NCBI GenBank assembly: GCA_029262515.1 | Contig: JAJCZH010000030.1 | Coordinates: forward strand, 1 to 39,891 | Direction: 5' to 3' | From: Deltaproteobacteria bacterium | GTDB lineage: Bacteria > Desulfobacterota > GWC2-55-46 > JADFVP01 | Length of the DNA: 39,891 nt | In this document: positions 1-39,891 of the stretch, piece by piece | How the letters are laid out: every line of letters starts with the position of its first letter | Position numbering within the stretch: position 1 is the first letter of the stretch | The notes under the pieces: generated by a model | What the model saw: only the letters and a program-made list of their open reading frames with translations | Told to the model about the DNA's origin: nothing | Databases searched by the model: none | Position numbers and translations under genes: made by a program

Positions 1-319
1 GCAGCTCGACATCAGCCGGGTCGCCGTACCGCTGTATCGATACCGGTCCGGTAATTAAGATAACTGCGACTCCGAGTACCGCCGCCGAGGCGGCAACAAA
101 CGCGACCATAGGTGTGCGGCGACGGTACTGCCGCTTAACACCGGTGGTTTGCCGGACACCGTCAGTTCTAACGCCGCCGTCGGTGTCAAGAGCATTTAAC
201 GCTTTGGCTCGTACCTCTGCAAGGCGCGAAAGGTTATCTGCGTTTAACCGGTCGCTACTCTCGTCCAGAGTTGATATGACCTTTGCGACAAAGGCATCTT
301 CTTCTCTCTTTTTAATCAT
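1..319 (-). CDS. DUF3619-like membrane protein downstream of the ECF sigma factor (3' end outside window)
   Basis: The reading frame starts at the ATG at 319-317 and stays open to the window edge, giving 106 codons. The N-terminal half is a polar helical segment (MIKKREEDAFVAK..., then LNADNLSRLAEVRAKALNAL). A basic patch and one hydrophobic segment at about residues 69-90 follow. This is the layout of the DUF3619 family, which is commonly encoded just after an RpoE-like sigma factor in Betaproteobacteria. The ATG overlaps the sigma-factor TGA (ATGA), which points to translational coupling. An anti-sigma-like or membrane-sensing role is inferred from position only. The C-terminus lies outside the window. 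Confidence 0.6.
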   Translation of the reverse strand, partial: MIKKREEDAFVAKVISTLDESSDRLNADNLSRLAEVRAKALNALDTDGGVRTDGVRQTTGVKRQYRRRTPMVAFVAASAAVLGVAVILITGPVSIQRYGDPADVEL

Positions 320-846
320 GGCCAGTGTTCCTCCAGCTTATCGCGCAGCGCATGCACAGCCCTTGAGTAGAGTGTCTTTATGGTCCCTTCGCTGCAACCC
401 ATAACTTCAGCCGTCTCGTTCACACTCAGCCCTTCCCAGGCCCTTAGCAGAAAGGCTTGCTGCTGGCGTATAGAGAGGTTTCTAAGGGCCGAGTCGAGCA
501 CCGTAATAGCGTTCGTCGTAAGCGCATGCTTTTCGGGTGTTCGACCCTTTGGGTCTGCAAGTCCTTCAATCGGGTCTTGTTGCTCTTCGGCCCCGTTACT
601 CTTTAAACCGTTAAGCCAGACCATACAGCGGTTTCGAATAGACCTTCGTCGCCCCCAGTCACGAATACTATTTTGCAGAATTCTGAAAAAGAGCAGTCGC
701 CATTCATCCGGGGGGTTGTCGGAGTAAGACCTGACGAGCCCGAGCATGGAGTCTTGTACTATATCGAGGGCGTCTTCGGTATTTCCTGTCGCGATCTGTG
801 CCATCCGAAGAGCCCTGCGTTCAACTGATTTCAGAAACTGCTCCAT
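316..846 (-). CDS. ECF-type RNA polymerase sigma-70 family sigma factor
   Basis: This 176-aa protein has the two-domain ECF layout. Region 2 is at about residues 5-75, with the core-binding/-10 helix around ALDIVQDSMLGLV and FFRILQNSIRDW. A linker follows, then region 4 at about 112-170, with the HTH LSVNETAEVMGCSEGTIKTL. It would direct RNA polymerase to an extracytoplasmic-stress type regulon. It resembles the RpoE-like sigma factors that precede DUF3619 genes. Its TGA overlaps the next ATG by four bases, and it starts 72 bases after the repeat-protein gene, so the three genes are a plausible operon. The ribosome-binding site is weak (AGAAGAGCCGG). No zinc-binding anti-sigma factor is seen nearby. 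Confidence 0.85.
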   Translation of the reverse strand: MEQFLKSVERRALRMAQIATGNTEDALDIVQDSMLGLVRSYSDNPPDEWRLLFFRILQNSIRDWGRRRSIRNRCMVWLNGLKSNGAEEQQDPIEGLADPKGRTPEKHALTTNAITVLDSALRNLSIRQQQAFLLRAWEGLSVNETAEVMGCSEGTIKTLYSRAVHALRDKLEEHWP

Positions 847-897
847 TACCCGGCTCTTCTCTACTGGCTCCCACTGATATGGTCTGTCATGATGTCG

Positions 898-931
898 GTT
901 TACTCACCTGAACCCTGTTTACTCACCTGAA
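898..931. repeat. tandem duplication of about 15 bp at the 3' end of the repeat-protein gene
   Basis: GTTTACTCACCTGAA occurs at 898-912 and again at 917-931, a 19-bp step. On the minus strand the upstream copy carries the last codons and stop (Ser-Gly-Glu-stop) of the 142-aa gene, and the second copy repeats them after the stop. It looks like a recent slippage or duplication that is neutral to the protein. Confidence 0.7.
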
Positions 932-1347
932 GGATGCCGTCTGTCATACCTGCTGTGGAGTCGTTCACCGCGTCTGTCTAATTTCCGGTCTATCTTCTTA
1001 CCGCGCCTGTCGAGCTTGCGATCTATTCTTTCACCACGCCTGTCGAGTTTATAGTTAATGCGTTCGCCTTTACGCTCAAAACGCTCAGCTAACCTTTCGT
1101 TGCCATGTTGACGAGCCCTGTCTGCTTTACGGTCAAAGCGATTCTCTATACGGTCGCCTTTACGGTCGAGGTGCCTTTCTATACGGTCGCCTTTGCGGTC
1201 GAGGCGCTCTTCTATGCGGTCGCCTCTTCTGTCGAACCGGTCTTCAATAACCTGGCCGGGGTCATTCTCTGTTGCATAAGCGCTCGATAAAGGTATAAGA
1301 ACAGTTGCAGCCAATACAAGAAAGCTCTTCATTCCGGTTCTTTTCAT
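919..1347 (-). CDS. exported protein built of 11-residue Asp-Arg-rich repeats
   Basis: This 142-aa protein starts with a signal peptide (MKRTGMKSFLVLAATVLIPLSSAYA, cleavage after Ala25). Almost all of the mature chain is about eight repeats of an 11-residue unit of the type L/F-DRKGDRIE-x-x, with one irregular insert around GNERLAERFERK. An 11-residue period with hydrophobic L/F and I positions fits a hendecad helix or coiled coil with very high charge. It is therefore probably a soluble or surface-associated periplasmic helical rod. Similar DRRGDR-type proteins occur next to sigma factors, but no function is known to me. A good Shine-Dalgarno (AAGGAGA) precedes the ATG. It is probably the first gene of the sigma-factor operon. 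Confidence 0.7.
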   Translation of the reverse strand: MKRTGMKSFLVLAATVLIPLSSAYATENDPGQVIEDRFDRRGDRIEERLDRKGDRIERHLDRKGDRIENRFDRKADRARQHGNERLAERFERKGERINYKLDRRGERIDRKLDRRGKKIDRKLDRRGERLHSRYDRRHPSGE

Positions 1348-1778
1348 TTCCGTCTCCTTAACATTTGTAGGTTATATGTATTCTACGCCCTTACTTATAC
1401 AAACGTCTTTAGGGGAGATCGGTTGACAAAATTTATTGTTGTGAAACCAGAAAAATCGGAGACCGAGCGCTCTTATGGCGAGCAGGCTCTATTTTATCAA
1501 GTCCGGAACTTTATTCGATTGTACTAACCTCTGAAGCATACAGTCAAGTCAGTATCGATTGTTCATGGGTCGGAAGCGGAAGTTTTTGAGTCTAAAGCCG
1601 GGATCGCCGGTTATGCGATTGGCCATGATATTGTCGAGTTAAAAAGGGAACTACTATGCGGATTATATCCACAAGTCCTAACTGATTGATTATCTCAAAA
1701 ATGAGGATTACTGATTGAAGCTGAAATACGAAGTAGCGCTGCTTATAAAATAGTAACCGCTTTATAATGCGCGGTTCA
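1348..1778. other. intergenic region with possible gene remnant and a weak terminator
   Basis: No intact gene is seen in these 430 bases. On the plus strand, a readable stretch from 1424 (FIVVKPEKSETERSYGEQ...) stops at a TAA near 1524. A further stretch in another frame (about 1560-1670, containing GIAGYAIGHDIVELKREL) looks protein-like. Together they could be a decayed gene with frameshifts, but I recognise no family. At 1755-1776 an AACCGC/GCGGTT hairpin followed by a T-rich run on the minus strand could terminate the downstream GGDEF-EAL gene. Confidence 0.3.
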
Positions 1779-4460
1779 TCAAGCGGACTTTTTAGTTTTT
1801 TTATATTCCACCGGATCTAGAGACTCAACAACAAAGCGCCAACCTTTTTTTAGTAACCCGGTAACATCATCACAAAGCAGCGCCCTTGAGAACAGATACC
1901 CTTGAACCCTGTTGCATTTAAGAGTATTGAGCAGCTCAAGTTGTTCTCTTGACTCTACTCCCTCGGCAATGATATCCATTTGCAAGTTATGAGCCATCTG
2001 AATAATAGCCTTGGCAATGACGATATCGTCAGGGCTTACCGTTATATCCTTCATAAAAGACTGGTCAATCTTTAACATATCAATAGGCATCCTTTTAAGG
2101 TATTCAAGGGAAGAGTATCCTGTGCCAAAGTCATCTATTGAAAGCCGTAGCCCCATAGACTTTAATTCATGCAGTATCTTTAAGGTCGAGTCCACATCCT
2201 TCATGACTATCGATTCGGTAAGTTCAAGCTCAAGGTACTTAGGGGCAAGGCCGGTCTCGTCCAGTATAGTTTTCACCTTGTCAACGAACTCTTTTTGCTT
2301 AAACTGAAGCATTGAGATGTTCACTGAGACGGTTACCTCATTAAGCCCGGCATCTTGCCATTTTTTGTTCTGCCTGCAGGCCTCACGCAACACCCACTCC
2401 CCTAGGGGTATTATAAGCCCGGTATCCTCTGCTACCGGTATAAACTCTCCAGGAGATATTAGTTCACCTTCGGGTTCCTGCCAACGTACAAGAGCCTCAA
2501 GACCAAATATCTCGCCTGTCGCAGTATTAACTTGTGGCTGATAGTGGATCAGGAACTCATCTTTTTCAATCGCTTGACAGAGTTTGTTGCCGAGCGTAAG
2601 CCTTTTAGCAATACCTTCGTCCATAGTGGAGTTGTAAAAACAGTAGCTGTTTCTACCTTCGTCTTTTGATTTGTACAGAGCGATATCAGCATTTTTTATA
2701 AGAGTATCGGCATCCACGCCGTCATTAGGATAGATGCTGATGCCCATACTCACCGAGATAGAGAACTTTTGCCCATTGATGTTAAAGGGGCCTTTGAATG
2801 CTGAAAAGATATTTTCTGCAATCTTTGATATGTCCTTAATGCTCTTTATATTTTGAGCAACAACCGTAAATTCGTCTCCTCCCTGGCGTGCCAGCGTATC
2901 GGACTTACGTAGATACCCTGTCAACCTATTAGCCACGTTCTTAAGAACTTCATCACCCATGGTATGTCCGAGGGTGTCGTTAATAATCTTAAACCTGTCG
3001 AGGTCAAAGAAAAGAACGGCAAAAATAGTACTCTGCCTTTGTGCCATGATTAGCGCCTGATCAATACGGTCCAATAGAAGCGCACGGTTTGGAAGGCCTG
3101 TCAGTTGATCGTAATAGGCCATATGGGATATTTGCTCTTCTGACCGTTTACGCTCTTCGACCTCTTTTGAAAGCAGGTCGCGAGATACAGTCGTCTGTTG
3201 CAGGTTCTCTACCATTTCGTTGAAGTGGTTTGCAAGATCACGGAACTCGTCCCTGCTCTTTAGCTCTATTCTATGGGTAAGGCCACCTTCTCCTATACTC
3301 TTTGCACCTTTACTAAGTTTGTTGAGAGAGGTTATTATGCCTCTTGTCACCCAAACGGAAAGGAAGACGACAGAACCCGTAACAACCAAAAGCAGGAGTG
3401 CGCCCTTTACGGCGGCATTAAACATTAAACGACTCAGCCTGGAGGACATCTCTTCAACCTCTTCCCGGCTGTCCTCCATAAGCTCGGCTATCGCCGGAAA
3501 GATGACATTCTTGGCAAGCGGCTTAACCTCCTTATTCAACACAAGATTTCCTTCTCCAACCTTACCTGCCTCTCTTAACAGATGAGCTTTCCGGAACATT
3601 GCAAGTAACTCGTACTGTGTATACATAATAGTTTTAGCCAGTTGCAGATCATCATCTTCACCCTCCACGCCGTCAAGAGTATGGACGCTAAGTTGATAGA
3701 TCAAATCATCGATAGCCCTTGTTACATTGACTCCATATTCAACAAACTGCCGGCTCTCCTCTTCACCGCCCGTTGCGACAAAGAAAGTCGCTTCCTGAAT
3801 CTCTCTTTGCAGATTTGTATTTATATCGTTGACAGATAGAAAATAACCGAAGGCCGCCTTGGTATTGCTCAACTCCCTAAGCTCTCTACCCCCGACCCAT
3901 GGCATAGAGCCCATGCTCATATAGAGTTCATCAAAAGCGTTCTTAACGAGTTCCACTTCATCATTTACGGCTCTATCTATGTCGGGCAACAAGACAATAT
4001 CTACATACCGCTCAACATCCTCTCCAAGCAGCTTTATAGCTTCATCCTTTTTCCCGGCATCCATAAGAGCAACGCTATCCGAAATCATGCTCGTGGCCTC
4101 ATCGTACTTATCACTTATTTCCTTGCCCATATAGTTCTGCATTGTAACTTTTTGATCTGCCAGCCTGGCTTCTTCGACCGTTACCCACTCGTTTAATGAA
4201 GCCTTTGTGGTCAGGCTGAGGGCATTCTGGGCAGAGCGCTCCTTTAAGTCGCCGGAAACGAAATAATCCATTGCAACGCGCATCTGGTCCTTCAAGCCGG
4301 TGTGAATTCTATTCACCGACTCTACATGATGGAGCGCACTATTTACTTCTTGCGTATGCTTGGAGATCTTTGTCAGATTCCACACCATAAAGCCGGCCAA
4401 TAGCATTGAGAAGGAACAAATAATAAATAGAATTAGTTTAAGCTTACTCTTTATGCTCAT
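1779..4460 (-). CDS. membrane diguanylate cyclase/phosphodiesterase (sensor-HAMP-GGDEF-EAL)
   Basis: This 893-aa protein makes and/or degrades c-di-GMP at the inner membrane. An N-terminal membrane segment (about residues 7-30) and a second one (about 350-375) bracket a roughly 320-residue, mostly helical periplasmic domain of unknown ligand. A HAMP linker (about 375-430) follows. The GGDEF domain (about 445-610) has an intact GGDEF motif near residue 527 and an RxxD inhibitory site (RKSD) five residues before it. The EAL domain (about 625-875) has EALVR, LTES and DDFGTGYSS. Both active sites look complete, so it may be bifunctional or switch with the sensor. It stands alone, with ATG preceded by a weak CAGG ribosome site. 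Confidence 0.9.
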   Translation of the reverse strand: MSIKSKLKLILFIICSFSMLLAGFMVWNLTKISKHTQEVNSALHHVESVNRIHTGLKDQMRVAMDYFVSGDLKERSAQNALSLTTKASLNEWVTVEEARLADQKVTMQNYMGKEISDKYDEATSMISDSVALMDAGKKDEAIKLLGEDVERYVDIVLLPDIDRAVNDEVELVKNAFDELYMSMGSMPWVGGRELRELSNTKAAFGYFLSVNDINTNLQREIQEATFFVATGGEEESRQFVEYGVNVTRAIDDLIYQLSVHTLDGVEGEDDDLQLAKTIMYTQYELLAMFRKAHLLREAGKVGEGNLVLNKEVKPLAKNVIFPAIAELMEDSREEVEEMSSRLSRLMFNAAVKGALLLLVVTGSVVFLSVWVTRGIITSLNKLSKGAKSIGEGGLTHRIELKSRDEFRDLANHFNEMVENLQQTTVSRDLLSKEVEERKRSEEQISHMAYYDQLTGLPNRALLLDRIDQALIMAQRQSTIFAVLFFDLDRFKIINDTLGHTMGDEVLKNVANRLTGYLRKSDTLARQGGDEFTVVAQNIKSIKDISKIAENIFSAFKGPFNINGQKFSISVSMGISIYPNDGVDADTLIKNADIALYKSKDEGRNSYCFYNSTMDEGIAKRLTLGNKLCQAIEKDEFLIHYQPQVNTATGEIFGLEALVRWQEPEGELISPGEFIPVAEDTGLIIPLGEWVLREACRQNKKWQDAGLNEVTVSVNISMLQFKQKEFVDKVKTILDETGLAPKYLELELTESIVMKDVDSTLKILHELKSMGLRLSIDDFGTGYSSLEYLKRMPIDMLKIDQSFMKDITVSPDDIVIAKAIIQMAHNLQMDIIAEGVESREQLELLNTLKCNRVQGYLFSRALLCDDVTGLLKKGWRFVVESLDPVEYKKTKKSA

Positions 4461-4850
4461 GCCTGTTCACTATCTCACAAGTTGATTTCGTTTGTTTTTC
4501 TCGGCGACTGGGCTTTGTGTACTCTTATACTGCCTATATATAAAGTAATACCTCTTGAACCTATCGACATCTAGAGTTGTTTTCTAAAGTATAAACGTAC
4601 TGAAAATATTGGAACACAAGCACATAATCCTATTGTTGTTGATGCTGATGGTGAGGGCATTCTTGTTTTGCAAAGAGAGTATTTATTGAACATCTCCAGG
4701 AGATAAACTCACACTAGAAATGTTTGAGTTTTTAGGCTGGTTTTGGAGCTCGGGGCTACTACAGGGAGGAAAGTCTACAAAGATACGATTACTGTTTGTC
4801 AATTATCCTAGAATAAAAACCGGATGGGCCGTTGGTCTTTAATACCGGCA
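4461..4850. other. 390-base gap without recognisable gene
   Basis: Only short open stretches are present, for example a plus-strand piece reading NPIVVDADGEGILVLQREY near 4627-4690, which ends at a stop and lacks a start with a ribosome site. It could be a gene relic. The minus-strand sequence just after the 4851 stop carries a loose CCGG-based hairpin followed by five T residues (about 4815-4845), a weak terminator candidate for the receiver-PilZ gene. Confidence 0.25.
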
Positions 4851-5585
4851 TCAAACCTGACTTTGTGAGCGCATAGTGATAAAATTTTCCAATGTCTCTT
4901 GGTCATCTTTCGACACCCCGATAAACATCAGCCCGTACCCGCATAAAACGGACTGGTCTGCCAGATTGTCTATTGCCCACTTGAGTGTGCTTTTAATATT
5001 TAAGACCTTGTCTATCCCAGGCAATGAGAACTTAAGGTCAAGCTCTGTTTTATCATCAAGTTCAGCCCCTGTATACAAGAATGCCCCACTTTCGCTTATA
5101 TTGATAATGGTGCCTGTAGAGCCGAAATTTCCAAGCGAAAAGTCTACAGGTATAGATACTGACAACCTTTCCCTGTGTAAGCCTTTGGCTACCTTATCGG
5201 TAAATAGCAGCTTGTTCACCTGAAAGATGATCTGCTCGGCCGCCAAACTTTTTGACATAAACCCCGACACACCGAGATCTGTTAGTTGTTCTACCACCTC
5301 TGAGGTTTCATAAGCACCTGTTACCGCAAGTATTGGAAATTTGCCAATATATCCATGATCACCCATCCATTGTAAAACACCGTAGCCGTCAAGGTCAGGC
5401 ACCTGCACGTCAAGTATCAGAAGGTCTATCCAGTCAGGGTTAATTCTTATAGCCTCTATAACCTCATTCCTATTCTCGGCATAATTGATATTGTGTCCTG
5501 CCCAAATAAGTACGTTGCTCAATTTGATTCTAAAAAACAAAGAATCGTTAGCGACAAGAATATTCATCGATTTTTTCGTAGACAT
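4851..5585 (-). CDS. response-regulator receiver domain fused to PilZ domain
   Basis: The start is taken at the ATG at 5585, which has an AAGGGA ribosome site 8 bases upstream. A longer frame to 5663 lacks one. The 244-aa product has a receiver domain (residues 7-120) with Asp14, phospho-acceptor Asp59, Thr89 and Lys112. Only one acidic residue (AND) sits where two are usual. A PilZ-like domain follows (about 135-240). Its second c-di-GMP motif is clear (NISESG), but the RxxxR motif is imperfect (KGLHR, or RER). It would couple phosphorelay input to c-di-GMP-responsive output. No cognate histidine kinase is adjacent, and the GGDEF-EAL gene follows 390 bases downstream on the same strand. Confidence 0.8.
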   Translation of the reverse strand: MSTKKSMNILVANDSLFFRIKLSNVLIWAGHNINYAENRNEVIEAIRINPDWIDLLILDVQVPDLDGYGVLQWMGDHGYIGKFPILAVTGAYETSEVVEQLTDLGVSGFMSKSLAAEQIIFQVNKLLFTDKVAKGLHRERLSVSIPVDFSLGNFGSTGTIINISESGAFLYTGAELDDKTELDLKFSLPGIDKVLNIKSTLKWAIDNLADQSVLCGYGLMFIGVSKDDQETLENFITMRSQSQV

Positions 5586-5992
5586 AAGTAATCCCTTCAA
5601 TACCATGATAATTGCATACTGTTTAATATGTGTCAGGTTAACAGATATACACAAAGCAATCAATCTGATCTTTCTAGTTGAATTGTATAGACTCTTCAGC
5701 TCTTTGGTCCATTTAATAATGGGCTTGTGTTTATTTCCAGCATAACTGTCACGTATAGCGATAGTTATACTGGAAAAGCAAAGTACAGGAAGTAGCCCTT
5801 AAAAGCCTGGCAGGTCTGAGGAATTAAAGGCCAGGGTATTGGCTCGCCTAAGACCTCTCAACTCTGAGGGGGGACCAAATAGTAGGGGCTGGTCGTGTAC
5901 CCAGAGTGCTTTATATGTGTGTATCCTTATTATTTTTGCCTTAGATTGTTTTGTAGCTTCTTTATTACTAAAAATATGTAGTAAGTTTTTGC
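5586..5992. other. intergenic region with a possible structured RNA element
   Basis: No gene is seen. At 5812-5856 a long-range stem forms: AGGTCT (5812-5817) with AGACCT (5851-5856), extended by AGG/CCT after one mismatch, enclosing a GGCC/GGC sub-hairpin. A second CTC/GAG hairpin follows at about 5856-5870. It could be an RNA leader or relic. No known riboswitch consensus was recognised. At about 5744-5770 there is an additional ATAACT/AGTTAT inverted repeat. Confidence 0.25.
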
Positions 5993-6029
5993 AAAAAAAA
6001 AGGGGCTACGTCAAATGACGTAACCCCTT
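5993..6029 (-). terminator. rho-independent terminator of tRNA-Phe
   Basis: On the minus strand, AAGGGG and TACGTCA pair with TGACGTA and CCCCTT across a two-base loop with one mismatch. A run of eight or more T residues (the A run at 5993-6001 on the plus strand) follows immediately. It lies 77 bases past the tRNA 3' end. Confidence 0.85.
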
Positions 6030-6105
6030 CACTGCAACAATGGTCTATTATGCCGTAACAGCTTGAAGTGTAGGCTAACTTCAAGGCTTGCGACCGTATT
6101 GTTAG

Positions 6106-6181
<76 letters not shown>

Positions 6182-6194
6182 ATAAGAATTTACT

Positions 6195-6223
6195 TTTATA
6201 GAATAAAGGCCCTTTAATGTCAA
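6195..6223 (-). promoter_or_regulatory. sigma-70 promoter of tRNA-Phe
   Basis: On the minus strand, TTGACA (6218-6223) and TATAAA (6195-6200) are separated by 17 bases. The start would fall near 6188, just ahead of the mature 5' end at 6181. This is a near-consensus strong promoter, as expected for a stable RNA. Confidence 0.8.
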
Positions 6224-6385
6224 GTCTTTTGTAGAGCCTGTTAAAGCGCCGACCTCTTTATTTATACCGCGAATAAGCGTACTCTATAGAGCTGGCAGCT
6301 TAAAAAGTTATGGGCAAAAAAACTTTGTAGCTGTCAGCTATTTTTATGGCAGCGGACTGTAAAACCTGTTCAATTGTTAATAGTT

Positions 6386-6414
6386 TTGAATTTATCCGAA
6401 GAGTATAGTATAAA
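6386..6414 (+). promoter_or_regulatory. sigma-70-like promoter for the HD-GYP gene
   Basis: TTGAAT (6386-6391) and TATAAA (6409-6414) are spaced by 17 bases, predicting a start near 6421 and a leader of about 70 bases. Nothing else is seen in the 308 bases between tRNA-Phe and this gene besides the two promoters. Confidence 0.5.
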
Positions 6415-6489
6415 TAAGTTATTAAATATTGCAGTATCCGGTGTTTTCCCAAAAGCTTTGATATGTTGTCGCCTGGGGGGCTTTAAGTA

Positions 6490-7569
6490 GTGGCTGAAAC
6501 GGTTGAACAGAAAGAGAATGTTCTCGTTGTCGATGATGATGAATTTGTCAGGGATTCTACGACCCTGCTTTTAAAGAGGCACGGTTTTGTAGTTACCGCC
6601 TGTGTAAATGCGTCCGATGCTTTGCATAAGTTCATAAACGGCAACTATAGTACCGTTCTTACGGACATCAGAATGCCGGGGCTTTCCGGTATCGACCTTC
6701 TGGGTAAGATTCGCGAAATTAATACCGAGGTTCCGGTAATTATGATGACTGCATATGCGGACCTCGATTCTGCTGTAGGCGCAATTAAAAAGGGCGCCTT
6801 CGATTTTATAATGAAACCGTACACGCCTGAGTACCTTATTCACTCGCTCAACAAGGCGGTCAATTATAATCGGCTTATCCAGATGGAGAAGTCATATAAG
6901 CGCAGACTTGAGGCTGATGTCAGCAAGAGAACCCAGGAGTTGAACGACTCTTTTAAAAAGGTCAAGAACCTGAGTAATGAGGTGGCGATGAGGTTGACCG
7001 CTATTTCGGAGTTCAGAGATTTAGGCACCGGAGTCCACCTTAAGAGAATGGGCCGGTACTGTTCAAGGGTGGCACTTGAACTCGGTATGGATCAAGACTT
7101 TATAGATGAGCTTGTTTTTGCAAGCTCAATGCACGATATCGGCAAGATAGCGATACCAGATCGCGTACTTTTAAAACCGGGCCCGTTAACACCAGGTGAA
7201 TTCGCGACTATCCAGACCCATTCGGAGATAGGTTGTAAGATGCTCTCCGGCTCGGAATTCACTACCCTTCAGGTGGCTGCGACTATCGCGCACAGCCACC
7301 ACGAAAGGTGGGATGGAACCGGTTATCCTGATGGGTTGAGTGAAGGGGGCATACCGATAGAGGGGCGTATAGTTATGCTTGCAGATCAGTACGATGCCCT
7401 TAGGAGCAGCAGGCCGTACAAAGAGCCGTTCGATCACGGCAGGGCTTTTGAGATAATCACAAAAGGGGACGGAAGGACGGAACCGGAACACTTCGACCCG
7501 CAGATACTCGAAATTTTTAAAGAGAACCATCTCGTCTTCGACGAGATATTTACCTCCTGTCAGGGTTAA
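6490..7569 (+). CDS. response regulator with HD-GYP c-di-GMP phosphodiesterase output
   Basis: This 359-aa RpfG-like protein starts at a GTG preceded by a G-rich ribosome site (GGGGGG). The receiver domain (10-125) has DDD at 15-17, phospho-acceptor Asp59 and the Thr/Lys switch residues (MMTAYAD, MKPY). A coiled linker (about 130-175) leads to the HD-GYP domain, with HD at about residues 215-216 (MHDIGK), the second metal cluster [11 protein letters not shown] and GYP at about 278-280. HD-GYP enzymes hydrolyse c-di-GMP to pGpG or GMP, and phosphorylation of the receiver would control this. It is monocistronic. Its TAA overlaps the end of the convergent transglycosylase gene, so the two may interfere transcriptionally. 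Confidence 0.9.
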
Positions 7570-10061
7570 GACCTTTCGTTACCTCTTTCCAATTCCGCCT
7601 TGTATGCCGTTAACGGCCTCGTGAAACGTGTGGCCGGGTCGAGTCCTGCGGCTTTAAGATATTCGGTATAGCTTCTGAGCACGCGTTTGGTGTAGCGTCG
7701 CGTCTCGGTATAGGGGATCGATTCTATGAATTCATCGCGATCGAGTCGGCCTAGTTTTTTATCTCTGGACCATTTGGCTGCTGCGCTCGGCCCTGCGTTA
7801 TAACCGGCTATGGTGAGCACCAGGTTGTTGTCGAAACGGTCTGCCAGGTAACCGAGGTACCATGCGCCGTAGCGTATGTTCGTGTCCGGGGCGAGCAGTT
7901 CGGCCCTTGCGGGAGGGCGGGTGCGGAGTTTCATGGCGATAAAATCTCCGGTCTGCGGCATTATCTGCATAAGCCCGAGCGCTCCGGAGTGTGAGATCGC
8001 TTTCGGGTTGAAGGTAGACTCCTCTCTCATAATCGATGCAACGAGTAACGGGTCGGTTCTGGCCCATTTACCGTCATCCTCTCTATCGACACCTTCGATT
8101 CTTTTGACCACCCCCATTGGAAAGGCGATATTTTCAGGCTCTTCGCTCATAAGGTTGTAATGTCTGTTATAGACTTTCAGTCCACGGTAATAGTCTCCGG
8201 AGGCGTACAAGAGAGCTGCTATCTCTTTAACCTGTCCGGGGCTGCTATTAAGGCTTTTGGCCAGTATATTGAGCTCGTCGGCGGCCTCGCTATTGAGGCC
8301 GAGGGTTAGGAGTTCTCTGGCCGTTCTGTAACCCCTTTGTGCCTCCAGCGCGTCTGTCGCCAGTTTTTGTTCAGGTACGTCCGTGGCGTCTATACGGGAG
8401 CCCGGAGACTCGAGGCCTAGATTGCCGAGTCTCTCCGTTGCCATCTGGCAGTAGTATGTCGCTCCCCTGTCGTTACAGGATGCGTAGTACCCAAGGGCTG
8501 CTTCAGTACTTACCGATATGAGGCCCAGCCTTTCGGCGCTCCGTGCGCTCCAGTAGTTGAACCGTTCCCAATCCTCTTTTTGAAGACCTGCGGCCCATGC
8601 CGAATTTCGGTCCATGCCATCCAAGTATTCTGTGAGCACTCTCCGCGCCTCTTTATAGTCGCCCTTTACGTAACTCTTCCAGGCTAAATGCCACGAGGCG
8701 TGCATAGCCGGGCGGGTGTCGAACTCTTTTACAACCTGCTCAAAGTAGAGACGTGCGCGTTTAAAGTCTCCGAGTTTTTCATATAACCTGCCGGAAAAGA
8801 GGAGCGCCCAGGCCCTCTCTTTGCGATTAGGGGTAGCCTCGAGCGCTTGGAGCGCATACTCGATAATATCTGCTCTTTTCAGTCTCTGCGCCGTAAGTGC
8901 AATCCAGTAGAGCGCATCGGGCCTCTTCTCTTTATTGAGCTTGCCGAGAGACTCTTTGAGAGTCTTTACGGTTTCTTTATATCGCTTTTGCCGAAAGTGC
9001 GTAAGGGCTTTTAAGAGCACTGCATCCGTGAAGAGTTCACTACCGGTCTCATCTATTCCAGGAACTTCCAGTATGTTCTCCAGCTCTTTTAGTACCTCTT
9101 TAAACATAGCTGCCTTGTAGAGATTCTGTGCCCTGGTGAAGCGCATGGCTAGAGAGGGCGGGCTAATAGCTACGTCAACGAAACCTATCCATTCGAGCAC
9201 CTTTGAGGCCTCTTTTGCCTCTGCTGCGCCCGGGTGGTAGGTTCTCAGGCGCAGCGCAAAGGAGTGGGCGGTTGCAGGGTCGTTTATGACCCATGCCAGC
9301 CTTGCGGCCCGCAAGAGCGCAATAGGCGAAAGCCTGTGTGCTGGGTAGTCGTTAACCAATAACGTCAAAGAGTCGAGTGCGGCTTGCCGTCGTCCGAGCG
9401 TATTGTTAAGTTCCGCCTGTTCGAAAAGCAGCGTTGGTACCAGCGCCTGTGAGGCTGTTTTGTCTCTATATTGAATTAGCCGCGAGTTAAGAACCTCTAG
9501 CGCGCGCTCTGTCTCGCCTGTGGAGACGAGGGCCCGGGCCAGGTACAGATCTATATATTCGTCGATGTCGCTAAGGGCCTTCGCTTCACCCAGATACTTT
9601 ACGGCGTCGATATTGAGCGCCCTGCTTGGCGTAAGCACGGGTTGTCCGGTAGAGGTATGGTCGGCGGAGGTTCTGTTTTGAGTAACGCCAGTTTCAACAT
9701 TTTCTATCTTAAAAAGAGCCAGCAGCAATGCCCCGCGTGCCGCCTCCAGCGTACCCGGAAACGCCAGCCGCAGTTCGTACAACCGCTCCATGCTCTCGGC
9801 CCTGCGCCCTTGTTCTTTAGCTTCGACAGCTATTGCGAGGCAGTCTTTTGGCAGGCAGTTGCCCCATTTGGCTGTTTTTGTCCCTTCAGGCGAGCCTGAC
9901 AGGTCTGCACTCTGTTCGGCGCTAAAGTCGTCGGCAGATCTCGAATGAGTCGAGCATGACGAGGTTAAAAGCAGTAAAGAGAGCAGTATTAGCAGCAGGG
10001 GGGGCAGGGCAGGTATTCTTATTCTTAATCGGGCTGCTATTTTTCCTTGGCGCGCATACAT
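7566..10061 (-). CDS. lipoprotein soluble-lytic-transglycosylase (Slt70-like, TPR-rich)
   Basis: This roughly 831-aa periplasmic enzyme would cleave the MurNAc-GlcNAc bond of peptidoglycan to give 1,6-anhydro ends. A hydrophobic signal segment ends in lipobox LTSSC, so it is probably anchored as a lipoprotein. Residues about 50-640 are helical tetratricopeptide-like repeats forming the usual Slt superhelix. The C-terminal SLT domain (about 660-800) has catalytic Glu681 in [10 protein letters not shown], then [19 protein letters not shown] and IAGYNAGP. The ATG at 10061 is preferred over an upstream TTG because the predicted transcript starts at about that A. At more than 800 residues it is longer than E. 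coli Slt70 because of extra repeats. It is convergent with the HD-GYP gene. Confidence 0.88.
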
Positions 10062-10067
10062 GTACAA

Positions 10068-10096
10068 ATTATATCACGCCTCTGCGGGCGCGACAA
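10068..10096 (-). promoter_or_regulatory. promoter of the lytic transglycosylase gene, predicting a leaderless transcript
   Basis: On the minus strand, TTGTCG (10091-10096) and a perfect TATAAT (10068-10073) are 17 bases apart. The expected start, seven bases past the -10, coincides with the A of the ATG at 10061, and no ribosome site is present. Confidence 0.5.
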
Positions 10097-10103
10097 ACCG
10101 TTC

Positions 10104-10131
10104 TTGCATAACTCGTATGAAAGTGTATAAT
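10104..10131 (+). promoter_or_regulatory. promoter of glgP
   Basis: TTGCAT (10104-10109) and TATAAT (10126-10131) are 16 bases apart, with a start near 10138 and a leader of about 38 bases. Its -35 is only seven bases from the -35 of the divergent slt promoter, so one bound regulator could affect both. Confidence 0.6.
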
Positions 10132-10175
10132 TCTAGGACTTCACCTGGATATAAATTGGAGGCAAATGTACTGAT

Positions 10176-11891
10176 ATGCAGAGAATAAATGAATTGAGCG
10201 CAGAGGAGAAGATAGCATACTTCTCTATGGAGATCGGCTTCAGAAGTGATATCCCGACCTATTCCGGCGGACTCGGCGTGTTGGCCGGTGATACTATCAA
10301 AAGCACGGCTGACCTTAATCTTCCTGTAGTTGCCGTAACGCTTCTGCACAGAAAAGGGTACTTCAGGCAGGAGATAGACTCCGAAGGGCGCCAGATAGCC
10401 CATCACGAGCAGTGGAACCCGGCCGACCACCTGATACCTTTACCACAGAAGGTCAGGGTGCGGATAGAGGGCCGCGAGGTGGTTGTTCAGGCGTGGGTCT
10501 ACTATATAGCTAATCTCGTCACCAAGTGGACGGTGCCGATCTTTTTTCTCGACACAGATCTGCAGGAGAACGACCCTCAGGACAGGAGCATTACCGACGT
10601 CCTTTACGGCGGTGATAGCCGCCACCGGCTAAAGCAAGAGATAGTGCTGGGGCTCGGAGGTGTTCAGATGCTGCGCGCCCTCGGTTTTATGATAAAGAAG
10701 TACCACATGAATGAAGGGCACGCGAGTCTGCTTACGCTCGACCTGTTAAGCCGCCACAAGCGCGATATCGAGTCGGTATGGGATGAGTCCCAGATCTGGG
10801 ACACAGATAGCGTCAAGAGCCTATGCGTCTTTACTACCCACACCCCTGTGGAGGCCGGGCACGACAAGTTTCCTTATGACCTCGTCAGCGATGTGATGGG
10901 CGAGATAATCCCTATCAAGGTGCTTAAAAAGTTGAGCGGCGAGGATCGCCTCAATATGACGCTTCTGGCCATGAACCTCAGTATGTATATCAACGGTGTT
11001 GCCAAGAAGCACGGCGAGGTCTCTAAGAACCTCTTCCCGGGTTACCAGATTCAGGCGATTACCAACGGGGTTCATACTTATACGTGGACGTGCGAGAGCT
11101 TTGCGCGCCTCTATGACAAGTATATTCCTGGTTGGGCCAACGAGCCGGAACTCTTTGTAAGGGTACAGAAAATTCCCGCAGAGGAGATATGGGCTACGCA
11201 CATGGAAGCGAAGAATATACTCGTAGATTACATTAAGACCGCAACCGGCGTGGAGTATGATCCTGAGATATTAACGATCGGTTTTGCGAGAAGGGCGACT
11301 GCTTACAAGAGGGCGACTCTGCTCTTTAGGGATATGGAGCGCCTGGTGGGGATTGCCGGCAAGAAGGTGCAGTTCGTTTTTGCGGGCAAGGCGCACCCGA
11401 ATGATACGGACGGACAGGGGTTTATTCGCGAAATCTGCGCAAAGAGCAAGGAACTGGGGGCCGACATCAAACTCGTCTATCTCCAGAATTACAATATGGA
11501 CCTAGCTCTCAAGATCGTCTCCGGAGTTGACGTCTGGCTCAATACCCCGATGAGGCCGCATGAGGCGTCCGGTACTTCGGGTATGAAGGCCGCGCATAAC
11601 GGCGTGTTGAATTTTTCGGTTCTCGACGGGTGGTGGATTGAGGGCCATATAGAGGGTTATACTGGCTGGTCGATAGGCGCTCCCCCTGCAGGGGCTACGC
11701 TGGATGAGAGAACCGACGAGGAGGATGCCGAGGACCTCTATGTGAAGCTCAAAGAGCAACTGATTCCACGTTTTTACGATGACAGGTTTCTCTGGATAAA
11801 GATGATGCAGAGTGCGATAGGGATGAATGCTTACTACTTCAACACCCATAGAATGATGAGAAGGTACGTTACCGAGGCCTATATACGGTAG
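10176..11891 (+). CDS. glgP: alpha-glucan (glycogen/maltodextrin) phosphorylase, short form
   Basis: This GT35-family enzyme releases glucose-1-phosphate from alpha-1,4-glucans with pyridoxal phosphate. At 571 aa it is the short bacterial/archaeal type that lacks much of the regulatory N-terminus of the roughly 800-aa enzymes. Visible signatures are EKIAYFSMEIGF and YSGGLGVLAGD at the start, YHMNEGHASLL, the ITNGVHTYTW block, and RPHEASGTSGMKAAHNG with the PLP lysine at residue 471. Ribosome site GGAGG lies 13 bases before the ATG at 10176. An earlier ATG at 10166 opens a two-codon frame that stops in TGATATG at the real start, a possible minimal upstream ORF. It has its own promoter and a long terminal hairpin. 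Confidence 0.9.
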   Translation: MQRINELSAEEKIAYFSMEIGFRSDIPTYSGGLGVLAGDTIKSTADLNLPVVAVTLLHRKGYFRQEIDSEGRQIAHHEQWNPADHLIPLPQKVRVRIEGREVVVQAWVYYIANLVTKWTVPIFFLDTDLQENDPQDRSITDVLYGGDSRHRLKQEIVLGLGGVQMLRALGFMIKKYHMNEGHASLLTLDLLSRHKRDIESVWDESQIWDTDSVKSLCVFTTHTPVEAGHDKFPYDLVSDVMGEIIPIKVLKKLSGEDRLNMTLLAMNLSMYINGVAKKHGEVSKNLFPGYQIQAITNGVHTYTWTCESFARLYDKYIPGWANEPELFVRVQKIPAEEIWATHMEAKNILVDYIKTATGVEYDPEILTIGFARRATAYKRATLLFRDMERLVGIAGKKVQFVFAGKAHPNDTDGQGFIREICAKSKELGADIKLVYLQNYNMDLALKIVSGVDVWLNTPMRPHEASGTSGMKAAHNGVLNFSVLDGWWIEGHIEGYTGWSIGAPPAGATLDERTDEEDAEDLYVKLKEQLIPRFYDDRFLWIKMMQSAIGMNAYYFNTHRMMRRYVTEAYIR

Positions 11892-11920
11892 TTTTTTACT
11901 CTGTTTTATCTTGGTTTTAC

Positions 11921-11952
11921 AACATTGGCGCCGCAGTAGCGGCGCCAATGTT
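11921..11952 (+). terminator. perfect 14-bp stem hairpin after glgP
   Basis: AACATTGGCGCCGC (11921-11934) pairs exactly with its complement (11939-11952) across a four-base loop AGTA. The bases after it (GATTTCGCCATTTTT) are only loosely T-rich, so it is either a terminator or an RNA-stabilising 3' structure. Confidence 0.55.
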
Positions 11953-12105
11953 GATTTCGCCATTTTTACTTTCTTCCGGTTAAAACCGTCACAGTACCTT
12001 CCCCTGTGCAGACACCAGTTTTCTTGAAAAAATATTATTACTTCCGACTATTTTCAGGCTCTTTTCGGCGGTTAAGTTTTTGTTTTTTATGCCGATAGTA
12101 AGAGT

Positions 12106-12963
12106 ATGTTAGTTATTGTCGGCGCTTTAGTCGTCACCTTCAGTATCCTCGGCGGATACGTCATGCACCACGGGAATCTTGCTGTCCTGTACCAGCCAAC
12201 CGAGTTTATTATCATTGGCGGGGCCGCTATCGGTTCGCTTGTCATTGGCACACCCGTAAAGGTGATCAAGGAAATCCTGAAGAGCATTCCTAAGCTTTTC
12301 GGTGCTGGCTCTGTCAATAAAAAGACCTATATGGAACTGCTTGCCATGCTCTACAATCTCTTTTCCAGGATCAGAAAAGAGGGTGTGCTCGCCGTTGAGG
12401 CCGATATTGAGGATCCTGAAAAGAGCAAGTTTTTTGCCGATTACCCGACCATTATGAAGAACCATCACGCCATGGAGTTTCTCGTAGACAACCTCAGGGT
12501 CTTTGTCATCGGCATAGACCCGATGGAACTTGAGGAGATGATGGACCTCGAGATCGAGACGCACCATGAAGAGGCGGGCAAGGCGGCATCTTCCATAACC
12601 GGTGTCGGAGACGCGCTTCCTGGCTTCGGAATCGTAGCTGCCGTTTTAGGTGTTGTCGTAACCATGGGCAAGATGAGCGAAGGCCCCGAGGCAATTGGAG
12701 CGAGTGTCGCTGCCGCGCTCATCGGCACCTTTCTCGGTATCCTGCTCGCTTACGGTTATGTTGGTCCTATAGGAAGTCTCCTTGCGGCAAAGGTCGAGAT
12801 AGAGTCCAAGATATTTGAGACGATAAAGGTAGCTATTGTCAGTTTCGCAAAGGACCTGCCTCCCCAGATGGCGGTTGAGAGCGCAAGAAGAGTGCTCTTT
12901 AGCGATGTGAAACCGTCGTTCAAGGAGCTTGAAGAGAGCGTAAGAAAGAAAAAGAAAAAATAG
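12106..12963 (+). CDS. motA: flagellar motor stator protein MotA
   Basis: This 285-aa inner-membrane subunit of the proton-driven flagellar stator has four membrane segments: residues about 3-20, about 32-50, about 170-192 and about 203-225. A cytoplasmic loop (about 60-165) carries the charged rotor-contact region around FSRIRKEGVLAVEADIEDP. The two conserved prolines are visible in DALPGFGI and YVGPIG. The C-terminus is very basic (RKKKKK). The start follows from the conserved N-terminus (MLVIVGALVVTFSILGGY), although the ribosome site is poor. It is followed by motB after 95 bases. No other flagellar gene is in the window. Confidence 0.92.
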   Translation: MLVIVGALVVTFSILGGYVMHHGNLAVLYQPTEFIIIGGAAIGSLVIGTPVKVIKEILKSIPKLFGAGSVNKKTYMELLAMLYNLFSRIRKEGVLAVEADIEDPEKSKFFADYPTIMKNHHAMEFLVDNLRVFVIGIDPMELEEMMDLEIETHHEEAGKAASSITGVGDALPGFGIVAAVLGVVVTMGKMSEGPEAIGASVAAALIGTFLGILLAYGYVGPIGSLLAAKVEIESKIFETIKVAIVSFAKDLPPQMAVESARRVLFSDVKPSFKELEESVRKKKKK

Positions 12964-13058
12964 AAAGAACAGAAGAAAAGCAATATAAACCGGTTATAAC
13001 CCGGCAATGTAAAGAGACGGTGTTTGAGAGCCGCGCCCGTGTTTCCATAGGTAGGTAG

Positions 13059-13823
13059 ATGACAAATAACGACAGGCCGATTATTATAAAAAAGGTGAAG
13101 AAGAAGGGCCACGGCGGGCACCACGGCGGGGCATGGAAGGTAGCCTATGCCGACTTCGTAACCGCCATGATGGCCTTTTTTCTCGTCTTGTGGCTCCTGG
13201 CCGTTATGTCTACCGAGGATCAGAAGGCCGTTTCGCACTACTTTAGAAGTTATACTATCTTCTCAGGAGAAGAGGCCGGCGGGGCGACCGGAATGTCCAT
13301 CATGACCGGAGATACGATACAGGTCTCAACCGAGATGGGCGCCATGGAAGAGGAGCCGACCTCAATGGCCGAGGCTTTCACCTATACGCTCAGCAAGAGC
13401 ATCGAAGATAACCTGAAGGAGCTGAAGGACCAGATAGCGATCTTTACCACGGCCGAGGGAATACGGCTCGAGATTTATGAACTAGGAGAGGCGCCTATCT
13501 TTCAGGTAGGTAATGCCGAGCTGACCGAGAGGGGGCGCAAGGCGCTAGCGATTCTTACCGAGGCGCTCAATACCGTTCCAAACCGTATTTCAATAGAGGG
13601 GCATACCGATAGCCGGCGGTTTCCGAGCAAGGAGTACACAAATTGGGAGCTGGCCGCCGACAGGGCTAATGCCGCAAGAAGAGAGATGGTGAGGAACAGG
13701 TTAGACGTGAGGAGGATTTCAAAGGTAACGAGTTTTGCCGACAATGTAATGATAAACAGGGACGACCCGTACGACGATTTTAACAGAAGGGTCAGTATAC
13801 TTATAGAGAAGGAGAAGCAGTAG
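13059..13823 (+). CDS. motB: flagellar motor stator protein MotB
   Basis: This 254-aa stator partner of MotA has a short basic cytoplasmic tail with a Gly-His-rich patch (KKKGHGGHHGG). One membrane helix (about 28-50) contains the proton-carrying Asp32 in AYADFVTAMMAFF. A periplasmic plug/linker follows, then a C-terminal OmpA-like peptidoglycan-binding domain (about 140-250) with ISIEGHTDSR and NRRVSILIE. It anchors the stator to the cell wall. Ribosome site AGGTAGGT precedes the ATG. It forms an operon with motA and is followed by a terminator. Confidence 0.92.
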   Translation: MTNNDRPIIIKKVKKKGHGGHHGGAWKVAYADFVTAMMAFFLVLWLLAVMSTEDQKAVSHYFRSYTIFSGEEAGGATGMSIMTGDTIQVSTEMGAMEEEPTSMAEAFTYTLSKSIEDNLKELKDQIAIFTTAEGIRLEIYELGEAPIFQVGNAELTERGRKALAILTEALNTVPNRISIEGHTDSRRFPSKEYTNWELAADRANAARREMVRNRLDVRRISKVTSFADNVMINRDDPYDDFNRRVSILIEKEKQ

Positions 13824-13888
13824 GTACTGTGTTAGAGTCTTTTCTGCCGTATATTTGCTGCCTTTAATAAAGTCTTGCAATGTAAAAA

Positions 13889-13916
13889 CCTTGCGTTAGC
13901 CGCAGGGCTTTTTTTT
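13889..13916 (+). terminator. rho-independent terminator of motAB
   Basis: CCTTGCG (13889-13895) pairs with CGCAGGG (13901-13907), one G-T pair, loop TTAGC. A run of eight T residues (13909-13916) follows, 65 bases past the motB stop. Confidence 0.8.
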
Positions 13917-13987
13917 GTTCTGTTTCGGTCTGCTGCGCATGGGCGTGAAATGAAAGAGTGTTGGCTTTGAGTCATTTCCGGGGCGGG

Positions 13988-14710
13988 TTACACCCCTCGG
14001 GATGTTAAGAAGTCTATAAGTTTTGCTTTTTCAGGCGATGCCATATGCAAGGTACAGAGGGCGAGTCCAGGATAAAGATCCTTCTGCCCGTCTTTGTCGG
14101 CAGCCCATACGACTTTGCAAAGAGAACTCACTTCCGATTCCTCTGTCTCGCCAGGCAGTATGAACTTTACTTCCAGCAGGGTCTCCGGGGGCTCTACGAC
14201 CGAAGTTTGCAGGTAGACACCGCACTTGCTTATGCTCTTTGCCTCGGCCGAGTGGTATCTGTGTATGAAGGAGAGTTTTTTCGATTTTCTGAATTTACGG
14301 AACTTCGCCTTCAACGTAACGTCCAACCGCTCGAAGAGGCGCGTGTAGGTCTGTTCTTTCTCTGCTCTATCGATGCCTATCTTTTTTCTTGCAGCTTCTT
14401 CATCTGCGTAGATGGCCACTGCTGGAAGTACCTTGTGGATATCGAAGACCTCCAGGACCTCTGGGCTGACGTTTACGAGTTTGTTGAGGCCGCCGTGTTT
14501 GGTTATCTCCATGCAGGCGTTCAGCAGTATGGCTATTCCTGAGCTGTTGATCGCGCTTATGCCGTCGAAATTCCAGATCAGGTTCGTGCTGTCGCGTTCG
14601 GTGGTGTCTTTGATTATTTCGTCGACAGGGTCGTGGGCGTTGTCGTCAAAGACCCCTGCCATGTCTACTAGCGTCAACGTGCTCTCTTTTCTGAACTGAA
14701 AGTCGATCAT
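13988..14710 (-). CDS. STAS domain fused to PilZ domain
   Basis: In this 240-aa cytoplasmic protein, residues 1-105 form a STAS domain (anti-sigma-antagonist fold) with INSSGIA at 54-60, where Ser56 or Ser57 is the usual kinase target. Residues about 120-238 form a PilZ-like domain with an intact RxxxR motif (Arg124/Arg128 in RLFER). A degenerate second motif, SISKCG, replaces the usual D/N-x-S-x-x-G. The pairing suggests a partner-switching protein tuned by c-di-GMP. Start ATG has AGGGAAG upstream. It lies 99 bases downstream of pyk on the same strand, with an RNA hairpin between them. No anti-sigma kinase is seen nearby. Confidence 0.75.
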   Translation of the reverse strand: MIDFQFRKESTLTLVDMAGVFDDNAHDPVDEIIKDTTERDSTNLIWNFDGISAINSSGIAILLNACMEITKHGGLNKLVNVSPEVLEVFDIHKVLPAVAIYADEEAARKKIGIDRAEKEQTYTRLFERLDVTLKAKFRKFRKSKKLSFIHRYHSAEAKSISKCGVYLQTSVVEPPETLLEVKFILPGETEESEVSSLCKVVWAADKDGQKDLYPGLALCTLHMASPEKAKLIDFLTSRGV

Positions 14711-14753
14711 AAGCTTCCCTGTTTGATATTTAACGACGACTCATTTTGTTACG

Positions 14754-14789
14754 GCAGTTGGAAGTTTACCAGCAAACCGGGCCAACTGC
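14754..14789 (-). other. inverted repeat between pyk and the STAS-PilZ gene
   Basis: GCAGTTGG (14754-14761) and CCAACTGC (14782-14789) pair perfectly around a 20-base loop that itself holds a GTTT/AAAC stem. No T run follows on the minus strand, so it looks more like an attenuator or mRNA-processing hairpin than a terminator. Confidence 0.4.
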
Positions 14790-14809
14790 AAGAGTGCTTA
14801 TTGGTAAAT

Positions 14810-16285
14810 CTAATCCTCTCTTGTCGCAAGGTATATTCTACACTCCTCGCTGCCTATCCAGTCTATTTTCATCATATTTGTCGCCCCGCGCATGCCGACC
14901 TTGGTGCCTGACATTATGATGACCGTATCCCCCCAGTCGGCAATACCGGACTCTATAAGGGCCGCCTCGCCCCGGCAGATCATCTCATCGGTGTGTGTGC
15001 CGAAATCTATGTGGATCGGCTGTACCCCCCACATGAGCGAGAGCGAGCGGCACGTTTTCTCTACCGGCGAGAGGGCGACTATCGGAACGTGCGGCCTCAG
15101 TTTTGAAATTATGTTTGCGGTGCCCCCGGATTGTGTGAAGACGACTATCGCCTTGCACTCTGCTACGTGGCTTGCCGCGCGCGCGGCAGAGGCTACCATA
15201 TGGGCGAACGACTCTTTTGTTATAGCCGAATAGTCGTAAACGGGCGCGACCTCCACGCGTGAGCCCTCGGTCTCGGCGATTATCCGCGACATCATCTCAA
15301 CGGCCTTGATGGAGTGCTTGCCCATTGCGGTCTCACCAGAGAGCATCAGCGCGTCAGTACCGTCCAAGACCGCGTTGGCGACGTCTGAGGCCTCGGCCCT
15401 TGTGGGGCGCGCGTGGTTTATCATAGACTCGAGCATCTGGGTAGCGGTTATCACCACCTTGCCCGCACGGTGCGCTTTTGTGATAATATCTTTCTGGAGC
15501 AACGGTACCTTTTCGGGGCTCAATTCCACGCCGAGGTCTCCGCGCGCGACCATTACGCCGTCTGCTACTATGAGTATTTCGGCCAGCGCATCTATCGCTT
15601 CGCCCTTCTCTATCTTGGCGATAATCGGTATCTCGGAGCCTTTTGACTGTAGAATCTCCCTCAACTGCGATACGTCCGAAGCCGTGCGTACGAATGAGAG
15701 CGCAATGTAGTCTACGTCTTGCTCTACGGCGAGTTTGAGCCCTTCTATATCTTTGGCCGTCAGCGATGGCGCGCTTACCGCTACACCCGGCAGGTTTATG
15801 CCCTTATGGTCCTTGACAACCCCGCCTTCCACCACGCTGCACAGAACCGCTTCGTTCTCTACGGTATCGACGTGCAGCTCTATCAGCCCGTCATCTATAA
15901 GGATGCGGTCTCCGCTTTTTACGTCCTTGTTCAAAGAGGTATAGGTGGTGGTTATATAGGTGCCCTCGGCCTCTGTGCCCTCGTTTACTATCTTCAGGCT
16001 CTGGCCGGCGGTAATGCTGAGAGGGCCTCCCGCAATTTTTCCGGTTCTTATCTTCGGTCCCTGAAGGTCGAGCAGCACGGCAATATGGGTGCCGAGTTGC
16101 TTCGAGACCTCTCTTACATAAGAGATTACCGTGGCATGCTCTGCCAGTGTGGAGTGCGAGAGGTTGAGCCGTATAACGTTCACCCCGGCCAGTATCAGTT
16201 CCTCAATACTTTCACGCGAGTTGGAGGCCGGCCCTATTGTTGCGACTATCTTTGCGTTTCTATTCAGTTTTACCTGCCTCGGCAT
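14810..16285 (-). CDS. pyk: pyruvate kinase
   Basis: This 491-aa glycolytic enzyme converts phosphoenolpyruvate and ADP to pyruvate and ATP. Hallmarks in order are KIVATIGPAS, NVIRLNLSHS, LLDLQGPKIRTG, the B domain, then DYIALSFVR and IIAKIEKGEAI. The catalytic/metal region VARGDLGVEL is followed by ITATQMLESM and LSGETAMGKH. The C-terminal allosteric domain starts near residue 350. Length is normal with a small C-terminal extension. ATG is preceded by GAGGT at seven bases. The gene is divergent from gcvT. Confidence 0.95.
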   Translation of the reverse strand: MPRQVKLNRNAKIVATIGPASNSRESIEELILAGVNVIRLNLSHSTLAEHATVISYVREVSKQLGTHIAVLLDLQGPKIRTGKIAGGPLSITAGQSLKIVNEGTEAEGTYITTTYTSLNKDVKSGDRILIDDGLIELHVDTVENEAVLCSVVEGGVVKDHKGINLPGVAVSAPSLTAKDIEGLKLAVEQDVDYIALSFVRTASDVSQLREILQSKGSEIPIIAKIEKGEAIDALAEILIVADGVMVARGDLGVELSPEKVPLLQKDIITKAHRAGKVVITATQMLESMINHARPTRAEASDVANAVLDGTDALMLSGETAMGKHSIKAVEMMSRIIAETEGSRVEVAPVYDYSAITKESFAHMVASAARAASHVAECKAIVVFTQSGGTANIISKLRPHVPIVALSPVEKTCRSLSLMWGVQPIHIDFGTHTDEMICRGEAALIESGIADWGDTVIIMSGTKVGMRGATNMMKIDWIGSEECRIYLATRED

Positions 16286-16337
16286 GGACTTACCTCATAA
16301 GTCATAGATGTCTCTTAAGAAGATTTAGAGTTTATCG

Positions 16338-16366
16338 ATTATACTGTTACTATACTCTTTTCACAA
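16338..16366 (-). promoter_or_regulatory. promoter of pyk
   Basis: On the minus strand, TTGTGA (16361-16366) and TATAAT (16338-16343) are separated by 17 bases. The predicted start near 16331 leaves a leader of about 45 bases before the pyk ATG. Confidence 0.65.
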
Positions 16367-16468
16367 GTAAATAAGGTGGTTGTCGTCATGGCGCGCCATC
16401 AGGGATACATACTCTGTTTAGGTCGTTGCCAGAGCTCTCCAGGCCTATTGTATTGGCGGTTTTTTTCT

Positions 16469-16496
16469 TTGACATTTTTTTGGCTTTTAGTAATAA
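16469..16496 (+). promoter_or_regulatory. promoter upstream of gcvT
   Basis: A consensus TTGACA (16469-16474) and TAATAA (16491-16496) are spaced by 16 bases. The start would be near 16503, leaving a leader of about 130 bases before gcvT. The pyk-gcvT gap (16286-16632) holds only these two promoters. A 67-codon open frame at 16376-16579 overlaps this promoter and has no support. No glycine-riboswitch core was recognised in the leader. Confidence 0.55.
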
Positions 16497-16632
16497 TTCA
16501 ATCTCTAATTCTTCTTATTCATATAGGCAGTCCGGCTTGCGCTATCCATTTACTCGGCACAACTGCCTTTTATCTTTAACTCACCTATTGCGGGTAAGCA
16601 GTTAATGGTTAGTACCCGGTGATATTAAGGCT

Positions 16633-17751
16633 TTGCAGACTATATTGAACTCTAGAATAACAGCGCTGTATGAGACCCATCAGCGGCTCGGTGCGCGTTT
16701 TGTCGATTTTGCGGGCTGGCAGATGCCGGTGCAGTATACCGGCGTGGTTGAAGAGCACATGGCCGTAAGAGATGATTGTGGCATCTTCGATGTCAGTCAT
16801 ATGGGAGAGATCGAGGTCTCGGGCCCAGGTGCCCGTAGCGCCGTGCAGTCCGTTATAACCAACGACATAGAGCGCATAGGCGACGGCCAGTGCCAGTATA
16901 CGCTCGTCTGTACCGAAGAGGGCGGAGTCGTGGACGACTGCATCGTCTACAGGAGAAGTGCCGAGAGCTTTTTATTCTGCACAAACGCGATAAATACCTA
17001 TTCAGTTTTTGTCTGGCTCCTGGAAAAGTTGAACGGCAAAGCCGATGTGATAGACAGAAGCGGCGATTACGCGCAGATAGCTATCCAGGGGCCGGCATCT
17101 TTAGAGGTCTTCAAGATCGCCTTCGGGATCGATACGGGTAGCATCAAGCCGTTCCGCTTTATAGAGACCGGGGTTGCCGGGGTCGAGGCGATTGTCTCCA
17201 GGACCGGTTACACGGGAGAAGAGGGGCTTGAGATCTATCTCGACCCGCGCTCTGCCGAGGCGGCGTGGGAGGCGCTCATGGCCGCCGGGGCCGGACACGG
17301 AATAAAAGCGGTAGGGCTCGGAGCCCGGGACACGCTCAGGCTCGAGATGGGGTATCCTCTCTACGGTTACGAGATCGGTGATAAACTCGGTCCTATCGAG
17401 GCAGGGTTGAAGAGGTTCGTGGCGCTCGGCAAAGAGTCTTTTATCGGCTCAAAGGTCTTACGCGCCCGCGCTGCGTCAAAGCCCGAAAGCGTGCTGGTCG
17501 GTATAGAGATGGAGGGTCCGGGAGTACCGCGCACCGGTTATGAGCTTTTCTTTGACAGGCCGGAGAGTACCGGGGCTGTCGGGTACGTAACCAGCGGTAC
17601 TTTTTCACCGGTCCTGAAGCGCGGGATTGCAATGGCCTATGTGGGGTCTGAGTTTAAAGAGCCGGGTACGAGGCTCGAAGTTAAAATACGTTCCAGGGCG
17701 GTACCGTGCAAGGTGGTGGGTACCCCCTTTTACAGGCGGGATAAACGGTAG
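16633..17751 (+). CDS. gcvT: glycine cleavage system T protein (aminomethyltransferase)
   Basis: This 372-aa enzyme transfers the aminomethyl carbon from lipoyl-GcvH to tetrahydrofolate, giving methylene-THF and ammonia. The family start is visible ([24 protein letters not shown]), followed by [49 protein letters not shown] and [14 protein letters not shown]. The start is uncertain. TTG at 16633 has TAAGG only two bases upstream. An alternative TTG at 16645 has it at a more usual, slightly long distance. No ATG is available before the conserved core. It is first in the gcvT-H-PA-PB run. Confidence 0.92.
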
Positions 17752-17823
17752 GGCGGACAGATCCCGTCTTTTGGGATAGGTTGTGTTTGGTAAATATCAC
17801 AGTTTGAGAAAAGGAGAGTGAAG

Positions 17824-18210
17824 ATGGAGTTTCCCGAAGATTTAAAGTATAGCAAAGAGCATGAGTGGGTCAGGCTGGAGGGTGATACGGCTGTTGTAGG
17901 GATTACGGACTATGCGCAGGATTCGCTCGGAGATGTCGTTTATGTCGAGCTGCCTGCCGAGGGCGATTCTGTTAGCCGTGGCGAGACCTTCGGGGTGGTT
18001 GAGTCCGTTAAGGCGGTCTCCGATCTCTACTCCCCAGTCAGCGGCTCTGTGACCGAGGTTAACGACACGGTAGTGGACGGACCCGAGGCTATTAACGAGG
18101 ACCCGTATACCGAGGCGTGGATGCTCAAGATTGAGCTCGACAACATAGACGAACTGGAGGACCTCCTCAGTGCAGATGAGTATCAGCAGTTCATAGAAGA
18201 AGAGAAGTAA
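17824..18210 (+). CDS. gcvH: glycine cleavage system H protein (lipoyl carrier)
   Basis: This 128-aa lipoyl carrier shuttles the aminomethyl group between GcvP, GcvT and the lipoamide dehydrogenase. The lipoyl lysine is Lys63 in VVESVKAVSDLYSPVSG. The N-terminus MEFPEDLKYSKEHEWVR is typical. The ATG at 17824 is chosen over the GTG at 17818 because AAGGAG (17811-17816) sits seven bases before it. It lies 72 bases after gcvT and five bases before gcvPA, so translation is probably coupled. Confidence 0.95.
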   Translation: MEFPEDLKYSKEHEWVRLEGDTAVVGITDYAQDSLGDVVYVELPAEGDSVSRGETFGVVESVKAVSDLYSPVSGSVTEVNDTVVDGPEAINEDPYTEAWMLKIELDNIDELEDLLSADEYQQFIEEEK

Positions 18211-18215
18211 TACCT

Positions 18216-19604
18216 GTGCCATATATACCGCATACAGAAGCTGAAGTCTCAGAGATGCTAAAGAGCGCAGGTGCGGACTCGATGGAAGAGTTACTAACCT
18301 GCCTGCCTGCAGATTACAGGGTAGAGGGTTCGCTAAGGCTGCCGGCAGGTATGTCGGAGATGGCCCTGAAAGAGGAGATGGCCTCTATGGCCTCTATGAA
18401 CTGCGGGTCAGGAGAGAGATCCGTATTTCTCGGCGCAGGCGCGTACGCCCATTACATTCCTTCTGCTGTAGACCACATAGTATCGCGTTCCGAGTTCTTT
18501 ACCGCCTATACTCCGTATCAGCCGGAACTGAGCCAGGGTACGTTACAGGCCGTTTTCGAATACCAGAGTTTCGTTTGTCGGTTGACCGGTATGGACGTCT
18601 CCAACGCCTCGCTCTACGACGGGGCCTCGGCTACCGCAGAGGCGGTCTTGATGGCAGGCCGGATTACCCGAAGGCCGGGCGTGCTCTTGAGTCGTGCCCT
18701 TCACCCCGAATACCGCGAGGTAGTCTCTACCTATCTTGGCTCTTTGCCGGAGAGTACAGGGGAGAGCATCAAGGAAATTCCGTACTGTCCGAATTTAGGC
18801 TCTACATTTGTAGAGGCGGTTAAGACCGCGCTTACAGGTGACATCGCCTGTGTCGTACTCCAGCACCCCAATTTTTTCGGTACTCTCGAAGAGCTGGAAG
18901 AGGTTGCAGAGGTCGCCCACGCAAACGGTTCGCTTCTGGTGGTAGTCGTTAACGAGCCGGTTTCGTTCGGGCTCTTGAAATCCCCCGGAGAGGCCGGTGC
19001 CGATATCGTCGTCGGAGAGAATCAGTCCTTTGGTAATGCGCTCAATTACGGCGGGCCTCATCTCGGTTTTATGTCTGCGCGCGAAAAGTTTCTGCGCCAG
19101 ATGCCGGGCAGGCTTGTGGGCGAGACCGTCGATACGGAAGGCCGCCGGGCTTTCTGCCTCACGTTTGCCACGCGCGAACAGCACATACGGCGCGAGCGCG
19201 CTACGTCGAACATCTGCACCAACCACGGCCTTACGGCTCTTGCGGCCTCTGTTCACCTAGCGCTGCTCGGCGAGGCCGGTTTACGGGAACTTGCGCACCT
19301 CAATCTCTCCAAGGCAACGTACTTGAAAGAGAGGCTTAAGAGTATTGAGGGCGTTAATTTAATCTTCTCATCCCCGACCTTCAACGAGTTCGTGCTCTGC
19401 CTCGGTACTGACCCGGAACCTGTACTGAAGGTTTTGCTCGAAAAAGGCATAGTAGGCGGCCTTGCACTCGGACGTTTTTACCCGGAACTTCGCGAACACC
19501 TGCTCGTAACTGCTACCGAGATCAACTCTAGGACCGAGATAGATAACTTTGCCGATGCCCTTGGTACTGTTATGGCGAGCGTGCTCGGGGTAACGGGCAC
19601 GTAA
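18216..19604 (+). CDS. gcvPA: glycine dehydrogenase (decarboxylating) subunit 1
   Basis: This 462-aa protein is the N-terminal-half subunit of the two-subunit P protein, which decarboxylates glycine and loads the aminomethyl group on GcvH. Signatures include YIPHTEAEVSEMLKSAG, FLGAGAYAHYIPSAVDHI, FFTAYTPYQPELSQGTLQ, FEYQSFVCRLTGMDVSNAS and HIRRERATSNICTN. The start is GTG at 18216 with AGAAGAGAAG upstream, five bases after gcvH. This subunit lacks the PLP lysine, which is in gcvPB. The C-terminus is slightly longer than usual. Confidence 0.95.
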   Translation: MPYIPHTEAEVSEMLKSAGADSMEELLTCLPADYRVEGSLRLPAGMSEMALKEEMASMASMNCGSGERSVFLGAGAYAHYIPSAVDHIVSRSEFFTAYTPYQPELSQGTLQAVFEYQSFVCRLTGMDVSNASLYDGASATAEAVLMAGRITRRPGVLLSRALHPEYREVVSTYLGSLPESTGESIKEIPYCPNLGSTFVEAVKTALTGDIACVVLQHPNFFGTLEELEEVAEVAHANGSLLVVVVNEPVSFGLLKSPGEAGADIVVGENQSFGNALNYGGPHLGFMSAREKFLRQMPGRLVGETVDTEGRRAFCLTFATREQHIRRERATSNICTNHGLTALAASVHLALLGEAGLRELAHLNLSKATYLKERLKSIEGVNLIFSSPTFNEFVLCLGTDPEPVLKVLLEKGIVGGLALGRFYPELREHLLVTATEINSRTEIDNFADALGTVMASVLGVTGT

Positions 19605-19768
19605 AAAAACGCGAGGCGCAGGGTAGCCTGAAAGTTCGGGCGCAGTATGGGCAGCATGAATCGCCTCAGTGGGGCGTATTAACGTTGTTAGCTTTTGGGT
19701 CAGCCTTTTGGTCAGTTTTTGGTTCAACTTCGGTCGGTATTCGGCCTTTTTAGTATTGGGGATTTTTC

Positions 19769-21316
19769 TTGAAGAAAGTAACAGGAACTACAGGGCTCCA
19801 GATGGAAGAGCCGGTCCTATTTGAACGTTCGGTTAGTGGCCGCCGCGGGGTAAGCCCGGCAGAGCACGACGTGCCGGTAACCGACGTATCCGCACTTATA
19901 CCGGAAAGATTCCTTCGTTCACAAGGAGAAGAGGCGGAGACGACATACGACCCAATGCTTCCCGAGGTATCGGAGCTTGAGGTCGTGCGTCACTATACGC
20001 GTCTGTCGCAGTGGAACTTCGGGGTCGATACCGGTTTCTACCCCCTCGGCTCCTGCACGATGAAGTACAATCCGAAGATTAACGAAGATATCGCCCGCTT
20101 AGATGGATTCACTACAATACACCCGTATCTCGACGAGAGCCTCACTCAGGGCGCGCTCAAGCTTATGTACGAGCTCGAAGGATATCTGGCCGAGATTACC
20201 GGAATGGAGGCTATTACTCTTCAGCCGTCGGCAGGAGCGCACGGAGAGCTCTGCGGGCTTCTTATGATCTCCAAGTGTTTAAAAGCGAGGGGCGAGCACA
20301 GAACGAAGGTGCTTATTCCGGATACCGCCCACGGCACAAACCCGGCGTCGTCACACTTGGCCGGTTTTAAGGTCGTACAGATAGAGTCGGGCGCGGACGG
20401 CTGCATAACGCTCGACAGTATCAAAGAGGCGATGGATACCGATGTTGCCGCTCTGATGCTGACCAACCCGAACACCCTCGGCCTCTTTGAGCACGATATC
20501 GTAGAAATAGCCGAGATCGTTCACGAGCGCGGCGGTTTCGTCTTCTGCGACGGGGCGAACATGAACGCGCTTATGGGCCTTGTACGCCTCGGAGAGCTCG
20601 GGGTTGACGTCGTTCAACTCAACCTCCACAAGACCTTCAGCACGCCGCACGGAGGCGGCGGACCGGGAAGTGGCCCTGTTGGGGTAGGCGCCGAGCTGGC
20701 GCCGTATCTTCCGACACCCCGTATCAAGAAGGAGAGCGGTATCAAGAGGGAGGGTGAGTCGTACTCTTTCGAGTACGATAGGCCCGACTCAATAGGTCGC
20801 CTCAAGGCCTTTTACGGTAACTTCGCTATCATGGTCAGGGCCTACGGTTACATAAGGCGCTGCGGTCCCGTAGGGCTTCGGAGAGTAAGCGAGACGGCTA
20901 TCCTGAATGCCAACTATATAAAGCAGCGCCTTAAATCGACCTTCGACCTTCCGTATGACGATAAACCGTGCATGCACGAGGCGGTCTTCTCCGATACCGG
21001 GTTAAAAGAGACCGGGGTTAATACGATGGACGTGGCCAAGCGTCTTATAGATTACGGCATCCACCCGCCGACCGTCTACTTCCCTATGGTAGTAGGGGGC
21101 GCGATAATGGTGGAGCCGACCGAGACGGAGAGCAAAGCCGAACTCGACGACTTCATTGCCGCTATGGAGGCGATAGCCGAAGAGGCAAAAGAGAAGCCGG
21201 AACTTCTGAGAAACGCTCCATTTACCACAAAGGTATCACGAGTGGACGAGACGCGGGCTGCCAGAGTACCGAAGTTAAAGTGGATGCCTAAAGACCATAT
21301 GACTGCATTCGATTAA
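19769..21316 (+). CDS. gcvPB: glycine dehydrogenase (decarboxylating) subunit 2
   Basis: This PLP-binding half of the split P protein is 515 aa from TTG 19769. Visible are GFYPLGSCTMKYNPK, ITLQPSAGAHGELCGLLM, IPDTAHGTNPASS, FCDGANMNALMG and the PLP lysine in LNLHKTFSTPHGGGGPG (Lys288 from the TTG). GGGGA lies upstream of the TTG. An ATG at 19802 gives the more usual N-terminus (MEEPVLFERSVSGRRGV), so the first 11 residues are uncertain. It is separated from gcvPA by 164 bases containing three imperfect TTTTGG-TCA copies. Confidence 0.94.
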   Translation: MKKVTGTTGLQMEEPVLFERSVSGRRGVSPAEHDVPVTDVSALIPERFLRSQGEEAETTYDPMLPEVSELEVVRHYTRLSQWNFGVDTGFYPLGSCTMKYNPKINEDIARLDGFTTIHPYLDESLTQGALKLMYELEGYLAEITGMEAITLQPSAGAHGELCGLLMISKCLKARGEHRTKVLIPDTAHGTNPASSHLAGFKVVQIESGADGCITLDSIKEAMDTDVAALMLTNPNTLGLFEHDIVEIAEIVHERGGFVFCDGANMNALMGLVRLGELGVDVVQLNLHKTFSTPHGGGGPGSGPVGVGAELAPYLPTPRIKKESGIKREGESYSFEYDRPDSIGRLKAFYGNFAIMVRAYGYIRRCGPVGLRRVSETAILNANYIKQRLKSTFDLPYDDKPCMHEAVFSDTGLKETGVNTMDVAKRLIDYGIHPPTVYFPMVVGGAIMVEPTETESKAELDDFIAAMEAIAEEAKEKPELLRNAPFTTKVSRVDETRAARVPKLKWMPKDHMTAFD

Positions 21317-21368
21317 AGGTGCAAGTAACGCCTTTACACCCCTGCCCCCAATCTGATAAATTCTATCC

Positions 21369-23150
21369 ATGAAGAGAATCAAGATAGCCCTCGGGCAGAT
21401 CAATCCCACTGTCGGTGATATAACCGGTAACGCTAGCAGGGTACTCGATGTCATTAAACGGGCGAAGTCCTCCGGGGCCGCTCTAGTGGTGCTGCCTGAG
21501 CTTGCGCTTACCGGTTATCCGCCCGAAGACCTGCTCTTAAATCCCGGTTTTATAGATGATAATATCAGAGCGCTAGAAGGGCTCGCCTCAAAGGTACGCG
21601 GTATTACGGCGATAGTCGGTTTTGTGGATCGTAAGAGCGTGGCCCATAAGGAGGAGATCTATAACGGCGCGGCTGTTTTGAATGCGGGCCGCGTTATAGA
21701 GGTCTACCATAAGATGTTCCTGCCCAATTACGGAGTCTTCGACGAGCAGAGGTACTTCTGTACCGGCTCGGAAGCGCTCAATATCAATATAGGGGACGTG
21801 ACCGTGGGCGTCGGAATCTGCGAGGATATCTGGAGCCCCGACGGCCCGCTTCGCTCTCAGGCTGGTGCGGGGGCGGACCTGTGCGTAAATCTAAATGCCT
21901 CGCCGTACCATACCGGTAAAGAGGCGCTGCGTGAAGAGGTGCTCGCTACCCGCGCCATAGATAACGGCGTGGCAGTAGCCTATGTCAACACGGTCGGCGG
22001 GCAGGACGAGCTGGTCTTTGACGGCAGGAGCCTCATAATAGACGGCAGTGGCGCTGTTATCGGTAGGGGTGCGGCCTTTGCAGAGGATTTGATTGTAAAA
22101 GAGCTTACCTTTGAGCCGGCCTTTGTGGCGCGTCTTCGTGAAACCCGCCTAAAGAGCGGACTTGGGGGGGCTGCCGAGTGTCCGGTACGCGAGATAACGG
22201 TTAGAAGCGCAAAGAGCGTTCGAGGCGCCGGTAAGTCCAAGGGCAAAATGCCGGCAGGGCAGACTCTGTCCAAAAGGCTTACTTTGAATGAAGAGGTCTA
22301 CGCGGCGTTACTGCTCGGTACGAAAGACTATGTGCGTAAAAACGGTTTCAAACATGTGGTAATAGGCCTTAGCGGCGGCATAGACTCTGCTTTGGTGGCC
22401 ACCGTTGCATCAGAGGCCCTCGGGCCGGAGAACATAACCGTGCTCTTTATGCCGAGCAGGTATACGGCCCGCGAAAGTTACGTCGACGCAAAGAAACTCG
22501 CCATAAACCTGGGTGTCGAGTTTATAGAGGCCTCGATAGAGCAGACCTTCTCCGACTACCTTGAGATGCTCTCCCCGATGCTCAAGGGCAGGAAACCGGA
22601 CGTCACCGAAGAGAACCTTCAGGCCCGAATACGCGGTAATATAATCATGGCGATGAGCAACAAATTCAACTGGCTGGTGCTTACCACCGGAAACAAGAGC
22701 GAGATGAGTGTCGGTTACGCCACCCTCTACGGAGATATGGCCGGCGGTTTCGCCGTGATAAAGGACGTTCCGAAGATGCTGGTCTACGAACTCTCGGCAT
22801 GGATCAACCGCAGGGCGCGCAGAAGGCTGATACCCGAGCGTATAATAACGAGACCGCCTAGCGCGGAGTTGCGCCCTGAGCAGACCGACCAGGACACCTT
22901 ACCCCCGTACGAAGTCCTCGATGCCATCTTAAAGGCGTATGTGGAAGAGAACGGGAGTGTAGAGGAGATAGTTGCTCTCGGGTATGAGCGCAAGGTGGTT
23001 AAAAGAATAATCCGCATGGTCGATCTTAGCGAGTACAAGAGGCGCCAGGCTCCTCCGGGTATAAAGATAACCCCGAGGGCGCTCGGTAAGGATCGCCGCA
23101 TGCCGATAACCAACGGCTATTCAGGCGGCACGACTTCAAAGCGACGTTAG
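21369..23150 (+). CDS. nadE: glutamine-dependent NAD+ synthetase
   Basis: This 593-aa two-domain enzyme makes NAD+ from deamido-NAD+, ATP and glutamine. The N-terminal nitrilase-type glutaminase has the Glu44-Lys115-Cys151 triad (LPELALTGY, YHKMFLPNYG, GICEDIW). The C-terminal synthetase domain has the ATP-pyrophosphatase loop LSGGIDSALVA (Ser335-Ser340), then TGNKSEMSVGYATLYGD and RPPSAELRPEQTDQD. A linker of about 35 basic residues around 275-300 (KSVRGAGKSKGK) joins the domains. It starts 52 bases after gcvPB on the same strand and may be co-transcribed. GcvL uses NAD+, but any functional link is speculative. Confidence 0.95.
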   Translation: MKRIKIALGQINPTVGDITGNASRVLDVIKRAKSSGAALVVLPELALTGYPPEDLLLNPGFIDDNIRALEGLASKVRGITAIVGFVDRKSVAHKEEIYNGAAVLNAGRVIEVYHKMFLPNYGVFDEQRYFCTGSEALNINIGDVTVGVGICEDIWSPDGPLRSQAGAGADLCVNLNASPYHTGKEALREEVLATRAIDNGVAVAYVNTVGGQDELVFDGRSLIIDGSGAVIGRGAAFAEDLIVKELTFEPAFVARLRETRLKSGLGGAAECPVREITVRSAKSVRGAGKSKGKMPAGQTLSKRLTLNEEVYAALLLGTKDYVRKNGFKHVVIGLSGGIDSALVATVASEALGPENITVLFMPSRYTARESYVDAKKLAINLGVEFIEASIEQTFSDYLEMLSPMLKGRKPDVTEENLQARIRGNIIMAMSNKFNWLVLTTGNKSEMSVGYATLYGDMAGGFAVIKDVPKMLVYELSAWINRRARRRLIPERIITRPPSAELRPEQTDQDTLPPYEVLDAILKAYVEENGSVEEIVALGYERKVVKRIIRMVDLSEYKRRQAPPGIKITPRALGKDRRMPITNGYSGGTTSKRR

Positions 23151-23408
23151 GGCTCGTTTCATCTCTATTAGTCTCTATTATTCCCGATATTTCTCTCTGT
23201 TTCTTTCCTGTTTTCCAAAGATCGCCGTACCCAAAAATCGACTCTTTTCCACTCGAAGACCGGTAACAGTTGTTCCATTCATTGACAATCCTTTCTGACC
23301 CGATATTATTATATAGAGATTGTTTTTGCGCTGCAGGGACGGTTTGCCGTTTTTATGTGGCAGTGGCACTGCTTGTAAGGTATTGAGCAGAAAAAAAGGG
23401 GGTGGAAG

Positions 23409-23693
23409 GTGGCAAAGAATAAGAATGAAGAGGTAGCAAGGCTTGCGTACGAATTGTACGAAAAGAGCGGTTGGCAGCACGGCAGGCATGAAGAACACTG
23501 GTTTGAGGCAGAGAGGTTGATGACGGCGCGTTCTCTGAAGGTGGCCGGTAGGGGGGCTGCGAAGCCGGCAAAAAAGCCTGCGAAAAAAGCGGCAGTTGCC
23601 TCTAATAAAGGCGTTGCTGCGAAGGCACGCACAAAGACGGGTACAAAGACGGGTACAAAACCTCGCAAGCAGAGCGTAAAGGCCACTGTCTGA
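23409..23693 (+). CDS. small DUF2934 protein with Lys/Ala-rich tail
   Basis: In this 94-aa protein, residues 5-42 match the DUF2934 pattern (ARLAYELYEKSG, WQHGRHEEHWFEAER). The rest is a disordered basic tail rich in KPAKK and TKTGTK units, resembling histone H1-like tails. DNA or RNA binding through the tail is plausible but unproven. The GTG start has AGGGGGTGG upstream. The tail DNA includes a short tandem repeat (ACAAAGACGGGT twice). It is monocistronic between nadE and the convergent metH. Confidence 0.7.
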   Translation: MAKNKNEEVARLAYELYEKSGWQHGRHEEHWFEAERLMTARSLKVAGRGAAKPAKKPAKKAAVASNKGVAAKARTKTGTKTGTKPRKQSVKATV

Positions 23694-23851
23694 GTCAGCG
23701 GTAACGGGGTCTGAGCAGAACTGTTCGATATTACGAAGATACCGTCAGGCCGCGTTATCCTTTTCGGGTTATCCAGAGATATCGCCGGATGTTTCGCATG
23801 AAGGGCCTTCTGTAAATAAACTGCGGCAGCGTTCTTAGTTCTTTTTCCGTA

Positions 23852-26311
23852 TCAGCTCTTCTTTTGTCTCCTGAGTTCCACCAACCGCTTTATCTTGTCC
23901 ACGGCTCCGAGAGCGTCACCGCCGTACTCGTCTGCTTTTATCTTGTTAGAGAACTCTTCGGTAACCACCGCGCCTCCGACGATCGTCATGGCGTTTATGC
24001 CGCGCTCTTCAAGCTTTTTTATAACGTTATCCATTTCCATAACCGTGGTGGTCATCAGGGCCGAGAGGCCGACGATGTCTACGTCGTGCTTGACGGCCTC
24101 GTCGAGTATCTTCTCGGTCGGCACGTTCTTGCCAAGGTCTATAACCTCGAAGGAGTGGTTCTCCAGCAGCGTTGCAACGATGTTCTTTCCTATGTCGTGT
24201 ATATCACCTTCTACGGTTGCGAGCAGCACGCGGCCGGCTGAGGGGCCGCTCTTGTCTTTCATCTCGACCTTGAGGCGCGCGAACGCTTTTTTCATAGTAT
24301 CGGCCGAGAGCATGACCTGCGGAAGAAAATACTTGTTGGCCGCAAAGAGCTTCCCGACCTCTTCGAGGCCCGGAATCAGCCCCTCGTTGCTTACCGCAAT
24401 GGGGTCAAGTCCCTCTGCCAGCGCCTCCTCGACCATAGGCACGACGTGCTCTTCATCACCGTCGATTATCGCGTACTTCAGTTTGTCGCGCACACCCTCT
24501 ATTATCCGCTTAGCCTCTAAAGAGACAGGCTCGCCTTGTGAGATAAGCTCTGCCGTACCGTGGTCGGTCGCGGCAGCGGCCTTGCGTTCTGCGTACTTTA
24601 TATAAGCTTCGGCCCGTAGATCCCTTGCGTTTAGTACGGTAGCGGCGTGGTAAGAGTCCATCATCGCCGTGTTCATTGGGTTGATTATAGCGCAGTCGAG
24701 ACCTGCCTCTATAGCCATTGCAAGGAAGTTGGAGTTTATAAGGCCGCGCATCGGCAGGCCGAAGCTGATGTTGCTTACCCCGAGAACCGTCGGCAGCCCG
24801 AGGTGCTTTTTAATGAGCCTGATAGCCCTTAGCGTCTCGATGGCGCCCTGAGGTTGCGCGCTTACCGTCATGGCGAGGCAGTCGATTATGAGGTCTTCTT
24901 TTTTTAGTCCCGCCGCCAACATGCGGTCGAGTATCTTCTCTGCCGCCTTGAGCCTTCCTTCTGCGGTTTCGGGTATGCCTGAGTCGTCGAGCGCAAGGCC
25001 TAAGAGCGCCCCTCCGTACTTCTTGGCTACTGGAATAATCGAGTCGAGTTTTTTTACTTCCGCGCTTATGGAGTTTATCATAGGCTTGCCGTCTACGGCC
25101 TTCAGTCCCGCCTCAATCGCCAGGTCGCTCGACGAGTCTATAACGACCGGAAGCGAGCAGTTGTCGTTTACGGAGAAGACCGCGCGAACCATGGACGGTA
25201 CTTCGTCGGTACCTGGTACCCCGATATTGATGTCGAGCGTGTGGGCGCCGACGGCGGCCTGGGCACGCGCATCTTTTCTTATGGTAGTCGTCTTGCCTTC
25301 TTTAATCTCTGCCGTCAGCTTTTTTCTGCCCGTCGGGTTGATCCGCTCGCCGATGATGATCGGAGCGCGCCCGGCCCCGAAGAGCTGGAAGGAGGTTCTC
25401 GATGCGAGCGCGGTGTGCCCCGCCTCTTTGCGTGCGACCGGTTTTAATGCCTTGAAGGCAGCGCCCATCGCCTCTATATGCTCCGATCCTGTGCCGCAAC
25501 AGCCGCCGAGAATACGTACCCCGGCGCTAACGAGGCGCGGTACGTATGAGGCCATCTCTTCCGGGGTGGCCGGAAAGACCGTCTTCTCCCCAACCATTAC
25601 AGGCAGTCCGGCGTTCGGCTGGGCGATGAAGGGTACTGCTGTAACCTCTGCCATAGCCTCTATTGCGCTAAGTATGCCATCTATGCCGAGAGAGCAGTTG
25701 GCGCCTATTGCGTCTACCCCTAAAGAGGCCGCCATTATCGCGAAGGATTCCGGTGGCGTGCCGAGCACGCTGCGCATGGTTTCGTCGAAGGTCATTGTTG
25801 CCACCACAGGCAGGCCCGTAGATTTGGCGGCGATAATAGCCGCTTTCATCTCTTTAATATCCATCATCGTCTCGATGATGATGAGGTCGGCCCCTCCCTC
25901 TTTGAGAGCGCAGGCTTGTTCGGTATATGTTTCCAGGCAGTCGTCGAAGGTTAGGTTCCCTACGGGCTCTACGAAGAGGCCGCTCGGGCCGAGGTCTCCT
26001 GCGACGAAACCTGACTCTCCTATAGCCTTGCGCGCTATTTCGGCCGAGCTACGGTTGATCTCTGCCGTACGCCTGTCTAGATCATACTCTTTAAGTTTTA
26101 TCCTGCTTGCGCCGAATGTATTAGTAGTGACTATATCGCTGCCGGCCTCGACAAAAGCGCGGTGGACTTTGCTGACGAGTTCTGGTTCCGACAGGTTGAG
26201 CTCATCGGGGCAGCCGCCGGGTTTGAGTCCGAGTCTCTGGAGCATGGTACCGGTTGCGCCGTCGAAGAGCAAGGGGCGGCGTAAGAATTCAGTTCTGAAA
26301 TCTCTTGGCAT
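23852..26311 (-). CDS. metH: cobalamin-dependent methionine synthase, short form lacking the activation domain
   Basis: This 819-aa enzyme moves a methyl group from methyl-THF through cobalamin to homocysteine. Modules in order are the homocysteine/zinc domain (about 1-300), with LLFDGATGTMLQ and zinc cysteines in GANCSLG and GGCCGTG, then the pterin-binding domain (about 310-590; IIIGERINPTGRKK). The B12 cap follows (about 610-700), then the B12-binding Rossmann domain (about 690-815) with DIHDIGKN and the cobalt-ligand His705. The roughly 330-residue AdoMet reactivation domain of E. coli MetH is absent. This is a known short-form architecture, in which a separate reactivation protein is expected. 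None is in the window. Confidence 0.93.
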   Translation of the reverse strand: MPRDFRTEFLRRPLLFDGATGTMLQRLGLKPGGCPDELNLSEPELVSKVHRAFVEAGSDIVTTNTFGASRIKLKEYDLDRRTAEINRSSAEIARKAIGESGFVAGDLGPSGLFVEPVGNLTFDDCLETYTEQACALKEGGADLIIIETMMDIKEMKAAIIAAKSTGLPVVATMTFDETMRSVLGTPPESFAIMAASLGVDAIGANCSLGIDGILSAIEAMAEVTAVPFIAQPNAGLPVMVGEKTVFPATPEEMASYVPRLVSAGVRILGGCCGTGSEHIEAMGAAFKALKPVARKEAGHTALASRTSFQLFGAGRAPIIIGERINPTGRKKLTAEIKEGKTTTIRKDARAQAAVGAHTLDINIGVPGTDEVPSMVRAVFSVNDNCSLPVVIDSSSDLAIEAGLKAVDGKPMINSISAEVKKLDSIIPVAKKYGGALLGLALDDSGIPETAEGRLKAAEKILDRMLAAGLKKEDLIIDCLAMTVSAQPQGAIETLRAIRLIKKHLGLPTVLGVSNISFGLPMRGLINSNFLAMAIEAGLDCAIINPMNTAMMDSYHAATVLNARDLRAEAYIKYAERKAAAATDHGTAELISQGEPVSLEAKRIIEGVRDKLKYAIIDGDEEHVVPMVEEALAEGLDPIAVSNEGLIPGLEEVGKLFAANKYFLPQVMLSADTMKKAFARLKVEMKDKSGPSAGRVLLATVEGDIHDIGKNIVATLLENHSFEVIDLGKNVPTEKILDEAVKHDVDIVGLSALMTTTVMEMDNVIKKLEERGINAMTIVGGAVVTEEFSNKIKADEYGGDALGAVDKIKRLVELRRQKKS

Positions 26312-26445
26312 ATCAGGCCTTTCTCTCTTTATGCTGGTAAGGGTAAAATATTTTAGATTGTATCTTAGTAAAAAGATTAGGGCAAGTGGAGTTTAAGTAA
26401 CCTTTCAGCAGGTCAGGAGGCCAGGAAAGGTATGGAGGTACGGTT

Positions 26446-26808
26446 ATGGTGAGATTGACGGGTTGGTTGGCAATGGTACTTATTCTGCCGTTCTTCATAA
26501 TTTCGTGCGGAACGAAGCAGGTAGAGGTGAAACCTGAAGTAAAGAGGCCGAAGAGGGAGAGACCGTTCGACATGATGATGATGCAGAGGCCGAAAGAGCA
26601 CAGTATCTTCTTTGAAGATGACTGGTTTACATACGAACTCCAACTCCAGCAGGTGGTAAATGGTAAGTTCAGCTTGCCCGTAAGCTCTCTTGCCGGGCAG
26701 TGCAGGTATCAGGGTGCGACCTATACGGTTATTGATAAGGAGTCTGATGCTGTTGTGAGGGTCATGCAGATAGAAGCTCAGCCATGCAATACATGTCATC
26801 AGAGGTAG
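26446..26808 (+). CDS. small lipoprotein with C-terminal CxxCH motif
   Basis: This 120-aa protein has a lipoprotein signal with lipobox ending at Cys21 (FFIISC). A basic linker contains an MMMM run. A middle region (FTYELQLQQVVNGKFSLP) follows. A CNTCH motif at residues 114-118 ends just two residues before the C-terminus. CxxCH is the covalent haem c attachment motif, so a membrane-anchored monohaem protein is possible, but so little sequence after the His is unusual. No cytochrome-assembly genes are nearby. Ribosome site GGAGG is at normal distance to the ATG. I recognise no family. It is followed by a perfect hairpin. Confidence 0.65.
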   Translation: MVRLTGWLAMVLILPFFIISCGTKQVEVKPEVKRPKRERPFDMMMMQRPKEHSIFFEDDWFTYELQLQQVVNGKFSLPVSSLAGQCRYQGATYTVIDKESDAVVRVMQIEAQPCNTCHQR

Positions 26809-26825
26809 CTTTAGGTGAATGTTGA

Positions 26826-26852
26826 ATGTCACGAGTGAGGCTCTCGTGACAT
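26826..26852 (+). terminator. hairpin after the CxxCH lipoprotein gene
   Basis: ATGTCACGAG (26826-26835) pairs perfectly with CTCGTGACAT (26843-26852), loop TGAGGCT. It is followed by TATCTATT rather than a T run, so termination may be partial. Confidence 0.5.
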
Positions 26853-26869
26853 ATCTATTAAAATTAAGT

Positions 26870-27049
26870 AGTTATGATCAGCTCCTTTCGATCATGTAAC
26901 TCAAATCACAGCCGTTACAAAGTGGCGATGCTATAACATGTATAGATCGTCGGCGCTGCCGGATAGCCGGGTGCTTAGGTAAATAAAAGACCTGTGGTTG
27001 TTCAGTCCGGCTCGATAGAGGCCTTAACAGGCTGAAAGGGGTTTGATAG
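26870..27049 (+). promoter_or_regulatory. structured leader region before the 202-aa exported protein
   Basis: Several nested complementarities are visible: GATCA/TGATC-type pairing near 26876-26895, CCGGATAGCCGG near 26958-26969, and AGGT/ACCT near 26976-26992. The GGATAGCCGGGTGC segment resembles the 3' part of c-di-GMP-I riboswitches, but the GGGACGCAAAGC core is absent, so no riboswitch is claimed. Confidence 0.25.
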
Positions 27050-27658
27050 ATGGGAAAATTAAAGGGAACGATAGCCGCCACACTCTTTCTGCTTCTTACC
27101 GGAGCCGGTTCAGCATATGCCGTAGACATTTTGAATACTCCTGCCAAGTACAAGCAGCGCGGCGTAGAGTGGACGTTACCTGAAATGAGACTGAGCGGTG
27201 AGGGAAAGCTCAGGAGTTACGGTGTAGAGTATATTGGCGCCATAGGTTGCGATGTTACAGTTACCGCGATCAGGGACAGGAATAACAAGGTCAAGGTCGA
27301 GAAAGAGAACAACAGTATTGATATTAAGGCCAAGTCCAATACAGCCAGCGTGACCCTGTCCAATTGTACTGTTACCGATAACGCTGGAGCCGTACAGGCA
27401 CTGCCTGCGCCGATAACCTTTAATAACGGTGAGGTAAAGGTAAAGGTAAAGGGGTATGATGTCGGTTTCAACGGTGAGCAGATATTTGAAAAGGTCAAGA
27501 TAAAGAGCAAGTATGACAAGAGGCGTGAGAGGCGCGGCAAGAGGCATGGTAAAAAGCGCGGCACGGTTCTGAAGTTGAAGCTTTACGCCGGTACGATAAC
27601 TTCGGTTACTCCGCCTGTAGTAGTCCCGCAGGCTCCACCTGTAGGGATACCGTGGTAG
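27050..27658 (+). CDS. exported protein of unknown function
   Basis: This 202-aa protein has a clear Sec signal peptide (hydrophobic LFLLLTGAG, cleavage after Ala24 in SAYA). The mature part is beta-rich, with alternating hydrophobic residues, two cysteines (GAIGCDV and LSNCTV) that could form a disulfide, and repeated V-K-V-K stretches. Near residues 155-175 lies a strongly basic segment (DKRRERRGKRHGKKRG). The C-terminus is Pro/Val-rich (PPVVVPQAPPVGIPW). Periplasmic or surface location is likely. I recognise no family. Ribosome site AAAGGGG precedes the ATG. The gene ends in two hairpins and is convergent with the methyltransferase gene. Confidence 0.65.
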   Translation: MGKLKGTIAATLFLLLTGAGSAYAVDILNTPAKYKQRGVEWTLPEMRLSGEGKLRSYGVEYIGAIGCDVTVTAIRDRNNKVKVEKENNSIDIKAKSNTASVTLSNCTVTDNAGAVQALPAPITFNNGEVKVKVKGYDVGFNGEQIFEKVKIKSKYDKRRERRGKRHGKKRGTVLKLKLYAGTITSVTPPVVVPQAPPVGIPW

Positions 27659-27669
27659 GCTGTTGTAAT

Positions 27670-27743
27670 AAAAGACTTAGTCTTTTGGTTTGAGATTTTA
27701 TGATCCGGGCGGGCCGACATAGTCGGCCCGCCTTCTCTTTTTT
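27670..27743 (+). terminator. two tandem hairpins, the second a strong terminator
   Basis: AAAAGAC/GTCTTTT with loop TTA (27670-27686) is followed by a perfect 11-bp GC-rich stem, GGCGGGCCGAC/GTCGGCCCGCC with loop ATA (27708-27732). A T-rich tail (27733-27743) follows. It terminates the 202-aa gene and lies just before the end of the convergent methyltransferase. Confidence 0.85.
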
Positions 27744-27753
27744 ATGTTGGTTT

Positions 27754-28935
27754 TTATTCCGGGTGCGCCTTATAGAGCTTATAGGGGCCGCACTCTTTTT
27801 CGTACTTTCGCTTTGGAACTTTTCCATCCTCTTCGTACCGCTCTGTTTCCCCAACTCTGTCCAGCCGCTCTCTTGTTGTCTCTATTGCAGGCTCTCCGGA
27901 GTCTATGCCTATCCACTGCCGCCCGAGCTTCTCTGCTGCCACTAAGGTGGTGCCGGAGCCCGCGAAGGCGTCGAGCACCAGGTCTCCGGGGTCTGTCGAG
28001 GTCTCGATAATCCGCTTCAGTAACGCTTCGGGTTTCTGTGTAGGGTACCCTGTCTTTTCGCTCTTTCCGAGGTGCATACCGTCTGGTATGTCGTCCCAGA
28101 CATCACTTACGAGCCTCTTGTCGACAACCCCGTCCGGGCTCTCCTCTAAAAAGTACTTGATCCTGGTCTTGCCGGTCTTTGTGGTGTGGATGCGTCCTTC
28201 AGCCTTAAGACGCTTTATAGAGGAATCGGTATAATCGCCGCGAGGGGCGGTCTTGAAAGCTCGTCCATCGCTATCGCGTTGAAAGCCGCTTCCGGCTTCT
28301 TTTATGGTGTAGAGCTTGTTGAAGATATGTTTATCCTTTCGGTAGAGCAGGATCACGTCGTGATTCCTCGAAAACTGCCCTGAGATCGCCTTTGCGCCTC
28401 TTCCTCCATAATGCCAGATTATGTCGTTCAAGAAGTTTTCAGGCCCGAAGACCTCGTCCATGATTACCTTTATATGAAACGACATCTTCCAGTCGAGGTG
28501 GACGTAGATGGAGCCGTTATCCGCGAGCAGCTCACGGAGCAGTATAAGGCGCACCCTGAGGAACTCAATAAAGTCTATGCCGGCGAGATTGTCCTCGTAA
28601 GCTTTCTTGTTTGATTTCGTCTTATAGGTAGTGTTCGAAGAGAAGGGCGGGTCGATGTAGATGAGCCGTACGCCATGAGTGCCGTCACGGTTTACGACTT
28701 TCCCCGAGCGTTTCAAGCGAATGAGCTCCATAAGCGCTGTACGGTTTTCGCCCGAGATGAGCATGTTGCTGGGCGCATCTTCTTTGGAAGAGGCGCTACC
28801 CGTCTCCTTCTGTTCACCTCTGTCGAACGCCGCTTCGCGTAGATCGATGTCTGCGAGGACCTTTTCTTCAGGACTCTTGCCAATGTATTGCAACTTAGGC
28901 TCTTCTGAGCCCCGCACCTGGTTTTTTCTCTTCAT
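27754..28935 (-). CDS. site-specific DNA methyltransferase, beta class (probably adenine-N6)
   Basis: This 393-aa protein has catalytic motif IV DPPF (about residue 93, YIDPPFSSNTTYK) ahead of a target-recognition region. AdoMet-binding motif I, FAGSGTT (about residue 322), is near the C-terminus. This order defines beta-class N6-adenine or N4-cytosine enzymes, and DPPF favours adenine. The YPTQKPEALLKRII block before motif I is typical. No restriction endonuclease or specificity subunit is adjacent, so it appears to be an orphan (regulatory or solitary) methylase. The target sequence cannot be deduced. It lies in the core-like part, before the tRNA-Met island. Confidence 0.88.
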   Translation of the reverse strand: MKRKNQVRGSEEPKLQYIGKSPEEKVLADIDLREAAFDRGEQKETGSASSKEDAPSNMLISGENRTALMELIRLKRSGKVVNRDGTHGVRLIYIDPPFSSNTTYKTKSNKKAYEDNLAGIDFIEFLRVRLILLRELLADNGSIYVHLDWKMSFHIKVIMDEVFGPENFLNDIIWHYGGRGAKAISGQFSRNHDVILLYRKDKHIFNKLYTIKEAGSGFQRDSDGRAFKTAPRGDYTDSSIKRLKAEGRIHTTKTGKTRIKYFLEESPDGVVDKRLVSDVWDDIPDGMHLGKSEKTGYPTQKPEALLKRIIETSTDPGDLVLDAFAGSGTTLVAAEKLGRQWIGIDSGEPAIETTRERLDRVGETERYEEDGKVPKRKYEKECGPYKLYKAHPE

Positions 28936-29130
28936 TCTATTTACGTTTCCGCGTGTATGTTATACGGCATTGCTTCAAGGGTGAGTAGAAAGATAACGCA
29001 GGCCAAAGGTTATGTCAACACAGGGGCATGATGATGAAACGGGTGGAGTGTATAGGTTACTTTTCTCGCACAGGCAGAAAAGACTTGATTTGTTGCGCCC
29101 GATGTTAGAAAATTTTTAATTCAATCCCGG

Positions 29131-29159
29131 TTGCCGTACAAGGCTGGAACAATTATAAG
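29131..29159 (+). promoter_or_regulatory. candidate promoter for the thioredoxin-like ferredoxin gene
   Basis: TTGCCG (29131-29136) and TATAAG (29154-29159) are 17 bases apart. The predicted start falls only about five bases before the ATG at 29171, which conflicts with use of the GAGAGTAGAGG ribosome site, so the assignment is tentative. Confidence 0.3.
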
Positions 29160-29170
29160 AGAGTAGAGGT

Positions 29171-29497
29171 ATGGCAATTAAAGAGTATCGTAAACATATT
29201 TTAGTCTGTTTCGGCAAGAGGTGTTCGGAGCGCGGCTCGGAGGCGATTCTTGGCGAGTTTAAGCAGCGTATAAAGGGCGGAAGGTTGGACGGGGTGCGCC
29301 TTTCAAGAACGGGTTGCCTCAAGCTATGCAGGGAGACCAATGTCAAAGGAGAGTACTCTCCGGCGGTTATTATCTATCCCGATGGTATCTGGTACGCCCG
29401 TGTTAAAGTAGAAGATGTGGATGAGATAGTTGAGAAGCATATAGATGGTAACAGCGTGGTGGAACGGCTCTGTTACTTTAGGATGAGCGGCAGTTGA
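29171..29497 (+). CDS. thioredoxin-like [2Fe-2S] ferredoxin
   Basis: This 108-aa protein has the four-cysteine pattern of thioredoxin-fold [2Fe-2S] ferredoxins: Cys13-x4-Cys18 (VCFGKRC) and Cys49-x3-Cys53 (GCLKLC). The family C-terminal strand-helix SPAVIIYPDGIWYARVKVED follows. Such proteins carry electrons in the cytoplasm, for example as free relatives of hydrogenase/NuoE domains. A fifth cysteine (near residue 102) in the C-terminal extension ERLCYFRMSGS is not part of the motif. It is followed 23 bases later by the FlgO/VCBS-like gene, possibly one transcript. The redox partner is unknown. Confidence 0.85.
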   Translation: MAIKEYRKHILVCFGKRCSERGSEAILGEFKQRIKGGRLDGVRLSRTGCLKLCRETNVKGEYSPAVIIYPDGIWYARVKVEDVDEIVEKHIDGNSVVERLCYFRMSGS

Positions 29498-29520
29498 ACC
29501 TCTGTTAATATAGTGGTGTT

Positions 29521-31182
29521 ATGATAAAATTAAGAATTAGGTTGGCCCTTTACACGGCTTTTGCAGTCTTGTTGCTTGCATTAACTCTGTTTGCGACCGG
29601 TTCTGTTCGGGCGCAAGGGGTAGACTCTGTTGCGAAGAAGCGACTGGCAGTGCTGCCGTGGAAGGTAAATGCTCCGGGCAGCATGGATTTTTTGAGCGGC
29701 GCTCTCTCTGAGATGTTGACCTCGAGACTCGGTTCTGCCGAAGGCGTGACGATTGTCAGGTCAGACCGTTTAAAGGGCGCTCTCGGTTCTCTCGGTTCCG
29801 GGTCGGATATAGACCCTGTTGCCGCCGGGGTTGGCAAGAAGCTCGGTCTCGATTATGTGCTCTACGGCAGCATAACCCTGCTTGGCGAGTCGGTGAGCCT
29901 CGATGCCAAGCTGCTCGACGTCAAAGAGGCAAAAGTAGGCACGTACTTTTCCAGCGGTCGCGGACTAGACTCGGTAGTCTCTATGGCTGACACGGTTGCC
30001 GGCCGGGTAAACGGCTCGATCTTTCCGAAGGCAGCTTTGCCGGCAGCTACCGCGGCAGAGGCGCCAAAGAGTGTTGTCCCGCTTTCGCCTCAAGTTCTGC
30101 AGGCACCGTCAACACCCGTAACCGGGGCTCTTCTGGAGCCTGTTTTGTCTACAGCCGTAAAGGGTGGGGAGAAGTTCTGGAAGGGGCCATTTATGAAGGG
30201 GCTCTACTCGGCCATGGTAGCGACAGACCTTGACAGAGACGGGGTCAAGGAACTCTTTTTACTCAAAGAGTCGAGTGTAACCGTAGCTGCCGTGTCTGAA
30301 GGCCGCCTTGAGACTATTGCCGAACTGCATAGCGGCGAGGGCATCCAGTTGGTAGCGATAGATGCTATCGATACCGACCGTGACGGGGTACCCGAGGTGT
30401 ACGTCTCCGGCGTTCGTGACAGTTCTGCGGACAGTTTTACGATAGAGTTTGACGGTAGTGAGTACGGCGTGGCGTTAAAGAGGTTGCGCAGGCTCTTTAA
30501 GGTTATCGATTATGACGGTCGGAGTCTGCTTGTGGGTCAGGGTTACAGGGAGGCGGACGGTTTTTACGGTGAACTCAGGCGGTATGAGAAGGAGGGAGCC
30601 GGACTGGTGGATAAGGGCCGTTTTGAGGCAGGCCTGCCTGATGATTTGAACATATATAGGTTTACCCTTATAAGTAGTGTTGCCGGTGAGCAGATGCTTG
30701 CGGCGTTAAACCATCGTAATCGGCTGGTACTTTATACGAGAACTGGTACGAAAGGGTGGCAGCGGGAGTGGAAGAGCAGCGAGTATTACGGCGGTACGCT
30801 AAATTATGTCGAGACTGTAAATGATGAGTCCGATGATTCTTTTTCGACAGTAGTGCCTGTTGAGGGACGCTTTTTTTACGTGGATATAGACTCCAACGGC
30901 AGCAAGGAGCTTATAATAAAGACGGGTAGCCCCGGCGGGCTAGGCCGGTATGCCGATGTCGTGAGGTCGTATAAAGACGGAACGGTCTTGAGTCTTTCAT
31001 GGGACGGTCAGTTCCTGAACGAGCAATGGAGAACAAAGAAAGTCTCGGGGCATATAGCTGACTTCTTTGTAGAGCACGCGGACGGCGGCGCTGTTATGCT
31101 CTGGATGCTCGTAAACGAGGGCGGAGGCGCCCTGTTCGGTAAGCCAAAAAGTTATGTACTTTCGTATCAGTTACCATTATAA
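29521..31182 (+). CDS. exported FlgO/TolB-N-like protein with FG-GAP/VCBS-type repeats
   Basis: This 553-aa exported protein has a signal peptide (cleavage after Ala31). Residues about 40-170 resemble the FlgO/TolB N-terminal fold (RLAVLPWKVN, FLSGALSEMLTSRL, LGLDYVLYGSITLLG, SLDAKLLDV). These domains typically associate with outer-membrane assemblies. A Pro/Ala linker (about 175-215) leads to a beta-propeller-like part with Asp-rich calcium-type loops DLDRDGVKELFL, DTDRDGVPEVYV and DIDSNGSKELII, which are FG-GAP/VCBS hallmarks. It probably acts in the cell envelope. The exact function is unknown. Confidence 0.75.
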   Translation: MIKLRIRLALYTAFAVLLLALTLFATGSVRAQGVDSVAKKRLAVLPWKVNAPGSMDFLSGALSEMLTSRLGSAEGVTIVRSDRLKGALGSLGSGSDIDPVAAGVGKKLGLDYVLYGSITLLGESVSLDAKLLDVKEAKVGTYFSSGRGLDSVVSMADTVAGRVNGSIFPKAALPAATAAEAPKSVVPLSPQVLQAPSTPVTGALLEPVLSTAVKGGEKFWKGPFMKGLYSAMVATDLDRDGVKELFLLKESSVTVAAVSEGRLETIAELHSGEGIQLVAIDAIDTDRDGVPEVYVSGVRDSSADSFTIEFDGSEYGVALKRLRRLFKVIDYDGRSLLVGQGYREADGFYGELRRYEKEGAGLVDKGRFEAGLPDDLNIYRFTLISSVAGEQMLAALNHRNRLVLYTRTGTKGWQREWKSSEYYGGTLNYVETVNDESDDSFSTVVPVEGRFFYVDIDSNGSKELIIKTGSPGGLGRYADVVRSYKDGTVLSLSWDGQFLNEQWRTKKVSGHIADFFVEHADGGAVMLWMLVNEGGGALFGKPKSYVLSYQLPL

Positions 31183-31211
31183 TAGCAAATTACAAAATCT
31201 TTCCTGATCAT

Positions 31212-31288
31212 GGCGGTGTAGCTCAGGTGGCCAGAGCAGGGGTCTCATAAGCCCCTTGTCGGTGGTTCGAGTCCACCCACCGTCACCA
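31212..31288 (+). tRNA. tRNA-Met (CAT)
   Basis: This is a 77-base cloverleaf with acceptor GGCGGTG/CACCGTC (one G-T pair), discriminator A and encoded CCA (31286-31288). The anticodon loop CTCATAA gives CAT. The GGTTCGAGTCC T-arm is canonical. It lacks the initiator hallmark of three G-C pairs above the anticodon (stem GGGGT/GCCCC). It is most likely elongator Met, though a lysidine-modified tRNA-Ile2 also has CAT. A TATAAT at 31178-31183 may be its -10. Its 3' end is the probable integration site of the adjacent element. Confidence 0.93.
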
Positions 31289-31360
31289 TTTTCTCTTTTA
31301 CATTCCAACAACTTACGTCACTCAACAAAACCACTTTTCTTAATAAGCAGCCCGACTGTG

Positions 31361-32404
31361 CTAAAATTGGGCTAATCGCCGGGAAGTCTCCGGTGGCGAG
31401 TCTAAAATGTCTACGCCGTCCCTCAGACTTTCGGGATAATGGTGTGCGTAACGCTGTGTAGTCTTAACATCTCTGTGCCCTAGAAGCTTCTGCGCCTTGT
31501 AGATATCTATGCCCCTCTGAACGAGTCTTGTGGCAAAGGTATGTCGAAGGTCGTGGAAACGGAAAGCGTCGATCCTTGCCTCTTTCACGGCCTTCATAAA
31601 GGCCGTTCGAAGACGATGTGCGACAATCATGTTGCCTTCGGAGCAGGTGAAGATATAATCGCTCGTCAAGTAACGTACCTTGCCTTTCTTCTGAAGAAGT
31701 CCCCAGACCGTTTTGTTGAGCGGCATGGATCGTCTATGGCCGTTCTTGGTCTCGTGAAGGGTAGCGATGCCTCTAGTGAGGTCAACGTCCTTTCACTTGA
31801 GACTTAGAATCTCGCCCTGCCTCATACCAGTATTGAGCGCGAACGTTACGATCTCGCTCAACCACGCAGGAGTTGCCTTTAAGAGCCGCTCTTCCTCTGA
31901 GGCGGTTAGCCACCTGTCTTTCGGCTGGCCTTCCTTCTCCATCGAGACCCTTTTGACAGTGTTGTCTCTGCACCACTCCCACTCCTTGATCGCCACCGAG
32001 TACATATGCTTCATGACGGTAAGCTCTCTGTTGATAGTAGCTCCCTTTACACCCTTTTTATACCTGTACTGCTTATAGGCAGAAATGAACTTCGGGGAAA
32101 CTTCCGTTACGATCGTAGAGCCAAAGAACGGAATGAGGTGTACCTTGAGCCTCTCGGCGTACTTCTTCCAGTCCTTCTTGTTGTTCCTGCAATGCTCGTT
32201 TACGTACTTGTCGGCAAGTTCCTCAAAGGTTCGGTTGTCGCCTTCGAGTTTATCAAGCCACTTGCCTTCTGCAATTTCGGCCATTACCTTGTGGTGAATC
32301 TTCTCGGCAATGCGCCGGTCTCTAGTCTCGGTAGACCTCTTGATCTGTCTGCCATTGTACGTAAAGCGTATCCACCAGACCGTTCCTCTTTTGAAGAGTC
32401 CCAT
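31361..32404 (-). pseudogene. tyrosine recombinase/integrase interrupted by an in-frame TGA
   Basis: Reading through one stop gives a 347-codon phage-type integrase. The N-terminal part (1-203, from ATG 32404 with perfect AAGGAGGT) has the arm-binding start WWIRFTYNGRQIKRST, the core-binding domain and catalytic Arg195 (TGMRQGE). TGA at 31795-31793 is codon 204, in the position of the usual Trp in LSLKWKDVDL. The frame then continues without shift: Lys220, His284-x-x-Arg287 (HDLRHTFATRL), His310 (LGHRD) and Tyr319 (QRYAHH), ending at TAG 31361. All catalytic residues are present, so a single TGG-to-TGA change is the simplest account. Its ATG overlaps the upstream HTH gene stop (TAATG). Confidence 0.85.
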
Positions 32405-32730
32405 TAAGACCTCCTTCCTTGAGACCCTGATCTTGGTCTGGTTTTCCGTTTGGAAGGAGTATACCTTGAACCGTTGGTTCCCTCAATGGCTTTGTTTACG
32501 ATTGCGTCTATGTCGAGATTCTTTGTGGATTTTGTACGTAACGTAAGAACGTTAGCAGGTATGACTCTTGAGGCCTCAACAATTTCCATAACCTCTGTGG
32601 GATCGAATCGCAGAGAGATGCCAAGCTTACGGGTGGGTATTATGCCGTTACGTACCCATGAGTAAAGTGTAGACCTCTTTACGTTGAGGTACTCCGAGAC
32701 TTCTTTTACTGTCCAAAGCTTTTTCTTCAT
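32404..32730 (-). CDS. excisionase-like helix-turn-helix protein
   Basis: This roughly 108-aa protein starts at ATG 32730. A GTG four codons upstream is also possible. Residues 1-50 form a MerR/Xis-type winged helix-turn-helix (LWTVKEVSEYLNVKRSTLYSW, then GIIPTRKLG and RFDPTEV), the pattern of excisionase-family DNA-binding proteins. A less conserved helical part and a very basic C-terminal tail (SKRKTRPRSGSQGRRS) follow. The motif TAACGTACGT at 32730-32739 touches the start codon, which suggests autoregulation. It overlaps the integrase start by one base, as in xis-int pairs. Confidence 0.8.
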   Translation of the reverse strand: MKKKLWTVKEVSEYLNVKRSTLYSWVRNGIIPTRKLGISLRFDPTEVMEIVEASRVIPANVLTLRTKSTKNLDIDAIVNKAIEGTNGSRYTPSKRKTRPRSGSQGRRS

Positions 32731-32904
32731 AACGTACGTCACACCTGTTTTGTTGTATACGTAATTTATGCGTTGGGTTCAGCAAGCGTGCCTACGTTAC
32801 TTAACGTTAGGCCTTTTGCTTGCTAATCCTCTACTGGTGTTAAGTGTAGTTGTTAGGAAGAAATAAGTCTTCGACACTGATAGGGGTACTTTTTGTCTAA
32901 CTGA

Positions 32905-33870
32905 TTATTTGAAGATAGGTTTGATGTGACGATCAAGGAATTTGTAAAATGCGCCACCTTCTAACGAAGGAAGGACTAACCCGCAGGACTTAAGGAAGGC
33001 GTGAAGCTCAGGCGCGGTTAGTTTGTATAGACCCGTATACCAGAAGAGGCTGAGGACAGTATACGTCTTGCCGTGCTGCCCGACTCTACGTAACGGGTCG
33101 TCCGATATCGCCTTGCCGAGTTTGGAGAAAAACTTCTTGTCCCCTGAAAGCTGAGCTTGGACTATTCGTTTCTTCGCAGCCATATTGTACAAGAGACTTT
33201 TATCGATGGTTATAGCCTTGAACAAGGACTTGTCATCACCTTTGGAAAAGTTAGCTGTAAGCTCCGCAAGGGTCTGTTGGTTTGCGATCTGAGAATAGGA
33301 GGAAAGGAGAGAGCTGAAAACGGTTGCAAGAGCACTTGACCTCAACAGGTAGTCGGATTTCTTGCCAACTATCGGGTCGCCTTCAAACTCAAGGCTTACG
33401 TAACGTATGAACAGAGAGTAAACAACGGAGAAATAATCGAGAAAATCTTTGTCGGATAGATTTGCTTTTTTACTTAGTCCCTTTTCCGTAGCAAGAGCCT
33501 TGAACTTATCCGTATAAAATTTTCGGCTCTCTTCTTCGGGCAGTTTTCTTATAAATCTTGGAGATAGTTTAATGGTAACGTCACGGTCTTCCATAGATTC
33601 AAGCAGCTTGAGAATACTACTTGTACCTCTTTTGCTTGTTAGTCCGGCCTTCTGTGTGTGCTGAAGAAACTCTTTAAAGCCTCCTTCTAGGCTAAGACCT
33701 TGAGGCTTGGAGTTTTCAGTAATGGATTCAACAAGCTCGTCTGGAAAACCCGGAAGGCCGTCATGTGGTGCTCTTTCGAGCTGGCCTAAAAACGTAACGT
33801 ACGTCTTGATAGGCTTGATGAGGGCAGGGTCGATTTTTTCTTTCCAACGGTATGTTACGTACGTAGGCAT
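32905..33870 (-). CDS. unrecognised 321-aa protein of the integrative element
   Basis: The protein is mostly alpha-helical and basic, without signal peptide or membrane segment. The N-terminus (MPTYVTYRWKEK) and residues about 22-27 (KTYVTFL) are encoded by copies of the island motif. The middle part has hydrophobic helices (DYFSVVYSLFIRYVSLEF). The C-terminal 75 residues (DPLRRVGQHGKTYTVLSLFW, then LTAPELHAFLKSCGL) could be a winged-helix-like DNA-binding domain. This is inferred from pattern only. No family is recognised. It is preceded by the 41-bp palindrome 63 bases upstream and lies about 170 bases before the HTH gene. A replication/partition initiator or a regulator that binds the motif would fit. 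Confidence 0.6.
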   Translation of the reverse strand: MPTYVTYRWKEKIDPALIKPIKTYVTFLGQLERAPHDGLPGFPDELVESITENSKPQGLSLEGGFKEFLQHTQKAGLTSKRGTSSILKLLESMEDRDVTIKLSPRFIRKLPEEESRKFYTDKFKALATEKGLSKKANLSDKDFLDYFSVVYSLFIRYVSLEFEGDPIVGKKSDYLLRSSALATVFSSLLSSYSQIANQQTLAELTANFSKGDDKSLFKAITIDKSLLYNMAAKKRIVQAQLSGDKKFFSKLGKAISDDPLRRVGQHGKTYTVLSLFWYTGLYKLTAPELHAFLKSCGLVLPSLEGGAFYKFLDRHIKPIFK

Positions 33871-33932
33871 GGGGATAAGATAGCAAAAAGGAGTGAGCGT
33901 TACAAAGCATATGAATAGAAATTTTCTATAAC

Positions 33933-33973
33933 GCCCCTAACGTAACGTACGTAACGTACGTTACGTTAGGGGC
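33933..33973. promoter_or_regulatory. perfect 41-bp palindrome built from TAACG units
   Basis: Two exactly complementary 20-base arms flank a single A at 33953. The left arm begins GCCCCTAACGTAACGTACG and the right arm ends CGTTAGGGGC. It sits 63 bases upstream of the 321-aa gene and contains three copies of the ACGTAACG octamer. It is a strong candidate for an operator or origin site, or a cruciform-forming recombination site. Confidence 0.7.
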
Positions 33974-34238
33974 ATGATAGTTTAGTAGGTATTTCCGCAA
34001 TGTAACGTTAGAGAGTGTTGATAAGGCATGACTTAGAGAAACTGTGCTAGTATGCAACAGTACTTCCTGAAATATATAAAGTGAAAATAGTGCAACATCA
34101 TGCATGTTTCAACTGTTAATCACCAAACTCCTCCGTACAGTTATTTAAGGTTTTCTTGTTGGTCGCCGAAATAAAAGATTAAGTATCTTTGATTACCGAT
34201 TAACTGCAGCTTTGTTGCTTCTACTAATAGGCGCAACT
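33974..34238. other. intergenic region between the palindrome and the second GGDEF-EAL gene
   Basis: It contains the last island motif copy (TAACGTTA, 34003-34010) and AT-rich sequence. A TGC-TAGTAT at about 34049-34057 could be an extended -10 for the plus-strand gene. No gene is seen. Confidence 0.3.
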
Positions 34239-36503
34239 ATGGAGAAAAGACAACATATACTGCAATGGATGCACTTTGTTGTAATTATTGCCGCCGGGTT
34301 ATCTACCGCCTTAGGGGGTCTGGTATTGATTGGGTGGTACACCCATAGCGTATCCCTCATTCAGGTGTGGTCAACGTTTGTGCCGATGCAGTTTAATACT
34401 GCCCTTGGATTCCTGCTTTGCGGGATAGGATTATTTTCACAATCATCAGGCCATAAGCGTCTGGCAGTAGTCTGTGGTGTAACAGTCGGGACAGTTGGTT
34501 CTCTGACAATGTTACAATATGTTTCGGGTGCGGATTTTGGGATTGACCAACTCTTTATGAAACATTATATAACCGTCAAGAGCTCACATCCAGGCCGCAT
34601 GGCACCGAATACGGCGATTTGCTTTTTCTTCAGTGGAGTGGCCCTGGCGGTCAGGAATAATTTCTTCGCATCAAGGCGTCGCCACCTGATGGTTTGGCCC
34701 TTGGGTTCTATTGTTATCGCCTTGGGCCTGGCAGCTTTCATTGGTTACCTCGGTGGTGTAGAGACAGCCTATGGCTGGGGAGCGCTCACCCAGATGGCTG
34801 TTCACACATCGGCAGGCTTTATCGTATTGGGCACAGGTATTTTTATGCTTGCCTGGCGTGAAGGAGTGTTAGAAGATTCGACAAACATCGTACCTCCCTG
34901 GTTTTCTATTGCCGCAGGTTTAGGCATGATATCGATTGTCGTCATTTTTTGGCAGGCTTTATTTTTACATCATAACGCACCGGACGCACCGGTTCACGAT
35001 AGTCACTCAGACTTTTTTACTTATTCCATTCTGGTAATGGGCCTTCTGATGAGCGTGTTGTTGGTCCTCGTAATCCGGTTTGCGCAGGCCTCGTCTCGTC
35101 GCGCGGCAGAACTTGAAGAAGCCACACTGGAGTTGGAAAGAGATATCATAGAACGGAAACACTCGGAAGAGTCTATCAAGCACCTGGCTTATTACGACCA
35201 TCTCACTGGACTTCCGAACCGGCTCCTGTTTACAGACCGCCTTGATCATTTATTGCTTAGAGAGGCATGGAAGCAGAGAACCGCGGCCGTACTCTTTCTC
35301 GACATCGACCGCTTCAAGACAATAAACGACTCTCTTGGTCATTCCTACGGAGATGAGCTTTTGAGGGTTGTGGCCAGCCGGCTTGAGGAGTGTTTGAGAG
35401 AAGGTGATACCGTGGGGCGTTTTGGCGGTGACGAGTTTACTATCCTGCTTCACGACCTTGCGAAAGTAAATGACATAGCTATGGTGCTTGAAAAGATACT
35501 CAATACCATTAAACAACCAATAGTGATTGAAGGCCAAGAGGTCAAGGTTACCGCCTCCATCGGTGTAAGTGTTTTTCCTAATGACGGATCTGACGGTGGC
35601 ACGCTTCTTAAGAACGCCGATATCGCGATGTATCGCGCAAAGTCGGAAGGCAAGAATAATTATAAATTCTTTTCGTTATCAATGTCTGTCAAGGCCACCG
35701 AACTTCTTAAGGTGGAGCGCAAATTGAGTAAGGCTCTCGACAATGGGGGATTCATATTACACTACCAGCCAGAGATCGACTTGAAAACAGGTGAATTTGT
35801 CGGCATGGAGGCTCTCGTAAGGCTCATTGACCAAGAGGATGGCAAGCTCACACCACCAGGAGATTTTATACCCGTCGCCGAGGAAACCGGAATAATTATT
35901 CCTTTAAGCGAGTTGATATTAAGAACGGCATGCCAGCAGAACAAGGCCTGGCAGGATGCCGGGTATCCATCGATGACAATAGCTGTTAACATCTCCCCGA
36001 AGGTCTTTAGGCAGAATAATTTTATACAGATAGTTGCCGACATCATAAAGGAGACTGGTCTTAAACCGGAGTATCTGGAGATAGAGATAACAGAAGAGAC
36101 TATGTTGACAGACACCGAAGAGACTTTAGAGACGATGGGAGCCTTAAAAGAGATAGGAGTTAGATTCGCAATCGATGATTTCGGAACAGGATACTCATCG
36201 CTCAGCTACATAAAGATGTTACCGATAAGGATGCTCAAGATAGACAGAGCATTTATCCGCGATCTCAATGATAATCCTGATGATAAAGCGATAGTAACGG
36301 CCATAATTCAAATGGCACACAGTATGGGGCTTGAGGTGCTTGCCGAAGGTGTCGAAACTAAAGAGCAGTTAGCGTTCTTAAATTCTCTCGGATGTGACAA
36401 GCTTCAAGGGTATTTGGTTAGCAAGCCCGTTCCTTATGACGAGTTTGAGAACCTGCTTAAAGAGGCTCCAGGTGCCAAGAAAGATATGATGGCCTCCGCA
36501 TAG
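34239..36503 (+). CDS. membrane diguanylate cyclase/phosphodiesterase (multi-pass sensor-GGDEF-EAL)
   Basis: This roughly 754-aa protein has an N-terminal integral-membrane sensor (about residues 1-275, seven or eight hydrophobic helices with the conserved-looking GRMAPNTAICFF). A coiled coil (about 280-315, ELEEATLELERDIIERKHS) follows. The GGDEF domain (about 320-485) has an intact GGDEF near residue 396 and RxxD inhibitory site REGD. The EAL domain (about 500-745) has EALVR, EITEETM, DDFGTGYSS and AEGVET. Both catalytic sites look complete. ATG 34239 is preferred over TTG 34212, with a weak AGG upstream. The HxxxAYYDHLTGLPNR junction is similar to the window's other GGDEF-EAL, but the sensors are unrelated. 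Confidence 0.9.
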   Translation: MEKRQHILQWMHFVVIIAAGLSTALGGLVLIGWYTHSVSLIQVWSTFVPMQFNTALGFLLCGIGLFSQSSGHKRLAVVCGVTVGTVGSLTMLQYVSGADFGIDQLFMKHYITVKSSHPGRMAPNTAICFFFSGVALAVRNNFFASRRRHLMVWPLGSIVIALGLAAFIGYLGGVETAYGWGALTQMAVHTSAGFIVLGTGIFMLAWREGVLEDSTNIVPPWFSIAAGLGMISIVVIFWQALFLHHNAPDAPVHDSHSDFFTYSILVMGLLMSVLLVLVIRFAQASSRRAAELEEATLELERDIIERKHSEESIKHLAYYDHLTGLPNRLLFTDRLDHLLLREAWKQRTAAVLFLDIDRFKTINDSLGHSYGDELLRVVASRLEECLREGDTVGRFGGDEFTILLHDLAKVNDIAMVLEKILNTIKQPIVIEGQEVKVTASIGVSVFPNDGSDGGTLLKNADIAMYRAKSEGKNNYKFFSLSMSVKATELLKVERKLSKALDNGGFILHYQPEIDLKTGEFVGMEALVRLIDQEDGKLTPPGDFIPVAEETGIIIPLSELILRTACQQNKAWQDAGYPSMTIAVNISPKVFRQNNFIQIVADIIKETGLKPEYLEIEITEETMLTDTEETLETMGALKEIGVRFAIDDFGTGYSSLSYIKMLPIRMLKIDRAFIRDLNDNPDDKAIVTAIIQMAHSMGLEVLAEGVETKEQLAFLNSLGCDKLQGYLVSKPVPYDEFENLLKEAPGAKKDMMASA

Positions 36504-37021
36504 CTAACACAGACCATATGAGCAATTAACAAAAATCATTATGGAGTAATTAAGTAGTACTATCGGAAATATAGAGCTTCCTATATATCTCAGAGCTGCG
36601 GACTTGTAGGTGTACTACGCATCCTGCACCACTCCTTCGCTAAACCACTACAAATTCAAGACTCCTTCCTGTACTAAACGTCCCTAGTACCTACCACACA
36701 CCACAATATTTCAATCAATAATCATCAGACCCTTATGTGTTGACGGAACGCTGGAGGCAGGAGTACAATCATGTTAGTCCTCCTAGCTCTTTGGGTTCCC
36801 GACCACCAGTCCCTGGGGACACTCAAATGAATGAAAAATCACTTTAGAAGTTGACCGACAAATAGGGGCAGGTCAATGGATTTCCTTAGATTTGATATCT
36901 TCTACCTGGAATCGATAATTCTAAGACAACCTCAATAGTGCGTAGTTAGCTTGGTCCGACCCCATTGCACTTAGGTCCTGGTGTTGCGATATTCGGTATT
37001 TAGCGTTTAGTTGCGGCCAGG
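36504..37021. other. 518-base gap without recognisable gene
   Basis: No open frame with support is seen. A TTGACC/GGTCAA inverted repeat with a 14-base loop lies at about 36851-36876. A 19-codon frame starting near 36771 has a G-rich site upstream (GGAGGCAGGAG) but no recognisable product. The sequence looks like decayed accessory DNA between the GGDEF-EAL gene and the katG terminator. Confidence 0.3.
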
Positions 37022-37054
37022 AAAAAAACGGCGGCGTATGTAACGCCGCCGTTT
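37022..37054 (-). terminator. rho-independent terminator of katG
   Basis: A perfect 12-bp stem AAACGGCGGCGT / ACGCCGCCGTTT with loop ATGTA (37026-37054) is followed on the minus strand by seven T residues (A run 37022-37028 on the plus strand). It lies 42 bases past the katG stop. Confidence 0.9.
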
Positions 37055-37096
37055 CCATAACTAACTGAGGTTTTAGAGAGCTACTGGCCATCAGGA

Positions 37097-39316
37097 TTAA
37101 TGCAGATCAAACCGGTCGAGGGTCATCACCTTGGTCCATGCCGCCACGAAGTCATTCACAAACTTCGCTTTTGCATCGTTGGCTGCATAGACCTCCGCAA
37201 CAGCGCGCAACTCGGAGTTAGAACCGAAGATCAAATCAACCGGAGTGGCGGTCCATTTGACTTTACCAGTTGAACGGTCACGGCCTTCATAAATGCCTTC
37301 GATTGAAGCCTTCGACCACTTAGTTGATATATCAAGCAAGTTAACAAAGAAGTCATTGCTCAATGTGCCCGTACGATCAGTGAATACACCATGCTTGGAA
37401 CCACCCGTGTTGGCATCCAGCGCACGCAGTCCACCAACCAGCACTGTCATCTCCGGCGCTGTCAGGGTTAGCAGATCAGCTTTTTCAACCAGCATCTCTG
37501 TTGGTGTTCCGTAGCTAGGACTGTAGAAGTTACGGAACGCATCAGCCGTTGGTTCTAGTACGGCGAAAGATACCACGTCTGTCTTCGCTTGTGTAGCATC
37601 GACACGTCCCGGTTTGAAGGGGACCTCCACTTTGTATCCGGCATCTTTCGCAGCCTTTTCTATCGCGGCAGCGCCGCCTAACACGAACAGGTCGGCGAGG
37701 GAAATCTTTTTGCCCTTCTTTGCCTTGCTGTTAAAGTCATTCTGGATGCCCTTCAGACCTTTCAGCACCTTCGCAAGTTCTTTCGGATTGTTGGCTTCCC
37801 AATCCTTTTGCGGCACCAGTTGAATGCGTGCGCCATTGGCACCGCCGCGCATATCAGAACCTCGGAAGGTCGAAGCTGATGCCCAGGCGCTTCTGACCAG
37901 TTCGGGAACAGTTAAACCCGACTTGAGGATTTCAGATTTTAGCTTCTTAACATCCCTCGCATTAACCAGTTTATGGTCAACGGCAGGAATCGGATCTTGC
38001 CATACAAACACTTCGCTGGGAACTTCCGCGCCTACATAGCGAGCACGCGGACCGAGGTCACGATGTGTCAGCTTGAACCAGGCACGGGCAAAGGCCTTGT
38101 CAAACTCGCCTGGATTCTTCAGAAAACGCTTGGAAATCTTGCGGAAACCCGGATCTTTTTTCAGCGCCATGTCTGTGGTGAACATGATTGGGGCGTGGCG
38201 CTTATCTTCGATGTGGGCATCAGGAGTCAACTCTGCCGCGTTCTTATCGGTCGGAATCCATTGCGTTGCACCAGCAGGACTCTTGGTCTTTTTCCACTCG
38301 AAGCGGAAAAGGTTGTCCAGGAAGAGGATCGACCAGGCAGTCGGTGTTGATGTCCATGCGCCTTCCAGGCCACTGGTTATGGTGTCTTCTGCAGTTCCTT
38401 TACCACACTTATTCTTCCAGCCGAAACCTTGTTCCTCGATAGCGGCAGCAGCTGGCTCCACACCGACACAATCACCGGGAGACTTGGCACCATGGGCCTT
38501 ACCCAGAGTATGCCCTCCCGCAACCAGAGCCACGATCTCTTCATCGTTCATCGCCATGCGACCAAATGACAGACGCATATCCTGGGCGGCAGCGAGGGGG
38601 GCATGATTGGCGTTGGGTCCTTCCGGGTTTACGTAAATTAAACCCATTTGCACTGCGGCAAGTGGCTTTTCCAGTTTGCCACCTTTGTAGCGCTCGGTGT
38701 TATTGAGCCATTTGGTTTCTGACCCCCAGTACACCTCATCAGCTTCCCAGTCATCGGCACGACCTCCGGCAAATCCTAGGGTTTCAAAGCCCATGGACTC
38801 CAATGCAACATTCCCGGCGAGGATCATCAGGTCAGCCCATGATACATTGCGACCGTATTTTTGCTTAACCGGCCACAGCAGCCGACGAGCCTTATCGAGG
38901 TTGGCGTTATCAGGCCAGCTGCCTTGTGGCTCATAACGAATCTGACCACCATCGGAACCACCACGACCATCCCAAATACGGTAGGTACCGGAGCTGTGCC
39001 ACGCCAATCTTATCATCAGACCGCCATAGTGGCCCCAGTCAGCCGGCCACCAACCCTGAGGCGTGGTCAGGACTCTCTCAATGTCCCCCTTCAGTTCTTT
39101 CATATCAACACTGGCGAAAGCCTTGGCGTAATCGAAATCTTCACCATAGGGATTCGAAGAAGTATCGTGTGCGCGCAGTTGATCAAGGTTGAGTTTATCA
39201 GGCCACCAGAATTTATTCGTGGTTGCCTCACCCACAGCAAAAGTGGGGCTGGCTGATATGGCCAGGGACATGAATACCGCTAACGCGGTGAGTAATCTTT
39301 TTGCTGTCTTATTCAT
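37097..39316 (-). CDS. katG: exported catalase-peroxidase
   Basis: This 739-aa bifunctional haem enzyme removes hydrogen peroxide. The distal site [13 protein letters not shown] has Arg103, Trp106 and His107. The Met-Tyr-Trp crosslink partners are visible in [10 protein letters not shown] and [10 protein letters not shown]. The proximal haem ligand is His269 ([12 protein letters not shown]), and the proximal Trp lies in [14 protein letters not shown]. Unlike cytosolic KatG it has a Sec signal peptide (cleavage after Ala27 in SASPTFA), as in periplasmic KatP-type enzymes. Length is full, with both N- and C-terminal peroxidase-like halves. ATG has AAGGAGGTT upstream and there is a strong terminator. 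Placement beside the tRNA-Met island and an IS suggests acquired cargo. Confidence 0.95.
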
Positions 39317-39751
39317 TTATAACCTCCTTGAATTGAGATATTTAACGGGTAAAAAAACTTCTTTTCTTACATATTCTAAGTTCTTTAGTGCCTGATAAAT
39401 ATTTAGCTTCGTTAATGATTAGTAAATTTGAATAATTTAATCGTTATGCTCTGTAATTTCGAACATCTTAGAGCTGCCGTTAACAGGTGACCCTATGTTC
39501 TCTATCAAGTAACTTTCTCATGCAGTGCGGTGCAAGTGATGGGAAGTTGCCTTTTTAACTTTAAGTATAGACTAGCAGAATAATTCAATAATTCAACCGT
39601 TGAACCAGTAGGAAAACCACTCTTTCTATCTGTAATCGTTAATTCTTGATATTTTTCTTTCCGCTGCTTTGTAGGTGTAAGTCGTAATCTTCCACTGTGC
39701 TAAAAAAATGTCTCGTAATTTCACGAAGGGGCTGTGGAAGCCCCTTGCTGG
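39317..39751. other. AT-rich gap between katG and the insertion sequence
   Basis: No gene is seen. It must hold the katG promoter on the minus strand, but no convincing -35/-10 pair was found. AAGGGGCT/AGCCCCTT with loop GTGGA (39726-39746) is a perfect 8-bp hairpin without a T run, immediately left of the IS end. A minus-strand frame at 39626-39835 runs across the IS end and is not supported. Confidence 0.4.
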
Positions 39752-39891
39752 TGGACTGCCCCCCTGTTTTGAGACAGTAAAATATGTCACACTTGTCACA
39801 CATAGGAGGTGTTTCAAGTGGCTAATAAAAGACATTCGAAGGCGTTCAAACAGATGTGCCTGGAGCGCATGAGGCGGTGCGACAATATTTC
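39752..39891 (+). mobile_element. left end of an insertion sequence (truncated by the window)
   Basis: The sequence TGGACTGCCCCCCTGTTTTG (39752 onward, continuing AGACAGT) has the look of the terminal inverted repeat of a common two-ORF IS family. It is followed 66 bases later by a transposase-like gene start with a perfect ribosome site. The right end is outside the window, so the IR partner and target duplication cannot be checked. Confidence 0.6.
39818..39891 (+). CDS. transposase OrfA-like protein (5' part only)
   Basis: It starts at GTG 39818 with AGGAGGT seven bases upstream and runs to the window edge (24 codons). The N-terminus VANKRHSKAFKQMCLERMRR, then CDNI, matches the start of helix-turn-helix transposase subunits of the IS3/IS911 kind (RHS-x-x-F-x-x-M-x-x-E-R-M). 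The family is uncertain from so few residues. Confidence 0.6.
   Translation, partial: MANKRHSKAFKQMCLERMRRCDNI

Follow-up and report, generated by a model that had tools for sequence, protein, structure and literature searches.

The window (the whole stretch of 39,891 nucleotides that we analysed) contains the core of a small, tRNA-integrated element, made of a tyrosine integrase, an excisionase-like HTH protein and a 321-aa protein. The presumed integration site is a tRNA-Met(CAT) gene on the plus strand (31212-31288), and the core genes are all on the minus strand. Downstream of a perfect 41-bp palindrome (33933-33973, no strand assigned), they follow one another in the order 321-aa gene (protein P0001, 32905-33870, predicted to be all-helical), xis (32404-32730, encoding an HTH_17 excisionase-like protein) and integrase gene (31361-32404), the end of which lies 72 bases from the tRNA gene. 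The integrase is interrupted by an in-frame TGA (31793-31795) and appears as two open reading frames (31793-32404 and 31361-31726), so that this copy is probably not self-mobile. The presumed integrase arm-type site TTTTAGCACA is present on the minus strand both at the integrase end (31357-31366) and at the far end (39696-39705). Since TTTTAGCACA(GT) is found in matching orientation at 31357 and 39696, the element may extend to the contig end, with the GGDEF-EAL (34212-36503) and KatG (37097-39316) genes as cargo. No att core repeat was found for it, and the contig ends near this far end.

The genome from which the window comes (2.5 Mb, 38 contigs) carries four relatives of this element, namely L012, L013, L014 and the degenerate L005; a tyrosine integrase sits beside a tRNA gene in the window, L013, L014 and L005, as well as in L020, from another family of the order. 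L014 is a complete element of 8.5 kb inserted at tRNA-Glu (4502-13014), bounded by an exact 46-bp att repeat that corresponds to the 3' half of the tRNA up to the anticodon loop, with the arm-like repeat GGCTACGTTTT at both ends. It carries genes for a rolling-circle Rep, a SpoVG-like protein, an MrcB_N-HNH restriction protein, a PDC-S07-like protein and IS3-type transposases. Defence genes lie beside several relatives, the MrcB_N-HNH and PDC-S07-like genes of L014 being one example, and a C5 methyltransferase, a restriction enzyme, Vsr and HEC-05 are found near L019. At 6931-7200 of L012, arm-like repeats flank a 3' fragment of tRNA-Met, an arrangement that would be expected for an attP or for a tandem pair of integrated elements.

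The 321-aa protein has few homologues. A search of relatives found them in 5 of 59 genomes, the window genome counted, and the pattern used on 84,980 species genomes picked out five loci, among them some in Deltaproteobacteria MAGs and one in a Brocadiaceae bacterium. In some cases an integrase again accompanies the homologue close to a tRNA gene. Viral contigs gave no homologue, and the phage and plasmid collections gave no match for the family, by protein or by DNA. The C-terminal part of P0001 weakly resembles phage lambda Gam (PF06064) over about 62 residues (E 6.6e-4), with a score of 20.3 bits that falls below the Pfam cut-off of 25; most of the protein lies outside this match, and none of the homologues tested matched Gam at all. 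The AF2 model of P0001 is of low to middling confidence (pLDDT 65.5). Foldseek returned no match to it at E <=0.001, the best VIA-align hit (Z 4.7 over 60 residues of helical repeat) is uninformative, and Gam is absent from both lists. Next to the 321-aa family, L021 (6281-7372, 363 aa) and L023 (2645-3961, 438 aa), elements of a Planctomycete and of a pseudomonadotan respectively, encode related-looking unassigned proteins; they have no convincing Pfam match and may be replication proteins or initiators.

Between the 321-aa gene and xis lies a conserved 25-nt hairpin, GACACTGATAGGGGTACTTTTTGTC (32873-32897). Its pattern, GACANNNANNGGGGTNNTTTTTGTC, occurs five times in 48 genomes of the order, always within these elements, and is also present in a Brocadiaceae bacterium. 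The loci are at about 8594-8618 in L012, about 9511-9535 in L013, 1323-1347 in L015, 7908-7932 in L005 and 5588-5612 in L021, where the hairpin stands some 50-80 bases behind the 321-aa homologue; L016 has a variant at 1437. The stem is 7 bp long, and two outer pairs are changed on both sides, that is, they covary. No Rfam match was found at the five loci scanned; as a guess, the hairpin might serve as an antisense terminator or as a nick site.

The palindrome and its surroundings

The palindrome reads GCCCCTAACGTAACGTACGT-A-ACGTACGTTACGTTAGGGGC, with two 20-base arms that are fully complementary about base 33953, which confirms the perfect 41-bp symmetry described at the outset. Its core, TA-ACGT-A-ACGT-ACGT-A-ACGT-ACGT-T-ACGT-TA, consists of six ACGT units spaced by 4-5 bases. 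Each unit being self-complementary, the symmetry of the core is partly explained by its composition, but that of the GCCCC/GGGGC flanks is not. An imperfect inverted repeat prolongs the structure to 33926-33980, with 27-base arms (33926-33952 and 33954-33980) that are 93% complementary. We compared the palindrome with Markov models fitted to the elements at orders 1, 3 and 5 (400 runs each), of which the fifth-order model already encodes the ACGT arrays. The longest palindrome that this model produced was 25 nt (29 nt when the palindrome was excluded from training; 400 runs of 2841 nt), and none exceeded 29 nt at any of the three orders. The palindrome, which is exact, is thus well outside what chance would produce. 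Folded as single-stranded DNA, it reaches -24 kcal/mol (z -8.2 versus shuffles), and no consensus sigma-70 promoter overlapping it was found.

The palindrome is located 62 bases upstream of the ATG of the 321-aa gene (33870), and it is surrounded by smaller sites. A second palindrome, ATAGAAATTTTCTAT (33915-33929), lies between it and the gene, and an outlying site, TGTAACGTTA (34000-34009), is upstream. Inside the 321-aa gene, sites are present in codons 2-6 (GTTACGTACGT, 33850-33865; the remnant of the gene in L005 has a similar site at the same place), at 33790-33804 (AAACGTAACGTACGT), at 33396-33407 (TTACGTAACGTA) and at 33086-33096, a position that reads CTACGTTACGTAG in L012 and CGTTACGTAACG in L013. 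Upstream of xis there is an intergenic dyad, CCTACGTTACTTAACGTTAGG (32791-32811), followed by AACGTACGT and GTATACGTAA directly before the ATG (32731-32764), and within xis the site GTACGTAACGTAAGAACGTTAG (32534-32555) falls at a position where six of the seven aligned xis genes have an ACGT site. The preliminary description held that the palindrome is made of the same units as a dispersed motif, and this is borne out: GTAACG occurs 37 times in the window for 16.7 expected, clustered at 31448-34007. Two side observations concern the same upstream regions. A sequence resembling ATAGAAATTTTCTAT is found at the equivalent place in L005, and GTACTTCCTGNA is found upstream of the 321-aa-family gene in three elements (L012, 9960; L013, 10684; the window, about 34101).

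A dispersed ACGT word in related elements

The word ACGTWACG/TAACGT is common to the window element, to four more elements of its genome and to one in another family of the order. It is found in intergenic arrays that include shorter palindromes, and inside the coding sequences of int, xis and the 321-aa gene. The 8-mers ACGTTACG and ACGTAACG occur 26 and 32 times in the five elements of the window genome, where flanking and host DNA predict 0.2 and 0.3. With their neighbours they are the most over-represented 8-mers of these five elements, and also of L020. The consensus of the sites is around TAACGTWACGTTA. Other matches to CGTAACGTACG in the genome are isolated single copies.

In each motif-bearing element that has a xis gene, an array is found upstream of xis-int (upstream of xis in the window, L012, L013, L014 and L015/L020), and in the window, L005 and L015/L020 the 321-aa gene is preceded by an array too. 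Where ACGT units follow one another closely, the step is mostly 4-5 bases, and every motif-bearing element has palindromes built from them, of 12 to 41 bp overall and of 12-22 bp outside the window. In L067, an element from yet another family of the order (G025 contig 146, 1-490), five tandem units of about 62 bp stand upstream of xis with a different word, ACGTGC/CACGTG, which is also present inside xis. Each of these units contains a GTGACATTTTC..GAAATGTC hairpin or a similar one, plus ACGT dyads.

The coding sites were evaluated with synonymous-codon shuffles that keep amino acids and codon counts fixed, using the 7-mer ACGTWAC. It was found 37 times in core genes for 11.7 expected (z 8.5), while host genes have 3 for 2.4 expected and cargo genes 0 for 0.1; a reversed control pattern was near expectation in every lineage. 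The excess is significant in the window (p 0.0005), L012 (p 0.015) and L020 (p 0.0435), and suggestive in L005 (p 0.077) and L014 (p 0.125), where it is weak with this 7-mer. The word family is hence restricted to the element cores, and its excess there goes beyond codon use. Between lineages, the coding sites mostly lie at non-homologous codons. The main exception is the xis linker site, which six of the seven aligned genes share partly because the Asn-Val that it encodes is conserved. As non-homologous coding sites are joined by motif-bearing elements in several integrase lineages, the word has been gained repeatedly and, judging from its distribution, appears to be under selection.

Candidate determinants of the word

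We then asked which protein follows the word. Xis is present in five of the six motif-bearing elements, and in motif-negative ones as well. Across the 30 xis loci examined in the order, the window genome and G027 alone show TAACGTWACG-type enrichment; G023 has a weaker TACGTA signal, and G025 has ACGTGC. Xis was rejected as the sole determinant, since xis genes 55-61% identical to that of G027 come without the motif, and the HTH of the protein is nearly unchanged in motif-negative elements. No other regulator was found in the motif-bearing elements. The 321-aa protein fails in the same role, its family being present without the motif in L017, L018/L022, L021 and L023, and with almost no motif in L016/L019. 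Of 48 genomes of the order, a single one has the rolling-circle Rep (P0005, REP_ORF2-G2P), in L014. Rep was discarded as the binder because it was not found in G027, whose element has the motif; in the stretches examined, no Rep gene could be recognised in five of the six motif-bearing elements. Xis, the 321-aa protein and Rep thus each co-occur imperfectly with the motif.

Nor does the motif track the phylogeny of the integrase, in whose tree the motif-bearing elements fall into several lineages: the window integrase has two motif-negative ones as sisters (support 100/99), those of L012 and L013 group with a motif-negative and an ACGTGC-type element, and that of L005 with G027. Two further candidates were set aside. 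A host-wide signal such as Chi or an uptake sequence was rejected because the word is not enriched in host genes, and the ACGT sites are not the arm-type sites of the integrase either, the arm-like repeats being different words at the element ends (TTTTAGCACA, or GGCTACGTTTT in L014).

Reading of the sites and comparison with known systems

Selected short dyads in both regulatory and coding DNA of the core point to protein binding, and many near-identical short sites are spread across the element, in promoters as well as in genes. The reading that we favour, at roughly even odds, is that the palindrome is the densest member of a family of short ACGT-core dyad sites for a putative sequence-specific regulator, of operator/stoperator type. 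A dimeric DNA-binding protein would bind the dyads; the arrays would be operators at the promoters of xis-int and of the 321-aa gene, the sites inside core genes would be stoperator-like, and binding would keep the core repressed or organised while the element is integrated. In the window copy, overlapping sites would form one long palindrome. The binding, the repression that it would exert and the nature of the protein are inferred. Against this reading, stoperators that function mostly share one orientation (PMC6550527), and a dyad cannot reveal an orientation.

A bolder version, to which we would give little better than one chance in five, has a single trans factor reading the ACGT dyad, with unrelated integrase lineages of one host each having recoded their own core genes. 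The factor would then serve silencing, replication or mobilisation, and would load most strongly at the 41-bp palindrome.

If the favoured reading is right, mobile elements whose integrases are of different lineages have converged on one short word, carried in their regulatory and coding DNA alike, and selection on element-wide cis sites becomes measurable. The 41-mer would be a defined bait for the protein that reads the word, and small defence-carrying islands, in a bacterial order that has been little studied, would be seen to have a control layer accompanied by a conserved hairpin.

Slightly less probable than the bolder version is that the factor is encoded outside the elements, as a host chromatin protein or as the regulator of a helper phage or conjugative element, and that the elements acquired the word for silencing, packaging or mobilisation. 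Satellites that respond to helper regulators are known, four integrase lineages share the word in one genome, and the word follows the phylogeny of neither xis, int nor the 321-aa gene. However, elements from the same genus in G001 lack the word, as does L063, another xis-int element of the window genome, where we saw no 321-aa gene, and no helper element with the word is among the matches listed.

The origin of replication that had been proposed at the outset is possible and unsupported as it was stated, the only Rep gene having been found in one element. We consider it rather unlikely, in the form of arrays acting as iterons for an initiator upon excision, with the conserved hairpin as a nick or unwinding site. 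It would account for the arrays right behind the Rep gene of L014, and arrays and a covarying hairpin within one intergenic region do resemble an origin. Yet the rarity of Rep and its absence from G027 argue against it, it does not explain the sites across int and xis coding DNA, and L014, the Rep carrier, lacks the conserved hairpin pattern.

We regard as improbable that the whole is a mutational by-product, in which slippage and template switching would have multiplied the ACGT repeats and the palindrome would be a recent, functionless correction of a quasi-palindrome. One of its arms matches L005 while the second resembles that arm copied in inverted orientation, the number of array units is not the same in L012 and L013, and template switching at quasi-palindromes, which extends arm identity, is a documented mode of correction (PMC7202029, PMC3820800). 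Slippage would not, however, scatter isolated sites to non-homologous coding positions in several lineages.

Under the favoured reading too, as template switching can extend arm identity, perfection alone is no proof of selection, and that of the window copy may come from such a correction and not from selection for a cruciform; for a cruciform recognised by an element-encoded nuclease, as once suggested, no nuclease or cruciform evidence was found. L005, the nearest relative of the upstream region, keeps the ACGTTAGGGGCGTTATAG arm along with the adjoining sequence on the gene side, with a spaced ACGTWACG array in place of the palindrome, but because its 321-aa gene is broken it is no clean test of maintenance. 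The early impression that the palindrome is maintained therefore stands for the site family, which looks maintained, and not for the palindrome, which is absent from L005 though arm and array persist there, and whose perfection could have another cause.

The private autoregulatory operator of the 321-aa gene, suggested by the position of the palindrome and by sites just upstream of the 321-aa homologue in L015/L020, is very unlikely and is not the general rule, as L012 has an intact 321-aa gene with no site upstream and an array between this gene and xis, arrays recur upstream of xis-int, and sites also fill int and xis coding DNA.

The operator/stoperator-like reading can be set beside three known systems. 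A short word repeated in direct array between the genes of a small element recalls the iteron arrays of plasmids or satellites, such as P4 ori/crr and the R6K gamma ori; here, in contrast, sites also lie within coding genes, and in the stretches examined most of the elements have no recognisable Rep gene. The elements resemble tRNA-integrated islands and phage satellites with defence cargo, such as P4-like elements, PICI and PICMI (PMC9122126, PMC10803314), through their tRNA-associated tyrosine integrase, excisionase-like HTH protein, small size and the defence cargo beside several copies. They differ in that no capsid, packaging or helper-linked genes were seen in the motif-bearing elements, and in a 321-aa family without phage or plasmid match. 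The closest likeness to the sites themselves is with the stoperators of Cluster A mycobacteriophages (L5, Bxb1; PMC6550527), short repressor sites that are dispersed over an integrating element, some in promoters and most elsewhere. The sites of the phages are asymmetric and mostly in one orientation, while those described here are palindromic, clustered in a core of about 2.5 kb and served by a putative repressor. In both cases the consensus varies between relatives, as the ACGT words do here, from TAACGTWACG in the window element to ACGTGC in L067.
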